Below are positions 1 through 64,000 of a DNA stretch of 64,000 nt, one piece after another. The translations under genes and the position numbers were made by a program. The DNA lies in the NCBI GenBank assembly GCA_027489335.1, contig JAIXZX010000013.1:124001-188000 (forward strand), written 5' to 3'. Under the pieces are notes generated by a model that saw only the letters and a program-made list of their open reading frames with translations, was not told the DNA's origin and ran no database searches. This DNA comes from Caulobacteraceae bacterium (GTDB lineage Bacteria; Pseudomonadota; Alphaproteobacteria; Caulobacterales; Caulobacteraceae). Positions within the stretch are counted from its first letter, which is position 1, and every line of letters starts with the position of its first letter.

Positions 1-356
1 CGGTGAAGACCTTCATGCTGTCGCAGGTGGACCGGGAGGACCTGGCCCTGTTCGTGCGGTTGTCCCGGGAAGAGCAGCCCGCGAGCGTCGAGGATCTGCC
101 GCTGCGCATCGTCACCCCGGCCTTCATGATCTCGGAGCTGAAGACCGCCTTCGAGATCGGCTTCCTGCTGTTCGTCCCCTTCCTGGTCATCGACCTGGTG
201 GTGGCCAGCGTGCTGATGAGCATGGGCATGATGATGCTGCCCCCAGTGGTGGTGTCCCTGCCCTTCAAGCTGATCTTCTTCGTCCTGGTGGACGGCTGGC
301 GCCTTGTGGCCGGCAGCCTCGTGGAGAGCTTCCAGCGGGGAACCGGCGGGGGGTAG
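1..356 (+). CDS. fliP: Flagellar export gate protein FliP, C-terminal part
   Basis: The window opens inside this gene; about 118 C-terminal codons are visible, ending in TAG. FliP is an inner-membrane subunit of the flagellar type III export gate. The visible part carries the conserved run around [20 protein letters not shown], followed by two hydrophobic segments that match the family's last membrane helices, with an MGMMMLPP motif between them. The start lies upstream of base 1, so nothing can be said about its promoter. It fits the flagellar genes 7 to 17 kb downstream, although unrelated genes lie between. The identification is from recognised conserved sequence. Confidence 0.95.
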
Positions 357-371
357 CGGCCAGGGCGGCGC

Positions 372-1604
372 CTAGCCGAACATGGCGCCGACCGAGGCGG
401 TCAGGCGGGCGGCGAGCCAGGGGCGGCGCACCGCAGGCTCCTGGGCATAGGCTGAACGCATCGCGCCCGTCGTGGCGATCGACAGAATGTGGGCGTCAAG
501 ACCGTCGACCGGGTAGGCGGCGTGGTTGATACCGTGAAGCAGCTTCGCTGAATTCTCACCACGGGACGCCCGAAGGTCTTCGGCGTCGCGCCGCAGGTCC
601 GGCTCACGGATCGCCGCCGTCAGCAGTTCGTCAAGGGCGAGCAGCCCCGGCGACGCCGCCCCACCCTCGTCAAACAGGGCCTCCGCGGTTTCAGCGGCCA
701 CCTCGATAAGCGGCCGGCGGACGGCGGGATCTGGAGCGACGCCGCCGCGCACCAGCTGGATTGAGGCGATCAGATGGTCAAACGCGGCCCGGACCAGACT
801 GACCCGGGAGGGGAAGTGGCCGCTCACCGCGGCCAGGGACAGCCCAATTTCAGCAGCGACCGCCCTATGGGTCAGCCCCTCCATGCCGTCCCGGCCCAGG
901 ACCGCCGCCGCGGCCCCTGCGATCCGCACGGCGCTGGCGGGAGCGGTCGCCAGGCCTGGCGAGGCTTCAGGCGCGCCGCGCGCCCGGGCGAACTGGCGCC
1001 AGCCATCCCAGCCCGGCGCCTGGCCTCTGTCTCCTGAAAGCCGGGCGCAAAACCGCCGAGTGGTCTCCACCAGCCAGGCCGTCTGGTCTGGATGATCAGG
1101 GGGGCCGCCGTGGATGCCGAGGATGGCCTCTGTATAGTCCGCGCACGCGCCTGCCGCCTCGGCCGGCAGGCCGAACTGGGCGAGCGCTGCGGCCCAGAAG
1201 CGATCGGCTGCCTCGGCCTCCTGCCTGGCCAGGGGGCGATGCGCCGGCGAGCGCGCCGACTGGTGCCGCAGTTCCCGCAGAACCAGGAAGGCGGTTCGCG
1301 AGCCAACTCGCTCCAGCGTCAGAGCCAGGAACCAACCGGCGAAGGCGTCCGACGGGGGATCGGCCGCCAAGGTCGCCAGCCAGCCTGACCGCCATGCGGA
1401 GATGTCGCCTGCGGCCTCTTCAAAGGTCGCCGCCAGCAGGCCTTCTCGACCATCGAAATGGTAGTTCACCGCAGACGGGCTCTGGCCGGTGGCTTCGGCC
1501 AGGGTCCGCGCCGTCACGCTGCGCACCCCGCCCGTGGCGATGAGGTCCGCCGCGGCGGCGACGAGTCGCTCCCGGGCGGACGATGAGGTGGCGCGCGATG
1601 GCAT
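372..1604 (-). CDS. Double-domain TetR-family transcriptional regulator
   Basis: About 410 residues, roughly twice the usual TetR length. Two separate TetR-type DNA-binding domains are visible: one near residues 10-56 (helix-turn-helix with ATGQSPSAVNYHFDGREGL) and a second near 225-270 (IGLSLAAVSGHFPSRVSLV). Each is followed by its own helical ligand/dimer-type region, so the protein looks like two fused TetR units. I chose the ATG giving MPSRATSS because residues upstream of it are not TetR-like; an ATG 12 bases upstream is equally possible and neither has a clear ribosome binding site. It is divergent from the TonB-dependent receptor gene, so it may control that gene (inference). The ligand is unknown. 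Confidence 0.8.
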   Translation of the reverse strand: MPSRATSSSARERLVAAAADLIATGGVRSVTARTLAEATGQSPSAVNYHFDGREGLLAATFEEAAGDISAWRSGWLATLAADPPSDAFAGWFLALTLERVGSRTAFLVLRELRHQSARSPAHRPLARQEAEAADRFWAAALAQFGLPAEAAGACADYTEAILGIHGGPPDHPDQTAWLVETTRRFCARLSGDRGQAPGWDGWRQFARARGAPEASPGLATAPASAVRIAGAAAAVLGRDGMEGLTHRAVAAEIGLSLAAVSGHFPSRVSLVRAAFDHLIASIQLVRGGVAPDPAVRRPLIEVAAETAEALFDEGGAASPGLLALDELLTAAIREPDLRRDAEDLRASRGENSAKLLHGINHAAYPVDGLDAHILSIATTGAMRSAYAQEPAVRRPWLAARLTASVGAMFG

Positions 1605-1835
1605 GCGGGCGATCATAGCGAAGGACCGCGCGCCCACCACCCCGTGTACGAATGTTTTATTTCTGGTTCCAGCCATCAAGGGCGGAACCCGCCACACCCA
1701 CCAGAGACCCCACTTAAAGAACACCCACAGGCCGTCCTTCATAGACAATTCGTGAAAGGTTCACCGGGACGTCAAGCTGTACATCCGTTCGAACTGATAG
1801 GGCTCCGCGACATTCTCTCGGGTGGGGCAAACCTC
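1605..1835. promoter_or_regulatory. Divergent intergenic region, TetR / TonB receptor
   Basis: This 231-base gap separates the start codons of the divergent TetR gene and TonB receptor gene and should hold promoters for both. It is visibly more AT-rich than its surroundings near 1655-1680 and 1735-1755. An 8-base perfect palindrome GTTCGAAC lies at 1787-1794, about 40 bases before the receptor start, and is a possible operator for the neighbouring regulator. No promoter hexamers convincing enough to place a start site were seen. Confidence 0.35.
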
Positions 1836-4415
1836 GTGACTCGCAAACACATTCTGCTAGCGTCGACCCTCCTGGGCGGCGCGCTTCTCTGGACCGGCGC
1901 TGCTCAGGCTCAGGACACCCAGCTTGACGAGCTGGTCGTCACCGGCTCGATCGTTGGCAGCCAGCGCGCAGCCATTGTCGAACAGCGCAACGCCGAAAAC
2001 CTCGTCAGCGTGATCGCCGCCGACACCGTCGGCCAGTTCCCGGATCAGAACTCCGCCGCCGCCCTGGCTCGCATCCCCTCGGTGGCCGTGCAGCGCGACC
2101 AGGGCCAGGAGCGCTACATCCAGGTGCGCGGCGCGCCCAACCGCTGGACCAGCGTGTCAATCGACGGGATCAACGCCATCGGCGTGGACGAAGGCGGCGG
2201 GCAGCGCGCATTCCGCTTCGACGCCGTGCCGGCGGTGATCCTCAGCGCGCTGGAGGTCAACAAGTCCCTGACGCCCGACCTTTCGGCTGAAGCCATCGTG
2301 GCGCGGGTGAACCTGCGCACCTTCTCCCCCTTCGACAAGGCGGGCTTCGCCCTTTCGGGGGATGTCGGCCTGGGCGAAATGGACCTTGGGGGCGGCAAAC
2401 AGGAGCAGTACGCCGCCCGCGCCTCCTGGTCTGGCGACCAGTTCGGCGTGATCCTGGCCGGCTCGCACTACAGCCGCGAACAGGTGACCGACAACCGCGA
2501 GTTCGCCTATGACGCGGTGGGGCCCACCATCCTGGATGTGCGCAGCTACCGGCTGGTGCGCGAGAGCAATGGTGGCCTGTTCGGCGTGGAATACCGCCCG
2601 AACGACAACCATCGTCTGTTCGCCAAGACCCTATACACCGAGTTCAAGGACAACGAGCAGCGCGACCAGTACGTCTTCCAGCTGAGCTCAGCCTCAGGCG
2701 GAACCCGCGGCCTGACCGGCGGGAACCTGGTGGGGGTCCCCTATCGGGGCACCTTCAACGATGGCCACTACGGCAACTCCAACTGGCTGAACACCCTGGG
2801 CGGCGATCACCAGTTCGAGGCGTGGAACCTGGAGTGGCGGCTCAACTACACTGAGACCGAGAACACCACCGAGCTGCCGCTGATCCTGGCGCAGCAGGGC
2901 TCGCCCCTGCAGCGCGCCTCGGTGATCTATGACCGCAGCAACGCCAAGTTCCCGACCCTGTCGCTGGCCACGACGGTCCCCGGCGCGACGCCGGGCAGCT
3001 TCGTGCGCGGCGCGCCGGTGAGCGCCCTCTACCAGACCGCCTTCCCTGTGAACATCGCCATTCCGGTGGACTCGGCGGTGACGTCGGAGTCCTACGTCTA
3101 CAAGCTCGACGCCAGCCGCGAGCTGATGTTCAGCGACACGCCGGTCACCCTTCGTCTGGGCGCCGAGTTCGACGACCGCAAGGTCAACGGAACCCTGGCC
3201 TCGACCGCCAACACCCTGGTGCTGCCCGCCCTGCTGCCGCGCATCGGCGCGACCTTCAGCGCGGCGAACTATGTCACGTCCACCCCCTGGACCAGCGGCT
3301 TCGCTCGCGGGTTCGACGTGAACTATTTGGACAACAAGGCCATGGGCCGCGACCTCGCCGCCCTGCTCGACCAGCTGCAGGCGGCTGGTCTCTATAATCC
3401 GGCGCGGAACAACCCGGCGGCCGACGGCTATGAGATCGGCGAGACGCTGCTGGCGGCCTACGGCTCGGCCAAGTGGGAAGTGGGCTCGGCCCAGATCGTC
3501 GCCGGCGCCCGGGTCGAGCGGTTCGAACAGACCATCGACGGCTTCCTGACCGCCGGCACGGTGACCACCCCCGTCGCCTACGAGAACGAAGACACCTCGA
3601 TCTTCCCCAGCATCAATGTGAAGTACGACCTGGACGCCGACACGGTGCTGCGTCTGGCGCTGTCCACCGGTATCGCCCGGCCGTCGTTCGGCACGGTGCG
3701 CGCGGGCGCCTCGATCAATGATGTGGGCCGCAGCGTCACCGGCGGCAACCCGACCCTGGAGCCGGAGCGCACCATCGGCTTCGACGGGGCCTATGAACGC
3801 TATCTCAGCGGCGCGGGTCTGGCGTCGGTCAGCGCCTTCTACCGGTCGGTGGATAATGTCCTCTACGACGCAGTCTCGAAGGTCACCGACGACCGCTTCG
3901 ACGCCGCCGGCGTCGACCGGACCGGCTATGACTACACCACCACCCTCAATGGCGGCCGCGGCAAGCTCTATGGCCTGGAGCTCGCCTATCTCCAGCAGTT
4001 CGACTTCCTGCCCGGCGCCTGGTCGGGCCTCGGCTTCCAGGGCAATGTCACCTTCCTGAAGGGCGACTTCGAGACCCAGGATGGCCGCACCGAGCAATTC
4101 CCCGGAACTTCCGAGCGGATCCTCAACACCTCGGTCTTCTACGAGAAGTACGGCCTGTCGGCCCGCCTGAGCTATCAGTGGCGCGACGACTGGCAGGACA
4201 CCATCGGCGGCCTCGGCTCGGGCGAATTCCGGGCGGCAACCGAGAGCCTGGACCTGTCCCTGCGCTACGCCGTCAACGAGCGCCTGAGCGTCTTCCTCGA
4301 CGCCAACAACCTCACTGACGAAATCTATGTCGCCTATGAGGGCTCCGAGGACTTCCCGACCGAGGTCGAGCAGGTCGGCGCCCGCTGGATGGCCGGCGTC
4401 CGCTTCACCTACTGA
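1836..4415 (+). CDS. TonB-dependent outer-membrane receptor
   Basis: About 859 residues. It begins with a signal peptide (KHILLASTLLGGALLWTGAAQA, cleavage expected after AQA near residue 25), then a TonB-box-like stretch (LDELVVTGS, about residues 30-38), a plug domain with ALARIPSVAVQRDQGQERYI and IQVRGAPNRW, and a long beta-barrel ending in an aromatic residue (VRFTY). The style of plug and barrel resembles the large Caulobacter/Xanthomonas receptor family. I chose the GTG at 1836 because it directly precedes the signal peptide; the open frame extends about 64 codons upstream without secretory character. There is no N-terminal STN signalling domain. The substrate cannot be read from the sequence. 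The phosphatase gene follows after 14 bases, so the two are probably co-transcribed. Confidence 0.92.
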   Translation: MTRKHILLASTLLGGALLWTGAAQAQDTQLDELVVTGSIVGSQRAAIVEQRNAENLVSVIAADTVGQFPDQNSAAALARIPSVAVQRDQGQERYIQVRGAPNRWTSVSIDGINAIGVDEGGGQRAFRFDAVPAVILSALEVNKSLTPDLSAEAIVARVNLRTFSPFDKAGFALSGDVGLGEMDLGGGKQEQYAARASWSGDQFGVILAGSHYSREQVTDNREFAYDAVGPTILDVRSYRLVRESNGGLFGVEYRPNDNHRLFAKTLYTEFKDNEQRDQYVFQLSSASGGTRGLTGGNLVGVPYRGTFNDGHYGNSNWLNTLGGDHQFEAWNLEWRLNYTETENTTELPLILAQQGSPLQRASVIYDRSNAKFPTLSLATTVPGATPGSFVRGAPVSALYQTAFPVNIAIPVDSAVTSESYVYKLDASRELMFSDTPVTLRLGAEFDDRKVNGTLASTANTLVLPALLPRIGATFSAANYVTSTPWTSGFARGFDVNYLDNKAMGRDLAALLDQLQAAGLYNPARNNPAADGYEIGETLLAAYGSAKWEVGSAQIVAGARVERFEQTIDGFLTAGTVTTPVAYENEDTSIFPSINVKYDLDADTVLRLALSTGIARPSFGTVRAGASINDVGRSVTGGNPTLEPERTIGFDGAYERYLSGAGLASVSAFYRSVDNVLYDAVSKVTDDRFDAAGVDRTGYDYTTTLNGGRGKLYGLELAYLQQFDFLPGAWSGLGFQGNVTFLKGDFETQDGRTEQFPGTSERILNTSVFYEKYGLSARLSYQWRDDWQDTIGGLGSGEFRAATESLDLSLRYAVNERLSVFLDANNLTDEIYVAYEGSEDFPTEVEQVGARWMAGVRFTY

Positions 4416-4429
4416 TCTGGAGACCTCCC

Positions 4430-5476
4430 ATGATGCGATCGACCGCCCGCCGTGGCGCCCTGATTTCCGCGCTCTGGCTTTTCGCCGGCACGGCTCAGGC
4501 CGCCATCGTCAACGCCCAGGCCAGCCGAGGCCCGGACGGGGCCCTCGCCCTGACCTGGACCGAGACCAACGGCGCGGCGGTTGACGTCTATATGGGCCAG
4601 GATCCGACGGCGCCTCTGGATCAGATGACCCTGATTTCTCCCGCCGACCAGAATGGCCGCCACAGCGTGGCTCCGGCCTCCCCCGAGGCCCGCCACTACT
4701 TTCTGCTGCAGAGCACAGACGGGACCCGGTACCGCCTGGCCGAGCGGCTGGTCCCCCTGGCGGGGGCCATGAACTTCCGCGATGTCGGCGGATATGAGAC
4801 CGAAGACGGCCGGTTTGTCCGCTGGGGCAAGATCTACCGCTCAGCGGCGCTTTCGGGTCTGACCCCTGATGACCTGGCCAAGATCCAGGCCCTGGGCATC
4901 GACTATGTCTATGACCTCCGCTCCGTCGGCGAGCGCAAGGATGAGCCGACCCGTTGGCCGCAGACGGGCGCGACCCTGGTTAGCCACGACTATGAGCTGG
5001 ACATCTCGGCCTTCATGGCCGCCTTCGCCGATGGCCCCAGCGCCGACAAGGTGCGCGCGGCGATGACCGCCTTCTATCCGGCCGTGGTCGACAGCCATAA
5101 GACCCAGTTCCGCGCCATCTTCGCCGAGCTGCTGGAAGGCGACGACGGGGCCATCCTCTATCACTGCTCGGCGGGCAAGGACCGCACCGGCGTGCAGACC
5201 GCCCTGATCCTCTCGGCCCTGGGCGTCCCGCGGGAGACGGTGATCGAGGACTTCCTGCTGTCCAACCAGCACCACCGGATGTCGGGGGACTCTGGCCCCA
5301 TGGCCGGCATGCCGGCCGAGGTTCTCGAGGTCCTCGGCGGGGTGGAGCGCCCTTATCTCGAGGCCTTCTTCGCTGAGATCGACCGCCGCTATGGGGGCGT
5401 CGAGGGCTATCTGGCCGCCGAACTGGAGGTCGACGCCGCCGACATCCAGCGCCTGCGCGCGCTCTACACCGAATAG
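4430..5476 (+). CDS. Exported tyrosine-phosphatase-like protein
   Basis: 348 residues with a signal peptide ending near AQA at residues 22-24. An N-terminal beta-rich region (about 26-105, fibronectin-III-like by pattern) precedes a phosphatase domain with NFRDVGGY (115-122), YDLRS (161-165) and the P-loop HCSAGKDRTG (245-254; catalytic Cys246, Arg252). This matches the Y_phosphatase3/MptpB-type family, whose members act on phosphoproteins or phospholipids; the substrate here is unknown. It follows the TonB receptor by 14 bases with a GGAG ribosome binding site, so the pair may take up and dephosphorylate a phosphorylated ligand in the periplasm (inference). It converges on the lactate-oxidase-type gene. 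Confidence 0.85.
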   Translation: MMRSTARRGALISALWLFAGTAQAAIVNAQASRGPDGALALTWTETNGAAVDVYMGQDPTAPLDQMTLISPADQNGRHSVAPASPEARHYFLLQSTDGTRYRLAERLVPLAGAMNFRDVGGYETEDGRFVRWGKIYRSAALSGLTPDDLAKIQALGIDYVYDLRSVGERKDEPTRWPQTGATLVSHDYELDISAFMAAFADGPSADKVRAAMTAFYPAVVDSHKTQFRAIFAELLEGDDGAILYHCSAGKDRTGVQTALILSALGVPRETVIEDFLLSNQHHRMSGDSGPMAGMPAEVLEVLGGVERPYLEAFFAEIDRRYGGVEGYLAAELEVDAADIQRLRALYTE

Positions 5477-5501
5477 GCTGCGGCTGCGGCTGCGGCGGCG
5501 A

Positions 5502-6662
5502 TCAGAGCCGCCGCACGCCTTCCCGCCTCAGGTCGGCCAGGGTCGGCATGCCGTTGACGGCCATGAAGAGGTCGGCCTCGGCCAGGATGCACTTGAGCAC
5601 GTGGGCCGCGCCAGCCGCGCCGTCCAGGGCCAGGCCATAGACGAAGGGGCGGCCGACGCCCACGGCTGCGGCGCCCATGGCGAGCGCCTTGACCACGTCG
5701 GAGCCCGACCGGATTCCGGAGTCGAACCACACGGGTAAGTCGCCGCTGGCCTTGACCACATCGGGCAGCATGTCGATGGCGGCGATGCCGCCATTGGCCT
5801 GCCGGCCGCCATGGTTGGAGCAGTAGATGCCGTCGGCCCCCAGATCGACGGCCTTGCGGGCGTCTTCGGGGTGGCAGATGCCCTTCAGGATGATCGGCAG
5901 CTTGGTCACCGACTTCAGCCAGGCGATGTCTTCCCAGAGCATGGGCCGGCCAAACAGCGAGCCCCACAGGGCCACGGCCTCGGCCGGCGACTCCGAAGCG
6001 TCCTTGCCGAGCAGCTTCTGGAAGACCGGATCGGCGGTGTAGTTCTTCAGCACATGGCCGCGCAGCTGTGGGAAGTTGCCGGCGTTCAGGTCCCGCGGAC
6101 GGAAGCCGGTGACCCAGGTGTCCAGGGTGACGATGATCCCGCGATAGCCAGCGGCCTCGGCCCGGGTGATCAGGCTCTCGGCCAGCTCCTTGTTGCGAGG
6201 CGTGTAGAGCTGGAAGAAGCCCGGCGTCGTCCCCAGATGCGGCGCCACATCCTCCATCGTGTCATTGCCGAGCGTCGAGACCACCATGGGCACGCCGGTC
6301 ATGGCCGAGGCCTGGGCCGCGGCGATGTCCCCGTGCTGGTCCTGGCTGCACATCGCGGTCACCCCGATCGGCGCCATGAACAGGGGCGAGTGGTAGGTGT
6401 GGCCAAACAGATCCGCCGAGAGGTCCCGCACGCTGGTCTCGACCATCATCCGCGGGACCATACCCCAGTGATGGAAGGCCAGCGCATTCTGGTCCTGGGT
6501 GAACTCATCGCCGCAGCCGCCCTGGACGTAGTTCAACACGTGGCTGGGCATGGCCGCCGTCGCCCGGGCGACCAGGGTGGCGTAGTCGACGGGTACGCCG
6601 GGCAGCACGCCGCGCAGTCCCCCCTGATAGATTTCGTTCTGATAGCTGCCAAACTGCGCCAT
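5502..6662 (-). CDS. FMN-dependent alpha-hydroxy-acid oxidising enzyme (lactate 2-monooxygenase-like)
   Basis: About 386 residues of the FMN-dependent alpha-hydroxy-acid dehydrogenase family, which oxidise L-lactate or related 2-hydroxy acids. Visible landmarks are the FMN-site motif MAPIGVTAM, the substrate/FMN lysine region LPIILKGICHPEDA, and the active-site stretch SNHGGRQANGG with the catalytic histidine and arginine. The N-terminal and loop regions (LDTWVTGFRPRDLN) resemble lactate 2-monooxygenase more than the membrane dehydrogenase LldD. I chose the ATG at 6662 since GGGAG lies 9 bases upstream; a GTG five codons earlier is the alternative. It is divergent from a winged-helix regulator that may control it. 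Confidence 0.85.
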   Translation of the reverse strand: MAQFGSYQNEIYQGGLRGVLPGVPVDYATLVARATAAMPSHVLNYVQGGCGDEFTQDQNALAFHHWGMVPRMMVETSVRDLSADLFGHTYHSPLFMAPIGVTAMCSQDQHGDIAAAQASAMTGVPMVVSTLGNDTMEDVAPHLGTTPGFFQLYTPRNKELAESLITRAEAAGYRGIIVTLDTWVTGFRPRDLNAGNFPQLRGHVLKNYTADPVFQKLLGKDASESPAEAVALWGSLFGRPMLWEDIAWLKSVTKLPIILKGICHPEDARKAVDLGADGIYCSNHGGRQANGGIAAIDMLPDVVKASGDLPVWFDSGIRSGSDVVKALAMGAAAVGVGRPFVYGLALDGAAGAAHVLKCILAEADLFMAVNGMPTLADLRREGVRRL

Positions 6663-6793
6663 GCCCGGCTCTCCCACTGTCGCCTTGTTGTTAAGGAGAC
6701 GAAGCCATGATGGGCCAGGCTAGGTCAAAGGAAACCGACGGCCCGAGCACGGCCCAGATTTCCGTTTGCGAATCCCCTGGTTGACAGCGTCAT

Positions 6794-7777
6794 ATGGCTT
6801 TCCCTCCGCCCCTGGACCATACCCCTGCGATGAACCCCCGGTCGCTTACCGCCCTAGAGTCCGCCGCGCTCAACATTTCCCGGGGCGCGCTGCTGGCCCT
6901 GTGGCAGGGCCGGGACAAGAGTCTGGATCCAATGGACGCCCTGCTGGTGGCGACCATTGTCCAGGCCAATGTGGACGCCGCGACCGCCGGGCTCGACGAG
7001 CAGGTGGCGTTCGGCGCGCTGGACCGGCCGCCGCCGGACATGGCGCGTCGGCGGGTCAGCATCAGCCGGGTGGCCGACAGCCTGGATCTGCGCTTTGAGA
7101 CCGTGCGGCGCCGGATCAATCGCCTGAAGGCGACGGGCGCGATCGTCTCTGACGCCGCGGGCGTGATCGTGCCGGAATCCTATTTCCATACCCCGGCCAA
7201 CGCCGCCACGGTGATCGCCATAGACGCCCTGGCGGCGCACACCTACTGGCGCCTCGCCGATCTGGGCTACTTCAACGACCGCCCTCTGCCCTCGCCCCCC
7301 TATCATCCCCCCGATCACCCCTACCGCGCCGTGGCCCGGCACTTCATGAGCTACGCCCTGCGGATAGGTGGGGAGATGCGGCTGCTGTGCGGCGACTATA
7401 TGAACCTGCTTCTGGTGCTGAACCTCAGCTATCTGAACACCGCCCATGTCGGTGACGCCCGCTACCCGGCCAAGGAGGCCGACGGGGCGCCGCTGGTCGC
7501 CGATGCGGATAAGGCGCCCGTCAGTATCGCCGCCCTAGCCAGGGATTCTGGCGTCCCCTTCGAGACCACCCGCAGGCGCCTGGCCAAATTGGCCGAGCAG
7601 GACATCTGTCGTGCGGTGGGGGGCGGCTACATCATTCCGGCCGATACCATTCTGCGGTTCGCCCAGACCCTGGCGCCGGTCAATGAGATGAACCTCACCC
7701 GCCTCTATCGGAACTGCGCCCTCGTGGGCGCCGTGGAGGGCTGGCAGGCCAAGCCGCCGATGTCCAAGGCGTCCTGA
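6794..7777 (+). CDS. Transcriptional regulator with two repeated winged-helix units
   Basis: 327 residues. I do not recognise a named family, but the protein is an internal tandem repeat. Each half has a hydrophobic helical segment followed by a winged helix-turn-helix: about residues 88-126 (SISRVADSLDLRFETVRRR) and 243-281 (SIAALARDSGVPFETTRRR). Both share the FET-RRR recognition-helix pattern and a following wing ending in IVP or IIP. This is a MarR/GntR-like arrangement in one chain, so a monomer might bind a palindromic operator (inference). It is divergent from the lactate-monooxygenase-like gene with 131 bases between them. The start is uncertain: ATG 6830 (MNPRSLTA) is also possible. 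Confidence 0.65.
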   Translation: MAFPPPLDHTPAMNPRSLTALESAALNISRGALLALWQGRDKSLDPMDALLVATIVQANVDAATAGLDEQVAFGALDRPPPDMARRRVSISRVADSLDLRFETVRRRINRLKATGAIVSDAAGVIVPESYFHTPANAATVIAIDALAAHTYWRLADLGYFNDRPLPSPPYHPPDHPYRAVARHFMSYALRIGGEMRLLCGDYMNLLLVLNLSYLNTAHVGDARYPAKEADGAPLVADADKAPVSIAALARDSGVPFETTRRRLAKLAEQDICRAVGGGYIIPADTILRFAQTLAPVNEMNLTRLYRNCALVGAVEGWQAKPPMSKAS

Positions 7778-7821
7778 GGCGTCCTTTCGAAAGACCGCCT
7801 CCTGACCAGATGGAGCTGACG

Positions 7822-10740
7822 TCAGGCCGGCTTCGCCGCCGTGGCCGGTTTGGCCGCAGCCTGGGCCGCCGGCGCCGCAGCAGCGCGGAACTTGTCCTTC
7901 ATCTTCGCCACCCAGCCCGCAAAGGCCTCATTGTCAGCCGCGAGCCGGCCGAACTCACCGACTCCAACCGGCCCTGAGGCGACGCCAGTGAGGGCCACCC
8001 GCAGGGCTTCGGGGTTGCGCGCGCCGTCGAGGAAACCCTTGTAGCGCTCCTCCATCCGCGCCAGGGCCGCGTCGTCCCCGGCCAGACTGAACGCCACCCC
8101 TGCCCGCAGCAGCTTACCTTCGTCCTCGGCGCTCAAGGCGGCCGGATTGCGCCACCGATCGCCCAGGGAGGCTTCGAACAGTGCGCCGGCCTGCGGCCAG
8201 TCCTTCTTGCGCCAGACGATCTCGGCGCGCAGGTCGCGGGCGCCGACCGACTCATCCCGCTCGAGGATTTCCAGGGCGTGATCGAGCCGGCCCAGATCGG
8301 AGAGGGCGCGGGCCTCAATGAGCCTCCGGTCGGCGTTCAGCTGCCGCGGCAGTATGGTCGAGCGCGTGCCATTGATGGTCACCAGAGCCTGCTCGGGTCG
8401 GCGATCCATCAGATAGATCAGCGCCAGATCGGTCGCCACCTGCGCCCGGGGCACGCCGTCCAGGCGGTTGTCCACCTGATAGGCCAGCAGGTCGGCGGCC
8501 TGGTTGAGCAGGTCCACATCCACCAGGCGGCGGACCAGACGGCGGACCATCATGTCGCCGTCGGCGCCCAGGGGGGTAAGGTCCTTGAAGTCGAAGAACA
8601 GGGCCAGCGCCTGGACAGGCTCTAGCCCATCGGCCAGGCCGTCCAGGAAGAGGGCACGGAAGGCGGTGCTGAGGTCGGCCTGCAGCCCAAGCGCCTCGGG
8701 CAGGTCAGGCAGCCTCTGGCCCGCCGACCGCAGCGCCTCCAGGGCCTCGCGATAGCGCCCCTGGCTGAGATAGAGCCGGCCCAGCGCGCGGATGGTGGCG
8801 AGCTCGGTGGCGTCGCCTCGCCAGCGGAACCGCAGGCTGTCGTAGGCCGCCGTCGCCTGAATCGGGGTGATGTCCCCCTCCTCGTAGCGGATACGGGTGG
8901 CGTTCAGCAGGGCCGGGGCGGAGAGATAGTCCACCGGCGCGCTGGCGACGGCCTGATAGATGCGCAGCGCCCGACCAGTCTGGCCGCGGCGCTCAGCCAG
9001 CTCGGCCTGCAGCAGGCGGACAGCCAGCTCCTCCAGGGCGTCGGTGTCTTCGGCGAGCGCCATCCGGATCCGTGAGTCGGCGCCATCCAGGTCCCCCATC
9101 TCCAGGGCGGCCTTGGCGTCAGCCCGGGCGAAGCGCTGTCGCCAGACGGCGGGAAACTGGTTGAAGGCGGCCGCGCCGGCCGCGAACTCCTTGCGGGCCT
9201 CAGGCCACTGCGCCGTCTGTCCGGCGAGATAGGCGCGCCAGAGGGCGGCGGCCGGGTCATTGGACAGGGCTGGCGAGGAAAAGTCGGCGCTGGCCTCCTT
9301 GTAACGTCGGGCCATGACCCGGGAGATGCCCCGCAGACCACGGAACTCGGCGTCTCCCATCAGGGACGGGTGCTGGCGGGCCACATCGTTCAGGACCCCG
9401 ATGGCCTCGAAGGCGAGCTCGGTCCCCACCAGAAAGCGGGCCAGGGCCATGCGGGCGGCCACCTTGCTCTCCTGGCCGTCGAGGCCCTCCTCGGCCGCCG
9501 CGGTGACCAGGGCGTTGTAGCGCGACATGAAGCCGCCTGATCCGGTCTTGGGCCAGTTGTCGTAGTCCACCAGGGCGGGACGACCGGCTGGCATGGGCGC
9601 GCCGACAGGGGCCTCATTGCGCCGCGCGGCCACTGTCGGCGATGACAGGGCCAGACCCGCCGGACGACCAATCGCCACCAGGTCCCCGTCGCGGGACAAG
9701 GTGATGTCCTCGGCGAAGGCCTCCATGGCCAGACCCTGGGCCGAAGGCAGCAGGGCCATCTGGACGAATTCCCGCCGGGACGGCAGCCCCTTGGCCGGGC
9801 CAAGCGCCGTGGCGATGGTCAGGGTGTCGCCAACCATGGGGTCGGCGATGCGCACGATGCGGGTCACTCCCGACACCGCCGCCGTCAGGCTGGCCGGCCC
9901 GCCGGTCTCGTCCCGGCGCACATTGATCACCGCGGGCTGCGCCTGGGCGCCGGCCCCGAGGGCGATGATCCAGGTGTTGCCCTCGCTGATGGCGAAGACC
10001 GGTACGCCCTGCGGGCTGGCGATGCGCACCGCGGAATAGTCAGGGCCCCGGAAGGCCTCCATGCGGGAAAACTGGCGCAGCCCTCTGGGCGCCTTGGCGA
10101 CATCGAGGCGGGCCGGGGCGTCGAACACCACCCAGACCGCATCGCCCCGGCGGAAGACCGCAGCGCCGGCCGGAGCCGCCCAGGGGAAACGCAGCACCGC
10201 CTGAGCCCCTTCCAGACGGGCGTCCAGACGGACGACGCCATCGGCCGGAACCGGATTGGGTCGATCGGGCGGCGGCTCCAGGGGCGCGGGCGCCGCCGCC
10301 ACGGCCTTGGCTTCCGGCGCCTCGGCGGTCTGCGCCTCAGGCTTGGGGGCGATATTGACGAAGGCCGCGCCATCGGCCTGGCCCATGCGGGCCTCAAACC
10401 CTTCCTCAAGGGTCAGATCCAGCTCGAGCACCCCGCCCACATGACGGGCCTGGGCGGTCTTCAGCCCGCGCGGGGGCGAAACCCGGAGCCGGGAAATGTC
10501 GGGATTGGCGTCCCGCGAGAAGCGGAGGGTCAGGACCTGCCCGGCCTGGCGGCTGGTCATCCGCGCCACGCCGCGCCACTGGAACTCCACGCGAGAGAAG
10601 CCCCGCGCCTGGGCGACCCGGACCTCCAGCGGCTGAGCCGAAGCCTGGGGCGCGCCCTGGGCGGCCACGCCCGCGGGCGCGACCGTGGCCAGGATGCAGG
10701 CCGCCGCGACGCCGGAGCGCAGGGTCCGCCGGAGAGTCAT
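7822..10740 (-). CDS. Large exported TPR protein of the flagellar operon
   Basis: 972 residues with an N-terminal signal peptide (about 1-28). Residues 38-130 form a beta-rich domain reminiscent of AMIN domains (FSRVEFQWRGVARM, LRFSRDANPDISRL), then an Ala/Pro-rich linker at about 133-165, a second beta region, and from about residue 390 to 950 a long helical array of TPR-like repeats rich in AL/LA pairs (for example ALWRAYLAGQTAQWPEARKE). It is the last gene of the leftward fliL-fliM operon, 4 bases after the MotE-like gene, so it should act in flagellar assembly or motor function in the periplasm. An AMIN-like domain suggests contact with peptidoglycan or an envelope machine (inference). 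The precise role is unknown. Confidence 0.75.
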   Translation of the reverse strand: MTLRRTLRSGVAAACILATVAPAGVAAQGAPQASAQPLEVRVAQARGFSRVEFQWRGVARMTSRQAGQVLTLRFSRDANPDISRLRVSPPRGLKTAQARHVGGVLELDLTLEEGFEARMGQADGAAFVNIAPKPEAQTAEAPEAKAVAAAPAPLEPPPDRPNPVPADGVVRLDARLEGAQAVLRFPWAAPAGAAVFRRGDAVWVVFDAPARLDVAKAPRGLRQFSRMEAFRGPDYSAVRIASPQGVPVFAISEGNTWIIALGAGAQAQPAVINVRRDETGGPASLTAAVSGVTRIVRIADPMVGDTLTIATALGPAKGLPSRREFVQMALLPSAQGLAMEAFAEDITLSRDGDLVAIGRPAGLALSSPTVAARRNEAPVGAPMPAGRPALVDYDNWPKTGSGGFMSRYNALVTAAAEEGLDGQESKVAARMALARFLVGTELAFEAIGVLNDVARQHPSLMGDAEFRGLRGISRVMARRYKEASADFSSPALSNDPAAALWRAYLAGQTAQWPEARKEFAAGAAAFNQFPAVWRQRFARADAKAALEMGDLDGADSRIRMALAEDTDALEELAVRLLQAELAERRGQTGRALRIYQAVASAPVDYLSAPALLNATRIRYEEGDITPIQATAAYDSLRFRWRGDATELATIRALGRLYLSQGRYREALEALRSAGQRLPDLPEALGLQADLSTAFRALFLDGLADGLEPVQALALFFDFKDLTPLGADGDMMVRRLVRRLVDVDLLNQAADLLAYQVDNRLDGVPRAQVATDLALIYLMDRRPEQALVTINGTRSTILPRQLNADRRLIEARALSDLGRLDHALEILERDESVGARDLRAEIVWRKKDWPQAGALFEASLGDRWRNPAALSAEDEGKLLRAGVAFSLAGDDAALARMEERYKGFLDGARNPEALRVALTGVASGPVGVGEFGRLAADNEAFAGWVAKMKDKFRAAAAPAAQAAAKPATAAKPA

Positions 10741-10744
10741 CAGA

Positions 10745-11530
10745 TCAGCCGCCCGCCTTCGGCGCCGGCGCGGCTGGCCGTGGGGCGGCCTGGGCTGCGG
10801 CGCTCTCGGTGGCGCTCATCGCCTTGCCCAGCGCCCGGGCGGACTCGAACCGGCTGGCCAGACTCTCGGTGAGCCGCTTGGCCTCCTCCGGCGGCATGGC
10901 CGCCAGCATGGCGGACAGGGCGCGCTCCTTCATGGCCGCAGCGATGGGCAGCCGGACGGAATCGTCCAGCACCGTCATGCGGGCGGCGGAGTCCTTGGGC
11001 TTCATACCCTCGAACACCTTCACCATGCGGGCGACCTCGGCGTTCTCACGCACCTCGGCCTCGCCCATCAGGCCTTCGATGTCGGTCTTCAGGCCGGTCA
11101 GCGCCTTGACCTTGGCGTCCAGCTTGGCCTCGGCCGCAGCCATGAGGGCGAGCTGCGTCTCCATGGACTGCTCGCGGGCGTCCAGCTGACCGCGGCGCTC
11201 GCCGAGGGATTGAAGCACCTGGAGTTCGGCCGGCGAAAGGCCGGCCTCCCGGGCCAGTTCCGCCGCCGTCGGCGCACAGGCGGCGACCGGCTTGGGCAGG
11301 GTGGACTTGGCGACGGCCTCTGCGCCCTCGCCGGTGGCCGCGGCCTCGCCAGCCCCTTCGCCGGCGCCCTCCGCCGTCTTGCCGGCCCCTTCGCCAACCG
11401 CCTCCTGGGCGAAGGCGCGGGCCCCCGACAGCAGGTCAGGCAAGGCCTGGGCGCCGGCCAGGGCGTTGACCACCAGAACGCCGCCAATGGCGACGCCGAC
11501 GATGGGCAGGATGCGGGGAACGGACTTCAT
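10745..11530 (-). CDS. MotE-like flagellar protein
   Basis: 261 residues. An N-terminal membrane anchor (about 7-28) is followed by an Ala/Gly/Glu-rich linker, then a long coiled coil (about 105-165, QVLQSLGERRGQLDAREQSM) and a C-terminal helical region with KVFEGMKPKDSAARM and LAAMPPEEAKRLTE. The latter resembles the MgtE-N-like module of alphaproteobacterial MotE, a periplasmic chaperone for the motility protein MotC in rhizobia. It overlaps the DUF6468 gene by 4 bases (ATGA) and precedes the TPR gene by 4 bases, so all are co-translated with fliL-fliM. Its motor role is inferred from family resemblance and context. Confidence 0.75.
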   Translation of the reverse strand: MKSVPRILPIVGVAIGGVLVVNALAGAQALPDLLSGARAFAQEAVGEGAGKTAEGAGEGAGEAAATGEGAEAVAKSTLPKPVAACAPTAAELAREAGLSPAELQVLQSLGERRGQLDAREQSMETQLALMAAAEAKLDAKVKALTGLKTDIEGLMGEAEVRENAEVARMVKVFEGMKPKDSAARMTVLDDSVRLPIAAAMKERALSAMLAAMPPEEAKRLTESLASRFESARALGKAMSATESAAAQAAPRPAAPAPKAGG

Positions 11531-12042
11531 CGACGGCCTCGGCTCAGATAGCCCTCGGCCTCAGCCGGGGGCGTGTCGAACAGGTCTTCTTCCAGGGCCC
11601 GCGCCATCTTCGAGAGCGGGCGGGACGAACGTGGCGCTGGCGCGATCTCGCGCTCGGGTTCAGCCCGGGGCCGCGGGGGCCGCAGCTCATGGGCGCCAGA
11701 CAGGAGCGCGCCAAGCCGCCGCTCGGCGGCGCGCTCGGCCTCCTCGGCCTCCAGCAGGCCAGGTCCTTCACGGACCTGGCGCTCCAGGCGGGCGCTGAGC
11801 TGACGGGCCTCCGACACGCGGTCGCCGAGGGTTTCAGCCGCCTCGTCGGTGGCCGCCCGCAGGTCCGCCAGGCCCTGTTCGGCGCGACGGGCGGCGGCGT
11901 CCAGCTCGGCCACGGCCTGGGCGAAACCCTCATGGCTGTCGCGCAGAGCCTTCAGGCGCCTGTTGAGCCGCCAGCCCATGATCAGGGCCGCGGCCAGGAG
12001 AACCGCCAGCAGCAGGTTCATGGAGATCGCCACCAGACTCAT
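11527..12042 (-). CDS. DUF6468-type membrane-anchored coiled-coil protein
   Basis: 171 residues: one membrane helix at residues 5-24 (ISMNLLLAVLLAAALIMGW) and then a coiled coil from about 28 to 115 (LKALRDSHEGFAQAVAELDA), ending in a Pro/Arg-rich tail. This is the pattern of the DUF6468 family found in alphaproteobacterial flagellar clusters. The function is not established to my knowledge. It sits between fliM and the MotE-like gene with start/stop overlaps on both sides (TGATG with fliM, ATGA with the MotE-like gene), so stoichiometric co-translation with the switch protein is likely. Confidence 0.75.
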   Translation of the reverse strand: MSLVAISMNLLLAVLLAAALIMGWRLNRRLKALRDSHEGFAQAVAELDAAARRAEQGLADLRAATDEAAETLGDRVSEARQLSARLERQVREGPGLLEAEEAERAAERRLGALLSGAHELRPPRPRAEPEREIAPAPRSSRPLSKMARALEEDLFDTPPAEAEGYLSRGRR

Positions 12043-13103
12043 CAGATCCTCTGCACGGCTTTGCGGGCCTGCGGCGAGAGGGGAGCCTCGACGCGGACGG
12101 CGATGTTGTGGTTGCGGCGACCCATGTGGCCCCGGGTCAAGGGAATGGTCCCGGCCCGCAGCTCAACGGGACTTTCGGGCGTCGCGTTGAGCACGATCGT
12201 CTCGCCCACTTGCAGATCAAGCAGGCGCTGAAGCGGAATCTGCAGCTCGTCCAGGACGCAGCGGACCTCCATCTGGGTCGTCCAGAGTTCGGTGGCCAGG
12301 TGGCCTTCCCAGATGTTGTCGCGGCCGAACTTCTCGCCCATGAACTGCTGCAGCAGCATCTTGCGGATGGGCTCAAGCGTCGCATAGGGCAGCAGGAGCT
12401 CGATGCGACCGCCGCGGTCTTCCATGTCGATGCGCAGCTTCACCAGGATGGCGGCGTTGGCTGGCCTCGCGATGGCGGCGAAGCGGGGATTGGTCTCCAG
12501 ACGGTCGAGCACGAAGGACACCGGCGTCAGGGGCTCGAAGGCGGCCCGCGCATCGGCCAGCACCACCTCGACCATCCGCTGGACCAGCACCCGCTCGATG
12601 GTGGTGTAGGGCCGGCCCTCGATGCGCATGGCTGCGGTGCCGCGGCGTCCCCCCAGCAGCACGTCGACGATGGAGTAGATCAGATTGGAGTCGACCGTCA
12701 GCAGGCCGTAGTTTTCCAACTGCTCGGCCTTGAACACCGCGAGGATGGCCGGCAGCGGGATCGAGTTCAGATAGTCGCCGAACCGGATCGACGAGATGTT
12801 GTCGAGGCTGACTTCGACATTGTCCGACGTGAAATTGCGCAGGGAGGTCGTCATCAACCGCACCAGGCGGTCAAAGACGATCTCGAGCATCGGCAGACGC
12901 TCATAGGAGACCAGGGCCGAATTGATGATCGCCCGGATGCCCGTGCGCTCAGACGCCTCATCGTCGGACAGATCAAAGCCGAGAAGGCTGTCGATCTCGT
13001 CCTGATTGAGGATGCGCTCGGTCCCGGCGAAGGGATCGGCCTCGCCGCCTGCGCCCCAGGCGTCAGCGCCGTTGTCTGCGGACATGTCGTTGTCGTCTGC
13101 CAT
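12042..13103 (-). CDS. fliM: Flagellar motor switch protein FliM
   Basis: 353 residues. FliM forms the middle of the cytoplasmic C-ring and binds phosphorylated CheY. The N-terminal CheY-binding motif is visible as LNQDEIDSLLGF (about residues 32-43), followed by the CheC-like middle domain (RNFTSDNVEVSLDNISSIRF, SIVDVLLGGRRG) and the C-terminal SpoA/FliN-like domain (LQIPLQRLLDLQVGETIVL). Length is normal for the family. It follows fliL by 31 bases and overlaps the next gene by one base. As in Caulobacter it is in a fliL-fliM operon and is unlinked here to fliN. Confidence 0.97.
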   Translation of the reverse strand: MADDNDMSADNGADAWGAGGEADPFAGTERILNQDEIDSLLGFDLSDDEASERTGIRAIINSALVSYERLPMLEIVFDRLVRLMTTSLRNFTSDNVEVSLDNISSIRFGDYLNSIPLPAILAVFKAEQLENYGLLTVDSNLIYSIVDVLLGGRRGTAAMRIEGRPYTTIERVLVQRMVEVVLADARAAFEPLTPVSFVLDRLETNPRFAAIARPANAAILVKLRIDMEDRGGRIELLLPYATLEPIRKMLLQQFMGEKFGRDNIWEGHLATELWTTQMEVRCVLDELQIPLQRLLDLQVGETIVLNATPESPVELRAGTIPLTRGHMGRRNHNIAVRVEAPLSPQARKAVQRI

Positions 13104-13134
13104 GGCGAAAGCTCAACTGAAGACCCGGGGGTCG

Positions 13135-13752
13135 TCAGTTGATGAGCATCTCCTCGATCAGAACGGCGTTCACCTTGGCCGGTGCGATGACCAGATTGAC
13201 CCGACGCAGGATCTCCATCCGCAGCTGGTAGCTGCCCTGGCTGCCGGACAGGTCCTCGGGTCGCAGCTCACGCAGGAAGGTCTGGAACATGTCCTGCAGG
13301 CGCGGAAGGTTGGGGTCGAGTTCGCCAGCCACCGCCTCGTCAGGAAGCTCAAGGGTCAGGCGCAGCTTGAGGAAGGTGGCCTTGCCCTCCGGCGTCTGCA
13401 TGTTCACGACGATGTCGGGCATGGTGTAAAAGACCACGCCGTCGGGGCCGGGCCGGATCACCGCCGGGCTCTCGGGCGCCTCGCCCTCCTTGCCCTTGCC
13501 TTTCTCTTCCTTGCCTTTTTCGGCCTTCTTGTCCTTCTCGGCGTGGGCCTCGCCCTCGGCGGCCGGCTTGGGCTTGAGGAACATGAACGCCGCCGCGCCC
13601 CCGCCGCCCAGCACCACCAGGGCGCCGACGCCGGCGATGATCAGCAGCTTGAGCGGCGGCTTCTTTTTGCCGGGCGCGCCTTCGCCGTCGACGGCGTTTT
13701 CGTCGCCATCGACCGGGGCTTCCTTGTCCTTCTTGTCCTTGGACTTCGCCAC
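13135..13752 (-). CDS. fliL: Flagellar basal-body-associated protein FliL
   Basis: 205 residues, starting with GTG behind an AGGAG at proper spacing. A charged cytoplasmic N-terminus (residues 1-33) precedes a membrane helix (about 34-56, LKLLIIAGVGALVVLGGGGAA), an Ala/Glu/Lys-rich linker, and a periplasmic FliL domain (VVFYTMPDIVVNMQTPEGKA through the conserved LRELRPEDLSGSQG). FliL surrounds the stator and supports motor torque or swarming in several bacteria. It is the first gene of a leftward operon of five genes. The 216-base region upstream is shared with the divergent flgF and is rich in TTAA tetramers. Confidence 0.93.
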   Translation of the reverse strand: MAKSKDKKDKEAPVDGDENAVDGEGAPGKKKPPLKLLIIAGVGALVVLGGGGAAAFMFLKPKPAAEGEAHAEKDKKAEKGKEEKGKGKEGEAPESPAVIRPGPDGVVFYTMPDIVVNMQTPEGKATFLKLRLTLELPDEAVAGELDPNLPRLQDMFQTFLRELRPEDLSGSQGSYQLRMEILRRVNLVIAPAKVNAVLIEEMLIN

Positions 13753-13800
13753 GCGCGCGGCTCCTTAGAATCTTACCCCTCACCCATGCGACAGCGGTGG

Positions 13801-13883
13801 TTAAGGATAGGTTTTTACACCTGTTAACGGGGGCCGATCCTGCCCGGCAGTTTCCGCCAGGGGGTCGGAATTAACCTTCTTAA
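13801..13883. promoter_or_regulatory. TTAA cluster in fliL/flgF intergenic region, possible CtrA region
   Basis: Four TTAA tetramers lie at 13801-13804, 13824-13827, 13871-13874 and 13880-13883, in a genome where TTAA is rare. In Caulobacter the fliLM promoter is a known CtrA target, and CtrA recognises TTAA-N7-TTAAC. None of the pairs here has exactly seven bases between halves (the closest pair has five), so these are half-site candidates only. The segment 13841-13860 is a GC-rich imperfect repeat roughly 80 bases upstream of the predicted flgF start site, where a FlbD enhancer element could sit; this is inference. Confidence 0.35.
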
Positions 13884-13909
13884 ATATTGTAATCGCTCGC
13901 TTTTTCGGC

Positions 13910-13925
13910 TGGCCCAAAGCTTGCA
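13910..13925 (+). promoter_or_regulatory. Sigma-54 promoter of flgF operon
   Basis: The sequence TGGCCCAAAGCTTGCA matches the -24/-12 consensus TGGCACG-N4-TTGCW: the GG and GC dinucleotides are at the required spacing and the TTGCA block is perfect. Transcription would begin near 13937, giving a 5' leader of about 30 bases before the flgF ATG, which carries AGGGAGG at 13955-13961. Sigma-54 control of rod and hook genes is established in Caulobacter, which supports this reading. Confidence 0.85.
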
Positions 13926-13968
13926 GGCGTCAGGTGAGAAATCCTGTCGCACCCAGGGAGGCGAGCAG

Positions 13969-14706
13969 ATGGACAATGCGGTTTACGTCGGCCTGTCTCG
14001 CCAACTGGTGTTGCGGCGCGAGCTGGACCTGATCGCCAACAACGTGGCCAACGCCGACACGGTAGGCTTCAAGGTCGAGTCCCTGATGGCCCGCACCGAG
14101 CCCGGCGCCCCGGCCTCCAATGCAGGCGCTCCGCGGCCGGTGAAGTTCGTCATCGACGGGGGCGTGGCCCGGGACTTCACGCAGGGCGGCCTGTTCAGCA
14201 CCGGCTCCGATCTCGACCTGGGGATCGAGGGCGAGGGTTTCTTCGAGATCACCACTGACGAGGGGCCGCGCTACACCCGCGACGGTCGCTTCCGGCTCGA
14301 TGAGCTCGGCCGCATCACCAATCAGGCGGGCCAGCCCCTGTCGGGCGAGGGCGGCGGCGAGATCGTCGTCAATCCCGAGGACGGCCAGGTCAAGATCGGC
14401 CCCGACGGGACCATCAGCCAGGGCGAGAACCCGATCGGCCGCGTCTCCGTCGTCCGGTTCGATGATCTGTCGGTCCTGGAAAAGACCGGCGACAACCTGC
14501 TGCGCAACACCTCCAACCTGCAGCCTGAGGCCGCCCCCGACGTACGGGTCCGCCAGGGCATGCTGGAAAGCTCCAACGTCAAACCCATCCTGGAGATCAC
14601 CCGGCTGATCGAGGTCACCCGGGCCTATGAGAGCATCACCAAGATGATGGAATCCTCCGCCGACCTGTCCCGCCGCGCTGTCGAGCGCATGGGCCGGGCG
14701 AACTAG
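13969..14706 (+). CDS. flgF: Flagellar proximal rod protein FlgF
   Basis: 245 residues. The N-terminus (NAVYVGLSRQLVLRRELDLI, then ANNVANADTVGFK) is the conserved rod/hook motif. The C-terminus ends in the paired coiled-coil region (LIEVTRAYESITKMMESSADL) shared by axial proteins. I chose the ATG at 13969 because AGGGAGG stands 7 bases upstream and the homologous N-terminus begins there. It is the first gene of the flgF-flgG-flgA-flgH operon, transcribed from the sigma-54 promoter. FlgF and FlgG together form the flagellar rod crossing the periplasm. Confidence 0.97.
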   Translation: MDNAVYVGLSRQLVLRRELDLIANNVANADTVGFKVESLMARTEPGAPASNAGAPRPVKFVIDGGVARDFTQGGLFSTGSDLDLGIEGEGFFEITTDEGPRYTRDGRFRLDELGRITNQAGQPLSGEGGGEIVVNPEDGQVKIGPDGTISQGENPIGRVSVVRFDDLSVLEKTGDNLLRNTSNLQPEAAPDVRVRQGMLESSNVKPILEITRLIEVTRAYESITKMMESSADLSRRAVERMGRAN

Positions 14707-14729
14707 ATTACTTAGGGAAGGTCTTCACC

Positions 14730-15512
14730 ATGCAGGCGCTCCGCACCGCAGCGACGGGCATGTCAGCCCAGCAGCTGAACGTCGAGGTCATCTCGAACAA
14801 CATCGCCAACATGAACACGGTGGGCTTCAAGAAGCAGCGCGCCGAGTTTCAGGACCTGCTCTACCACACCCTTGAGCGGGCCGGCGCCATGGCCGCCGAG
14901 GGCGCCATCGTGCCCACCGGCGTGCAGATCGGCGGCGGCGTGAAGGCCGGGTCGGTCTACCGGATCACCGAACAGGGCGCCGTGACCCAGACCGGCAATC
15001 CCTATGATCTGGCCATCAGTGGACGCGGCTTCTTTCAGGTGCTGATGCCCACTGGCGAAACCGCCTATACCCGGGCGGGCAACCTGTCGCTCAACGCTGA
15101 CGGGCAGCTGGTGACCGAGGACGGATACGCGATCCAGCCGGCGATCGCCGTACCGGGCGACGCCACGTCCATTTCCATCTCCAAGAGCGGCGAGGTTCAG
15201 GCGATCCGCGAAGGTCAGGCCGAGGCCGAGGTGGTGGGCCAGATCGAGCTCGCCAACTTCGTCAACGAAGCCGGCCTCAGCGCCATCGGCGATAACCTCC
15301 TGGTGGAGACCGCCGCCAGCGGACCTGCGGTGATCGGGGCGCCGGGCACGGTGGGCTTCGGCAATCTGCTGCAAGGCTATACCGAGGCCTCCAATGTGGA
15401 CGCCGTCAGCGAGATCACCGCGCTGATCGTCGCCCAGCGGGCCTATGAGATGAATTCCAAGGTCATTTCCGCCGCAGACGAGATGCTGCAAGCCGCCAAT
15501 GCGGTGAAGTGA
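14730..15512 (+). CDS. flgG: Flagellar distal rod protein FlgG
   Basis: 260 residues, the standard length. It shows the axial-protein N-terminal motif (MQALRTAATGMSAQQLNVEV, then ISNNIANMNTVGFKK), a central region with GRGFFQVLMPTGETAYTRAG, and a C-terminal heptad segment (SEITALIVAQRAYEMNSKVI). The stop codon overlaps the flgA start (TGATG). FlgG builds the distal rod through the peptidoglycan. Confidence 0.98.
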   Translation: MQALRTAATGMSAQQLNVEVISNNIANMNTVGFKKQRAEFQDLLYHTLERAGAMAAEGAIVPTGVQIGGGVKAGSVYRITEQGAVTQTGNPYDLAISGRGFFQVLMPTGETAYTRAGNLSLNADGQLVTEDGYAIQPAIAVPGDATSISISKSGEVQAIREGQAEAEVVGQIELANFVNEAGLSAIGDNLLVETAASGPAVIGAPGTVGFGNLLQGYTEASNVDAVSEITALIVAQRAYEMNSKVISAADEMLQAANAVK

Positions 15513-16270
15513 TGACCCTGATCCGCCCCCTCCTCTTCGCCGCCGCCCTGTGGGCCGGATGCGCCCCGGCTGTCCTGGCCGCGCCCTCCGTCACCCTGAA
15601 AGCCGAGGTTTACGACTCCGACGGCGTCGTCACCCTGGGCGATCTGTTCGACGGCGCGGGCTCCGCCGCCGATGTCCGGGTCGCGGCCAAGCCAGGCCTG
15701 AGCGTGGTGCTGGACGCCGGCGCCGTACAGCAGCTGGCCAGGCGCGCGGGTCTCGACTGGGCCAACGCCCAGGGCCTCCGCCGTATCATCGTGCGCACCG
15801 GCGCCGACAGCGGAACCGCTACGGCCACGGCGGCGCGGTCTGGCAATGTCGAAGTGCTGACCTATGCCCGCAATATGTCGACCGGCGAGATCGTCCAGCC
15901 GGAAGACCTGATCTGGGGCAAGGCGGTCATGGCGCCGGGCGACGCCCCGCAGGACGCCGAGGCCGTGATCGGTCTGGCGGCCCGCAAGCCGCTGCGCGCC
16001 GGTGCGGCGGTCTCGACCCGGGACGTCAGCGCCCCACAGGTCATCGCCGCCGGCGACATCGTCACCCTGACCTATGAGGCCGCGGGCATGATGCTGAGCG
16101 TCAAGGCGAAGGCCATGTCGCGCGCCGCGCTCGGCGAAGGCTTCGCCGCCCAGAACCTGACCTCCAAGCGCACGGTCCAGGCCGTGGCCACCGGCCCCGG
16201 CCAGGCGGCGGTGGGCCCCGGCGCCGACCAGATCCTGGCCAGCCCGGCCGCCCGATACGCCCTGCGTTGA
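15512..16270 (+). CDS. flgA: Flagellar P-ring assembly chaperone FlgA
   Basis: About 252 residues with a signal peptide (about 1-21, ending VLAAPS). The C-terminal half has the SAF-domain pattern of FlgA (MSTGEIVQPEDLIWGK, RKPLRAGAAVSTRDVSAPQV, AAGDIVTLTYEAAGMMLSV). FlgA is a periplasmic chaperone for the P-ring protein FlgI. The start is taken as the ATG that overlaps the flgG stop; a GTG one codon earlier is possible. flgH follows after 23 bases. Confidence 0.93.
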   Translation: MTLIRPLLFAAALWAGCAPAVLAAPSVTLKAEVYDSDGVVTLGDLFDGAGSAADVRVAAKPGLSVVLDAGAVQQLARRAGLDWANAQGLRRIIVRTGADSGTATATAARSGNVEVLTYARNMSTGEIVQPEDLIWGKAVMAPGDAPQDAEAVIGLAARKPLRAGAAVSTRDVSAPQVIAAGDIVTLTYEAAGMMLSVKAKAMSRAALGEGFAAQNLTSKRTVQAVATGPGQAAVGPGADQILASPAARYALR

Positions 16271-16293
16271 TCCTGTTGAAGAGAGACTGCGCC

Positions 16294-17028
16294 ATGCGCC
16301 TTCCCACCCTCGCCCTCCTCGCGCTCCTGCCGCTGGCCGCCTGCTCCACCGTGCAGGAGGCGGTCGCCGGGCCTGACCTGACGCCGGTCCGCTATCCCGC
16401 CGCCCTGGTGGGCCAGCAGCAGGAAGTGATCCTGGCCTCGGCCAACCAGCCGATGCCCACGCCGGCCTCGGCCAACTCCCTGTGGCGGACCGGCGCGCGG
16501 GCCTTCTTCCTGGATCAGCGGGCCAACCGGGTCGGCGACATCGTCACCGTCCAGATCGAGATCGACGACCGGGCCCAGACCTCCAACTCCACCAACAGCA
16601 ACCGCAGCGGGTCCATGTCCGCCGGCGTGCCCAACTTCCTGGGCCTGGAATCGAGCCTCGGCCGCATTCTGCCGGGCGGCTTCGACCCGGCGAACGCCAT
16701 CTCCACCAACTCGACCTCCAGCAACACCGGCTCCGGATCGGTCTCGCGCTCCGAGAAGATCAATCTGGTCATCGCCGCAGTGGTCACCGGCGTGCTGCCC
16801 AATGGCAACATGATGATCCAGGGCACCCAGGAGGTGCGCACCAACGGTGAGCTGCGTCAGCTGTCGGTGGCCGGAATCATCCGCCCGGAGGACATCACCT
16901 CGTCCAACACCATCCGCCATTCGCAGATCGCCGAGGCGCGCATCAGCTATGGCGGCCGCGGCGATATCAGCCGCGTGCAGCGGACCCCCGCCGGACAGGC
17001 GCTGGTGGAGACCTTCTCGCCCTTCTGA
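16294..17028 (+). CDS. flgH: Flagellar L-ring lipoprotein FlgH
   Basis: About 244 residues. The N-terminus is a lipoprotein signal (LALLALLPLAAC, lipobox LAAC, Cys at about residue 17). The conserved FlgH region is clear: SLWRTGARAFFLDQRANRVG, GDIVTVQIEIDDRAQTSN, and the C-terminal VTGVLPNGNMMIQGTQEVR with IIRPEDI. FlgH forms the outer-membrane L-ring bushing. I chose the ATG at 16294 because it begins the lipoprotein signal. It is the last clear flagellar gene in the operon. Confidence 0.96.
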   Translation: MRLPTLALLALLPLAACSTVQEAVAGPDLTPVRYPAALVGQQQEVILASANQPMPTPASANSLWRTGARAFFLDQRANRVGDIVTVQIEIDDRAQTSNSTNSNRSGSMSAGVPNFLGLESSLGRILPGGFDPANAISTNSTSSNTGSGSVSRSEKINLVIAAVVTGVLPNGNMMIQGTQEVRTNGELRQLSVAGIIRPEDITSSNTIRHSQIAEARISYGGRGDISRVQRTPAGQALVETFSPF

Positions 17029-17098
17029 CCGGCCGCGCGGCCCAGGCGGTGAACCGGGCGGGCGCAGCGACGTTATCCTCTGCGAAGGAGACGCGACC

Positions 17099-17578
17099 AT
17101 GCGCACCCGTTCGGCCCTGGGCCTCACCGCCGCCATCGTTCTCGTCGCCGCCTGCGCCCATCCCGCGCCAGAGGCGCCGGCGCCGATGAGCTGGAGCTTC
17201 AACCACACTCAGGACGAAGGGCTGAAGCTGGTCTATGGCCAGCCCCGGTCGGACAACGTGCTGGTCATGCTGAGCTGCCAGCCTCAGTCGGGCGAGGTGG
17301 AAGTGGCGGTGGCCACCTCCAAGGGGGATGCGGGCGCCGTGGGACTGGTCTCTCGCGAGGCCCGGCTTGATCTGACGAGCGCCGCTGCGCCGACGCCCAT
17401 CGAAGGCGTGGGCGTGATCATCGAGACCGCCGGAGTGGACAACCCCGCCCTTTATGGCTTCGCCCGGACGGGCGAGCTGTCGGTGCGCACCACCGGCCGG
17501 ACCGTGGCGGCCGGCGCGCGCGGCCCCGATCAGGCTCTGATCAGCGGCTTTTTCGCCCAGTGCGGTCAGCGCGTCTGA
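17099..17578 (+). CDS. Small lipoprotein of unknown function
   Basis: 159 residues with a lipoprotein signal ending in VAAC (Cys at about residue 20) and a good ribosome binding site (GAAGGAGAC). The mature part is beta-rich with two further cysteines, one in MLSCQPQSGEV and one near the C-terminus (FFAQCGQRV), which could form a disulfide. I do not recognise the family. It resembles the next gene in layout (central Cys after a hydrophobic strand, C-terminal Cys after F), which suggests diverged tandem paralogues. It lies 70 bases after flgH and might be read through from the flagellar operon. Confidence 0.6.
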   Translation: MRTRSALGLTAAIVLVAACAHPAPEAPAPMSWSFNHTQDEGLKLVYGQPRSDNVLVMLSCQPQSGEVEVAVATSKGDAGAVGLVSREARLDLTSAAAPTPIEGVGVIIETAGVDNPALYGFARTGELSVRTTGRTVAAGARGPDQALISGFFAQCGQRV

Positions 17579-17626
17579 ATACGATCAGGCTGGAGCCCTC
17601 CAGAAGGCGAAGCTAAGCTCGCCCCC

Positions 17627-18124
17627 ATGATGCATCCGGCCCTGCTGACCACCCTGCTGCTCTCGATCGCCGCCCCCGCCATCGCTCAGGAGGGCGCCTG
17701 GACCTATCGCGACGATCCGGAGCCTGTTGCGCTGAGCTATGTCCCGCCAGGACTGACCGATCCGTCTGTAATCTTCACCTGCGTCAAGGACAGCCGACAG
17801 CTGGTGGCGCGATTCCCTGTCGAGCAGCGGCTGGGGGTTGAGGCGGTCGATGGCCGCTGGGTGGATGATGTGGGTCGCCCCGCCCCCTGGCCGGTCAGCG
17901 TCACCATCGCGTCTGCAGAGTCCAGAACCACCATACCGGGCGTGGCCGACATCGATCCGCAAGGCGGCGGTTCAATCGTCTCGGTGGAGTTCGCCGACCG
18001 CGCGCCCGTGGCCGAAGCCTTCCGTCAGACTGGGGTAATCAGCCTCGCGGCCGTGGGCGGGGTGGTGACGCCGGCGCCCGCTCCGCGCAGGTCGGTGCAG
18101 AGCTTCCTGCGGTACTGCCGCTGA
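17627..18124 (+). CDS. Small exported protein of unknown function
   Basis: 165 residues with a short signal peptide (residues 1-18, ALLTTLLLSIAAPAIAQ). The body is beta-rich, with a cysteine in VIFTCVKDSRQL and a C-terminal cysteine in FLRYCR. I do not recognise a family. Its arrangement parallels the upstream lipoprotein, so both probably derive from one ancestor (inference from weak pattern similarity). It converges tail to tail with dxs with no spacer. The ribosome binding site is weak, so the exact start is uncertain; ATG ATG in tandem occurs at 17627. Confidence 0.55.
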   Translation: MMHPALLTTLLLSIAAPAIAQEGAWTYRDDPEPVALSYVPPGLTDPSVIFTCVKDSRQLVARFPVEQRLGVEAVDGRWVDDVGRPAPWPVSVTIASAESRTTIPGVADIDPQGGGSIVSVEFADRAPVAEAFRQTGVISLAAVGGVVTPAPAPRRSVQSFLRYCR

Positions 18125-20041
18125 TCAGGCGCGGCGGCCGGCGGCGGCGACGACATCGGCGCCAAGCGCCGAAAGGGCCGCACGGACGACACCCTCGGCG
18201 TCGAGGCCGGCCTGGGCGTACATCAGCTCGGGCTTGTCATGATCCTGGAAGATGTCGGGCAGGGTGAGGGTCCGCACCTTGAGGCCGCGGTCCAGGGCGC
18301 CGTGACGGGCCAGGGCCTCGAGCACGAAGGCGCCGAAGCCGCCCATGGCGCCTTCCTCGATCGTGATCAGGGCCTCGTGTTCCCGGGCCAGCCGCAGGAC
18401 CAGGTCGACATCCAGGGGCTTGGCGAACCGGGCGTCAGCCACCGTCGCCGACAGGCCCCGGGCGCCGAGCATCTCAGCGGCCTTGAGGCATTCCGGCAGG
18501 CGGGTCCCGAAGGACAGCAGCGCGACCGCCGTCCCCTCGCGGATAATCCGGCCCTTGCCGATCTCCAGGGGGCTGGCGATGTCCGGAATGGCGACGCCGG
18601 CGCCCTCGCCCCGCGGGTAGCGGAAGGCGCTTGGACGGTCATCGATCGCCGCGGCGGTGGCGACCATGTGGGCGAGTTCGGCCTCGTCGGCGGCGGCCAT
18701 CAGCACCATGCCTGGCAGGGCGCCCATGAAGCCGACATCGAAGGAACCGGCATGGGTCGGCCCATCGGCGCCCACCAGGCCCGCCCGGTCGATGGCGAAG
18801 CGCACCGGCAGTCCCTGGATGGCCACGTCGTGGACCACCTGGTCGTAGCCGCGTTGCAGGAAGGTGGAATAGATGGCCGCGAAGGGCTTCATCCCGTCGG
18901 CGGCGAGCCCAGCGGCGAAGGTCACCGCATGCTGCTCGGCGATGCCGACATCATAGGTGCGATCGGGAAAAGCCTGACCGAACAGGTCGAGGCCGGTGCC
19001 CGAGGGCATGGCCGCGGTGATGGCGCAGATGGTCGGATCGCGCTGGGCCTGCTTGATCAGCTCGGTGGCGAAGACCTTGGTGTAGCTGGGCGCCTTGGCC
19101 TGGGCCTTGGCCTGCTGGCCGGTGACCACGTCGAACTTGACCACGGCGTGGTGCTTGTCGGCGGCGCTTTCGGCCGGGGCGTAGCCCTTGCCCTTCTGCG
19201 TGACCACATGGACCAGCACCGGACGATCGACGATCTCCCGGGCGTTCCGGAGCACCGCCACCAGGGCCTCCATGTCGTGGCCGTCGATGGGGCCGACATA
19301 GTAGAAGCCCAGCTCTTCGAAGAGCGTGCCGCCGGTGACCATGCCGCGGGCGTATTCCTCGGCCTTGCGGGCGGCTTCCTGGATCGGCCGCGGGAAGGCC
19401 TTGGCCACCGACTTGCCGAGATTGCGCAGGGACTGATAGCCACCGCCGGACACCAGGCGGGCCATATAGGCGCTCATCCCGCCCACCGGCGGGGCGATGG
19501 ACATGTCGTTGTCGTTGAGGACGACCGTCAGCTGCTTGGTGGTCTCGGCCGCATTGTTCATGGCCTCATAGGCCATGCCGGCGCTCATGGAGCCGTCGCC
19601 GATGACGGCCACCACGCGATTGTCGCGGCCGGCCTGATCGCGGGCGGCGCAGAAGCCGAGCGCGGCCGAAATCGAGGTCGAGGCGTGGGCCGCGCCGAAG
19701 GGGTCGTATTCGCTCTCGGCGCGCTTGGTGAAGCCCGACAGCCCACCGCCCTGGCGCAGGGTGCGGATGCGGTCGCGGCGGCCGGTGAGAATCTTGTGCG
19801 GATAGGCCTGGTGGCCGACGTCCCAGATCAGGATGTCGCGGGGCGTCTCATAGACATGATGCAGGGCGACGGTGAGCTCCACCACACCAAGGCCAGCGCC
19901 GAGATGTCCGCCCGTCTGAGAGACGGCGTCGATCGTCTCGCTGCGGAGTTCGTCAGCCAGGGTCTGAAGCTGCGTGACCGTGAAGCCGCGCGTGTCGGCG
20001 GGCGCGGAAACCTGGTCAAGGAGAGGCGTTTTCGGCGGCAT
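18125..20041 (-). CDS. dxs: 1-deoxy-D-xylulose-5-phosphate synthase
   Basis: About 638 residues, the normal length. This thiamine-diphosphate enzyme condenses pyruvate and glyceraldehyde 3-phosphate, the first step of the MEP isoprenoid pathway. Visible marks are the N-terminal [33 protein letters not shown], the thiamine-diphosphate motif [17 protein letters not shown] with NDNDMSI, the catalytic glutamate region [16 protein letters not shown], and [19 protein letters not shown] chose the ATG (MPPKTPLL) rather than a TTG five codons earlier. It lies 27 bases after ispA, in an xseB-ispA-dxs operon common in proteobacteria. Confidence 0.98.
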
Positions 20042-20068
20042 GAAGTGGGCAAACAACTGATGCTGCGG

Positions 20069-20953
20069 CTAGTTGCGGCGCTGTAACACGAAATCGACGC
20101 TCGCCCGCAGGAAATCAGCCGGCGGGCCGAAGGGGTCGAGGTGCGACTTGGTCTGTTCGATCAGCAGGTTCAGCCGCTCCCGCGCGGCCTGGGCGCCCAG
20201 CAGGGTGACGTAGTTGGCCTTACCCTTGGCGGCGTCCTTGCCCACGCGCTTGCCCATCAGGTCGGGATCGCCCTCGGCGTCCAGAAGATCGTCGACGATC
20301 TGATAGGCCAGCCCCAGATCCTGGGCGAAGGCCATCAGGGCCGGCCGGCGGGCGTCGCCGGACTGAGCCATGACCAGGGGCAGTTCGAAGGCGCAGGCGA
20401 TCAGCGCCCCGGTCTTCATCCGCTGCATCCGGGCCACCGCGCCCAGGTCGTCACGAACGCCCAGCAGGTCGATCATCTGCCCCCCGCACATACCCTTGGC
20501 GCCGGCGGCGGCTGACAGCCTCAGAACCATTTCTGAGCGCACGGTCGGGTCGGGATGGGTGTCAGGATGGGCGAGGATTTCGAAGGCCGAAGCCTGCAGG
20601 GCGTCGCCCGCCAGGATGGCGGTCGCCTCGTCATAGGCCTTGTGCACCGTGGGACGCCCGTGCCGCAGGTCGTCGTCGTCCATGCTCGGCAGATCATCGT
20701 GGATCAGGCTGTAGGCGTGGACACATTCCAGGGCGCAGGCGGCCCGCAGAAGCGGACGCTCCTCCACCTCGAACATGCGGCCGGTCTCGATGACGAAATA
20801 GGGTCGCATCCGCTTGCCGGGCCCAAGGGCCGCATAGCGCATGGCCTCGGTCAGCCGCGCCTCTGGGCCATCGGCCCTGGGCAGAAGTTCGTCGAGGGCG
20901 ACCGTGACCAGGTCTGCGGCCTCGGCCACGCGGCGCTCGACCTCGCCGGTCAT
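20069..20953 (-). CDS. ispA: Farnesyl/geranylgeranyl diphosphate synthase
   Basis: 294 residues. Trans-prenyl-diphosphate synthase that elongates DMAPP with IPP. It shows GPGKRMRP near the start, the first aspartate-rich motif [18 protein letters not shown] (about residues 85-102), GQMIDLLG, and the second aspartate motif YQIVDDLLD. The product chain length cannot be fixed from sequence alone; ispA is chosen from its place between xseB and dxs. Its start overlaps the xseB stop. Confidence 0.95.
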
Positions 20954-21195
20954 CAGCTGAACTCGGCCGGTTCGGTCCCCGGCGTCCCCTGGGCGCCGAC
21001 CACGATCTTCTCGACCCGCAGGCGGGCGGCCTCCAGCCGCGACTCGCAGTGGGCCTTGAGGCGCGCCCCGCGCTCATAGAGCTGAATGGAATCATCCAGG
21101 GCGGCCTGGCCGGACTCCAGCCGGGTCACAATGCCCTCCAGTTCGGCGAGCGCCTGTTCGAAGGTCAGGGCTTGAATGTCGTCGGTATCGGCCAT
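20953..21195 (-). CDS. xseB: Exodeoxyribonuclease VII small subunit
   Basis: 80 residues, the usual size. The pattern [40 protein letters not shown] is diagnostic for XseB, which binds the large subunit XseA to form the single-strand exonuclease. I chose the ATG giving MADTDDIQ; the frame extends 17 codons upstream without family similarity. xseA is not in the window. It heads the xseB-ispA-dxs operon. Confidence 0.95.
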
Positions 21196-21268
21196 TTCGC
21201 TCCTCGCGGGAGCCGCCAACCTAGAGACCGGGGACGGCCGCCGCAACGGGCCACCCGGCTAAGCAGCC

Positions 21269-21895
21269 TCAAGGCCGCTCAAAGCGCCGCATGGACCAGT
21301 ATTTGTAGCCCTGGCTCACGGCCACCCGCCATCCGCGTCGGCGCAGCGCCCGGCCAACCATGAAGTTGAAGAAGCCGTGGGCCAGCACCACCACATCCTG
21401 GCCGGCGCCGGCCGCCTCGATCAGGCGATCAGCGGCGGCTGCGGCCCGGTCCTCGGCCTGACGGCGAGTCTCCTCGCCCTCGTGGTGATTGAAGAACCAC
21501 CAGCAGACCCTGGCCAGGAATCCCCAGTAGGACGGTCGCAGCTTGATGAAGGCCGGCAGATTCGGGGGCGGCAGCGGAGCCTCCACGAACAGGGCCTCAC
21601 TGGCGAAGTTCCGCCCCCGGGTGAGGGCGATGGCGGTCTCGATCGACCTCTGGCGGGTAGAGGAAAAGACCACCCCGGCGCTGGCGACGAACTCGGTCAG
21701 GGTATCTGGGGGGGTCTGACCGGGCAGCAGACCCAGGACCTCGTACTGCGCCCAGAAGCGCCGGTAGCCTTCGGCGTTGAGCCAGACCCGGCGGCTGAGC
21801 GCCGGTTCTCCGTGACGGGCCAGGATGATGGCGCCGGGGCGCACAGGCCCCGAAGCGGCGGGAGCGGCAGAATCGACGGTCACAGAATCGGCCAT
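21269..21895 (-). CDS. Histidine phosphatase family protein
   Basis: 208 residues. The phosphohistidine motif LARHGEPALS near residue 28 and a second catalytic histidine in VVVLAHGFFNFMVG identify a histidine (phosphoglycerate-mutase-like) phosphatase domain, with SSTRQRSIETA supplying the conserved arginine. A Pro/Ala-rich N-terminus precedes it. No signal peptide is evident, so it is probably cytoplasmic. The substrate is unknown. It lies alone between xseB and the deacetylase gene, all on the same strand, with 40 to 74 base gaps. Confidence 0.8.
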   Translation of the reverse strand: MADSVTVDSAAPAASGPVRPGAIILARHGEPALSRRVWLNAEGYRRFWAQYEVLGLLPGQTPPDTLTEFVASAGVVFSSTRQRSIETAIALTRGRNFASEALFVEAPLPPPNLPAFIKLRPSYWGFLARVCWWFFNHHEGEETRRQAEDRAAAAADRLIEAAGAGQDVVVLAHGFFNFMVGRALRRRGWRVAVSQGYKYWSMRRFERP

Positions 21896-21935
21896 GTCAT
21901 CCCAGGGTTCGCGCCAGGCAGGCCAGGCGCACCCT

Positions 21936-22865
21936 TCACCCCCGTTGCAGGGCCAGGACGTGCGCTACCGCCGACCGGCCCAGAGCCTCAAGGTCGTATC
22001 CGCCCTCGAGCGCCGACACAACCCGGCCGCGCGAACTGGCCCGGGCCACAGCCACGATCTGCTCGGTGGCCCAGCCATAGTCCTCGGCGCCCAGCTGCTG
22101 CCCCCCGGGACCGCCGCCCAGGGGATCCAGCCGGTGAGCATCGAAACCCGCCGAAATCAGGATCAGGTCGGGGCGGAATTCGGCCACCCTGGTCATCAGG
22201 CCCGAGAAGGCCGCTCGCCAGCCATCGACGCCCCCGCCCGCGGGCGAAATGGCGTTGACGACATTGTCCGCCACCACCTCGTCGGGATGACCGGTGCCCG
22301 GCCACTGGGGCCATTGCTGGACCGAGGCGAACATGAGGCCGGGCCGGCCGGCGAGGGCCGCCTGGGTGCCATTGCCATGGTGGACATCGAAGTCCACCAC
22401 CGCCACCCGCTCAAGACCCGCCAGCTGGGCGACCCGGGCGCCGATGGCGATGTTGGAGAAGATGCAGAAGCCCATGGCCGCGCCGGGCTCCGCATGATGG
22501 CCGGGAGGACGCACGGCGCAGAAGGCGCGCTCGAACTGACCGGCAGCCACATCGCGCACCGCCGCAACCACCGCGCCCGCCGCACGCCGCGCCGCCAGCA
22601 GGGTGCCCGGCGACATCACCGTGTCTTCGTCCAACCGGATCAGGCCAGCCCGCGGCGCGGCGGCGAAGATGCGCTCCACATAGTCCGCGTCATGCACCAG
22701 CAGCAGGTCGGCCAGCTCAGCCTGGGGCGCGTCACGGGGCTCGAAGTCGAGGCTGTCCTGCGCCTCAAGGGCCTCGATGACCGCGGCCAGCCGTTCGGGG
22801 CGCTCCGGATGGGTGGCGCCGGGGCGGTGGTCGAGCATGTCCTCATGGGTGTAGAGGCCGATCAT
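21936..22865 (-). CDS. Histone-deacetylase-like amidohydrolase
   Basis: 309 residues. The arginase/deacetylase fold is clear: HPERPERLAAV near the start, RPPGHHAEP with the paired active-site histidines, the zinc-ligand motif VVDFDVHHGNGT, ISAGFDAHRLDP with another zinc ligand, and a terminal LEGGYDLEAL carrying the active-site tyrosine. Bacterial members deacetylate acetylpolyamines, acetoin-related or protein substrates; which applies here is unknown. It is divergent from a GNAT acetyltransferase with 33 bases between them, which may pair an acetylase with a deacetylase (speculative). Confidence 0.9.
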   Translation of the reverse strand: MIGLYTHEDMLDHRPGATHPERPERLAAVIEALEAQDSLDFEPRDAPQAELADLLLVHDADYVERIFAAAPRAGLIRLDEDTVMSPGTLLAARRAAGAVVAAVRDVAAGQFERAFCAVRPPGHHAEPGAAMGFCIFSNIAIGARVAQLAGLERVAVVDFDVHHGNGTQAALAGRPGLMFASVQQWPQWPGTGHPDEVVADNVVNAISPAGGGVDGWRAAFSGLMTRVAEFRPDLILISAGFDAHRLDPLGGGPGGQQLGAEDYGWATEQIVAVARASSRGRVVSALEGGYDLEALGRSAVAHVLALQRG

Positions 22866-22898
22866 GCCGCCATACTAACGGACCCCTGAGCCTTGGGA

Positions 22899-23417
22899 AT
22901 GCAAGACGTGATCATCCGCCGCGCCCATGCGGACGATATTCAGACCCTGGCGGAGGTGGGACGCGCCACCTTCACCGAAACCTTCGGCCACCTGTATCCG
23001 CCTGAAGACCTGACGACCTTCCTCAGCGCCGCCTATGGGACGGACTATCTGGGCGAGGCCCTGGCCGATCCGGCTCGCGCCCTGTGGCTCGTGGAACAGG
23101 AGGGACAAGCAGTGGGCCACGCCCTGGCCGGTCCCTGTGACCTGCCCCATCCCGAGGTCGGCCCAGACTCCAGGGAGATCAAGCGGCTCTACCTGCGCAA
23201 GTCAGTCCAGGGCGGGGGGCTTGGCGCGCGGCTTTTCGAGACCGTCCTGGCCTGGCTGGACCGTGACGGACCACAGGATCTGTGGCTTGGCGTGTGGTCG
23301 GACAACCATGGGGCGCAGCGGTTCTACCGCCGGTACGGGTTCCTGCCCGTCGGCGAGTATGGCTTCCCTGTAGGCGCCACCATCGACCGGGAGTTCATTT
23401 TTCGGCGCACAGGATAG
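22899..23417 (+). CDS. GNAT-family N-acetyltransferase
   Basis: About 172 residues. The acetyl-CoA-binding motif of GNAT enzymes is visible as IKRLYLRKSVQGGGLGARLFE followed by LWLGVWSDNHGAQRFYRRYG, a hallmark of RimI-like/small-molecule acetyltransferases. The C-terminus (DREFIFRR) is complete. The start is uncertain because there is no strong ribosome binding site: ATG 22899 was chosen over a TTG two codons earlier and a GTG three codons later. It is divergent from the deacetylase-like gene. Confidence 0.8.
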   Translation: MQDVIIRRAHADDIQTLAEVGRATFTETFGHLYPPEDLTTFLSAAYGTDYLGEALADPARALWLVEQEGQAVGHALAGPCDLPHPEVGPDSREIKRLYLRKSVQGGGLGARLFETVLAWLDRDGPQDLWLGVWSDNHGAQRFYRRYGFLPVGEYGFPVGATIDREFIFRRTG

Positions 23418-23586
23418 ATTTTCTACGCTTCCTGTCACATTTGCTCGCCACATGCCCCGAGCCGTGGCGTCAAACCGACCTCTTTGGTGGATTATTGCTG
23501 AGATTTAACGCCAGTCGCTTTGACGCGGGCCATCCGTTCGGGGCATTTAGGCGCCTGTCATTTCTGCGCGGAAGGACGTCGGTTGG

Positions 23587-24084
23587 ATGCTGAGAATTGG
23601 CTATGTTCGCCTGCGTGACGCTCGTTCGTCCGAGGATACCGCAGTCCTGAAACAACTGGGCTGCCACGTCGTGCGCGCCGAGGAGCCTGCGGCGCCCGGC
23701 GGCGACGAAACCGCCGTCCTCTATTCCATTCTCGATTTCATCGGCGAAGGCGACCAGCTGGTGGTCACGCGCCTGGACCAACTGGGACACTCCACACGCA
23801 ACGTGCTTCGCGTCATCGACCGGCTGGAGGCGCGCAACGCCAGCCTGTTCATCGTGGAGCCGGACCTGACCACGGACGGCGAGGGCGGCCGGGCCCTGAG
23901 GGCCGCGTTGAAGGCTGTGGCCGCGGTGGAGCCTGCCTGGGCGGGACGCAAGCGCCGCAGCGCGCCGGCGCCGGAAGACATTCGCGCGCTGCAGCAGGCC
24001 GGCGTCGGCCCTGTGGAGATCGCCCGCCGCCTGGGCGTCTCGCGCATGACCGTGTGGCGCAAGCTGCGGGCGATGGAAGCCTAG
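23587..24084 (+). CDS. Serine-resolvase-like protein lacking catalytic residues, with HTH
   Basis: 165 residues with the resolvase N-terminal fold and a C-terminal Hin-like helix-turn-helix (about 129-161, VEIARRLGVSRMTVWRKL). The usual catalytic serine position (after the YxR motif, here Y6-V7-R8) is Arg10, and the two conserved arginines of the DRLGR motif are Gln65 and His68 (TRLDQLGHS). Only Arg8 of the core set remains. So it is very likely unable to recombine DNA and may act as a DNA-binding protein. It is not flanked by transposon features. The gene is intact with normal codon use for this genome. Homologues in which the same residues are replaced would indicate a conserved non-recombinase role. 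Confidence 0.75.
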   Translation: MLRIGYVRLRDARSSEDTAVLKQLGCHVVRAEEPAAPGGDETAVLYSILDFIGEGDQLVVTRLDQLGHSTRNVLRVIDRLEARNASLFIVEPDLTTDGEGGRALRAALKAVAAVEPAWAGRKRRSAPAPEDIRALQQAGVGPVEIARRLGVSRMTVWRKLRAMEA

Positions 24085-24217
24085 GGCCCCGCCCGGAGCC
24101 GTCTGGTTGGCGCATCTGTCGTCTTTCACCGCCCCGGACGCTGGACATCGCGGCGTCGCCGCCCCATCCTCTGCAGTCAAACGTCTGTTCGTCCCGCTGT
24201 TTGGGAAGGCCTGCCCC

Positions 24218-25393
24218 ATGTTTCTGCAATTTTTCACCGAGCTGCGCCAAGCCAAGGTCCCGGTGTCCTTGAAAGAGTACCTCATGCTGATGGAGGGCCT
24301 CGACAAGATGGTCATCGATCGGTCGGTCGAGGACTTCTACTACCTGTCGCGGGCGGCCCTCGTGAAGGACGAGAAGAACATCGACCGGTTCGACCAGGTG
24401 TTCGGTCACGTCTTCAAAGGCCTGGAGAAGGTGGACGGGGTCGGCACGGCCGACATTCCCGCCGAGTGGCTGGAGAAGATCAGCGAGAAGTTCCTCACCG
24501 AAGAGGAGAAGGCGCAGATCGAGGCCATGGGCGGCTTCGACAAGCTCATGGAGGCGCTCGCCGAGCGCATAAAGGAGCAGAAGGAGCGCCACGAGGGCGG
24601 CAACAAGATGATCGGCACCGGGGGCACCTCGCCCTTCGGCGCCAACGGCTATCACCCTGAAGGCATCCGCATCGGCCAGGACAAGGGTCGCCACGGCAAG
24701 GCGATCAAGGTCTGGGACAAGCGCGAGTACAAGAACCTCGACGACTCCGTCGAGCTCGGCACCCGCAACATCAAGGTCGCCCTGCGCCGCCTGCGCAAAT
24801 GGGTCCGTGATGGCGCCACCGAGGAGCTGGACATGTCCGGCACCATCCGCGGCACGGCGGAAAAGGGCTATCTCGACATCCACATGCGGCCTGAGCGCCG
24901 CAACAAGGTGAGCGTGCTCATCTTCTTCGATGTCGGCGGCTCGATGGACGCCCACATCAAGATCTGTGAGGAGCTGTTCTCGGCGGCCCGCTCAGAGTTC
25001 AAGAACATGGAGTTCTACTACTTCCATAACTGTCTCTATGAGACCGTGTGGAAGGACAATCGTCGTCGCCATGCCGAGAAGCTCAACACCTTCGATGTGC
25101 TGCACAAATACTCCAGCGACTACAAGGTGATCTTCGTCGGCGACGCCACCATGAGCCCCTATGAGATCACCTATCCGGGGGGTTCGGTGGAGCACTGGAA
25201 CGAGGAAGCCGGCGCGGTGTGGATCGACCGGGTGGCGCAGATCTATGAGCACATGGTCTGGCTGAACCCGACCGCCGAGCGCCACTGGGCGCACACCCCC
25301 TCGGTCGAGGTGATGAAGCAGCTGGTGAATGATCGCATGTATCCCCTGACGCTCGAGGGCCTGGACAAGGCCATGCGCGAGCTGGCGCGGTAG
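24218..25393 (+). CDS. VWA-domain CoxE-like protein
   Basis: 391 residues, no signal peptide. It matches the CoxE-like VWA family (COG3825 type): an N-terminal helical part (FLQFFTELRQAKVPVSLKEY, with YYLSRAALVKDEKNIDRFD) and a C-terminal VWA domain with the MIDAS-like DVGGSMD (about 238-244) and FVGDATMSPYEI. The first MIDAS serine is glycine. Proteins of this family usually act with a MoxR AAA+ ATPase in metal-cofactor insertion or protein remodelling; no MoxR gene is adjacent here. I chose the ATG at 24218 since GGGAAGG lies 8 bases upstream. Confidence 0.85.
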   Translation: MFLQFFTELRQAKVPVSLKEYLMLMEGLDKMVIDRSVEDFYYLSRAALVKDEKNIDRFDQVFGHVFKGLEKVDGVGTADIPAEWLEKISEKFLTEEEKAQIEAMGGFDKLMEALAERIKEQKERHEGGNKMIGTGGTSPFGANGYHPEGIRIGQDKGRHGKAIKVWDKREYKNLDDSVELGTRNIKVALRRLRKWVRDGATEELDMSGTIRGTAEKGYLDIHMRPERRNKVSVLIFFDVGGSMDAHIKICEELFSAARSEFKNMEFYYFHNCLYETVWKDNRRRHAEKLNTFDVLHKYSSDYKVIFVGDATMSPYEITYPGGSVEHWNEEAGAVWIDRVAQIYEHMVWLNPTAERHWAHTPSVEVMKQLVNDRMYPLTLEGLDKAMRELAR

Positions 25394-25463
25394 GGGTTTG
25401 GGATTACCTGCGGCGCCGTCCGTCTCCGGCTGATAGGCTGGAGAACGGACGTTTGAGAATCGC

Positions 25464-26129
25464 ATGACCGAAGCCGTACCCCCACCGCCGCCGCAGCCCG
25501 AAGCGGACATGCAGGAAGCCGCCACCAAGGCGGCGGTCTTCTGCGCGGCCGAGCGGCTGTTCGCCCTGCACGGCTTCCAGAACGTCTCGGTGCGCGACAT
25601 CACCGCCGAGGCCGGCGTGAACCTCGCCTCTGTGAACTACCATTTCGGCTCCAAGGACGGCCTGCTGTTCGAGATCTTCCGCCGGCGCACCGCCGAGCTG
25701 AATCGCGAGCGGGCCCGGATGCTGCACGAGGCCAATGACCGCCATGGCGGCAAGCCGCCGGTCCGCGACATCCTGGAGGCCCTGTTCGCGCCGCCCCTGA
25801 AGTGGGCCGATCCGGCCGGTGACCGGCGCATCTCCGTCCAGTTCATCATCCGCGCCCGCAGCGAGGGCACCGCCCAGATGCGTGACGTGCTGCAGAACGA
25901 TGTCTCGCACCTGCGCCGGTTCGCTGACGCCCTGATCGCGGCCCGGCCGGAGATGGCCCTGGAAGACGTCTACTGGCGGCTGCATTTCTGCCTGGGCATG
26001 GTGCACAACAACCGCTTCGCCGAGTTCGACCGGCTGCACCACCTGTCCGACGGCCTGACCCGCGAGCAGGACGCCGACGGCCTGCTCAGCCGCATGCTGG
26101 ACTTCGCCGAAGCCGGATTTCTGGCGTGA
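25464..26129 (+). CDS. TetR-family transcriptional regulator
   Basis: 221 residues. The TetR DNA-binding domain is at about 18-65 (VRDITAEAGVNLASVNYHFG, then SKDGLLFEIF), followed by an all-helical ligand/dimer region. A Pro-rich N-terminal tail precedes it. The gene overlaps the downstream MOSC gene by four bases (GTGA), so they are co-translated. It follows the VWA gene by 70 bases on the same strand. The ligand is unknown. Confidence 0.88.
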   Translation: MTEAVPPPPPQPEADMQEAATKAAVFCAAERLFALHGFQNVSVRDITAEAGVNLASVNYHFGSKDGLLFEIFRRRTAELNRERARMLHEANDRHGGKPPVRDILEALFAPPLKWADPAGDRRISVQFIIRARSEGTAQMRDVLQNDVSHLRRFADALIAARPEMALEDVYWRLHFCLGMVHNNRFAEFDRLHHLSDGLTREQDADGLLSRMLDFAEAGFLA

Positions 26130-26671
26130 CCGGCGGCCCGCGCGTCACCCATGTGGCGAGCCGGCCAGGACACAGCTTTTCCAAGACCTTGCAGGACGCC
26201 GTCACCCTGATCGCCGGGCTCGGCGTTGAGGGCGACGGCCATGCCGGCCCTACGGTTCAGCACCGCTCGCGGGTCGCCCGGGATCCGACCCAGCCGAACC
26301 TGCGCCAGGTTCATCTGATCGCCGGCGAACTGCATGATGAGCTGAACGCCGCCGGCTTCGAGATTGGCCCAGGCGACCTGGGGGAGAACCTCACCACCCG
26401 GGGGACTGATCTCATCGCGCTGTCGGCTGGGACGAGGCTGCACCTGGGTCAGGGCGCGGTCATAGAGGTCACCGGCCTGCGCAACCCTTGCATCCAGCTC
26501 GACCGCTTCCGACCCGGCCTGATGGCCGCCTGCCTCGGCCGCGACGCCGAGGGCCATCTGGTGCGCAAGGCTGGGATCATGGGCATCGTCCTGACCGGCG
26601 GCGAGGTGAAGCCCGGTGACCTCATCAGGTTTGAGGCGCCGGCCGTATTCAGGGCCCTGGAAAAGGTCTGA
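26126..26671 (+). CDS. MOSC-domain protein
   Basis: 181 residues. MOSC domains are the sulfur-carrier part of molybdenum-cofactor sulfurases and of enzymes such as YiiM. Visible marks are the N-terminal LGVEGDGHAGPTVQHRSRV, LRQVHLIAGELHDEL, PGDLGENLTTRG, and the conserved cysteine in TGLRNPCIQLDRF (Cys122). It starts with GTG overlapping the TetR stop, so the TetR protein may control it. It ends 3 bases before the convergent UdgX gene. Confidence 0.88.
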   Translation: MTGGPRVTHVASRPGHSFSKTLQDAVTLIAGLGVEGDGHAGPTVQHRSRVARDPTQPNLRQVHLIAGELHDELNAAGFEIGPGDLGENLTTRGTDLIALSAGTRLHLGQGAVIEVTGLRNPCIQLDRFRPGLMAACLGRDAEGHLVRKAGIMGIVLTGGEVKPGDLIRFEAPAVFRALEKV

Positions 26672-26674
26672 GCG

Positions 26675-28114
26675 CTATTTAGCCAGGGACCAGGCGAGCT
26701 TCAGGTCCTCGATGAACTGCCCTTCGGCCCGGGCCTTGGCCTCAACGTCCGGAACCCGCAGCAGATAGGACGGGTGCCAAGTCACCACCGCCTGGGCCTG
26801 ATCCTCAAGTTGAATAGCCTGGCCCCGAACCTTGCTGATTGGCGCGGCCTTGCCCAGCACCGCACGGGCCGCCGTCGCGCCCAGGGTCACGATCACCCGC
26901 GGCCGGACCAGCCGCCGCTCGGCGTCCAGCCACCAGCGGCAGGCCTCGATCTCGGGCGCGTCCGGGGTCTTATGGATGCGTCGCTTGCCCCGCAGCTCAT
27001 GCTTGAAGTGCTTCACCGCATTGGTGACGTAGGTCTCCCGCCGGGGCACGCCGGCTGCGGCCAGGGCATGATCAAACACCTGACCTGCAGGCCCGACGAA
27101 CGGGCGGCCGGCCAGGTCCTCCTGATCCCCGGGCTGCTCACCGACGATCATCAGCCGCGACTGCGCCGGGCCCTCTCCGGCCACCCCTTGGGTCGCATCG
27201 CGCCACAGCGGGCAGCGGCGACAGGCGTCGACGCCGGCTGCGACCTCCTCAAGGCTGGCGGGCGCGGCCCCATCGAAGGGGGCGTCGCGGCTGGCCCTCA
27301 GGGCGGCCCGCACGATCCGGCGGGCGGGTTCGGAAGGGGCCGTCTCGACCATCTGGGTGGTCCGGTCTCCTGCGGCGCGGGTCATCTCCGGAATGAGCGC
27401 GGCCTCCGGCAGGTTGCGCCAGTAGCGCTTGGGCATCTCCCGAACCATGGTCGCCGTCCGTAACCGAGCCGGATTGAAGGTCGAGGCGTAATAGGTCCGC
27501 CAATAGGCCTCCAGGTCATCGCCGGCCGGCGCATCCGCCGGATCAGCGCCGGGCGTAAAGCTCAGCACCTGGCGGTCCCAATGGGCGCAGACATCCGGCG
27601 TCAGGATGGAAAAGGCCATGTTGGAGAACCGGCGCACGAAGAAGGGCGCGGTGGCCTCGGTCACCCGGTGGGCCGGCTCGAACCAGGCCACGAAGGCCTC
27701 GCCGACACCGGCGGTCTCCACCTCGCGAAAGCGGACAAAGGCCTTCATCTTGTGGGCGGCCCGGTTCACCTGGCTCTGCATGTCCAGCGCCAGGGCGACG
27801 TCCGGATCACTGGCGATCTCCAGCAGGCGGGGCGTCGTCTCCAGCCGCCAGAGCAGGCGATAGAGCAGGTCAAACCGCGCCGGCGAACGATGCAGGGCGA
27901 CCCGCCCGGCGAGATCGACAAAGGCCCGGCTGACCTTGAATCCCCCCTCCCCGGCCGCCTGGCCCTGAGGCGCCTGCGCCGGAAACAGGCTCGCCTGGCC
28001 GCCATCGACGGTCCAAAGCACCTCGGCCGGCGCCGCACCTTCCCCTCGGAGGGCGCGGGCCGCGGCTCGCCAGCCGTCGAAGTCAGTCTCGGACGCCAGG
28101 CGGACGACGCGCAT
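26675..28114 (-). CDS. udgX: DUF4130-UdgX fusion, uracil-DNA binding protein
   Basis: 479 residues. The N-terminal half (about 1-250) is the DUF4130 domain found with radical SAM DNA-metabolism proteins. The C-terminal half (about 285-479) is a UDG-fold domain: GEQPGDQED (325-333), GRPFVGPAGQ, and KRRIHKTP with His381, and HPSYLLR (447-453). In UdgX the KRRIH-loop histidine bonds covalently to the abasic site after uracil removal (established for mycobacterial UdgX). Cluster-type cysteines are C298, C301 and C392, while the fourth position of related UDGs reads histidine in NAVKHFKHE. It follows the radical SAM gene with a TGATG overlap, so they form one operon. Confidence 0.9.
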   Translation of the reverse strand: MRVVRLASETDFDGWRAAARALRGEGAAPAEVLWTVDGGQASLFPAQAPQGQAAGEGGFKVSRAFVDLAGRVALHRSPARFDLLYRLLWRLETTPRLLEIASDPDVALALDMQSQVNRAAHKMKAFVRFREVETAGVGEAFVAWFEPAHRVTEATAPFFVRRFSNMAFSILTPDVCAHWDRQVLSFTPGADPADAPAGDDLEAYWRTYYASTFNPARLRTATMVREMPKRYWRNLPEAALIPEMTRAAGDRTTQMVETAPSEPARRIVRAALRASRDAPFDGAAPASLEEVAAGVDACRRCPLWRDATQGVAGEGPAQSRLMIVGEQPGDQEDLAGRPFVGPAGQVFDHALAAAGVPRRETYVTNAVKHFKHELRGKRRIHKTPDAPEIEACRWWLDAERRLVRPRVIVTLGATAARAVLGKAAPISKVRGQAIQLEDQAQAVVTWHPSYLLRVPDVEAKARAEGQFIEDLKLAWSLAK

Positions 28115-29349
28115 CAGAACAGGCTCAGCTGCTCGGGCGGCGGGGCGAAGCGGTCGCGCAGATCGATCCGGTCGGTCAGGGCGCCCGGGCTCCAGTCGCT
28201 GGCGGTGACGAAGGGCTTCAGCTTTTCGAGGTTGCGGGCCAGGCGCTTCACATCGGCCAGGGAGAGCCGCGTCAGCTTCCGCGCGGCGATCATCCGGTCG
28301 ACGCTGCGGGTTCCCAGGCCAGGCACCCGCAGCAGCTGCTCGCGCGAGGCGGTGTTCACATCCACCGGAAAGTCTTCCCGATGGCGCAGGGCCCAGGCGA
28401 GCTTGGGGTCGATGGTCAGGTCCAGATCTTCGCCCGGTGCGATGATCTCGGCGGTCTCAAAGCCATAGAACCGCATCAGCCAGTCGGCCTGATAGAGCCG
28501 GTGCTCGCGCATCAGGGGCGGACGTTGGGCGGGCAGGGACTTGGCCACATCCGGGATCGGGCTGAAGGCCGAATAGTAGACCCGGCGCAGGCCATAGTTT
28601 CCGTAGAGCGTGTTCGACCGCGCCAGGATTTCCCCGTCGCGGGCGCCATCCGCGCCGATGATCATCTGGGTCGACTGGCCGGCGGGCGCATATTTCGGCG
28701 GCTTGGTCTTTCGCGCCGGCTCCTTCCCCGCCTCTATACCTAGGCGCACCGCGCCCATGGCCTTGCGGATCACGCCAGCGTCCTTTTCCGGCGCGAAGGT
28801 CGCCAGGCTCTCCTCCCGGGGCAACTCCACATTGATGGAGACCCGATCAGCATAGAGGGCGGCCTGGTTGGTCAGCTCCACCGAGGCTTCCGGGATCAGC
28901 TTCAAATGGATGTAGCCGCGGAAGTCGTGGTCGGCGCGCAGGGCCTTGGCCACCGCGACCATGGCCTCCATCGTATAGTCGCTGTCGCGGATGATGCCGG
29001 AGGAGAGAAACAGCCCCTCGATATAGTTGCGCTTGTAGAAGCCCAGCGTCAGGTCGACCACCTCCTGGACCTTGAACCGCGCCCGGGGCGTGTTGGACGA
29101 AACCCGGTTCACGCAATAGGCGCAGTCATAGATGCAGTAGTTGGTCAGCAGGATCTTCAGCAGACTGACGCACCGGCCGTCCGGCGTGTAGGCGTGGCAG
29201 ATTCCCATGCCCTCGGTGGAGCCAACCCCCTTGCCGCCCCGGGAGTCTCGTTTCCCCGCCCCTGATGAGGCGCAGGAGGCGTCATACTTGGCCGCGTCGG
29301 CGAGGATGGAGAGCTTCTGCTTCAAATCGAGAACGGCCATGCCGGCCAT
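28114..29349 (-). CDS. Putative DNA modification/repair radical SAM protein
   Basis: About 411 residues. A CX3CX2C radical SAM cluster motif is visible as CIYDCAYC (Cys72, 76, 79), followed by SSGIIRDSDYTMEAM and a C-terminal helix-hairpin-helix DNA-binding segment (VNTASREQLLRVPGLG, about 330-350). This is the family named putative DNA modification/repair radical SAM protein, usually paired with DUF4130/UdgX proteins; its reaction is not known. I chose the first ATG after the LexA box; a second in-frame ATG is three codons later. Neither has a ribosome binding site, so leaderless translation is possible. It is probably induced by DNA damage. Confidence 0.88.
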   Translation of the reverse strand: MAGMAVLDLKQKLSILADAAKYDASCASSGAGKRDSRGGKGVGSTEGMGICHAYTPDGRCVSLLKILLTNYCIYDCAYCVNRVSSNTPRARFKVQEVVDLTLGFYKRNYIEGLFLSSGIIRDSDYTMEAMVAVAKALRADHDFRGYIHLKLIPEASVELTNQAALYADRVSINVELPREESLATFAPEKDAGVIRKAMGAVRLGIEAGKEPARKTKPPKYAPAGQSTQMIIGADGARDGEILARSNTLYGNYGLRRVYYSAFSPIPDVAKSLPAQRPPLMREHRLYQADWLMRFYGFETAEIIAPGEDLDLTIDPKLAWALRHREDFPVDVNTASREQLLRVPGLGTRSVDRMIAARKLTRLSLADVKRLARNLEKLKPFVTASDWSPGALTDRIDLRDRFAPPPEQLSLF

Positions 29350-29355
29350 ATTAGA

Positions 29356-29370
29356 GTTCTTGTTATGTTC
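29356..29370 (-). promoter_or_regulatory. LexA (SOS) box upstream of radical SAM-udgX operon
   Basis: The sequence GTTCTTGTTATGTTC is a perfect GTTC-N7-GTTC direct repeat, the LexA box known in alphaproteobacteria. It lies 7 bases upstream of the radical SAM start codon, where LexA would block RNA polymerase. The divergent LuxR gene starts 89 bases on the other side and might also be affected. The match is exact in both half-sites and the spacing. Only the sequence supports it; binding has not been tested. Confidence 0.8.
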
Positions 29371-29458
29371 CGCAAGCGTGGCTGGATGCCTGCTTCGAAA
29401 GGAGTTGCGAGGCGGCGCAGGTTGGGTGCGATAATCTCGGCAAGCGCAGGGAGATCCG

Positions 29459-30541
29459 ATGGAAAGCGATCTGATTGACCGCATCTACGAGTGTTCCGTC
29501 GCGCCGGATCTGTGGCCCTCGGTGCTCGACGATCTGGCGGCGATGACAGACTCCCGGGGCGGCCTGCTGTTCTCCGCCCGCAAGGCGCTCTGCTGGACGG
29601 CGTCGGGGTCGATCCGCGAGGTGTTTGAGGCCTATGTGAACGACGGCTGGTTCCACCGCTGTCCCCGGCGCACCTGCATCATGAGCCAGTCCGATCCCGC
29701 CTTCTTCGTGGAGCAGGACTTCTGGAGCGAAGACCAGATCAAGGTCGACCCTATCTATCGCGACTTCTTCCACCCCCGTGGCCTCGGATGGTCGGCCGGC
29801 ACGGGCCTGCAGGTGCCGACCGGGGACTCCATCGTCTTCAGCATCGAACGGACACTGGATCGGGGTCCGATCGAGCCGGAGCACGTGGCGACCCTGAACA
29901 GTCTGCGCCCGCACCTGGCGCGCAGCGCCCTGGTCAGCGCCCGCCTGGGCCTGCAGCGCGCCCAGGGCGCCACCGAGGCGTTGAGCGGGATGCGGTTGCC
30001 GGCCCTGCTGCTCACCGAAGGCGGCGTGGTCGTCGAGGCCAATGAGTGGATGGCGCCGCTGGCCGGGGAGGTCCGGTTTGGCGCGGGCAACCGGCTGGTG
30101 CTGAGCGACAAGGCCGCCCAGCAGATGCTCGCCGACGCCCTGAAGACCATCGACGCGGCCCCTGGCCTGGGGCGCTGCACCTTCCCCCTGCGCGACGAAC
30201 TGGGCAAGGCGACGATGGTGCTGCACCTGATCCCCATCAAGCGCTCGGCCCATGACATATTCGGCCAGAGCTTCGCGCTCCTGCTGATGACGCCGGTCAG
30301 CAGCGAGCGGACCCCGTCACTGGACCTGATGCGCTCGCTCTTCGACCTGACGCCGGCCGAGGCCCGGGTGGCCCAGGGGATTGGAGCCGGCAAGACGCTG
30401 GAGGACCTGGCGCTGGCTGGCGATGTGTCGATCAACACCGTCCGCAATCAGCTGCGCCGCGTTCTCGAAAAGACCGGCTGCGCCCGGCAGGCCGAGCTCG
30501 CCGCCCTCCTCTCCAGCGTCGCGGTGGGGGCGGGACAATAG
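29459..30541 (+). CDS. LuxR-type transcriptional regulator
   Basis: 360 residues. The C-terminal HTH of the LuxR type is clear at about residues 290-350 (LTPAEARVAQGIGAGKTLED, VSINTVRNQLRRVLEKTG). The N-terminal 280 residues are a sensor region of unknown ligand, with a PAS-like pattern near 175-225 (PALLLTEGGVVVEANEWMA). No receiver phosphorylation site was seen. It is divergent from the LexA-boxed DNA-repair operon. Its targets cannot be read from the sequence. Confidence 0.85.
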   Translation: MESDLIDRIYECSVAPDLWPSVLDDLAAMTDSRGGLLFSARKALCWTASGSIREVFEAYVNDGWFHRCPRRTCIMSQSDPAFFVEQDFWSEDQIKVDPIYRDFFHPRGLGWSAGTGLQVPTGDSIVFSIERTLDRGPIEPEHVATLNSLRPHLARSALVSARLGLQRAQGATEALSGMRLPALLLTEGGVVVEANEWMAPLAGEVRFGAGNRLVLSDKAAQQMLADALKTIDAAPGLGRCTFPLRDELGKATMVLHLIPIKRSAHDIFGQSFALLLMTPVSSERTPSLDLMRSLFDLTPAEARVAQGIGAGKTLEDLALAGDVSINTVRNQLRRVLEKTGCARQAELAALLSSVAVGAGQ

Positions 30542-30612
30542 CCGCCCGCCGCGCCATCTGAGTTCCGCCACATTTCCTGTCTAGCCGGACAAGGCAGAGC
30601 TTGGGAGCGATG

Positions 30613-31536
30613 ATGGATCTGAGAGTTTTGGCCGCAGGCCTGGTGGCGGCGCTCTTCGCCTGCGCCTGCACGGAGACGACGCAGACGACGCAGACGACGC
30701 AGACTGCTCCTGCTGCGCCCTTGGAAGGCCAGCCCTACGTCCTGAAGGACACCCAGGTGTGGACCGTGCCAGACCCCGTCTCCGGTCGCGACTACGAGGT
30801 CTTTGTCAGCCTGCCGGCCAGCTATGAGGCCGAGCCGCAGCGCCGCTATCCGGTCCTCTACGTCACCGACGCCGACTACAGCTTTCCCATCCTCCGCCAG
30901 ATCACTCGCCGGGTGAATCTGGATGGGCCGGTGCTCGAGGATTTCATCCTCGTCGGCCTGTCCTACGCCAAGGGCGAAGGCGGCGCGGCGTCGCGCAGCC
31001 GCGACTACACGCCGGTTCCCTGCAATCCGGAAAGCCGCTGTGAGCTGACCCATGGCGGGGGCGTCGCCTACCAGGCCTATCTAAAGTCCGAGGTGCTGCC
31101 GTTCATCGAGGGACGGTTCCGGGCTGATCCCGAGGCCCGCGTGCTGCTGGGTCACTCCTATGGCGGCCTGCTGGGCGCCCAGATCCTGTTCACCGATCCT
31201 GCAATGTTCCGGGCCTATGTGCTGGGCAGCCCCTCCTTCTGGTTTGGCCAGCGCCACATCATGAAGATGGAGGCCGATTATGCGCAGGCCCACACCGACC
31301 TGCCAGCCGAGGTCTTCATGTATATCGGGGCCTTCGAAACCCCTGGCCCCACCGCGCGCCACGCCACCCGCTACGACATGGTCGGCGACATGGCCGCCAT
31401 GGAGCAGGTTCTGAAATCCCGCGCCTATCCGAACCTGACAGTGCGCTCGACCGTGCTGGCCGATGAGGATCATCTGACCGTCGCGCCGGCCGGCTTCACC
31501 CGCGCCCTGCTGGCGGTGCTGCCGGCGAAGCCGTAG
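30613..31536 (+). CDS. Lipoprotein esterase of the putative esterase (Fes/EstD-like) family
   Basis: About 307 residues. The N-terminus is a lipoprotein signal with lipobox LFAC, then a Thr/Gln linker encoded by a short tandem repeat. The alpha/beta-hydrolase body has the strand pattern YEVFVSLPASYEAEPQRRYP, the nucleophile elbow LLGHSYGGLLG (catalytic Ser), and a late DEDHLTVAP that provides the acid and histidine. Members hydrolyse siderophore, carbohydrate or other esters; the substrate here is unknown. The start is uncertain: ATG ATG occurs at 30610, and the second ATG has better spacing to GGGAG. Confidence 0.82.
   Translation: MDLRVLAAGLVAALFACACTETTQTTQTTQTAPAAPLEGQPYVLKDTQVWTVPDPVSGRDYEVFVSLPASYEAEPQRRYPVLYVTDADYSFPILRQITRRVNLDGPVLEDFILVGLSYAKGEGGAASRSRDYTPVPCNPESRCELTHGGGVAYQAYLKSEVLPFIEGRFRADPEARVLLGHSYGGLLGAQILFTDPAMFRAYVLGSPSFWFGQRHIMKMEADYAQAHTDLPAEVFMYIGAFETPGPTARHATRYDMVGDMAAMEQVLKSRAYPNLTVRSTVLADEDHLTVAPAGFTRALLAVLPAKP
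30676..30704 (+). repeat. 9-base tandem repeat in esterase linker
   Basis: About 3.2 copies of ACGACGCAG encode a Thr-Thr-Gln repeat just after the lipobox of the esterase. The unit is a multiple of three, so copy-number change would lengthen or shorten the membrane tether without shifting frame. Confidence 0.8.
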
Positions 31537-31612
31537 GGCGCCTGGCCAGACCCCGCCCCTTGGCGACCTTTCGGGGGAACCATCACAGCCAGGGCGTGTT
31601 AGCAGCGCGCCC

Positions 31613-32491
31613 ATGTCCCGCCTGATCATCCGCCACGAAACCCGCTACGCCTATGAGCGCCCGGTCGCCTTTGGCCCGCACCAGCTGCTGGTGCGCCCCC
31701 GGGGCGGCCACGCCCTGCGGGTGGTGAAGGGCGCCCTGACCTTCTCCCCCCGCGGCGAGACCCGCTGGCGATACGACGCCTATGGCAACTGCGTCTGCCA
31801 GCTCAATGTCAGCGAAGAATCGGACGAGTTCTTCATCCTGAGCGAGCTGGAGATCGAACGCTTCCCCGCCCCCCTGGAGCCGCAGGAGGTGGATGATCCC
31901 CGCACCGCGACGCCGATCGTCTATCCCCCCAGCGAACGGGCCGTGCTCGGCCCCTATATTGAGCCCGCGACCCTGGACCCCGAGGGCCTGCTGCTGCGCT
32001 GGCTGCATGGGGTAGCGCCGGCGGTGGGCGAGCCCGCCATCGACTATGTGCTGCGCCTCAACCGGGCCATCCATCAGCAGTTCGCCTACCAGGCCCGTCA
32101 CGAGGAGGGCACCCAGGCGCCCCACGAGACCGTGGCGCTCGGCCAGGGGACCTGCCGCGACTTCGCGTGGCTGATGGTGGAGGCCCTGCGCCGACTGGGT
32201 TTCGCCGCCCGCTTCGTCAGCGGCTACCTCTATTCGCCGGGACTGGAGAGCGTGCGCGGCGCCGGCGCCACCCATGCCTGGTGCGAGGTCTTTCTACCGG
32301 CCTTCGGCTGGATGGATTTCGACCCCACCAACGGCCTGGCTGAGGCCGCCGACCTGATCCCCGTGGCGGTCAGCCGCACCCCGGCCGAGGCCGCGCCGAT
32401 CAGCGGCTCCATCCTGGGGGATCCGGGGTTGAGCCGCATGGTGGTCAAGGTGGACGTCACCCTGGCCGCCCCCCTGGCCAGCGCCGCCTGA
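31613..32491 (+). CDS. Transglutaminase-like cysteine protease family protein
   Basis: 292 residues. An N-terminal beta-rich region (about 1-100, LIIRHETRYAYERPVAFGPH) is typical of the bacterial transglutaminase N-terminal domain. The core shows the catalytic Cys in LGQGTCRDFAWLMVEAL, His in GATHAWCEVFLP and Asp in WMDFDPTNGL. Members may act as proteases or amidases in the cell. There is no signal peptide. It sits alone between the esterase and the MFS gene, on the same strand. Confidence 0.9.
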   Translation: MSRLIIRHETRYAYERPVAFGPHQLLVRPRGGHALRVVKGALTFSPRGETRWRYDAYGNCVCQLNVSEESDEFFILSELEIERFPAPLEPQEVDDPRTATPIVYPPSERAVLGPYIEPATLDPEGLLLRWLHGVAPAVGEPAIDYVLRLNRAIHQQFAYQARHEEGTQAPHETVALGQGTCRDFAWLMVEALRRLGFAARFVSGYLYSPGLESVRGAGATHAWCEVFLPAFGWMDFDPTNGLAEAADLIPVAVSRTPAEAAPISGSILGDPGLSRMVVKVDVTLAAPLASAA

Positions 32492-32649
32492 GGCGCAGCT
32501 TGCGACCTTCGCGCCCAGTTTTGGCGCGGGCGAGAAATCGGCTTTTCAGGGCGGCGGACTCTGATAGGACGGAGTCATTGTTTTAGCAGATCATAATTTT
32601 GGGGAGCCGCCGCGCGACCCTTTGCGACCCCCGCGCGGCTGGGACGCTA

Positions 32650-33996
32650 TTGGAAAAGACAACTGAGGAAACGCCGGCCGCCGAAGAGGTGGTCGTGATC
32701 CATCCTGACGAAGACGGCAAAAGCCTCGCCGAGCGCGAGATCGAGTACGAAAAGTTCGTCTGGGCCAATCTGAAGCGCAACTATATCGCCCACTATCTGC
32801 ACGGCATGCTGGGCATGACCGGCTTCCGACTGGTCAATGCGCCCACCTTTCTGCCCGCCTATCTCTACCTGATTTCCGGCTCCAGCTTCATCGTCGGCCT
32901 GGGCCTGGCCCTGCAACAGGTGGGCGGGATGCTGTCGCCGATCTTCGGCGCCACCCAGATCGAACACCGCAAACGGGTGATGCCGGCGGCCGTCTGGATG
33001 GGGGGCCTCGCCCGGATTCAGATTCTCGGCATGGCGCTGGCCGGCTGGTTCCTGTCGGGTCAGCCCCTGGTGGTGGCGATCCTGTCCTTCATGTTCATGT
33101 TCGGCCTGTTCATGGGCACCCAGGGAGTCGTCTTCTCCCTGCTCATGGCCAAGGTGATCCCCATCAGTCGGCGGGGCCGGCTGCAGGCCTGGCGCAACGC
33201 CACCGGCGGGGTGATCGCCGCCGCCCTGGCCTGGGTGGCCGGCAAGTACTTCATCGAAGGCAACATGCTGGGCAACGGCTACGCCACCACCTTCCTGTTC
33301 GCCACCATCCTGACCACCGCGGGCCTCTGGGCCCTTCAGGCCCTGATGATCGAGCCCGAACCCCCCACCACCCGGGCCCAGACGCCATTCTTCGAACGGC
33401 TCAAGGACTTCCCGCGCCTGGTCTCCCAGGACCGTGGTTACATGTTCTTCCTGATCGTTCAGATGCTGGCGATCACCGGTCGGATGGCGACGCCGTTCTA
33501 CATTCTCTATGTCAGCACCACGATCGAGCTGACCGGGGCCAATATCGGCCTGCTCACCCTGGCCTTCCTGGGCGCCGACACCCTGGCCAACCTCGTCTGG
33601 GGGTATCTCGGGGACAGGACCGGGTTCCGCGTGGTGCTGATCAGCTCCCTGGTCATCTGGATCGCTTCGACAGTGCTCCTGCTGAACGTCCACGAGGTGT
33701 GGGCCATCTTCCTGGCCTTCTGCGGCCTTGGCGCCTCGCAGTCGGGCTACATGATGAGCGCCCAGACCATGATCCTGGAGTTCGGGAACCGGGACGACAT
33801 GCCGATGCGGATCGCGCTGTCGTCCACAGCCTCAGGCGTCATGGCCTCGGCAGGTCCCCTGGCCGGCGGTCTGATGGCCGCCACCCTCGGTTATGAGAGC
33901 GTGTTCGGCACCTCGATCGCCTTCCTGACGGCAGGCCTGCTCCTGCTGCTGTTCATGGTGCGCGAGCCCCGAAAGGACAGGCTGGCCTCGCTCTGA
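32650..33996 (+). CDS. MFS transporter
   Basis: About 448 residues with a charged N-terminal tail followed by roughly 10 to 12 hydrophobic segments. Loop motifs such as GDRTGFRVVLISSLV and the central charged loop near RLKDFPRLVSQDRGY fit a major facilitator transporter. The substrate cannot be told. The start is unclear: TTG 32650 has GGGA just before it, but TTG 32599 and a GTG near 32690 are possible. The 158-base gap upstream holds two GANTC sites that form GACTC-N10-GAGTC at 32557-32576. It ends 14 bases before the convergent dehydrogenase gene. Confidence 0.75.
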   Translation: MEKTTEETPAAEEVVVIHPDEDGKSLAEREIEYEKFVWANLKRNYIAHYLHGMLGMTGFRLVNAPTFLPAYLYLISGSSFIVGLGLALQQVGGMLSPIFGATQIEHRKRVMPAAVWMGGLARIQILGMALAGWFLSGQPLVVAILSFMFMFGLFMGTQGVVFSLLMAKVIPISRRGRLQAWRNATGGVIAAALAWVAGKYFIEGNMLGNGYATTFLFATILTTAGLWALQALMIEPEPPTTRAQTPFFERLKDFPRLVSQDRGYMFFLIVQMLAITGRMATPFYILYVSTTIELTGANIGLLTLAFLGADTLANLVWGYLGDRTGFRVVLISSLVIWIASTVLLLNVHEVWAIFLAFCGLGASQSGYMMSAQTMILEFGNRDDMPMRIALSSTASGVMASAGPLAGGLMAATLGYESVFGTSIAFLTAGLLLLLFMVREPRKDRLASL

Positions 33997-34010
33997 GGCC
34001 CCCTGTTTGG

Positions 34011-35078
34011 TCAGGCTGACCTAGGCCCGCGGGCGATCCGCTCCCGGGCCATCTCGCCGGCCACCTCGTGGGTCGGACGGCGCTCGGCGATGGAGCGGTC
34101 GAGCACCTCCTCCAGGGTGAGCATCAGGCGGGAGAGCTTGCCCTCCACCCAGGCCGGGTCAAAGGCTTCGCCTGAGTCCAGGGCGCGAATCTCCCCTGCC
34201 ACATTGATGATGCCGCCGCCGTTGATCACATAGTCCGGGGCGTAGAGCAGCCCGAGGTCGAACAGGGTCTGGCCGATCACCGGGTCGGCCAGCTGGTTGT
34301 TGGCGCCGCCGGCGATGATGCGGGCGCGCAGGCGCGGCAAGGTCTCGGCGCTGATCGCCCCGCCCAGGGCGCAGGGCGCGAAGACATCGGCTTCCACGTC
34401 GAAGATTTCATCCGGCGCCACGATCATCGCGCCTGTCTGAGCCGCCACGTGGGCCAGCGCCTCGCGGTTCACATCGGTGATCACCAGTCGTGCGCCAGCC
34501 GCGCTCAGCTTCTGGGCCAGATAGGCGCCCACATGGCCGACGCCCTGGATGGCGACGGTGACGCCGGAGAGGTCCCGATCCAGGGCGCGGCGTACGCAGA
34601 GGCTGATGCCGCGGAAGACGCCTTCGGCGGTCACAGGGCTCGGATCGCCAGAGGCCGCCGCATGGCCTTCGAGACCGGCGACGAAACGGGTGTGCCGACG
34701 GGCGTGCATCAGATCGGTGGGCGAGACGCCCACATCCTCGGCGGTCCAGTAGGCGCCGCCCACGGCTTCGACCGCCCGGCCAAAGGCCTCGAACAGGGCC
34801 GGCGACTTCTGGGTGCGGGAATCGCCGATGATCACCGCCTTGCCACCGCCCAGATCCAGGTCGGCCATGGCGTTCTTGTAGGACATGGCCCGCGACAGGC
34901 GCAGCGCGTCCTGCAAGGCGTCGGCCGAGGTCGGGAACGGCCACATGCGGCAGCCGCCGGCCGCAGGCCCCCTGGCCGTGGAATGGACCGCGATGATGCA
35001 GCGCAGCCCCGTGGCTTCGTCGGAAAAGGCGTGAACGGCCTCGTGGCCATCGAAGTCGGGAGAGTCGAACAGGGTCAT
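34011..35078 (-). CDS. Leucine/valine-type amino acid dehydrogenase
   Basis: 355 residues. This Glu/Leu/Phe/Val dehydrogenase shows the substrate-binding lysine in MSYKNAMADLDLGGGKA (Lys68, catalytic Lys80), the GPAAGGCRMWPF loop, and the NAD-binding Rossmann motif IQGVGHVGAYLAQKL. It oxidatively deaminates a branched-chain or aromatic amino acid to the 2-oxo acid with NAD. The GGCRM motif and length fit leucine dehydrogenase. Exact substrate is not certain. It is divergent from nothing nearby; the lysophospholipase gene upstream is on the same strand. Confidence 0.9.
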   Translation of the reverse strand: MTLFDSPDFDGHEAVHAFSDEATGLRCIIAVHSTARGPAAGGCRMWPFPTSADALQDALRLSRAMSYKNAMADLDLGGGKAVIIGDSRTQKSPALFEAFGRAVEAVGGAYWTAEDVGVSPTDLMHARRHTRFVAGLEGHAAASGDPSPVTAEGVFRGISLCVRRALDRDLSGVTVAIQGVGHVGAYLAQKLSAAGARLVITDVNREALAHVAAQTGAMIVAPDEIFDVEADVFAPCALGGAISAETLPRLRARIIAGGANNQLADPVIGQTLFDLGLLYAPDYVINGGGIINVAGEIRALDSGEAFDPAWVEGKLSRLMLTLEEVLDRSIAERRPTHEVAGEMARERIARGPRSA

Positions 35079-35140
35079 GCGCTCACGGGATCGTTGCGTT
35101 TGAAACCAATTTCGTGGGCTCTAGCCCGCAGGCTGCGCCG

Positions 35141-36172
35141 TCACAAGCCCGCCGTCGCACGGGGCGCGGCTGGCGTCCAGTCGTCCCCGCCCGGCGCGGT
35201 GGGAATGGGCGGCGCCCCGGACGGCAAGGGCGCCTCAGGGTCCTCGATGTAGGCCAGGACATCGGCCATCACCGCTTCCCGCTGAAGGTCTCGGGTCAGG
35301 AGATGCCAGCCGTCTGCATAGTAGGCCGAGCGGTCGGTAGGTTTCAGCCGCGCGGCCGCCTGCAGGGCGGGACGCTCGGGAATAATCTCGTCGTTCTGGC
35401 CGTATAGATAGAGCACCGGGACCTGCAGCCGGGCGATGTCGGTCCAGGCGTTCTCCATCAGGTCCACGAGCCCGTAGAGGGTGTCCGACCGTGCGCCCCA
35501 GATCATCAGCGGGTCGGCCCCCATGGCCCGCAGCTCGGGGATGTTATCCGTCGGCTTGACCCGGTCGGTGACCCACTCGGGCGGCGTATAGACCTTGGGG
35601 CCGGTCATGTGGGCGGCGAACCACAGGGCGGTCTTGAACGGCAGGGGCTGGGTCGACCACCCCCAGACGGCCGGCGCCATCAGCACCAGCCGGTGGGCCG
35701 CCGGCGGTCGCTGCGAGGCGAAGGCGCGGATGGCCACGGCGCCGCCCATGCTCTCGCCGGCCACCACCACCAGGGCGTGGGGATGACGGGCGCGAACCAG
35801 GGCGACGATGGTCCGCAGGTCTTCCTGCAGCACCGACTCGTCGGGCCAGACCCCGCGATTGGGGGATCGGCCAAAGCCGCGCTGGTCATAGGCGTAGGTG
35901 GTCACCCCGCGCTCGGCCCAATAGGGGGCGGCCAGGTGGAAGGCGTTGGCGTAGTCGTTCATGCCATGGACGGCCACCACCACGGCGTCCGGCGCGCCGT
36001 CCTGGGCGTCCCAGGTGGTCAGGCCCAGCCGCGCCCCATCGAAACTCACAAACCGGTCTCCCGAGAGGCGGGGGCCCTCGAACCCCAGGGGCGGTTGACC
36101 GGCGGTCTGGGTCATGAGCGGCGTACAGGCTCCCAGCATCAGGGCGAACAAGAGGACGGTCAGACGGGTCAT
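35141..36172 (-). CDS. Lipoprotein alpha/beta hydrolase (lysophospholipase-like)
   Basis: 343 residues with a lipoprotein signal (LTVLLFALMLGAC, lipobox LGAC, Cys at residue 16). The hydrolase motifs are VVVAVHGMNDYANAFHL (oxyanion region), YDQRGFGRSPNRG, and the nucleophile elbow VVAGESMGGAVAI, typical of monoacylglycerol lipase/PldB-like enzymes. A late GWHLLTRDLQ gives the likely catalytic histidine. It overlaps the upstream UDG-family gene by four bases (ATGA), so they are co-translated although functionally unrelated. Confidence 0.85.
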   Translation of the reverse strand: MTRLTVLLFALMLGACTPLMTQTAGQPPLGFEGPRLSGDRFVSFDGARLGLTTWDAQDGAPDAVVVAVHGMNDYANAFHLAAPYWAERGVTTYAYDQRGFGRSPNRGVWPDESVLQEDLRTIVALVRARHPHALVVVAGESMGGAVAIRAFASQRPPAAHRLVLMAPAVWGWSTQPLPFKTALWFAAHMTGPKVYTPPEWVTDRVKPTDNIPELRAMGADPLMIWGARSDTLYGLVDLMENAWTDIARLQVPVLYLYGQNDEIIPERPALQAAARLKPTDRSAYYADGWHLLTRDLQREAVMADVLAYIEDPEAPLPSGAPPIPTAPGGDDWTPAAPRATAGL

Positions 36173-36774
36173 GCGCGCAAGATGGCCTCCACCCTCTGGC
36201 GAAGATAGGGCGTCACCTCAGCCTCGAACCAGGGATTGCGCTTTAGCCAGGCGGTGTTGCGCCAGGAGGGATGCGGCAGGGGAAGAATGCCCGCCCCATA
36301 CTCAGTCCAGGCGGCCACGGTCTCTGTCATGGTGGCCTTGCGCGCAGCCCCCAGCGCCCAGGCCTGGGCGTAAGACCCCACCAGCAGGGTCAGCTCGACC
36401 TTGGGCAACTGCGCCAGTAGTTGCGGGCGCCAGAGCTGGGCGCAGCGGGATGGCGGCGGGAAGTCCCCGCCCTTGGGATTTGTGCCTGGAAAGCAGAAGG
36501 CCATGGCCGCCACGCCTATGGCCGGGTGGTCGTAGAAGGTGTCCCGGTCCACGCCCATCCAGCTGCGCAGGCGAACACCCGAAGGATCGTTGAACGGCAG
36601 GCCGCTCTCATGCACCAGCCGGCCCGGCGCCTGGCCGCAGATCAGCAGCCGGGTCTCCGGGCTCACCCGCACCACCGGCCGCGGCTCAGGCACGAGATCG
36701 CCGGCGCAGGCGCGACAAGCGGCGATCTCGGCAAGCAGCGACTGGAGGCCTGGGTCAGAGGGCATGTTCGCCAT
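36169..36774 (-). CDS. Uracil-DNA glycosylase-family protein
   Basis: About 201 residues of the UDG-fold superfamily (family 4/5-like). Visible are a CxxC pair near the start (ACRACAG), the motif GQAPGRLVHESGLPFND, a central MAFCFPGTNPKGG, LLVGSYAQAWALG, and the late motif PLPHPSWRNTAWL. A motif A ending in APGR with histidine nearby differs from the classic GEAPG. It may not be an active uracil glycosylase. Start is uncertain: ATG 36765 and GTG 36801 are alternatives. It is the upstream gene of a pair with the lysophospholipase gene. Confidence 0.8.
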   Translation of the reverse strand: MANMPSDPGLQSLLAEIAACRACAGDLVPEPRPVVRVSPETRLLICGQAPGRLVHESGLPFNDPSGVRLRSWMGVDRDTFYDHPAIGVAAMAFCFPGTNPKGGDFPPPSRCAQLWRPQLLAQLPKVELTLLVGSYAQAWALGAARKATMTETVAAWTEYGAGILPLPHPSWRNTAWLKRNPWFEAEVTPYLRQRVEAILRA

Positions 36775-36845
36775 GTAGGCGCCGCAGGCCGCGCCCGCCA
36801 CGGGGCCTGGAGGTGCGACAACCTGTCTGCGTTGTAGGCCTCAGA

Positions 36846-36861
36846 TTCAACTCCCGTTAAC
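36846..36861 (+). promoter_or_regulatory. CtrA-like box with adjoining CcrM site upstream of chemoreceptor
   Basis: The sequence TTCAACTCCCGTTAAC matches the CtrA consensus TTAA-N7-TTAAC with one mismatch in the first half. It lies about 90 bases upstream of the chemoreceptor start. A GANTC site (GATTC, 36844-36848), the CcrM methylation target, overlaps its left half. CtrA activates many chemotaxis and motility genes in Caulobacter, which fits. Unproven. Confidence 0.5.
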
Positions 36862-36949
36862 CGAGTGTCCAGGGTCGTGCGCGAGGATCGGTTCAGCTTG
36901 CGGTCGCCAGTAGGGCGCCTAGGCCGCAGACGATGCAGGTGACGTGGGA

Positions 36950-38386
36950 ATGCTGAAAACGATCAAGGGACGCATGCGCCTCTCCTGGGGGGTCGGCATG
37001 GCGTCCATGCTGGCCCTGGCCGGATTGAACATCGCCCTGCTGCGTATGGTGGCGCAGGCCGGCGGCGGGGCGGAGGCCGAGCGCATCCTGGCCATGGCGA
37101 CGACCATCAGCATCGGGATTGGCCTGGCCACGGTGGTCGGCGTCGTGCTCGGCGCCCTCTATTTCGAAGGCCTGGTGATCACCGCCCTGTCGCGGATGAG
37201 TGGGGTTATGCGCCGCCTGGCGACGGGCGAGATGGTGGAGGCCATCCCCGGCGCCGAGCGCGGCGACGAGATCGGCCAGATGGCCTCCAGCCTCGTGGTC
37301 TTCCGCGAGAACGCCGTGGCCCGGACCCGGCTTGAAGCGGAGGCCGACGCCGCCCGGGGCGAGCTCGACCGCCGCCTGGCCGCCGCCGAAGCCGCCTTCG
37401 CCCGGTCGACCGAGGATCAGAAGGCCCTGGTGGAGGCCATGGCCCGGGCCTTGTCCCGCCTTGCGCGAGGCGATCTGGGCGCCCGCATCGATGTGGCCGT
37501 GGCGCCGGACTACGAGGCCCTGAAGGCCGACTTCAACGCCGCCGTCAGCCAGCTGGAGGGCGCGTTCGGCGCCATCGCCACGGCCACCGGCGAAATCCGC
37601 GCGGGCTCGCGGGAGATCGCCACAGCGGTGGACGACCTCTCCCACCGCACCGAGCGCCAGGCCGCCAGCCTGCAGCAGACTGCGGCCGCCCTGGACGAGA
37701 TCACCGTCACCGTGCGCCGCACCGCCTCAGGGGCGCGTCAGGCCAATAGCGCCATGGCGTCCGCCCGCGGCGAGGCCGAGCGCAGCGGCCAGGTGGTCGG
37801 CCAGGCCGTCACCGCCATGGGAGAGATCGCCAGTTCCGCCCAGGAGATCAGCAAAATCATCGGGGTGATCGACGAAATCGCCTTCCAGACCAGCCTTCTG
37901 GCGCTCAACGCCGGGGTTGAGGCCGCCCGGGCCGGCGAGTCCGGCCGAGGCTTCGCGGTCGTGGCCTCGGAGGTGCGCGCCCTCGCCCAACGCTCGGCCG
38001 ACGCGGCCAAGGAGATCAAGGGCCTCATCGAGGCCTCCGGTCATCAGGTGCAGAGCGGCGTCGACCTGGTGGGCCAGACCGGCGAGGTGCTGAGCGGCAT
38101 TGTCAGCAAGGTCACCGAGATTTCTGACGTCATCGCCGCCATCGCCGCCTCGGCCGAAGAGCAGTCGGTGGGGCTGGCCCAGGTGAACACCGCCATCACC
38201 GACATGGACAAGGTGACCCAGCAGAACGCCGCCATGGTCGAAGAGGCCAACGCGGCGACCCGCACCCTGGATCAGCACGCCGCCTCGCTTTCGGAGTCCG
38301 TCGACCGGTTCCAACTGTCCGGGGCGACGACAAACCCGGTCCACGCCCAGCAGGCGCGGCTGGCGGTTCTGGCCGGCGGGCGCTGA
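36950..38386 (+). CDS. Methyl-accepting chemotaxis protein
   Basis: About 478 residues. Two membrane helices (about 10-33 and 48-70) with only a very short periplasmic part, then a HAMP-like linker ([20 protein letters not shown]) and a long helical signalling domain. The hairpin tip that contacts CheA/CheW is clear: [40 protein letters not shown]. The small periplasmic loop suggests it senses something in the membrane or cytoplasm rather than a periplasmic ligand (inference). No CheR-docking pentapeptide is seen at the C-terminus. ATG 36950 was chosen over a GTG two codons earlier. A CtrA-like box lies upstream. Confidence 0.93.
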
Positions 38387-38390
38387 GCGC

Positions 38391-38687
38391 CTATTCCGGC
38401 GCGGGCGAGTCCGGCGGCGCCAGTACGCCCGGCAGGACCTCGCCGGTGATCGGCAGGCGCAGGCGGTAGACGCCCTTGAACTTGTTGGGATCAGCCGGCT
38501 TGCCATGGCGGGTGATCACCAGCCGGCCCTCCCGGGCGAGCCCCACCGAGACGGTGCGCACCCGCGAGAGCCAGCGGCGCCAGCCCTCGGGATCGGCGGC
38601 CCGGGCCGCCTCCTCCGGAGAGATGGACTTGCCGGGCGCCAGGGGCGTCAGAAGATCAAAGATCGCCGTTTCGATAGGATCGGACAT
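38391..38687 (-). CDS. DUF3253 domain protein
   Basis: 98 residues. It matches the DUF3253 family, small proteins of unknown function with a winged-helix-like pattern (SISPEEAARAADPEG, WRRWLSRVRTVSVGLAREGR, LVITRHGKPADPNKFKGVYR). The start ATG overlaps the acyl-CoA dehydrogenase stop (TGATG), so it is co-translated with that gene. The winged-helix look makes nucleic-acid binding possible, but this is only a guess. Confidence 0.8.
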   Translation of the reverse strand: MSDPIETAIFDLLTPLAPGKSISPEEAARAADPEGWRRWLSRVRTVSVGLAREGRLVITRHGKPADPNKFKGVYRLRLPITGEVLPGVLAPPDSPAPE

Positions 38688-39835
38688 CAACCGCCACGCT
38701 TCAGGGTTTCGCGGGCGATGACCACCTGCTGGATCTGACTGGTGCCCTCATAGATGCGGAAGATGCGCACGTCGCGGTAGAACCGCTCGATCCCGTAATC
38801 GGCGACATAACCGGCGCCGCCGAAGATCTGCACCGCCTTGTCAGCCACCCGCCCGACCATCTCGGAGGCGAAGTACTTGGCGGCTGCGGCCTCCATGGTC
38901 ACGCCCTGGCCGGCGTCGCGCTTGCGGGCGGTCTCCATGGTCAGCGCCTTGGCGGCGAGCGCCTCGGTCTTGCAGTCGGCGATCATGCCCTGGACCAGCT
39001 GGAACTGGCTGATGGCCTGGCCGAACTGCTTGCGCTCGCTGGCATAGGCCACGCAGTCGGTGATCAGCCGCTCGGCCACGCCGACGCAGACCGCCGAGAT
39101 ATGCAGCCGGCCGCGGTCGAGCACCTGCATGGCCACCTTGAAGCCCTCGCCCTCGGCGCCCAGGCGGTTCTCCACCGGCACCCGGACATTGTCGAAGGTG
39201 ACGTCACAGATATGGGCGCCCTGCTGGCCCATCTTCTTCTCGGGCTTGCCCACCGAGAGGCCCGGCAGGTCGCGGGGCACGAGGAAGGCCGAGACCCCGC
39301 CGCCGCCCGGCTTGTTCGGATCGGTGCGGGCCATCACCGTAAACAGGTGAGCCTTGTTGGCATTGGTGATGTAGCGCTTCGACCCGTTCAGCACATAGAC
39401 GTCGCCGTCCTTGGTCGCCCGGGTCTGGACCGAGGCGGAGTCCGAGCCCGCCTCCGGCTCGGTCAGGGCGAAGGAGGTGATGATCTCGCCGGACGCGATG
39501 CCCGGCAGATACTTCGCCTTCTGTTCGTCGGTGCCGAACATCACCAGGCCCTGGCTGCCGATCCCGACATTGGTGCCAAAGGCCGAGCGGAAGGCCGGGC
39601 TGGTGCGGCCAAGCTCCACGGCCACGAGGCACTCTTCCTCCATGGAGAGGTCGAGCCCGCCGTACTCGGCCGGGATGGACAGGCCAAACAGGCCCAGTTC
39701 CTTCATCTCGGCGACCACGTCATCGGGCATGGTGTCGGTCTCGGAGACCTGGGCTTCCAGGGGGCGCAGCCGCTCGGTGACGAAGCGGCGGACGGTGTCG
39801 ATCAGCTGGTCGCGGGTTTCGGCGTCGAGGGCCAT
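38687..39835 (-). CDS. Acyl-CoA dehydrogenase
   Basis: 382 residues, standard for the family. FAD-dependent alpha,beta-desaturation of an acyl-CoA thioester in beta-oxidation or amino-acid breakdown. Motifs seen: FALTEPEAGSDSASVQTRAT (flavin and substrate binding), YASERKQFGQAISQFQLVQG, and AVQIFGGAGYVADYGIERFY ending in RDVRIFRIYEGTSQIQ, with the catalytic glutamate of YEGTSQIQ. It lies 26 bases after the thiolase gene on the same strand, and the two probably serve one degradation pathway. Confidence 0.95.
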   Translation of the reverse strand: MALDAETRDQLIDTVRRFVTERLRPLEAQVSETDTMPDDVVAEMKELGLFGLSIPAEYGGLDLSMEEECLVAVELGRTSPAFRSAFGTNVGIGSQGLVMFGTDEQKAKYLPGIASGEIITSFALTEPEAGSDSASVQTRATKDGDVYVLNGSKRYITNANKAHLFTVMARTDPNKPGGGGVSAFLVPRDLPGLSVGKPEKKMGQQGAHICDVTFDNVRVPVENRLGAEGEGFKVAMQVLDRGRLHISAVCVGVAERLITDCVAYASERKQFGQAISQFQLVQGMIADCKTEALAAKALTMETARKRDAGQGVTMEAAAAKYFASEMVGRVADKAVQIFGGAGYVADYGIERFYRDVRIFRIYEGTSQIQQVVIARETLKRGG

Positions 39836-39860
39836 GGTCTGTCGTCTTTCCTGGAGGGTC

Positions 39861-41069
39861 TTAGGCTTTGGCCAGCGCCAGGGCCGAACCCTGGCCCACG
39901 CCGACGCACATGGTGGCCAGCGCCCGGGCGCCGCCCCGTTCCTTCATCGCCCGCGCCGCCGTCAGCGCGATGCGCGCGCCTGAGGCGCCCAGGGGATGGC
40001 CGATGGCGATGGCGCCGCCATGCGGGTTCACATGCTCGGCGTCGTCGGCCAGACCCCAGGCCCGGGTGCAGGCCAGCGCCTGGGCGGCGAAGGCCTCGTT
40101 CAGCTCGACCACATCGAAGTCCCGAGGGGTGAGGCCGAGGCGGCCGCAGAGCTTCTCCACCGCCGGCACCGGGCCATAGCCCATGACCCGGGGCGCCACG
40201 CCGCCTGAGGCGCCGCCCTCGATCCGGGCCAGCGGCTCGAGGCCCAGCTTCTGGACCATCTCGGCCGAGGCCAGCAGCAGGGCCGCAGCCCCGTCATTGA
40301 CGCCGGACGCATTGCCCGCCGTCACCGTGCCGTCAGGACGGACGATGGGCTTGAGGCCCTGCAGCGCTTCCAGCGTGGTGTCCGGGCGGGGATGCTCGTC
40401 CTTGGAGATGACGGTCTCGCCCTTGCGGTCCTTCAGAGTGATCGGGGCGATCTCACCCTCGAAGAAGCCGCGGGCCTCCCCCGCGCCATAGCGCTGCTGG
40501 CTGCGGGCGGCGAAGGCGTCCTGGTCGGCGCGGGCGACCTGATAGTCCGTGGCCACGTTCTCGGCGGTCTCCGGCATGGAGTCGACGCCGTAGTCCTTCT
40601 GCATCTGAGGGTTCACGAACCGCCAGCCGATGGTGGTGTCGAAGATCTCCGCCGACCGTGAAAAGGCTGAATCGGCCTTGCCCATGACGAAGGGCGAGCG
40701 GGTCATGCTCTCGACCCCGCCGGCGATCACCAGTTCAGCCTCGCCCACGGCGATCATCCGGGCCGCGGCGATGGTGGCGTCGAGGCCAGAGGCGCAAAGG
40801 CGATTGACGGTCAGCCCCGGCACCGAGCTCGGCATCCCGGCCAGCAGCAGGGCCATCCGAGCCACATTGCGGTTGTCCTCGCCCGCCTGGTTGACGCAGC
40901 CATAGATGACCTCGTCGACCTGTTCCCAGTCGACGCTGGGCAGGCTGGCCATCAGGGCGCGGATCGGATGGGCGGCCAGATCGTCGGCGCGCACCTTGGC
41001 GAGCGCGCCGCCATATCGCCCGATCGGGCTTCGCAGACCTGCGCAGAGATAGACGGTCCGGCCTTCCAT
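39861..41069 (-). CDS. pcaF: Thiolase, 3-oxoadipyl-CoA thiolase-like
   Basis: About 402 residues. Thiolase signatures are present: the nucleophilic cysteine in [32 protein letters not shown], and the C-terminal [24 protein letters not shown] and CVGVGQGSA with the second cysteine. The N-terminal and central sequence ([37 protein letters not shown]) resembles PcaF/PaaJ, which cleave 3-oxoadipyl-CoA to succinyl-CoA and acetyl-CoA. No other beta-ketoadipate or phenylacetate genes are next to it, so the exact substrate is not sure. The ATG giving MEGRTVY is preferred over upstream ATGs. Confidence 0.85.
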
Positions 41070-41268
41070 GGTCACGCCTCGCATCATTCGGTTCAGAGGG
41101 GACGGAAACTAGTGACTGCGGCCCAAGCGAGCAAACCCTTCGGCGCCGCCCTGGGGTGAGCGGCCGAGGTCCGCAGCGACCCACCGCTACAGAAATCAGG
41201 GCTTTCACCCCGCCCCGCCCGGCGGCTAAGGAGCGCGGGGCTGAGATTTTCAGGAATGGGTTGAGCGT

Positions 41269-41718
41269 ATGGACGGCGGCGGCGAAGCGAAAAATGGCCT
41301 GGTGACCGAGGGCGAATGGGCCGGCTGGCGCACCTGGGAAGGCTCTGATCCCTTCGAGGATCATGCTGGTCCCTTCTATTTCCGCCACGACCCGGACGGG
41401 ACGCCCCGCTGCGCCTTCCGCGCTGAGCAGAAGCACATGAACGGCGGCGGCTTCATGCACGGCGGCTGCATCATGACCTTCGCCGACTACTGCCTGTTCG
41501 TCATCGCCCGGGAGGCCCTGGAGGGCCAGCATAGCGTGACCGCCACCCTGAACGGCGAGTTCGTCGGCGCCGTGCCGCTGGGCGCTCTGGTCGAGTGCAA
41601 AGGCGAAGTGGTCCGCAACGCCCGCTCCATGGTCTTCGTGCGCGGGCTCATCACCACCGGGGCTGAGAACGTCATGAGCTTCTCCGGCGTCATCAAGAAG
41701 CGCGGACCCCGCAAGTAA
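41269..41718 (+). CDS. PaaI-type hotdog thioesterase
   Basis: 149 residues. Hotdog-fold thioesterase of the PaaI/DUF4442 type: the helix-strand region MNGGGFMHGGCIMTFADYCL and TLNGEFVGAVPLGALVECKG are typical, as is the following FVRGLI strand. It should hydrolyse an acyl-CoA. It is divergent from the thiolase/acyl-CoA dehydrogenase genes with a 199-base gap, and could serve the same acyl-CoA pathway (inference). Confidence 0.85.
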   Translation: MDGGGEAKNGLVTEGEWAGWRTWEGSDPFEDHAGPFYFRHDPDGTPRCAFRAEQKHMNGGGFMHGGCIMTFADYCLFVIAREALEGQHSVTATLNGEFVGAVPLGALVECKGEVVRNARSMVFVRGLITTGAENVMSFSGVIKKRGPRK

Positions 41719-41779
41719 GCCTTGCGCCCCGAGCGCGCAGGGCCATGTTCGGGTCCCGCCGTCTTCGCCAGGAGTTCCC

Positions 41780-42034
41780 ATGAGCCCACCCGCCAAACGC
41801 AATCTGGGCCAGATCGCCATGGGGGCGGCCCTCGCCCTGTTGGCCGGGCCCGTCGCCCTGTTCAAGATGGTCGAGCTCGGCTTCTTCCTCACCGGCGTCG
41901 CGCCTGGCCAGTGGATGACCGCGGCCGAGCCCACCGCCATGCCGGTCTCCATCGTGGTGATGCTGTTCGCCGGCCTGGTGGCCGCCTATGGCGTGCGGAT
42001 GGTCATCCGTGAGTTCCGGTCGCCAAGCGCGTGA
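41780..42034 (+). CDS. Small membrane protein
   Basis: 84 residues with two predicted membrane helices (about 10-38 and 50-75). I do not recognise a family. It overlaps the start of the luciferase-like monooxygenase gene by four bases (GTGA), so it is co-translated with it. It may be a membrane partner or simply a small inner-membrane protein; nothing more can be said. Confidence 0.65.
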   Translation: MSPPAKRNLGQIAMGAALALLAGPVALFKMVELGFFLTGVAPGQWMTAAEPTAMPVSIVVMLFAGLVAAYGVRMVIREFRSPSA

Positions 42035-43026
42035 CGCAGCTTTCGGTGCTCGATCTCTCGCCCGTGGGCGGGACCAACACCCAGGCCCAGGCGGTCCGGG
42101 AGACGATCGAGGTGGCCAAGGCCGCCGAGCACTTGGGCTACAACCGGTTCTGGCTGGCCGAGCATCACAATATCGAAGGCCTCGCCTCGCCTGCGCCCGA
42201 AATCCTGATCGCCGCACTGACCCAGGCCACCTCCACCATCCGGCTGGGATCGGGCGGGGTGATGCTGGTGAACTATTCGCCGCTGAAGGTGGCTGAGGTG
42301 TTCATGGAGCTGGAGGCCCTGGCGCCCGGTCGGATCGACCTGGGGGTCGGTCGGGCGCTCGGAGCCGACGGGCGCACGGGGGCGGCCCTGCGTTCGGCCT
42401 CATCTGAGGCCTTTCCGCACTACTTCGCCCTGTTGAACGCCTGGCTTCTGGATGCGAGCGGGCGCGAGCCCCTGGGCGCAGACCACCCGGCCAAGGGCAT
42501 TCGGGCGCACCCGACCGGTCCAAGCCACCCGGACCTCTTCATGCTGTGCTCTTCGGCTGACAGCGCCGCCTTCGCCGGACAGGCCGGCGTGGGCATGGTG
42601 TTCGCTGAATTCATCGCCCGGAGCGAGGGTGGCCCCGCCGTGGCGGCATACCGAAAAGCCTTCACGCCCTCGCCCTTCCGGACCGAGCCCATGGCGGCCA
42701 TCGCCACCATCGCCCTGGCGGCCGACACCGAGGCTGAGGCCAGGCGCCTGGACGCGCCGCGGCGCGCCTCGACGCTGGCGACCGCGACGGGCCAGCGACG
42801 GCGCTTCCCGGTGATCCCCGAGGCTCTGGCCTATCTGGCGGAATTCGAGGGTCATCCGGAACTGGCGGCCATCGAGGCGCGCAGCATCGTCGGCGACGGC
42901 GGCGCCGTGCGGCGACGGCTGCAGGAGAAGGCTCAGGCGAGCGGCGCCGACGAGATCTTCGTCATGGCCTCAGGGCCAAGCCTTGAGGCGCGCATCCGCT
43001 CGCTGGAGCTGATCAAGCCCGCCTAG
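42031..43026 (+). CDS. LLM-class flavin-dependent oxidoreductase
   Basis: 331 residues, luciferase-like (MsnO8-type) monooxygenase. The FMN/TIM-barrel pattern is seen in LSVLDLSPVGGTNTQAQAVR, GYNRFWLAEHHNIEGLASP, TSTIRLGSGGVMLVNYSPLK and EALAPGRIDLGVGRALGADG. The usual partner is a reduced flavin; the substrate is unknown. The start is GTG overlapping the stop of the small membrane protein gene. Its stop overlaps by three bases the stop of a small membrane-protein gene on the opposite strand. Confidence 0.88.
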   Translation: MTQLSVLDLSPVGGTNTQAQAVRETIEVAKAAEHLGYNRFWLAEHHNIEGLASPAPEILIAALTQATSTIRLGSGGVMLVNYSPLKVAEVFMELEALAPGRIDLGVGRALGADGRTGAALRSASSEAFPHYFALLNAWLLDASGREPLGADHPAKGIRAHPTGPSHPDLFMLCSSADSAAFAGQAGVGMVFAEFIARSEGGPAVAAYRKAFTPSPFRTEPMAAIATIALAADTEAEARRLDAPRRASTLATATGQRRRFPVIPEALAYLAEFEGHPELAAIEARSIVGDGGAVRRRLQEKAQASGADEIFVMASGPSLEARIRSLELIKPA

Positions 43027-43184
43027 AAGACGCCAGCGCGCTGGGCGATCACCACCAGGGCGATGACCACCAGAACCGCCTGGATGATCCCATTGAGGGG
43101 CGCCGGAATCGGCAGGAGGCGCACCGCATAGAGGGCCAGGCCCAGCAGCACGAGAACGATGACGATCAGGATGAGCAATGACAT
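43023..43184 (-). CDS. Thivi_2564-like small membrane protein
   Basis: 53 residues, almost all hydrophobic: two membrane helices (about 2-22 and 31-48) with a short PIPAPLNG turn between. The pattern of hydrophobic, proline turn, then IIQAVLVVIALVVI resembles the Thivi_2564 family of small bacterial membrane proteins. No function is known for it. The ATG at 43184 lies within a longer frame and gives the whole of the recognisable protein. It converges with the flavin oxidoreductase gene. Confidence 0.6.
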   Translation of the reverse strand: MSLLILIVIVLVLLGLALYAVRLLPIPAPLNGIIQAVLVVIALVVIAQRAGVF

Positions 43185-43277
43185 GCCATCCAAACCTCTG
43201 CCGTGGGCAAAGGTTCCGCCTCTGGCGGCGCAAAACGCACCCTGGTCGAACATCGGTTTCGGTTCTAGCGTGGCCCA

Positions 43278-43709
43278 ATGCCCAGCTTCACCAACACCAC
43301 CAGCCGCGAACGCCTGAATGACGCCAACCTGGGCAAGCTGCCGGGGCATCTGGGGCTGGAGATCGTAGAGGTCGCCGACGGCAAGGTCGTCGGAACCTTC
43401 AAGGTGCGAGAAGACCTGGTGGCGCACACCGGCTTCCTGCTGGCCGGCGCGGTGCTCAGCGTCGCCGACATCCTCTGCGCCTATGGCGTTTCCACCGCCT
43501 GGCCCGAGGGGGCGAGCGGCTTCACCACCGCCGAGGTGAAGTGCAACTTCGTCGGCACCCTGCGGGAGGGCGAGGCCCGCTGCACCGCCAGCCTGCTGCA
43601 CGGCGGTCGCACCACCCAGGTCTGGGACGCCCGAGTCGAGGATACGGCGACGGGCAAGCTGATGGCCGCCTTCCGCTGCACCCAGATCATCCTCTATCCG
43701 CGGGCCTGA
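43278..43709 (+). CDS. PaaI-type hotdog thioesterase
   Basis: 143 residues. The hotdog core LPGHLGLEIVEVADGKVVGT, THTGFLLAGAVLSVADI-like segment (actual reading VAHTGFLLAGAVLSVADILC) and FTTAEVKCNFVGTLREGEAR match PaaI/YiiD-type thioesterases. A catalytic Asp in the ADILCAYGV helix is seen. The acyl-CoA substrate is unknown. It is unrelated in sequence detail to the other PaaI-type gene at 41.3 kb. It ends 4 bases before the convergent exported-protein gene. Confidence 0.85.
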   Translation: MPSFTNTTSRERLNDANLGKLPGHLGLEIVEVADGKVVGTFKVREDLVAHTGFLLAGAVLSVADILCAYGVSTAWPEGASGFTTAEVKCNFVGTLREGEARCTASLLHGGRTTQVWDARVEDTATGKLMAAFRCTQIILYPRA

Positions 43710-43712
43710 ACC

Positions 43713-44186
43713 CTATTCCGCCAGCCGGTAGTCAATGGCCACCACCTGGCGGACACTGCGCCAGGACTTGAGGTCGTCGCCGACGATGACCCGACGGGGA
43801 CCTTCCCGTTCAGGCAGGGGGCCGCCGTTCATGGTGTCGGCCAGGATGGCGCCGTCCCCATGCAGGTCCTTGTCAGCCTCCACCGCCGACAGCACCGCCG
43901 CATAGCCGTCGGCGCCGCGAACCACGAGATAGCCCCGCATGGGCGCGCCATGGGCGCGCATGCCCACCGGCAGGCCTGCAGCCCGCATCACGTGAGAAAG
44001 CGCGGGACCCTCATAGAGGTCGGGACCCGCCTTGCCCTCGACGCTCACCTGGGCCCTAGGCAGGTCGGCGAGGGCCGCAGCGCTCAGGGTGACCGAGGTC
44101 CCGTCAGCCCGGGAGACCGTGAGGTCCTGGGCGGCCGCCGGCAGGGCGAGGGCTGCCAGCAGGGCGGCGAGGAGAAGCGGCCTCAC
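43713..44186 (-). CDS. Exported molybdopterin-oxidoreductase-like domain protein
   Basis: 157 residues with a clear signal peptide (about 1-19, LLLAALLAALALPAAAQ). The mature part resembles the sulfite-oxidase/molybdopterin-binding-type fold shared by small periplasmic proteins: LYEGPALSHVMRAAGLP, RGADGYAAVLSAVEADKDL and RVIVGDDLKSWRSVRQVVAI. The cofactor-binding cysteine of true sulfite oxidases is not seen, so it may not be an enzyme. It overlaps the GST gene stop by four bases and is probably co-translated with it. Confidence 0.7.
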   Translation of the reverse strand: MRPLLLAALLAALALPAAAQDLTVSRADGTSVTLSAAALADLPRAQVSVEGKAGPDLYEGPALSHVMRAAGLPVGMRAHGAPMRGYLVVRGADGYAAVLSAVEADKDLHGDGAILADTMNGGPLPEREGPRRVIVGDDLKSWRSVRQVVAIDYRLAE

Positions 44187-44800
44187 AGTGCGATCTTCAC
44201 CGACTCTCGGCCTTTCATGGCCTCAAGCCAGCGGTTCACATGGGTCAGCTCTTCAGGGGGCCGGAACTTGATCATCCGGGCGAAGTCGATGGAGGCGAAG
44301 GCGACGATATCGGCGATGGTCAGCCGGTCGGCGGCGATCCACTCGCTCTCGGCCAGGCGGCGATCGAAGAGCTTCAAGGCGCGGGTCCCGCTCTCGGCGT
44401 TGGCCTCACCGATCGCCGGGTTCTGCTTCTCCAGCACGCCCAGGGCCGGATGAGTGTGACGCACGGCCATCATGAGGGGGGTAGCCACCATCATCTCGGC
44501 CCGACGCGTCCACATCTCGATGATCGCCGTCTCTTTGGGGTCACGGCCCATGAGATTGGGTTCGGGATAGACGCTTTCGAGATAGCGGCAGATCGCCAGG
44601 GACTCGGTGATGCAGGTCCCATCGTCCATCTCCAGCATCGGCACGTTGGCCAGGCCCGCCTTCTGCAGATAGTCCGGCTGCTTGTGGGCGCCCTCCAGCA
44701 GGCTGACCGGGACGATCTCGACGTCCTCGATGCCCTTTTCGATCATGAACAGGCGGACGCGGCGGGGATTGGGCGCGCGCTGGGTGTCATAGATCTTCAT
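44183..44800 (-). CDS. Glutathione S-transferase family protein
   Basis: 205 residues, the usual length. The N-terminal thioredoxin-like domain has a SNAIL-like region (NVPMLEMDDGTCITESLAI, with the ES dipeptide contacting glutathione), and the C-terminal helical domain contains RLTIADIVAFASIDFARMI, the conserved N-cap Asp region. The substrate cannot be read. It is 61 bases from the nupC stop and shares an ATGA overlap with the exported protein gene. Confidence 0.92.
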   Translation of the reverse strand: MKIYDTQRAPNPRRVRLFMIEKGIEDVEIVPVSLLEGAHKQPDYLQKAGLANVPMLEMDDGTCITESLAICRYLESVYPEPNLMGRDPKETAIIEMWTRRAEMMVATPLMMAVRHTHPALGVLEKQNPAIGEANAESGTRALKLFDRRLAESEWIAADRLTIADIVAFASIDFARMIKFRPPEELTHVNRWLEAMKGRESVKIAL

Positions 44801-44861
44801 GGTCGTCCCTCCGGCTTTCCGTCCAGAGGTGGCGCCGTGACGCCGCGGCGGTCAAGGCGCC

Positions 44862-46139
44862 CTAAAGGCCAAACAGCTCCCGGGGCATGGCGCCCACGAC
44901 GGCGGCGGTCATGCAGGTGGCGAGGAAGCCGGCCAGCAGGGCCTTCCAGACCATGCCGATGATCTCGGCGCGGCGCTCGGGCATCAGCACGCCCATGCCG
45001 GTCACGGTGATCCCCACTGAACCGATATTGGCGAAGCCGCACAGGGCATAGGTCATAATCATGCGGGTGCGCTCGGTCATGGCCTCGGCCGGAACGCCGC
45101 CCAGCTGGATAAAGGCGATGAACTCGGTGAGCATCAGCTTGACGCCGAGCAGGTAGCCCGCCTGCGACGCTTCGGCCCAGGGCACGCCGATCAGCCAAGC
45201 CAGCGGCGCGAACACGACCCCCAGCACCCGCTCGATGGTCAGAGGCGCCCCGAGCACGTCGGGGAAGACGCTGAGCAGGCCGTTGCCGATGGCCACGAAG
45301 GACACGAATACGATCAGGATGGCCGAGATGTTCAGGGCCACGGTCAGGCCATCCATCGTGCCCTTGGAGATGGCGTCGATGGAGGAGTCGTACTTCAGCA
45401 GCGACCCATAGTCGGCGAAATAGCCCCCCTGCCCCTTCTTCTCCGGAATCATGATCCGGGCCAGCAGCACGCCAGCCGGGGCCGAGACGATGGAGGCCAC
45501 CAGCACGTGGGCCGCCGCATTAGGCAGCACTTCGCGCAGGATGGTGGCGTAGGCGACCATGGTTGAGCCCGCCACTGTGGCGAGGCCCACCACGATCATC
45601 AGGAAGACTTCCGAGCGCGTCAGCTTGTCGAGATAGGCCCGGATCACGATCGGGCTCTCGATCATGCCCAGGAAGATGTTCACCGCCACAGCGAGCGCCG
45701 AGGCGCCCCCCAGGCCCATGGTCTTCTGGAACACAAAGCCGAAGCCCTGGGTGATCCACTTGAGGATCTTCCAGTGCCAGAGCAGGGCTGAGAGGGCCGA
45801 AATCACCAGGATCAGGGGCAGGACCTGGAAGGCGAAGACAAACAGGGCGCCCGGATTGGTCACATCATAGGGCTGGGCGCCGCCGGCCATGTAGCCGAAC
45901 ACGAACTGGGTGCCTTGGGCGGTCGCCGCAGCCAGGCCATCGACGCCGGCATTGATCGCCCGCACCACAGCGCGCGCGCCGGGGATTCCGAACAGGCCGA
46001 GCACCAGCAACACCTGGACCGCCACGGCCCCCAGGGCCAGCCGCCAGGGGAAGCGCGAGCGATCCTCCGACAGGGCCCAGCAGACCACCAGGATCAGGCC
46101 CAGACCCAGCAGGCTCTGGGCGTTTTCCAGTCTGAACAT
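44862..46139 (-). CDS. nupC: Concentrative nucleoside transporter (CNT/NupC family)
   Basis: About 425 residues with around ten membrane segments. CNT signatures are visible: NIFLGMIESPIVIRAYLDKL, GLATVAGSTMVAYATILREV, and the C-terminal TYALCGFANIGSVGITVTGM. It should import nucleosides with a proton or sodium ion. I chose the ATG at 46139 because GGGGAGG is 4 to 5 bases upstream and the family sequence begins there. It is divergent from ohr with a 170-base gap that holds the OhrR operator near the ohr side. The substrate range is not certain. Confidence 0.9.
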   Translation of the reverse strand: MFRLENAQSLLGLGLILVVCWALSEDRSRFPWRLALGAVAVQVLLVLGLFGIPGARAVVRAINAGVDGLAAATAQGTQFVFGYMAGGAQPYDVTNPGALFVFAFQVLPLILVISALSALLWHWKILKWITQGFGFVFQKTMGLGGASALAVAVNIFLGMIESPIVIRAYLDKLTRSEVFLMIVVGLATVAGSTMVAYATILREVLPNAAAHVLVASIVSAPAGVLLARIMIPEKKGQGGYFADYGSLLKYDSSIDAISKGTMDGLTVALNISAILIVFVSFVAIGNGLLSVFPDVLGAPLTIERVLGVVFAPLAWLIGVPWAEASQAGYLLGVKLMLTEFIAFIQLGGVPAEAMTERTRMIMTYALCGFANIGSVGITVTGMGVLMPERRAEIIGMVWKALLAGFLATCMTAAVVGAMPRELFGL

Positions 46140-46252
46140 CAAGCCTCCCCAAGCCCGCGCCTCAAGTCGCGGCGGCGTCGCCCATGCCCTTGAAGAGCAA
46201 GGCCTTGTCCGGCGCAAGGGATGACTGCGCGCAGAAAGTCGGGCGCCTCCCC

Positions 46253-46282
46253 TTGACGCACATTAGATTGCACACAATCTAA
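46253..46282 (+). promoter_or_regulatory. ohr promoter with OhrR operator
   Basis: A perfect palindrome TTAGATTG-CACA-CAATCTAA spans 46263-46282. A -35-like TTGACG lies at 46253-46258, with a -10-like AATCTA at 46276-46281 after 17 bases, so the palindrome overlaps the -10. This is where OhrR, encoded just downstream, would repress ohr until its cysteine is oxidised by an organic peroxide. The start codon of ohr is 27 bases past the operator. Confidence 0.75.
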
Positions 46283-46309
46283 TTGCTCAAGATTGAAAAG
46301 GAGCTCCCT

Positions 46310-46729
46310 ATGTCCCCCCTCTATGAAACCAGCGCCCGCGCCGTCGGTGGCCGCGAAGGCCATGTCGAAACCGCCGATGGCCTGTTCAAGGCCGACCTCG
46401 CCATGCCCAAGGCGCTTGGCGGCCATGGAAACGGCGCCAATCCCGAGCAGCTGTTCGCCGCCGGCTACGCCGCCTGTTTCGAGAGCGCCGTGCGTCATGT
46501 CGCCCGCCAGCAGAAGCTTGGTCTGAAGGACGCCGCGGTCACCGCCACCGTCCAGCTCTTCCCCAAGGATGGCGGCGGATTCCGCCTGGGCGTGGCCCTG
46601 GCCGCCGAGATCGAAGGCCTGGATGAGGCGGCCGCCCACGAACTGGTGGAGACAGCCCACCAGGTTTGCCCCTATTCCAATGCGGTGCGCGGCAATATCG
46701 ACGTGCAGCTGACGACGACGGTGCGGTGA
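46310..46729 (+). CDS. ohr: Organic hydroperoxide resistance protein Ohr
   Basis: 139 residues, the standard size. Thiol peroxidase that reduces organic and fatty-acid hydroperoxides. The two conserved cysteines are Cys56 (in FAAGYAACFESAV) and Cys120 (in HQVCPYSNAVRGN). The conserved arginine is present near the N-terminus (ARAVGGREG). ATG 46310 has AAAAGGAG at good spacing. The stop overlaps the GTG start of ohrR. Expression should rise when OhrR is oxidised. Confidence 0.97.
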   Translation: MSPLYETSARAVGGREGHVETADGLFKADLAMPKALGGHGNGANPEQLFAAGYAACFESAVRHVARQQKLGLKDAAVTATVQLFPKDGGGFRLGVALAAEIEGLDEAAAHELVETAHQVCPYSNAVRGNIDVQLTTTVR

Positions 46730-47217
46730 CCAGGAACCAGACCCGATCCAACCAGAGTGCGACGGGCGAAGGGGTTGATCCCCTTCGCCTCGACCTGCAG
46801 CTCTGCTTCGCCCTCTACGGCGCCAGCAATCGCGTGACCCGGCTCTATCGCCCCCTGCTGGAGCCGCTTGGCCTCACCTATCCTCAGTATCTGGTCATGC
46901 TGGCCCTGTGGGAGCATGCGCCGCGCAGCGTCGGCGACCTGGGTCAGGCCCTCGACCTCGATTCCGGCACGCTCACGCCGCTGCTCAAACGCATGGAAGC
47001 CCAGGGCCTGGTCCACCGCGCCCGCGATCCCAAGGACGAGCGTCGGGTGATCGTCTCCCTGACCGAAAAGGGCGCCGACCTGCGGGGACCGGCCGGCGCA
47101 GTGCCAGGCCAGCTGGTCTGCCGCCTGGGGGGTGAGTTGGGCGACCTGGCGGCCCTGCGCGCCGCGCTCCAGACCTTGAACAGGCGCCTGGACGAGGCCG
47201 ACGGCGGCGAGTCCTAG
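46726..47217 (+). CDS. ohrR: MarR-family organic-peroxide sensor OhrR
   Basis: 163 residues. Winged-helix MarR regulator that represses ohr. The reactive cysteine is Cys27 in DLQLCFALYGASNRV, with the conserved tyrosine after it; a second cysteine, Cys132, lies in QLVCRLGGE, so it looks like the two-cysteine OhrR type. The DNA-binding part is VGDLGQALDLDSGTLTPLLK and KDERRVIVSLTEKG. The start is GTG, overlapping the ohr stop. Confidence 0.93.
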   Translation: MTRNQTRSNQSATGEGVDPLRLDLQLCFALYGASNRVTRLYRPLLEPLGLTYPQYLVMLALWEHAPRSVGDLGQALDLDSGTLTPLLKRMEAQGLVHRARDPKDERRVIVSLTEKGADLRGPAGAVPGQLVCRLGGELGDLAALRAALQTLNRRLDEADGGES

Positions 47218-47357
47218 GGGCGCCTGGCTGCCCGGTCCCATGGCGCCGCGCGCCTTTCTGTCCCCAGTCCGGGCGGCCTTTATCTCACAGACAGAATTTG
47301 CCACTAGGATGCCACATCGCCCGGGCAGGTCAGCGCCGCGGTGATGGAGACCCCGAC

Positions 47358-48014
47358 ATGGAAGCGATGCTCGAACCGGTGGCGGAGTTCATCCGCAACA
47401 ACAGCGCCTGGGCGGGCCTGGTGCTGGGGCTGTTCATCATGCTGGAGTCCCTGGTCATCGTCGGCGCCCTGGTGCCGGCTACGCCATTGCTGGTGCTCAC
47501 CGGCGGCCTGCTGGCCACCGGCGTGCTAGACCCCGTTTCGGTGCTGATCGGCTGCATCATCGGGGCCATCGTCGGCGACGCCATCTCGTTCTTCATCGGC
47601 CGCAAGCTCGGCATGCGGGTGCTGCGGCACCGCTGGCTGCGGCGCTACCGGCGCCAGTTCGCCCTGACGCGGCTCTATTGTCGGCGTTATGGGGTCATTT
47701 CGATCTATGCCGGCCGCTTTATCGGCCCCATGCGCGCCTTTGTGCCCGCCGTTGTGGGGATGCTGCGGATGCCGGTGCGCGACTTCCAGATCGCCAATGT
47801 CATTTCGGCGGTGGTCTGGGTGTTCGCCGCCCTCGCTCCTGGCTATCTGACCGCCAAGGGCCTGGAGCAGCTAGACATCTTCGACCAGTTCGACCCGCTG
47901 ACGCTCGGCCTCATCGCGCTCGTAGTGGCCGGCGGGGTGGGTACGATCGGCTGGCGCCTCCTGCGCAAGCGGGCCAAGCGCCGGGCGCCGATCCTGGATG
48001 TCCCCGGGCTCTAG
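47358..48014 (+). CDS. DedA-family membrane protein
   Basis: 218 residues with four to five membrane helices. DedA/SNARE-associated pattern: ESLVIVGALVPATPLLVLTG, IIGAIVGDAISFFIGRKLG, and FAGRFIGPMRAFVPAVVGML-like (here YAGRFIGPMRAFVPAVVGML), with the conserved arginines and acidic residues. DedA proteins are linked to undecaprenyl-phosphate or lipid flipping in other bacteria. ATG 47358 has GGAGA 8 bases upstream. A strong hairpin follows the stop. Confidence 0.92.
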   Translation: MEAMLEPVAEFIRNNSAWAGLVLGLFIMLESLVIVGALVPATPLLVLTGGLLATGVLDPVSVLIGCIIGAIVGDAISFFIGRKLGMRVLRHRWLRRYRRQFALTRLYCRRYGVISIYAGRFIGPMRAFVPAVVGMLRMPVRDFQIANVISAVVWVFAALAPGYLTAKGLEQLDIFDQFDPLTLGLIALVVAGGVGTIGWRLLRKRAKRRAPILDVPGL

Positions 48015-48024
48015 GGTCCGGAAC

Positions 48025-48054
48025 CTGTGGGCGAAGCCGAGGCTCCGCCCACAG
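48025..48054. terminator. Hairpin between convergent genes, possible terminator
   Basis: A near-complete inverted repeat: CTGTGGGCG (48025-48033) pairs with CGCCCACAG (48046-48054), and within it AGCC pairs with GGCT. The RNA hairpin is strong in both directions and lies between convergent dedA-like and S46 peptidase genes. No T-run follows on either strand, so it may be an attenuated or factor-assisted terminator, or protect the 3' ends. Confidence 0.4.
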
Positions 48055-48065
48055 CCGATCAGGGC

Positions 48066-50138
48066 CTAGCGGTCCATCAGTTCGTCCAGCAGGCCGGTCA
48101 GGCCGTAGACCTTTTCCAGGGCCTCGGTCGCCGCAGACGTGGCGGCCACCACAGTGCGGTTGACGCTCCCGTCATAGCCATAGTCGCCGCCCAGCGAGTG
48201 GATGTTGCCGTCGAAGGCCGCGCCCAGCACCTCGCCCTTGGCGGTGACCACCGGCGAGCCAGAATTGCCGCCGATGATGTCGTTGGTGGTGACGAAGTTG
48301 TAGACCGTGTCCGGGTTCAGCTTGTCCTTCGCGGCGATCCAGCGGGGCGCCAGGGCGTAGGGATCGGCGCCCGTGGCCCGTTGATAGAGGCCGGCGAAGG
48401 TCGTCGTGGCGGGAATGGTCTGGCCCCGATGGGTCCAGCCCTGAACTTGGCCATAGGACAGACGCAGGGTGAAGGTGGCGTCCGGATAGACCGCATCCCC
48501 ATAGGCGGCGAACCGGGCCGCAGCGACCCGCTCGGCGGCCCGGGCGGTGGGCGCCTCGACCTCGGTCTCCCAGGTCTCACGGACCTCCCGGGCCAGGGGA
48601 TCCATCCGCAGGGCGAGCTGGATCATCGGATCCTGGGACGCCTGGACAGCGGTCAGGCCGCCTTCCCACAGAGCCTTCCGGACCGCCGGATCGTCGAGCC
48701 GCGACGCCACCAGGGCCTGCGCCAGACCTTCCGGGCTCTCCTTGCCCAAGAGCTGCTGCACCGCCGGATGGTCGGTGGTCAGATATTCCCGGGTCTTGGA
48801 CAGCCAGAAGCGGAGGTAGAGCGCCTCCAGATCCTTATCCACCGGCCGGGCGTCCAGCAGGCGCTTCTCCAGCAGGGAGAGGCGGGCCTCGGAATACTCC
48901 GGCAGGCGCTCAGTGCTGGGCTTGGTCCGCTCCTGGGCGGCCCGGACAAGGGTGCGGGCGTAGCCGAACAGGTCCGACCCGCCGCCGGCCGCCGCCTCGA
49001 TCTGGCGGTAGGGGAGGTATTGCTCGGCATAGGCGGTCTGGGCGGCTTCGATCTCGCTCCAGGGATCGCCGATCTCGCGGGCCAAGGCCGGATCGGCGGC
49101 TATCTTACCCTTCAGTTCGGCTTCCGCCGCCCGCTTGGCGTCCATGAAGGCCGAATCGTTCAGGGCGAACTGGCGGCCGAAGAAGACCTTGAAGCTGTTC
49201 TCCACCCCAAACAGCGGGTCGGTGGCGATCCGCTTGTTCTCGGCGCTGACCTCGGAAAACGCGATCAGGCGACCGCGCAGCTCAGAGCGCTGCAGCTGGC
49301 TGACCGGGATGGACAGGTCCCGCTGGGTCTCCAGCTGGGCCACGGTCAACAGCCGGCCGGTGGAGCCGGGATTGCCCGAGACGAAAGTGGCCTCACCCTC
49401 CTGCGGCGCCCGGGCGACCCAGGTCAGGTGTTGCGGGGTCTCCACGACCTTGCCGTCCTCGTAAAGGCGCAGGAAGGCCATATCGAGGTTGAAGCGGGGG
49501 AAGTTGAAATTGTCCGGATCGCCGCCGAAGAAGGCCGTGGCGATTTCCGGCGCGAAGACCAGACGCACATCGGCGTAGCGGCGGTACTTGTAGAGCTTGT
49601 ACTGGCCGCCCCGATAGAGGCTCACCACTTGGCAGCGATAGCGCTCGTCGCCGATGCAGCCTTCTTCCTCCAGCCGCGCCACGGCCGCGTCCCGGGCGCG
49701 GTTGAAGGCCTGACCGGTGAGGCCCGCGCCGGCGGCGCGGATGGTGTCGGTGACGTCGGTGATCTCGGTGAGGATCTCGGCCTGCTGGCCGGGGCACTGA
49801 CGCTCCTCCTCGCGGGCCTTGGTCAGGAAGCCGTCCTGCACATAATCGGTGTCGGCGCTCGACAGATCCTGGACGCAGTCGACCACGCAGTGATGGTTGG
49901 TGAGCACCAGACCCTGGCCTGAAACCACCGAAGCCGAGCAGCCATTGGTCAGGCGCACCGAGGCGGCGCGCACCTTGTCCAGCCAGGGCTGGTCGATCTT
50001 CACCCCATAGGCGGTCTCGACCTTGGCGGCGGGAAAGTTGTCAAAGGTCCACATGCCTTCGTCGGCCTGGGCTGTCCCGGCCGACAGGCCAAACAGGAAA
50101 ACGCCGGTGGCGGAGGCGGCGAGCAGGGCTGATTTCAT
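48066..50138 (-). CDS. S46-family dipeptidyl-peptidase (DPP7/DPP11 type)
   Basis: 690 residues with a signal peptide (about 1-25, ending in AQA). Trypsin-fold S46 peptidases remove dipeptides from the N-terminus of peptides in the periplasm. The catalytic histidine is in LTNHHCVVDC (His82 or His83), the Asp in FNFPRFNLDMAFLRLYE, and the Ser in IIGGNSGSPVVTAKGE. The first residues of the mature protein (GMWTFDNFPAAKVE) are typical. Specificity (hydrophobic or acidic side chains) was not read. A TGGGCCC-TAAA-GGGCCCA inverted repeat sits 28 bases upstream of the start. Confidence 0.93.
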   Translation of the reverse strand: MKSALLAASATGVFLFGLSAGTAQADEGMWTFDNFPAAKVETAYGVKIDQPWLDKVRAASVRLTNGCSASVVSGQGLVLTNHHCVVDCVQDLSSADTDYVQDGFLTKAREEERQCPGQQAEILTEITDVTDTIRAAGAGLTGQAFNRARDAAVARLEEEGCIGDERYRCQVVSLYRGGQYKLYKYRRYADVRLVFAPEIATAFFGGDPDNFNFPRFNLDMAFLRLYEDGKVVETPQHLTWVARAPQEGEATFVSGNPGSTGRLLTVAQLETQRDLSIPVSQLQRSELRGRLIAFSEVSAENKRIATDPLFGVENSFKVFFGRQFALNDSAFMDAKRAAEAELKGKIAADPALAREIGDPWSEIEAAQTAYAEQYLPYRQIEAAAGGGSDLFGYARTLVRAAQERTKPSTERLPEYSEARLSLLEKRLLDARPVDKDLEALYLRFWLSKTREYLTTDHPAVQQLLGKESPEGLAQALVASRLDDPAVRKALWEGGLTAVQASQDPMIQLALRMDPLAREVRETWETEVEAPTARAAERVAAARFAAYGDAVYPDATFTLRLSYGQVQGWTHRGQTIPATTTFAGLYQRATGADPYALAPRWIAAKDKLNPDTVYNFVTTNDIIGGNSGSPVVTAKGEVLGAAFDGNIHSLGGDYGYDGSVNRTVVAATSAATEALEKVYGLTGLLDELMDR

Positions 50139-50165
50139 GGATCAACACTCATGAGAAATGGGGCC

Positions 50166-50183
50166 TGGGCCCTAAAGGGCCCA
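50166..50183. promoter_or_regulatory. Inverted repeat upstream of S46 peptidase gene
   Basis: The inverted repeat TGGGCCC-TAAA-GGGCCCA starts 28 bases before the peptidase ATG. It lies in the 5' region of the transcript, so it may be an operator or an RNA hairpin in the leader. No regulator was identified. The remainder of this 164-base divergent gap contains nothing else I recognised besides the ribosome binding site AGGAGGA (50290-50296) of the permease gene. Confidence 0.35.
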
Positions 50184-50302
50184 ACTGTCACAGGGCGTAA
50201 CAGCCGGCGCGGCGGCTGGCTACGGCGCGGGCCTCGCCTTACCTCGAATTAACTTGGGTTGCAGCCCCGGTCCGGCCACTCCTGGCGGCAGGAGGACCGG
50301 GG

Positions 50303-51445
50303 ATGTCACTGGCTTTGGCCACACTGATCTACGAATGGCGGCGCTATCTGGCGGCGGTGATCGCCCTGGCCTTTTCAGGCCTGCTGATCCTCGCCCAGGT
50401 GGGCATGTTCACCGGCATCGTCCAGGCGGCGACGGCCACGATCGACCGCTCGCGGGCCGAGCTGATGGTGTTGCCGGCCAAGTCCGAAAGCCTGATCAAT
50501 TCCGGCTCAAACGGCCTGCCCCGTCGCCTGGCGCCGGAAATGTACCTGCATCCCGAAGTGGTCCAGGTCGCCAGCCTGGACGGGTCCGGCGGCCGCTGGA
50601 TGAACACCCCGGAGGCCGGCGAAAAGCAGGTCACCCAGTGGATCCAGCTCGACATCGTCGACCCGATCCCGGGCGCCGTCACCCTGCCGGTGGACTACCC
50701 CGAGGATGTCCGCATCGCCCTGCTGGAGCCCTTCGCCGCGGTGATCGACCGCAGCACACAGGCCAGGCTCGGCGTCACCCTGAACGACAAGGCGACGATC
50801 AACGGCAAGACCGTCACCGTCCGCGCATTTCTCGACGGCTATCCCTCGATCAACCAGCCCTCGGTGGTGGTGTCCCGCGACACCCTGCGCCTCTTGGGCA
50901 TGGCCGATGACGGCGAGAAGGTCGGACCGCTGATGGTCCAGATCAAGGATCCGGCCCGGGCGGTCCAGGTCCGCGACGACCTGAACGCCGTGGCCGACGG
51001 CCGCTACCGCGCCTGGACTCGACAGGAGCTGGCTCAGGCCAATGAGGGGGCCCTGATGAAGGAGCAGATCATCGGCATCATGCTCGGCTTCTCGGTCTTC
51101 CTCGGCTTCCTGATCGGCGTCGGCATCACCTCCCAGACCCTGCGCGGGGCGATCATGGCCAACATCAAGGAGTTCGCCAGCCTGAGGGCCCTGGGCGTCT
51201 CCATGGGGGCCCTTCGCCTGATTGTCCTGGAGCTGTCCTTCTGGGTCGGCATCGTCGGCCTGGCGGCTACGGCGGTCTTCACCTTCCTCGTCTCCCTGCT
51301 GGCCAGGAGCGCGGGCCTGCCCATGGGCTTCCCCGCAGGCTGGGTCATCGGGGTGGCCATCCTGCTCCTCCTCATCTCGCTGGCCTCGGGGCTCATGTCC
51401 CTCGGCGTCCTGAAGAAGAGCCAACCTGCGGACCTGCTGCGATGA
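50303..51445 (+). CDS. FtsX-like ABC transporter permease (DevC type)
   Basis: 380 residues with about four membrane helices: one near the N-terminus, then three clustered at about 255-370. An extracytoplasmic domain of about 200 residues lies between. This is the DevC/MacB-like permease plan, paired with an ATPase and HlyD-type adaptor in the next two genes. The last residues (LKKSQPADLLR) are typical of FtsX-like permeases. A strong AGGAGGA lies 6 bases upstream. The ATPase gene overlaps by four bases. Confidence 0.9.
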   Translation: MSLALATLIYEWRRYLAAVIALAFSGLLILAQVGMFTGIVQAATATIDRSRAELMVLPAKSESLINSGSNGLPRRLAPEMYLHPEVVQVASLDGSGGRWMNTPEAGEKQVTQWIQLDIVDPIPGAVTLPVDYPEDVRIALLEPFAAVIDRSTQARLGVTLNDKATINGKTVTVRAFLDGYPSINQPSVVVSRDTLRLLGMADDGEKVGPLMVQIKDPARAVQVRDDLNAVADGRYRAWTRQELAQANEGALMKEQIIGIMLGFSVFLGFLIGVGITSQTLRGAIMANIKEFASLRALGVSMGALRLIVLELSFWVGIVGLAATAVFTFLVSLLARSAGLPMGFPAGWVIGVAILLLLISLASGLMSLGVLKKSQPADLLR

Positions 51446-52191
51446 CCTCTGCCCCGCACCGCGACGACGCCATCCGAGCCACGGGCCTGTCCAAGCGCTT
51501 CAAGACTGGCCGGACCTATATCGAGGTCCTGAAGTCGGTGGACTTCGACGCCCGCCACGGGGACCTGACCATGGTCATGGGGCCTTCGGGCTCTGGCAAG
51601 TCGACCCTGGTGGCCTGCCTGTCGGGGCTGCTGCGTCCCGACGAGGGCCAGGTCCAGGCGCTCGACCAGGACCTCTGGGGCCTGCGCACCGGCAAGATCG
51701 ACAAGTTCCGCCTCGATCACTGCGGCTTCATCTTCCAGGGCTTCAACCTGTTCTCGGCCCTCACCGCCCTGGAGCAGGTGACCACTGTCCTCAAGCACAC
51801 CGGCCTGACCAAAAGCCAGGCGCGGGATCGGGCGGCCGTGTCCCTGGAAGAGGTGGGCCTGGGCCACCGGCTCAATCAACGGCCATCGGAGCTGTCGGGC
51901 GGGGAAAAGCAGCGGGTGGCCATCGCCCGGGCGCTGGCCAAGGCGCCGCGCCTGCTGTTCGCCGACGAACCGACCTCGGCGCTGGACGGCGAAAACGGCC
52001 AGATCGTCATCAAGCTCCTCCAGCGGGCGGCCAAGGACCATGGCGCCGCCGTGATCTGCGTGACCCACGACCCGCGGCTGGAAGCCTATGCCGACCGCAT
52101 CATCCACATTGAGGACGGCGCCATTCTTGACGACCGGCGCGTCACCTCCGGCGCGCACGCCGCGCCCCATTCCCATCTGATCGAGGCCTGA
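51442..52191 (+). CDS. ABC transporter ATPase (DevA/LolD-like)
   Basis: 249 residues. Walker A is GPSGSGKST (about 47-55), the signature is LSGGEKQRVAIARALA, and Walker B is LLFADEPTSALD, followed by the H-loop CVTHDPRL. It is typical of the LolD/MacB class that energises an FtsX-like permease. Overlap of four bases with the permease gene and 3 bases to the adaptor gene show that the three subunits are co-translated. Confidence 0.95.
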   Translation: MTSAPHRDDAIRATGLSKRFKTGRTYIEVLKSVDFDARHGDLTMVMGPSGSGKSTLVACLSGLLRPDEGQVQALDQDLWGLRTGKIDKFRLDHCGFIFQGFNLFSALTALEQVTTVLKHTGLTKSQARDRAAVSLEEVGLGHRLNQRPSELSGGEKQRVAIARALAKAPRLLFADEPTSALDGENGQIVIKLLQRAAKDHGAAVICVTHDPRLEAYADRIIHIEDGAILDDRRVTSGAHAAPHSHLIEA

Positions 52192-52194
52192 CCC

Positions 52195-53169
52195 ATGCCT
52201 GCCCTCCTGCGCCGCCCCGTCTTCTGGATCATCATTGTCGTCCTCGTCGCCCTGGCCGGCGGCGGCCTCGTCCTCAAAACTCAGGCGGACGCCCGCAAGG
52301 CCGAAGCGGCCAAGGCCGCCGAAAAGGCCGCCCCCGCGAGCCCCTATGTGGCCATCGCCAACGGGAAGGCCGATGTGGAAGGCGGCCTGATCCAGGTGGC
52401 CGCCCGCAGCGCCGGCATCGTGCGGGAGGTGTTGGTCCAGGAGGGCGACAGCGTTCGCGAGGGCCAGATCCTGGCCCGCCTGGAAGATGACGAACCCCGC
52501 CTGTCGGCCGCCCGCGCCAGGGCCGAGGTCGAGCAGGCCCGCGCCCAGATCGCCCTGACGGAGGTGGAGATCTCCACCGCCAATCGCGAATTCGACCGAC
52601 TCGAAAGCCTGTCGGCGTCCAACTTCGTGGCCGGCCAGCGCCTCGACCAGGCCCGCGACGGCATCCGCCAGGCCCAGGCCCGACTCCGCGCCCAGCGGGC
52701 GGCGGTCGCCACGGCCGAGGCGCGTCTGGCCGAGGCCGGCTATAATCTGGAGCTCACCATCATCCGCGCCCCGGCCGATGGTGTCATCGTCCGCCGTTAC
52801 GCTAATCCCGGCTCGGGCGCCTCGACCCTGAACGTCTCCAACATGTTCGACCTGGAGCCCGCAGGCCAGCGGATCGTCCGCGCCGAGATCGCCGAGGGCG
52901 CCCTGCCCCATGTGAGCCTCGGCCAGACGGTGGAGATCGCTTCCGAGGCCGATCCGACCCAGACCTTCAAGGGTCAGGTCCTGCGCCGCGCCGCCGTCTT
53001 CGGCGCCCGCAAGCTGGTCTCCGATGACCCCACCCAGCGGGCCGACGAGCGGGTGGTCGAGGTGGTGGTCAGCGCTGACGGCGCCCCCTTCCTGGTCGGA
53101 CAGCGGGTGCTGGTGAAGTTCCTGCGCCCGGCCCAGACCGCCTCAGCGGGAGCCGGCCCGGCGACGTGA
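52195..53169 (+). CDS. HlyD-family periplasmic adaptor (DevB-like)
   Basis: 324 residues. A membrane anchor (about 9-28) is followed by a short barrel-sandwich domain (VAARSAGIVREVLVQEGDSV), a coiled-coil hairpin (about 105-190, rich in Ala/Glu/Arg) and a second hybrid strand region (IRAPADGVIVRRYANPGSGA). It should link the inner-membrane ABC transporter to an outer-membrane TolC-like protein, which is not in the window. Substrate unknown; DevBCA in cyanobacteria exports glycolipids, and such an export role here is only a possibility. Confidence 0.9.
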   Translation: MPALLRRPVFWIIIVVLVALAGGGLVLKTQADARKAEAAKAAEKAAPASPYVAIANGKADVEGGLIQVAARSAGIVREVLVQEGDSVREGQILARLEDDEPRLSAARARAEVEQARAQIALTEVEISTANREFDRLESLSASNFVAGQRLDQARDGIRQAQARLRAQRAAVATAEARLAEAGYNLELTIIRAPADGVIVRRYANPGSGASTLNVSNMFDLEPAGQRIVRAEIAEGALPHVSLGQTVEIASEADPTQTFKGQVLRRAAVFGARKLVSDDPTQRADERVVEVVVSADGAPFLVGQRVLVKFLRPAQTASAGAGPAT

Positions 53170-53251
53170 GAACCCTAGCAACGCCTTGACGGAGAAGGGG
53201 TCAGCCGCGCACAAGGCCGGCAATTCCTTCACCTGACTTCGGGAGACTTCC

Positions 53252-54157
53252 ATGGCGGACATCCGCTTCGACGGCAAAGTGGCCATTGTGACGGGCGCGG
53301 GCGGCGGGCTTGGCCGCCAGCATGCTCTGGAGCTGGCCCGGCGCGGCGCCAAGGTCGTGGTCAACGACCTGGGCGGTTCGGTGGACGGCTCGGGCGGCTC
53401 CTCGGCCGCGGCCGATGCGGTGGTCGATGAGATCAAGGCCGCCGGCGGCGAAGCCATCTCCAACGGCTCGTCGGTCACCGACGACGCGGGCGTGGCCCTG
53501 ATGATCAAGCAGGCCATGGACCAGTGGGGCCGGATCGACATCCTGGTCGCCAACGCCGGCATCCTGCGCGACAAGTCCTTCGCCAAGATGGAGATCGCCG
53601 ACTTCGAACTGGTGCTCAATGTCCACCTGATGGGCACCGTCAAGCCGGCCAAGGCCGTCTGGGACATCATGCGCGAGCAGAACTACGGCCGGATCGTGGT
53701 GACCACCTCGTCCTCGGGCCTCTATGGCAACTTCGGCCAGTCCAACTATGGCGCGGCCAAGCTCGGCATCATCGGCTTCATGAACACCCTGCGTCTCGAA
53801 GGCGCCAAGAACAACATCCACGTCAACGCCATCGCCCCGGTGGCCGCCACGCGGATGACCGAGAACCTGATGCCGCCCGCTGTTCTGGAGCGCCTGAAGC
53901 CCGAATATGTCACCCCGGGCGTGGTCTATCTCTGCTCGGAAGAGGCCCCCACCGGCGCCATCCTGACCGCCGGCGCGGGCGCCTTCGCCCTGTCGCGCAT
54001 CTATGAGACCGAGGGCGTGTACCTCGGCGAAGGCGGCCTGTCGGTCGAGGAAGTCCGTGACAACTGGTCCAAGATCGCCGACCCCGAAGGCCAGGCGGCC
54101 TACGCCGCCGGCGGCGAGCAGAGCCAGAAGTTCTTCCGCAAGCTGTCGGGCGGCTAA
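53252..54157 (+). CDS. Short-chain dehydrogenase (HSD17B4-like)
   Basis: 301 residues. SDR with the NAD-binding GAGGGLGRQHALELARRGAK, NDLGGSVDG, NAGILRD, and the catalytic Ser-Tyr-Lys set in VTTSSSGLYGNFGQSNYGAA and KLGIIGFMN. It resembles the N-terminal dehydrogenase domain of peroxisomal multifunctional enzyme type 2, so it probably acts on a 3-hydroxyacyl-CoA. It stands alone; a strong intrinsic terminator follows the stop. Confidence 0.9.
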   Translation: MADIRFDGKVAIVTGAGGGLGRQHALELARRGAKVVVNDLGGSVDGSGGSSAAADAVVDEIKAAGGEAISNGSSVTDDAGVALMIKQAMDQWGRIDILVANAGILRDKSFAKMEIADFELVLNVHLMGTVKPAKAVWDIMREQNYGRIVVTTSSSGLYGNFGQSNYGAAKLGIIGFMNTLRLEGAKNNIHVNAIAPVAATRMTENLMPPAVLERLKPEYVTPGVVYLCSEEAPTGAILTAGAGAFALSRIYETEGVYLGEGGLSVEEVRDNWSKIADPEGQAAYAAGGEQSQKFFRKLSGG

Positions 54158-54184
54158 ACCCCGGTTTCGCCGATGATCTGACGA

Positions 54185-54220
54185 CGGGCGGCTCCCCCTG
54201 GGGGCCGCCCGTTTTCTTTT
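54185..54220 (+). terminator. Intrinsic terminator after SDR gene
   Basis: CGGGCGGC (54185-54192) pairs with GCCGCCCG (54204-54211), with a further inner CCCC/GGGG pairing, followed by TTTTCTTTT. This is a strong rho-independent terminator, 28 bases past the SDR stop codon. Confidence 0.92.
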
Positions 54221-54247
54221 GCCCCTCAACCCCAAATGGGCCTTGCC

Positions 54248-54283
54248 TTGACGCAGGTGATCGCGCGTAACCTATGAATTACG
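54248..54283 (+). promoter_or_regulatory. Promoter and possible operator of first MFS_2 gene
   Basis: A -35-like TTGACG (54248-54253) is followed 19 bases later by TATGAA (54273-54278). Around the -10 an inverted repeat CGTAA (54266-54270) and TTACG (54279-54283) is separated by eight bases, a possible operator. The site lies about 50 bases upstream of the GTG start of the transporter. No regulator gene is adjacent. Confidence 0.4.
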
Positions 54284-54330
54284 GATAACGCCCGTCAGAG
54301 GCGTCACCATAGATCTGGGGAGACGCCCGA

Positions 54331-55773
54331 GTGGCCACAACCGACGCAGCCGCGCCTGCACAACCGTCACAGCTGAAGCTGTCGACCATCCTCGCCTTCG
54401 CCTGCACCAGCCTGCCGCTGTCGGCGCTGACCATCGCCATGTCGGTCTATCTGCCCCGGCATTTCGCCAGCGAGATCGGCATCAGCCTGCTGGCCGTGGG
54501 CTCGGCCTTCGCCCTGGTGCGGATGATCGACATCCCCCTTGATCCCCTGCTCGGCCTGGCCATGGACCGGACCCGGACGCGGTTCGGACGTTATCGCCTC
54601 TGGACGGTGATCGGCGCGCCCGTGCTGATGCTGGCCATCTTCATGCTGTTCATCTCGCCTTCCGGCGGGGTTGGCGGCCTGATCTTCTGGCTGTTGATCC
54701 TCTATATCGGCACCTCGATCCTGCACCTGTCCCACGCGGCCTGGGCCGCGACCTTGGCGCCCAGGTACAATGACCGCTCCCGGGTGTTCGCCATCATGAC
54801 CGCCGTGGGCGTTCTCGGCGCCCTGCTGGTGCTGATGATGCCCTTCATCGTCGCGGCCCTGGACATGCCGGAGTCCGAGGGCGTGCCGGCCATGGGCTGG
54901 TTCGTGCTGATCCTCACGCCCCTGGCCGTCTGGCTGGTGGTGGCGCTGACGCCGGAGAAGATCTCGCCCGACGTCCCCGGCCAGCAGAAATTCCAGCTGA
55001 AGGAATATTGGCGGCTGATCGCCCGGCCCTCCATGGGCCGGATCGTCCTGGCCGACCTGTGCCTGTCGCTCGGTCCCGGCTGGATGAGCGCGCTCTACCT
55101 GTTCTACTTCACTGACAGCCGGGGCTTCACCACCGGCCAAGCCAGCGGCCTGCTGGCGGTCTATATCGTCGCCGGTTTCGCCGGCGCGCCCCTGCTTGGC
55201 CGTCTGGCCATGCGGATCGGCAAGCACCGGGCGGTGATGGTCGCCACCACCGGCTATGCGGCCGCCCTGGTGGCCCTGCCCTTCCTGCCCAAGGCCGACC
55301 TCATGGTCGGCGCCTTCCAGATGTTCACCGCGGGCTTCCTGGCGGCGGGCTTCCAGGTGCTGACCCGGGCCATGACCGCCGATGTCGCCGACGAGGTGCG
55401 CCTGGAACAGGGCAAGGAGCGTTCCGGCCTGCTCTACGCCATCACCACCCTGACCTCGAAGATCTCCGGGGCCTTCGCGGTCTTCCTGACCTTCACCGTC
55501 CTCGACCGGGTCGGCTACAACGCCACCGATGGCGCGGCCAATTCCGCCGAGGCGGTGCGGGGCCTGGAGCAGGCCTTCCTGATCGGGCCGATTTTCTTCG
55601 TGGCGCTCGGGGGGCTCTGCTTCATCGGCTACAAGCTGGGCGAGGAACGCCACAGCGAAATCCGCCGCGAACTGGATGAGCGGGACGCCCTCTACGACAC
55701 CGCCCCGGTGCTGGAGACCCTGGCTAGCGAACCCTCGATCCCCACCCCCCTTATCGAGCCTCGCAAGGGCTGA
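54331..55773 (+). CDS. MFS_2/GPH-type sugar or glycoside symporter, copy 1
   Basis: 480 residues with about 12 membrane segments. The motif DIPLDPLLGLAMDRTRTRFG, GRYRLWTVIGAP is the signature of the glycoside-pentoside-hexuronide:cation symporter family. The substrate is not known. It starts with GTG behind GGGGAGACG. A second related gene follows on the same strand after a strong terminator; the two differ in detail but share the plan and the leader sequence ATAGAT-TGG-GAGACG. Confidence 0.88.
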   Translation: MATTDAAAPAQPSQLKLSTILAFACTSLPLSALTIAMSVYLPRHFASEIGISLLAVGSAFALVRMIDIPLDPLLGLAMDRTRTRFGRYRLWTVIGAPVLMLAIFMLFISPSGGVGGLIFWLLILYIGTSILHLSHAAWAATLAPRYNDRSRVFAIMTAVGVLGALLVLMMPFIVAALDMPESEGVPAMGWFVLILTPLAVWLVVALTPEKISPDVPGQQKFQLKEYWRLIARPSMGRIVLADLCLSLGPGWMSALYLFYFTDSRGFTTGQASGLLAVYIVAGFAGAPLLGRLAMRIGKHRAVMVATTGYAAALVALPFLPKADLMVGAFQMFTAGFLAAGFQVLTRAMTADVADEVRLEQGKERSGLLYAITTLTSKISGAFAVFLTFTVLDRVGYNATDGAANSAEAVRGLEQAFLIGPIFFVALGGLCFIGYKLGEERHSEIRRELDERDALYDTAPVLETLASEPSIPTPLIEPRKG

Positions 55774-55798
55774 ATAACGACCAAGGTTATATCTTCAC

Positions 55799-55832
55799 CG
55801 CCCGCTTGCGCGCCGCCGCAAGCGGGCGTTTT
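55799..55832 (+). terminator. Intrinsic terminator between the two MFS_2 genes
   Basis: A perfect 12-base stem: CGCCCGCTTGCG (55799-55810) and CGCAAGCGGGCG (55817-55828) with a six-base loop, followed by TTTTG. It separates the first from the second MFS_2 gene, so each has its own transcript. Confidence 0.9.
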
Positions 55833-55891
55833 GTCGTCTCCATAATCGCGCAGCCAAGCTTGCGCCAAAAACATAGATTTGGAGACGTTCC

Positions 55892-57271
55892 GTGAGTGCT
55901 TTACCCCAGGGCGCAGCTGCGCCCCGCGGGGGCGGCCTGCCCCTGACCACTGTCCTGGCCTTTTCCAGCACCGCCGTGCCGCTCGCCGTCCTGGGCCTCG
56001 CCCTCGGCGTCTTCCTTCCGAGGTATTTCGCCGGTCATATCGGCATCAGCCTGGTGGCCGTGGGCGCGGCCTTCACCATCGTGCGGCTGATCGACATCGC
56101 CTTTGACCCGATGATCGGGGCGCTGATGGACCGCACGCGCACCCCCATCGGCCGCTACCGCCCCTGGGTCATCGCCGGCGCGCCGGTGATGATGCTGGGC
56201 GCCTACAAGCTGTTCAACCCGCCGGCGGGCGCTGGCGAGGGCTATCTGATCCTCTGGCTGCTGGTGATCTATGCGGCCCTGTCCATCGTCTCGTTGGCGC
56301 ATGCGGCCTGGGCCTCATCCATCGCCACCAGCTATGACGAGCGCTCGCGGGTCTATGGCTGGATGCACGCCGTCGGCGTGGCCGGCGCGGTGGGCCTGCT
56401 GCTGTTGCCGGCCCTGACCGGCGGGCGGATCGAGCCGGGCTCAGGAAGCAGCATGCCGGCCGTGGGCTGGATCGTGATCATCGGCATTCCCCTGGCCACG
56501 GCCCTCTGCGCCCTGCTGGCCCCGGAGAAGGTGGCGCCGCGCAGCGCGGCCGAGACCTTCGACCTGCGGGAGTACTGGCAGGCCCTGAAGCGGCCGGAAA
56601 TGATCCGCCTGATCCTGGCCGACCTCGCCCTGGCGCTGGGCCCCGGCACCACGGCGGCGATCTATGTCTTCTTCTTCCACGACGCCAAGGCGTTCAACTA
56701 CGCTCAGGTTTCCATCCTGCTGGTGCCCTTCATCGGCGCGGGGCTCCTGGGGGCGCCGGTCTGGGCGAAGCTCGCCCAGCGCTTTGGCAAGCATCAGACC
56801 CTGATGGGCGCGACGGTCGCCTATGCGGTGTTTCAGACCATCCTGATGGCCATTCCCAAGGGCCTGTTCCTGCCGACCGCCATCGGCATGTTCGCCGTGG
56901 GCTTCACCGCCAGCGCCTTTGTCGTACTGGTCAGGGCCATGGTCGCCGATGTGGGCGACGCCATCCGCCTGGAGCAGGGCAAGGAGCAGACGGGCCTGCT
57001 CTACGCCATGGTCACCAGCACGCAGAAGGTGGGAGCCGCCATCTCGGTGGGGATCATCTTCCCGGTGCTGTCGCTGGTGGGCTACAACGCCGCCGACAAC
57101 GTCACCAACACGCCCACGGCCATCTTCGGCCTGGAGATGTGCTACCTGTTCGCGCCGATCATCTTCGTCCTGATCGGCGGGGCCTGCTTCATCGGCTACG
57201 GCATGAACGCCGAGAAGCATGCGGCCATCCGCGCCGCCCTGGACGCCCGCGATCAGGCCGCCACCGCCTGA
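55892..57271 (+). CDS. MFS_2/GPH-type symporter, copy 2
   Basis: 459 residues with about 12 membrane segments. The signature DIAFDPMIGALMDRTRTPIG, RYRPWVIAGAP parallels copy 1, as do AWASSIATSYDERSRVYGWM and RAMVADVGDAIRLEQGKEQT. So this is a tandem duplicate, well diverged. The start is GTG after GGAGACG. It converges with the mrp gene 18 bases away. The substrate is unknown. Confidence 0.88.
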   Translation: MSALPQGAAAPRGGGLPLTTVLAFSSTAVPLAVLGLALGVFLPRYFAGHIGISLVAVGAAFTIVRLIDIAFDPMIGALMDRTRTPIGRYRPWVIAGAPVMMLGAYKLFNPPAGAGEGYLILWLLVIYAALSIVSLAHAAWASSIATSYDERSRVYGWMHAVGVAGAVGLLLLPALTGGRIEPGSGSSMPAVGWIVIIGIPLATALCALLAPEKVAPRSAAETFDLREYWQALKRPEMIRLILADLALALGPGTTAAIYVFFFHDAKAFNYAQVSILLVPFIGAGLLGAPVWAKLAQRFGKHQTLMGATVAYAVFQTILMAIPKGLFLPTAIGMFAVGFTASAFVVLVRAMVADVGDAIRLEQGKEQTGLLYAMVTSTQKVGAAISVGIIFPVLSLVGYNAADNVTNTPTAIFGLEMCYLFAPIIFVLIGGACFIGYGMNAEKHAAIRAALDARDQAATA

Positions 57272-57289
57272 CGCCTCACCTTTGACCAT

Positions 57290-58438
57290 TCAGCCGCGGG
57301 CCAGGCCAAGCCTGGTCCGCAGCATTTCCGCGGCCTGCCGAAAGGCCTTGGCCGGGCCGCTGTCGGGCGCCGTGGCCACCAGCGGCCGGCCATCGTCGCA
57401 GCCCTGGCGCAGGGCCACATCGATGGGGATCTGAGCCAGGACCGGGGTCTCCAGACGCTCAGCCTCCGCAAGCCCGCCCCCCTGACCGAAGATCGGGATC
57501 GGGGTCCCGGTGGCCGGGTCGGCGAAATAGGCCATGTTCTCGATCAGGCCGAGGATCGGTGTGGCCGTCTTCTGGAACATGGACGCCGCGCGCCGCGCAT
57601 CGATCAGCGCGATCTCCTGCGGCGTGGTGACGATGACCACCCCATCGAGCTGCATCTTCTGGATCAGGGTCAGCTGGATGTCCCCGGTGCCTGGCGGCAT
57701 GTCCACAACCAGGACGTCCAGCGGCGCCTCCTCCGAGCCCCAGGCCACCTCATGCATCATCTGGCGCACCGCCGAGGACGCCATCGGTCCGCGCCAGATC
57801 ATCGGCGCCCCCTCATCGACCATGAAGCCGATGGACATGACCTTGATCCCCCAGGCTTCCAGCGGGATCAGCTTCTTCTCGGGGTGATATTCAGGATCGC
57901 CGTCCGCCCCGAGCATCCGCGGCGCAGATGGGCCATAGACGTCAGAGTCCAGCAGACCGACCCGCAGGCCCAGAGCCGCCAGGCTGACGGCCAGGCTGAC
58001 CGAAACCGTGGACTTGCCCACCCCGCCCTTGCCGCTGGCCACCGCGATCACCCGGCGCACATGGGGCGGCCGCACGGCGCCCTCGGGCGGCGACGGTGTG
58101 GCCTGGGGATCAGCGGCGAGCTTTACTCCCTTGCGCACCCGGGTCACCCCTTCGGCTGGCGGCGGGGGCGGGCCGTCGCCCGCGATATTGGTCAACACCA
58201 CCTGGGCGCGCTCGACTCCCGGCGCGCCGCTCAGCACGGCCTCGGCCCGGGCCCGGACCGGTTCATAGAGCTCGAGCATGCCGGCCGGCGCCTCCATCAT
58301 GAAGCCGGCTCGGCCGTTGCGCACCGACAGGCCCTGAACCAGGCCCGCGCTGACCAGTCCCTTCCCGCTGCTGGGGTCCAGCACCTCGTCGAGCAGGGCC
58401 AGGAGGGCGTCGCGGTCAGGCAGGCGTGATGTGTTCAT
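57290..58438 (-). CDS. mrp: Mrp/ApbC-type iron-sulfur cluster carrier ATPase
   Basis: 382 residues. A short N-terminal MIP18/DUF59-like domain (about 5-90, LDEVLDPSSGKGLVSAGLVQ) is followed by a P-loop domain with the deviant Walker A SGKGGVGKSTVSVSLA, DSDVYGPSAPRMLG, and VVDMPPGTGDIQL. Related proteins carry or insert Fe-S clusters. The usual CxxC of the C-terminal part was not found: I see no such pair in NMAYFADPATG, where many homologues have a cysteine pair, so cluster handling may differ. The start is the ATG (MNTSRLPD). Confidence 0.9.
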   Translation of the reverse strand: MNTSRLPDRDALLALLDEVLDPSSGKGLVSAGLVQGLSVRNGRAGFMMEAPAGMLELYEPVRARAEAVLSGAPGVERAQVVLTNIAGDGPPPPPAEGVTRVRKGVKLAADPQATPSPPEGAVRPPHVRRVIAVASGKGGVGKSTVSVSLAVSLAALGLRVGLLDSDVYGPSAPRMLGADGDPEYHPEKKLIPLEAWGIKVMSIGFMVDEGAPMIWRGPMASSAVRQMMHEVAWGSEEAPLDVLVVDMPPGTGDIQLTLIQKMQLDGVVIVTTPQEIALIDARRAASMFQKTATPILGLIENMAYFADPATGTPIPIFGQGGGLAEAERLETPVLAQIPIDVALRQGCDDGRPLVATAPDSGPAKAFRQAAEMLRTRLGLARG

Positions 58439-58597
58439 GTCGTCTTCGGCTTGCGTTGGCGGCTTGGCCGTCACATATCCGGCTGCAAGCGCCGGTTTAC
58501 AAGTCCGCCCCCGCGGACCCAAATCGCGGCCGCGCCGAGATACGCCGATCCACGACGTCCCCGACGACGCGACCCAGAAAGACGACGCACAAAACGA

Positions 58598-59803
58598 ATG
58601 CCCTGGAATGACAACGTAAACCCCGGCCCCTGGGGAACACCGCCACAACAAGGCGGCGGTTCAGGCGGACCGGGTGGCCCCGGCGGCCCCAAGCGCCCGG
58701 GTCTTGGCGGCGGCGGTCCTCGCGGCCCCGGCGGTCCGGGCGGCCCCCGCGGCCCTCAGCCCGACCTCAACCAGCTGCTGGAGCGCCTGATGGCGCGCCT
58801 GCGCAAGTTCTTCAGCGGTCCTGGCGGCGACCAGATCCGTCCTGGCGCCATCGCCGCCGTGGCCGGCGTCGCCTTCGCGCTGTGGGCCATGTCGGGCCTC
58901 TACCTGGTGCAGCCCAACGAACAGGCGGTCGTGACCACTTTCGGCGCCTATTCCCGGTCGGCGGGACCTGGCCTGAACTACGCCCTGCCCGCCCCTATCG
59001 AGCGGGTGGAGAAGGTGCCGGTCACCTCCCTGAACCGCATCGACATCGGCGGCACCTCTGAGGCCGCCAACCCCGAAGAAAGCCTGATGCTGACCGGTGA
59101 TGAGAACATCATCGACCTGAAGTTCAGCGTCACCTGGCGCGTGGCCGACGCCTCGCGCTTCATCTTCACCATCCGCGATCCCGAGGACTCCGTGAAGGCC
59201 GTGGCCGAGAGCGCCATGCGCGAGGTCGTCGGTCGTTCGCAGCTGGACTACATCCTGACCCGCGGCCGTGGCCCGGTGCAGGCCCAGGCCGCAGAACTGA
59301 TGCAACAGACCCTGGACTCCTGGGGCGCCGGCGTCAGCGTGGTCGAGGTCCAGATCCGCAACGCCGACCCGCCGGCCGAGGTCATCGCGGCCTTCCGCGA
59401 CGTGTTCAACGCCAGCCAGGACGCGGAGTCCGCCCGCAACGAGTCCGAAGCCTACTTCAACCGCGTGGTCAATGAAGCCAAGGGTGACGCCGCGCGCATC
59501 ACTCAGGCCGGCGAGGCCTATCGCGAGCAGGCCGTTCGGGAGGCTACCGGTGAGGCGTCTCGCTTCGACCAGATCTATGCCGAGTATCGCTCGGCTCCGG
59601 CGGTGACCCGCGAGCGCCTCTATATCGAGACCATGCAGCGCGTGCTGCAGAACTCGAACAAGGTGATCGTCGACTCCAACGGCGCCAGCGCCCCGATCAT
59701 CCTGCCGCCGGACGTCTTCCGGCCGCGCACCGGCGCTCCGGCCGTCACCGCCACGCCGGCGGAAACCGGCTCTGCCGCCCCCGGCGCGAGGAGCAGCCAA
59801 TGA
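58598..59803 (+). CDS. hflK: FtsH protease modulator HflK
   Basis: About 401 residues. The N-terminus MPWNDNVNPGPWGTPPQ followed by a Gly/Pro-rich stretch is typical of HflK. A membrane helix (about 85-105) precedes the SPFH domain (VQPNEQAVVTTFGAYSRSAG, PGLNYALPAPIERVEKVPV, LTGDENIIDLKFSVTWRV) and a long coiled coil. HflK and HflC form a large complex that encloses the membrane protease FtsH. It overlaps the hflC start by four bases (ATGA). Confidence 0.96.
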   Translation: MPWNDNVNPGPWGTPPQQGGGSGGPGGPGGPKRPGLGGGGPRGPGGPGGPRGPQPDLNQLLERLMARLRKFFSGPGGDQIRPGAIAAVAGVAFALWAMSGLYLVQPNEQAVVTTFGAYSRSAGPGLNYALPAPIERVEKVPVTSLNRIDIGGTSEAANPEESLMLTGDENIIDLKFSVTWRVADASRFIFTIRDPEDSVKAVAESAMREVVGRSQLDYILTRGRGPVQAQAAELMQQTLDSWGAGVSVVEVQIRNADPPAEVIAAFRDVFNASQDAESARNESEAYFNRVVNEAKGDAARITQAGEAYREQAVREATGEASRFDQIYAEYRSAPAVTRERLYIETMQRVLQNSNKVIVDSNGASAPIILPPDVFRPRTGAPAVTATPAETGSAAPGARSSQ

Positions 59804-60696
59804 TGGACCGTCGCTACATCCCCTACGCCATCGCCGCGGTGGTGGCCCTGATCGTCCTGGCCAACACCTTCTTCGTCGTCGACCAGCGCGAACAGGCCAT
59901 CGTTGTGCGCCTGGGCGATCCCGTCCGCGTGGTGAACGCCGGCGCAGAAGCCAGTGCCGGCCTGAAGGTCAAGGTTCCCTTCATGGAGCAGGTGCTGCGC
60001 TTCGATAAGCGCAACATCGCGCTCGAGACCGAAGAGGAGGAGGTCATCGCCGCCGACCAGGAGCGCCTGGTGGTGGACGCCTTCATCCGCTACCGGATCA
60101 GCGAGCCGCTGCAGTACTACCGCACCCTGCGCGATGACCGGACCGCCAGCGACCGTATCCAGCGGCTGGTGAACTCGTCCCTTCGTCAGGTCCTGGGTTC
60201 GGCCACTTCCAGCGACATCATCTCCGGAGCCAGGTCGGGCGTCATGGCCAACACCCTGGCCGATGTCCGCGCCCGGGCGGCGTCCTCGCGGCTGGGCATC
60301 GAGGTGATCGACGTCCGCATCCGTCGCGCCGACCTGCCCCAGGAAAACATGGCGGCCACCTATCGCCGGATGGAGACGGCCCGCCAGCAGCAGGCCGCTC
60401 AGATCCGCGCCGTCGGTGAGCAGCAGAAGCGCGAACGGATCGCCGAGGCCGACAAGGAAGTGACCATCACCCTGGCCACCGCCCAGGAAACCGCCGACCG
60501 CACCCGAGGCGAAGGCGATGCGCAGCGCACGCGCATCTACGCCCAGAGCTTCGGCCGCGACGCGGGCTTCGCCTCCTTCTACCGCTCGATGCAGGCCTAT
60601 GAGGCCTCCATCGGCCAGGGGGATGCGACCATGGTGCTTTCGCCCGACAGCGCCTTCTTCCGCTACTTCGAGCGGGGTCCGGGCGGGGCGCGTTAA
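59800..60696 (+). CDS. hflC: FtsH protease modulator HflC
   Basis: 298 residues. N-terminal membrane helix (about 5-25, IAAVVALIVLANTFFVVDQR), SPFH domain (REQAIVVRLGDPVRVVNAGA, DAFIRYRISEPLQYYRTLRD) and C-terminal coiled coil (RMETARQQQAAQIRAVGEQQ). It partners HflK at the membrane. A good rho-independent terminator follows. Confidence 0.96.
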   Translation: MMDRRYIPYAIAAVVALIVLANTFFVVDQREQAIVVRLGDPVRVVNAGAEASAGLKVKVPFMEQVLRFDKRNIALETEEEEVIAADQERLVVDAFIRYRISEPLQYYRTLRDDRTASDRIQRLVNSSLRQVLGSATSSDIISGARSGVMANTLADVRARAASSRLGIEVIDVRIRRADLPQENMAATYRRMETARQQQAAQIRAVGEQQKRERIAEADKEVTITLATAQETADRTRGEGDAQRTRIYAQSFGRDAGFASFYRSMQAYEASIGQGDATMVLSPDSAFFRYFERGPGGAR

Positions 60697-60720
60697 GCGC
60701 CCGTCCCTGTCGAACCGATC

Positions 60721-60753
60721 AGCCCTCGATCCCTAACCGGATCGGGGGCTTTT
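60721..60753 (+). terminator. Intrinsic terminator after hflC
   Basis: AGCCCTCGATCC (60721-60732) pairs with GGATCGGGGGCT (60739-60750) over 12 base pairs with one G-T pair, loop CTAACC, followed by TTT. It ends the hflK-hflC transcript immediately before the convergent HAD gene. Confidence 0.88.
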
Positions 60754-61424
60754 CATTTGCGGACCATCACTGACAACAGGTCACGGACCTCGTGCAGGTC
60801 CTGGGCGATGCGGACGCACAGGCCGCGCATCTCGTCATTGGGCTCCAGCATGTCGGGCACCATGATGGTCATCATGCCGGCCGCCGCCGCGGCGCGGACG
60901 CCGTTGTGGCTGTCTTCCAGGGCGATACAGTCGCGCGGATCCATGCCGAGGGCCGCGGCCGCCTTCAGATAGGGTTCGGGGTGCGGCTTGCCGTGGGTCA
61001 CGCTCTCGGCGGTGATGAAGGCGTCGAACCGCGAGAGCAGGCCGGCATGGCCCAGATGGGTCTCCACCGACCGCATGCGAGAGGACGTCGCCACCGCCCG
61101 CGGCGCGCCGACCGCGTCCAGATGGTCCAGCATCTCGATGACCCCGGCCTTCAGGGCGACGCCGGCCTGGTGCGCCTCGACGAACCTCGCCCGCACATCG
61201 GCGACATAGTCGTCCAGCACGAAGCCTTCGCCGAAGTGCTCAATGAGGAGGCCGTCGCTCTGGGCGTGGGTCAGGCCCACCATGCTCTGGAACACCGGAA
61301 ACGGCATGTCCCGGCCCATGGCGACGGCTGCGCCCTGCATGGCCTGGAGCATCAGGCGTTCGGAATCGATCAGCAGGCCGTCCATGTCGAAGACGACGGC
61401 GGAAACGGGACGCGGCAGGGTCAT
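60753..61424 (-). CDS. HAD-superfamily phosphatase (beta-PGM/phosphatase type)
   Basis: 223 residues. Motif I VVFDMDGLLIDSER (Asp13, Asp15), motif II VATSSRMRSV, a motif III lysine in THGKPHPEPYLKAA, and motif IV ALEDSHNGVRAA are visible. The helical cap of about 70 residues follows motif I, as in subfamily I phosphatases and beta-phosphoglucomutases. Substrate unknown. It is separated from serB upstream by 48 bases on the same strand. Confidence 0.92.
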   Translation of the reverse strand: MTLPRPVSAVVFDMDGLLIDSERLMLQAMQGAAVAMGRDMPFPVFQSMVGLTHAQSDGLLIEHFGEGFVLDDYVADVRARFVEAHQAGVALKAGVIEMLDHLDAVGAPRAVATSSRMRSVETHLGHAGLLSRFDAFITAESVTHGKPHPEPYLKAAAALGMDPRDCIALEDSHNGVRAAAAAGMMTIMVPDMLEPNDEMRGLCVRIAQDLHEVRDLLSVMVRK

Positions 61425-61472
61425 GGCAGGCTCTTAGCCCAGGCGGCCCCAGGCGTGAAATCAAGGCCTGCT

Positions 61473-62366
61473 TCAGTCGGTGACAAAGTCCGTCGCGGCA
61501 TAGCCCTGGAAATACAACAGGGCCGTGAGGTCGGCGTAGTCGACCTTGGCGTGGGCCTGAGCGGCGACCACCGGCTTGGCCCGGTAGGCGACGCCTAGGC
61601 CTGCGGCCTCGATCATGGCCAGGTCATTGGCCCCGTCGCCGACCGCCAGGGTCGCGGTGAGATCCGCGCCGATGGCGGCGGCCTCTTCCCGCAGGGCCGC
61701 AAGCTTGGCCTCGCGGCCAAGGATGGGCGAGCCCACCTCGCCGGCCAGAGCCTCGCCATCCTCGATCAAGGTGTTGGCCCGCTGAGCATGGAAGCCCGCC
61801 GCCTGCGCCACGCGGGTGGTGAAGAAGGTGAAGCCGCCGGAGACCAGCACGCAGCGCGCGCCACCTGCGGCCATGGTGCGCACCAGGGTCCGCGCGCCGG
61901 GATTGAGGACCACCCGCTCATCATAGGCCCGCTGCAGGTCCGAGAGCGGCAGCCCCTTCAGCATGGCCACGCGCTCGCGCAGGGCGGCCTCGAAATCCAG
62001 CTCGCCGCGCATGGCCCGCTCGGTGATCTCGGAGACCCTGTCCTTGACCCCGGCGAAATCGGCCAGCTCGTCGATGCACTCGCAGCCGATAATGGTGGAA
62101 TCCATGTCGGCGATCAGCAGCCGCTTGCGCCGGCCGGCCCAGGGCTGGACGCAGACGTCCACCGGCAGGTCCGACAGGGCGGCCGCCACGGCGTCGCGAA
62201 CCGGCGCGAGCGCCTCGGCCTCCACCGACAGGTCCACCGCGCCGGGCCCAAGGGGCCGGGGTTCCTTGACGCGGGCCTGCGCGCCTGCGAGCGCTTGGGT
62301 GAGATGGACGGCGGCCGCGGCGACGGCGGCCTCCTGCGGACTGACAAGGGTGAGCGCGATTTCCAT
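61473..62366 (-). CDS. serB: Phosphoserine phosphatase SerB
   Basis: About 297 residues. Phosphoserine phosphatase gives L-serine. N-terminal ACT-like region (about 1-70), then HAD motif [21 protein letters not shown] (Asp87, Asp89), motif [11 protein letters not shown], and the late [14 protein letters not shown]. The start ATG at 62366 shares the tetramer CATG with the miaA start on the opposite strand; an in-frame ATG four codons upstream would make the overlap larger. Confidence 0.95.
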
Positions 62367-63285
62367 GGAGCCCCGCATCTGGCTGATCGGCGGCCCGACG
62401 GCAAGCGGCAAGACCGCGATCTCCCTGCGTCTGGCCCGGGAAATCGACGGGGAGATCGTCAACGCCGACTCCATTCAGCTCTATGGGGATCTGGCCATCC
62501 TGAGCGCCCGACCAACCCCAGAGGAGGCCGTCCAGGCGCCCCACCACCTGTTCGGCGTGGCTGACGGCGCCGAGGCCTGGTCGGTGGGCCGCTGGCAACG
62601 CGCGGCCCTGCCGATCATCGCGGACATCCGCGCCCGCGGGAAAAGTCCCATCCTGGTCGGCGGAACCGGCCTCTATTTCCGCAGCCTGACCCACGGCCTG
62701 GCCGCGATCCCCACCGCCGCCCCGGAGACCCGCGCCACAGCGGCGGCCGAGTTCGAAACCCTCGGCGAGATCGCGTTCCGGGACCGTCTGGCCAAGATCG
62801 ACCCGGCCGCCGCCGCCCGCATCGCGCCGGGCGACCGCCAGCGGCTGGTCCGCGCCTGGGAGGTCTACCTCACCGCCGGCCAATCGCTCTCGGCGCTTCA
62901 GGCGCAGACGGCGGCGCCCCTCTGCGCCGACGCCTGGCGGGGTGTGGCCATCGATCCGCCTCGCGCGGCGCTCTACGCCCGCTGCGACGCCCGACTGGCG
63001 GCCATGGTCGAGGCCGGAGCCGCCGATGAGGTCGCCGCCCTGATGGCGCGGGGTCTGGACCCGGAGCTCCCGGTGATGAAGGCCCTGGGGCTGGCGGAGA
63101 TCGCAGCCTGGCAGGCGGGCGCGATGAGCCTGGACGCAGCCCTGGCCGCCGCCCAGCAGGCCACCCGCCGCTACGCCAAGCGCCAGGCGACCTGGTTCCG
63201 CAACCAGACCCCGGACTGGCCGCGGGTCTCGGCGGCCGGGCCAGACGCCCAATGGGGGCAGTTTCTTGCTCTGAGCGCGCCTTGA
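62365..63285 (+). CDS. miaA: tRNA dimethylallyltransferase MiaA
   Basis: 306 residues. MiaA adds a dimethylallyl group to A37 of tRNAs, using the product of the isoprenoid pathway. Walker A is GGPTASGKT (residues 9-17), followed by [12 protein letters not shown] (33-44), [17 protein letters not shown] and [16 protein letters not shown]. The start ATG is on the same CATG as the serB start. A GTG five codons upstream (62350) is an alternative with a better Shine-Dalgarno-like spacing; either way the two divergent genes touch. The stop codon lies inside the probable -35 of the ilvB leader. Confidence 0.95.
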
Positions 63286-63310
63286 CGCCCTGGCCCGCGC
63301 ATGCGATGAG
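63282..63310 (+). promoter_or_regulatory. Probable promoter of ilvB leader
   Basis: TTGACG (63282-63287) and GATGAG (63305-63310) at a 17-base spacing form a plausible -35/-10 pair. It overlaps the miaA stop codon. The predicted RNA would start near 63317, about 22 bases before the leader peptide start. Confidence 0.5.
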
Positions 63311-63338
63311 CGGGAAACACTCTATCTGGAGAACGCGC

Positions 63339-63374
63339 GTGCGCGTCCGCATCGTACTTAAGTGGCGACCTTAG
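63339..63374 (+). CDS. ilvB leader peptide
   Basis: A short open frame, GTG to TAG, encoding MRVRIVLKWRP, eleven residues. GGAG lies seven bases upstream. Its codons for Val, Ile, Val and Leu (63345-63359) are the amino acids made by the pathway that ilvB starts, as in known attenuation leaders. It is followed by competing hairpins and a terminator before ilvB. I found it by reading the 5' region; it is too short for ordinary gene finders. Confidence 0.75.
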   Translation: MRVRIVLKWRP

Positions 63375-63438
63375 ACGGGCCGATTTCGATCGGCGCGAAC
63401 GAGGTCGCTTGCACCAGGCCCCCCAGCGGGCCTTTTTT
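63365..63438 (+). terminator. ilvB transcription attenuator
   Basis: The terminator hairpin AGGCCC (63416-63421) / GGGCCT (63428-63433) with a six-base loop is followed by six Ts (63433-63438). Upstream, GCGACCT (63365-63371, end of the leader peptide) can pair with AGGTCGC (63402-63408), and a small perfect hairpin GCCGAT-TTCG-ATCGGC lies inside (63379-63394). GGGCC at 63377-63381 repeats the terminator 3' arm and could instead pair with GGCCC at 63417-63421, forming an antiterminator. This suggests that ribosome stalling on Val/Ile/Leu codons decides read-through. Confidence 0.75.
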
Positions 63439-63473
63439 ATTGCCCTGAAGGCCAGCCTAAGAAGGCCACTGCC

Positions 63474-64000
63474 ATGACCGCCCACCAGACCATCACCGCC
63501 CCCGAAGCCGCCGACACCGAAATGATGAGCGGCGCCGAGATCGTCGTCCGCTCGCTCCTCGACCAGGGCGTAGAGGTCCTGTTCGGCTATCCGGGCGGGG
63601 CGGTGCTGCCGATCTATGACGCGCTGTTCGCCGAGCCGCGGCTGCGTCACATCCTGGTGCGCCACGAACAGGGCGCGACCCACGCGGCCGAGGGCTATGC
63701 CCGCTCCACCGGCAAGCCGGGCGTCGTCCTGGTCACCTCCGGCCCCGGCGCGACCAACGCCGTCACCGGCATTGTCGATGCCTTGATGGACTCCATTCCG
63801 CTGGTGGTCATCACCGGCCAGGTGGCCACCCACCTGATCGGCACCGACGCCTTCCAGGAGTGCGACACGATCGGCATCACCCGCTCGATCACCAAGCACA
63901 ACTACCTGGTCAAGAACGTCGACGACCTGCCGCGCATCATGCACGAGGCCTTCCACATCGCCACCTCGGGCCGCCCCGGCCCCGTGGTCATCGACATTCC
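63474..64000 (+). CDS. ilvB: Acetolactate synthase large subunit, N-terminal part
   Basis: The first 175 codons are visible; the gene runs off the window end. Acetolactate synthase is the first common enzyme of Val/Leu/Ile synthesis and uses thiamine diphosphate. The N-terminal domain is clear: [20 protein letters not shown], the catalytic glutamate in [40 protein letters not shown], and the quinone-site-like [19 protein letters not shown]. The leader-peptide attenuator is directly upstream. ilvN probably follows outside the window (inference). Confidence 0.97.

Follow-up and report, generated by a model that had tools for sequence, protein, structure and literature searches.

The operon lies on the minus strand of the window, by which we mean the whole 64-kb stretch of DNA analysed and, as defined by profile matches and open reading frames, it consists of two genes extending down to position 26675, rather than ending at 28114, the lower limit given in an earlier note on this DNA. 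The upstream gene (28114..29340, minus strand) encodes a radical SAM protein of 408 amino acids of family TIGR03916 (rSAM_link_UDG, which we take to be COG4277), with its start at 29340 and its CX3CX2C motif formed by C69, C73 and C76. The family profile scored 551.9 bits, against a cut-off of 343.5, with the open reading frame at 28114-29349 (minus strand), a reading of 411 amino acids, and in that same reading Pfam places a helix-hairpin-helix region (HHH_3) at residues 329-382 (28204..28365, minus strand). The downstream gene (26675..28114, minus strand) encodes a DUF4130-UdgX fusion protein of 479 amino acids, in which residues 8-238 match TIGR03915/DUF4130 (200.5 bits, cut-off 112.25) and residues 240-473 match TIGR03914 (327.9 bits, cut-off 189.95), Pfam likewise recognizing DUF4130 and UDG. 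The genes overlap at TGATG, as the earlier note had read, one base being common to both. The pair is currently annotated as putative DNA modification or repair, and the claim that its reaction is poorly described is still right.

Homologues of the radical SAM protein align at the second ATG, at 29340, not at 29349, and the true start is probably 29340 rather than 29349. A predicted LexA (SOS) operator, an exact GTTCN7GTTC match reading GAACATAACAAGAAC on the gene strand and GTTCTTGTTATGTTC on the plus strand, occupies 29356..29370 (minus strand); this perfect box, reported previously, proved to be the only exact match in the window. The 7-base gap between box and start given at the same time needs correction, as the distance is 6 bases from the ATG at 29349 and 15 bases from that at 29340. 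Putative promoter elements were recognized in the sequence as CTTGCG (-35; 29371..29376, minus strand), 17 bp ahead of TAATAT (-10; 29348..29353, minus strand), which stands 7 nt ahead of the ATG at 29340; at the -10 position, loci of the same genus have TANNNT in 11 of 15 cases and TA in all 15. The box would thus occupy the spacer between the two putative elements, and the transcript is probably leaderless, with its first base in or close to the ATG at 29340.

Taken alone, the box has no significance, because a window of this size should hold 0.79 exact boxes by chance and at least one was found in 58 of 100 shuffled windows. It also stands between two divergent genes, and might be either a chance match or the property of the divergent LuxR-type gene at 29459. 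The earlier note had staked its reading on the same box being found ahead of homologues, and there it was present: directly ahead of the radical SAM gene, with a spacer of variable length, at 20 of 21 Caulobacterales loci (the window included, and L042-L044 left out as fragments), close upstream at 25 of the 28 loci of a class-wide draw (L073, a fragment, left out), and just ahead of the gene at 75 of 80 named homologous loci, the sets, from genomes and from named contigs, being used without de-duplication. The background in the flanks was 26 boxes in 698,376 bp, or 0.0045 per 120 bp. Given this conservation in relatives, the box is therefore not a chance match, and of the other fetched loci L031 alone has the LuxR-type gene. 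We regard both alternatives as extremely improbable, and reject them on the conservation of the box ahead of the radical SAM gene.

Over the whole genome, the box pattern occurs 59 times, compared with 28 times for the reversed pattern. Inspection covered 22 of the 59 boxes, in 20 hand-chosen stretches, and a box lies upstream of the genome's own lexA, recA and uvrA genes and of a YifB-like gene. Some of the inspected boxes precede genes with no plain link to repair (L007 and L017, for example), and another radical SAM gene of this genome, of the PA0069 family, is also boxed.

In other classes of Pseudomonadota, the alphaproteobacterial box is replaced by the E. coli-type box CTGTN8ACAG in 15 of 20 copies, the sample being 20 of the 35 gene-bearing genomes outside the class and inside the phylum, presumed to be beta- and gammaproteobacterial; there were 16 occurrences of CTGTN8ACAG in 41,919 bp of those loci, and none of two permuted palindromes. 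The gene copies of G442, G224, G431 and G504 are boxless, and the LexA profile gave no match over its cut-off in these genomes. No recognized LexA box was found ahead of the gene in L142 (Xanthomonas), L152 (Stenotrophomonas) or L188 (G521), the last of which is of the same type as the other two by sequence and has a full LexA, nor in the alphaproteobacterial L135, and because these four loci are boxless SOS control is not universal. As a prediction from the sequences, control of the operon by LexA and the SOS response is strongly supported; that control by damage appears to be kept with unrelated LexA operators suggests that damage induction matters to function.

The radical SAM protein ends in QLSLF (residues 404-408; 28117..28131, minus strand), a putative beta-clamp-binding motif as judged by a tail profile, shuffles and pLDDT. 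In a profile of 172 sequences, for which 7 of 178 loci were lost, conservation was 0.99 for Q404 and 0.97 for L407. The loose form of the motif occurred in all 174 tails collected (mean of 19.7 in shuffles) and the strict form in 140 (mean of 1.9 in shuffles); this set lacks L041, L051, L056, L072, L155 and L161, lost to the ORF pattern, and counts one gene of G504 twice (L162 and L186). The tails of L051, L056, L072, L155 and L161 were read separately, and in L161, a distant relative without the extra cysteines described below, the motif lies approximately 21 residues ahead of the C-terminus. The motif is also found in copies from Bacteroidota, Clostridia and Acinetobacter, and its variants QLSLF, QLxLxL and QMALW are placed at or near the C-terminus in a sequence context that differs across phyla. 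Residues 403-408 of the radical SAM model have pLDDT values below 50, the tail being predicted to be disordered, and what is kept amid a variable tail is an accessible motif of the QLxLF type, as in clamp clients. Motifs of this kind are short, and matching one is no proof of binding to the clamp; we say only that the results suggest a tag by which the radical SAM protein may dock onto the replication clamp. If real, this conserved tail, which went unmentioned in the earlier note, places the radical SAM enzyme at the replisome and would offer a first clue to its function.

A possible second, weaker clamp motif, QASLF, occurs at residues 40-44 of DUF4130 (27983..27997, minus strand). In a profile of 95 sequences, L43 and F44 are conserved at 0.99 and 0.94, the Q at only 0.12, and the mean pLDDT of the fusion protein is 57 over residues 41-50 and 61 over residues 51-60; in the control for this motif, 7 of the 9 strict matches look like the radical SAM gene slipping past the filter. 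A conserved LF segment in both partners would also fit a tail kept for some other reason than the clamp, such as internal packing or the binding of DUF4130. However, both the predicted disorder of the tail and its changing form and context across phyla speak against this explanation, which we consider distinctly unlikely.

The UdgX part of the fusion protein has the UdgX signature, namely GEQPG (residues 325-329), the R-loop KRRIH with His381 (residues 377-381; 26972..26986, minus strand), which aligns with KRRIH of Mycobacterium smegmatis UdgX (MsmUdgX), and HPSxLLR (residues 447-453). As candidate 4Fe-4S ligands, C298, C301 and C392 align with cysteines of MsmUdgX. None of the 95 fusion proteins aligned lacks His381, and GEQPG occurs in 94 of them, a count that is biased, since the set was picked partly by motif A, whereas the count for the histidine is unbiased. 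The constancy of His381, and the fact that many alphaproteobacterial loci have both the fusion and the operon, would be accounted for if UdgX were the core of the system, capturing abasic sites covalently, with the radical SAM protein and DUF4130 there to free or process the resulting cross-link of UdgX and DNA. However, DUF4130 is present in 103 of 103 genomes bearing the radical SAM gene, compared with 76 for UdgX over its cut-off, as counted genome by genome, with adjacency checked in the fetched loci only. The 27 genomes that have the pair but no UdgX over cut-off weaken any reading centred on UdgX, as do 14 genomes with UdgX in which DUF4130 is not over cut-off, and in the UdgX-free pairs of L197, L202 and L203 both the LexA box, in perfect form, and the tail motif are kept. 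We therefore think it quite improbable that UdgX is the core, and read these comparisons as indicating that the chemistry of the module probably does not require it. Of the operon as read in the earlier note, the predicted LexA/SOS control stands, and radical SAM protein and UdgX are indeed coupled in this genome, but UdgX is not the defining partner. That DUF4130 is the constant one redirects the search for a substrate away from uracil.

With respect to this chemistry, the three CX3CX2C cysteines are each conserved at 1.00 in the 172 sequences, and six cysteines in all are near-invariant, three of them (C23, C48 and C57) outside the radical SAM motif. The Pfam Radical_SAM score of 29.0 is just below the cut-off of 29.5, and searching PDB sequences with the profile of this protein yielded weak matches only (best E 0.019). 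These, and the 50 fold matches listed, of 1337, for the radical SAM model, were of the HydE, BioB, HydG and MiaB types and others; the HydE, BioB and MiaB fold matches are uninformative on substrate. The protein could be an enzyme like spore photoproduct lyase (SPL), acting on thymine lesions by direct reversal and assisted by DUF4130 as an accessory, as its combination of a radical SAM domain with a DNA-binding helix-hairpin-helix region, the SOS control and a figure legend in PMC3765255, which links DUF4130 to radical SAM proteins of the SplB-like kind, would all allow. No SPL was found among those 50 of 1337 fold matches or among the PDB sequence matches listed, although absence from these listed matches is no exclusion, and the genome's other boxed radical SAM gene, of the PA0069 family, also counts against this proposal; we hold it to be unlikely. 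A sentence of the same legend suggests that DUF4130 modifies DNA bases, promoting mutagenesis, and a pair that modifies bases such as thymine under stress, instead of repairing lesions, would also be consistent with SOS control and a tether to the clamp; we judge this improbable. For DUF4130 itself, UDG-superfamily folds were among the matches listed for the model of the whole fusion protein, and Pfam searches at E up to 10 with three DUF4130 proteins returned only DUF4130 itself and, in one, a single hit at E 0.1.

Overall, a two-gene SOS operon for a clamp-tethered DNA-repair module is the best explanation, and we consider it likely. LexA bound at 29356-29370 would fill the spacer between the -35 and -10 elements and block transcription, and upon DNA damage the RecA-stimulated cleavage of LexA would lift this repression. 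An mRNA, probably leaderless, would then begin at about the ATG at 29340, and both proteins would be translated via the stop/start overlap. The radical SAM protein would grip DNA by its C-terminal helix-hairpin-helix region, while docking of the QLSLF tail in the beta clamp (DnaN) would hold it at sites of replication or repair, where, in a two-protein complex with its constant partner DUF4130, it would carry out a radical reaction on damaged DNA; we infer that this most likely undoes a base or sugar lesion at the fork by direct chemistry, or else removes it. UdgX, which this lineage carries as a fusion with DUF4130, would be an optional extra, excising uracil and capturing the abasic site covalently via His381. 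Whether TIGR03916 is in general a clamp-tethered radical SAM repair enzyme that acts with DUF4130 on one class of fork lesion, under SOS control in classes of Pseudomonadota whose LexA operators are unrelated and, by published prediction, in other phyla, with UdgX only in some lineages, we regard as an evenly balanced question.

Our literature search found no paper pairing UdgX with radical SAM, none joining UdgX, SOS and LexA, and none combining a clamp-binding motif with radical SAM. SOS control of the operon is nevertheless not new, and the earlier description of it as poorly described was too strong in view of the regulation and predictions published for several phyla. PMC8565304 reports, in the passages concerned, that a COG1573-COG4277 UDG operon, likewise of two genes under LexA control, is SOS-regulated in Bacteroidetes and is a putative UDG-based base excision repair system, and cites earlier reports of SOS control, both in Verrucomicrobia and, by Paes da Rocha 2008 for C. 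crescentus, in Alphaproteobacteria. The operator sequences differ by phylum, and those passages are without the clamp motif, leaderless layout and constant DUF4130 partner seen here. The pair CAC3343-CAC3344 of Clostridium acetobutylicum differs, in that the annotated clostridial pair fetched (Pusillibacter) has a stand-alone DUF4130 and no UdgX. MsmUdgX is approximately 50% identical to the UDG part and has GEQPG, KRRIH and HPSxLLR in common with it, but the solved protein is a single UDG domain, whereas here the UDG comes after DUF4130 in a fusion whose gene lies downstream of that for the radical SAM protein. A C-terminal QLxLF is shared with PolC (QLSLF) and IS1634 transposases, according to PMC12309361 and PMC4549789; those clamp clients are polymerases and transposases, whereas here the putative clamp motif, recognized from sequence, belongs to a radical SAM protein. 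What goes beyond the earlier finding is this clamp-type tail, together with DUF4130 as the constant partner and the six near-invariant cysteines.

The operon under study lies on the reverse strand and consists of a radical SAM open reading frame (28114-29349, scoring above the curated cut-off of TIGR03916) and a reading frame in which DUF4130 (TIGR03915) is fused to UdgX (TIGR03914; 26675-28114, both profiles above their curated cut-offs). The next gene, encoding a MOSC domain (26126-26671, forward strand), is convergent to these, and the operon is therefore taken to comprise two genes. The earlier note had described a TGATG overlap between the two frames and a perfect LexA box ahead of the radical SAM gene, and both were confirmed; the box, GTTCTTGTTATGTTC at 29356-29370, is the sole exact match to GTTCN7GTTC in the window. 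As 0.79 such boxes are expected per window by chance, its presence proves nothing on its own.

The comparison with close homologues proposed in the earlier note was more informative. A perfect box, at a spacing of variable length, lies no more than 50 bp from the matched start in 20 of 21 Caulobacterales loci (the window included), the exception, L027, having only a near match. It is also found in 25 of the 28 loci of a class-wide draw that takes in two from the window's own family (those without it being L045, L051 and L056), and in 75 of 80 named loci, where L104 and L121 carry one mismatch, L135 has no box nearby, and Xanthomonas L142 and Stenotrophomonas L152 have none. Flanking sequence of these 80 loci gives a background of 26 boxes in 698,376 bp, or 0.0045 per 120 bp. 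The divergent LuxR-type gene of the window recurs, among the fetched loci, only in L031. The box is asymmetric, and its orientation on the gene strand (GTTC in L021, L022, L023, L025, L090, L092, L105 and L149, GAAC in most other loci, and one box of each in L128) shows that the operator has flipped in some lineages. A copy from the same genus (G010:C1) has an intact box and a radical SAM gene split over three matches (L041, L043 and L044), the gene being either broken or wrongly sequenced.

Along the gene strand, the order in the window is CTTGCG, LexA box, TC, TAATAT, GGCCGGC and ATG (29340). CTTGCG is a putative -35 and TAATAT a putative -10; the box fills the 17 bp that separate them, and the ATG comes 7 nt after the -10. 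The start previously placed at ATG 29349 overlaps this -10 and is less likely than 29340, the equivalent of which is a start codon in all 15 same-genus loci (14 ATG, 1 GTG); these loci have TA at the -10 place in 15 cases and TANNNT in 11. Among 75 named loci, 34 have a box that begins 17 bp ahead of the first start codon in frame, often in the arrangement GAACATATNNNGAAC-N2-ATG, a layout that would place a TATA-type -10 inside the box, again about 6 nt from the ATG. From this anatomy we infer that the operon's mRNA is leaderless.

The window's own genome contains 59 boxes, against 28 for the pattern read backwards, including GAACGCCTAGAGAAC (gene strand) about 45 bp ahead of the lexA match. 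The 22 that we looked at include boxes ahead of recA and uvrA, of a YifB-like gene and of one resembling DNA polymerase III alpha, as well as some before genes without a plain link to repair. One (L009, G000:C8:52619-52633) lies 39 bp ahead of a SocA-family antitoxin frame (164.6 of 190 bits); the Caulobacter SocAB system targets the beta clamp, making this another link between the SOS response and the clamp. Another (L001, G000:C6:290212-290226) is the same 15-mer as the operon's box and lies 19 bp from where a PA0069-family radical SAM frame (NF033668) begins, apparently a second radical SAM gene under SOS control. According to PMC12700426, this 15-mer also precedes two induced C. crescentus genes, ccna_01391 and ccna_02355.

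Outside the class, 20 copies were fetched from the 35 genomes of Pseudomonadota with the gene, presumably beta- and gammaproteobacterial. CTGTN8ACAG occurs in the searched region of 15, and with one mismatch in two more; the 41,919 bp of these copies contain 16 occurrences, compared with none for two permuted palindromes. The three without it in that region are G504, G521 and G704. Four genomes whose copies lack a box (G442, G224, G431 and G504) gave no LexA profile match above the cut-off: G431 had no match at all, and G442 (107.8 of 110.95 bits), G224 and G504 had only partial matches, from profile position 77 or later. The match in G704 was sub-threshold, from position 12, and those in G054 (the genome of L027) and G521 were full; in G521, TTAGTAGTAATACTACTAA lies upstream of lexA and is absent before the radical SAM gene. 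By eye, GAACAAAAGTTC was seen about 150 bp upstream of a clostridial copy (L159). Damage control of the gene thus looks widespread but not universal. In the Xanthomonadaceae-type copies L142, L152 and L188, which lack LexA boxes, the sequence ahead of the radical SAM start contains an inverted repeat (GTCTCAT..ATGAGAC type).

The gene itself is patchy, with a match in 22 of 60 near relatives (21 above the cut-off). At class level TIGR03916 exceeds its cut-off in 29 of 387 genomes, and at phylum level in 103 of 397. It was found on 158 plasmid records (58 from Phaeobacter; a few chromosome-sized) and 10 filed as phage (eight being faecal contigs), and may therefore move between replicons.

The earlier note had paired the radical SAM enzyme with UdgX; the coupling is real in the window's genome, but UdgX occurs anywhere in only 76 of the 103 radical SAM genomes. 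DUF4130 is present in all 103. Over the 397 genomes, TIGR03915 and TIGR03914 exceed their cut-offs in 106 and 92, DUF4130 occurring without the radical SAM gene in three and UdgX without DUF4130 in 14; these are per-genome co-occurrences, adjacency being seen in the fetched loci only. Stand-alone TIGR03915 adjoins the radical SAM gene in Bacteroides, Spirosoma and Pusillibacter copies, and UdgX-free pairs (e.g. L197, L202 and L203) keep both the perfect box and the tail motif described below, so that UdgX is an add-on to a radical SAM/DUF4130 pair. In L083, L089, L096, L098, L107, L127, L136, L137, L142 and L150, the radical SAM gene and the DUF4130-UdgX frame lie about 0.3-1.4 kb apart.

The radical SAM protein of the window ends in QLSLF (residues 404-408). 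Across 172 aligned sequences, Q404 (0.99), L405 (0.78), L407 (0.97) and F408 (0.74) are conserved, and between F377 (0.98) and Q404 only P385 (0.95), L394 (0.94) and D390 (0.86) exceed 0.8. The clamp pattern matched 174 of 174 tails in its loose form and 140 in its strict form, compared with means of 19.7 and 1.9 after shuffling each tail; of 3312 20-residue segments from inside these proteins, 50 matched loosely and 1 strictly, and 820 other long frames in the 80 loci gave nine strict matches, seven of which look like the radical SAM gene itself. Because related sequences are not independent, the tail counts overstate the number of events, and more weight belongs to the way in which the surrounding sequence changes from phylum to phylum. 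The motif takes forms including QLSLF, QLxLxL and QMALW, and is also present in copies from Bacteroidota, Clostridia, Caballeronia and Acinetobacter. Residues 403-408 have a predicted pLDDT below 50, as expected of a free tail. In the DUF4130 part, L43 (0.99) and F44 (0.94) are conserved and Q occurs in only 12% of 95 sequences, so that this LF is a candidate for a weaker second clamp motif. PMC12309361 and PMC4549789 give the clamp consensus as QL[S/D]LF or QxxLF, used C-terminally; in the literature searched, mostly outside subscription journals, clamp binding of the TIGR03916 family was not found described.

COG4277 we take to be the TIGR03916 family. PMC8565304 describes SOS networks of Bacteroidetes that include a COG1573-COG4277 operon, citing reports for C. 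crescentus (2008) and Verrucomicrobia (2016), and PMC3828012 predicts LexA control of CAC3343-CAC3344. The SOS control proposed in the earlier note is strongly supported by the conserved box, but calling it poorly described goes too far. One legend sentence of PMC3765255 calls DUF4130 a predicted mutagenesis-related enzyme, PMC1839093 lists CC2333 among the UDG-family genes of C. crescentus and PMC10359453 regards the physiological role of UdgX as largely unknown. Overall, the window holds an ordinary representative of a family that is known and SOS-controlled but uncharacterised, and what is new is the clamp-type tail and the pairing centred on DUF4130.
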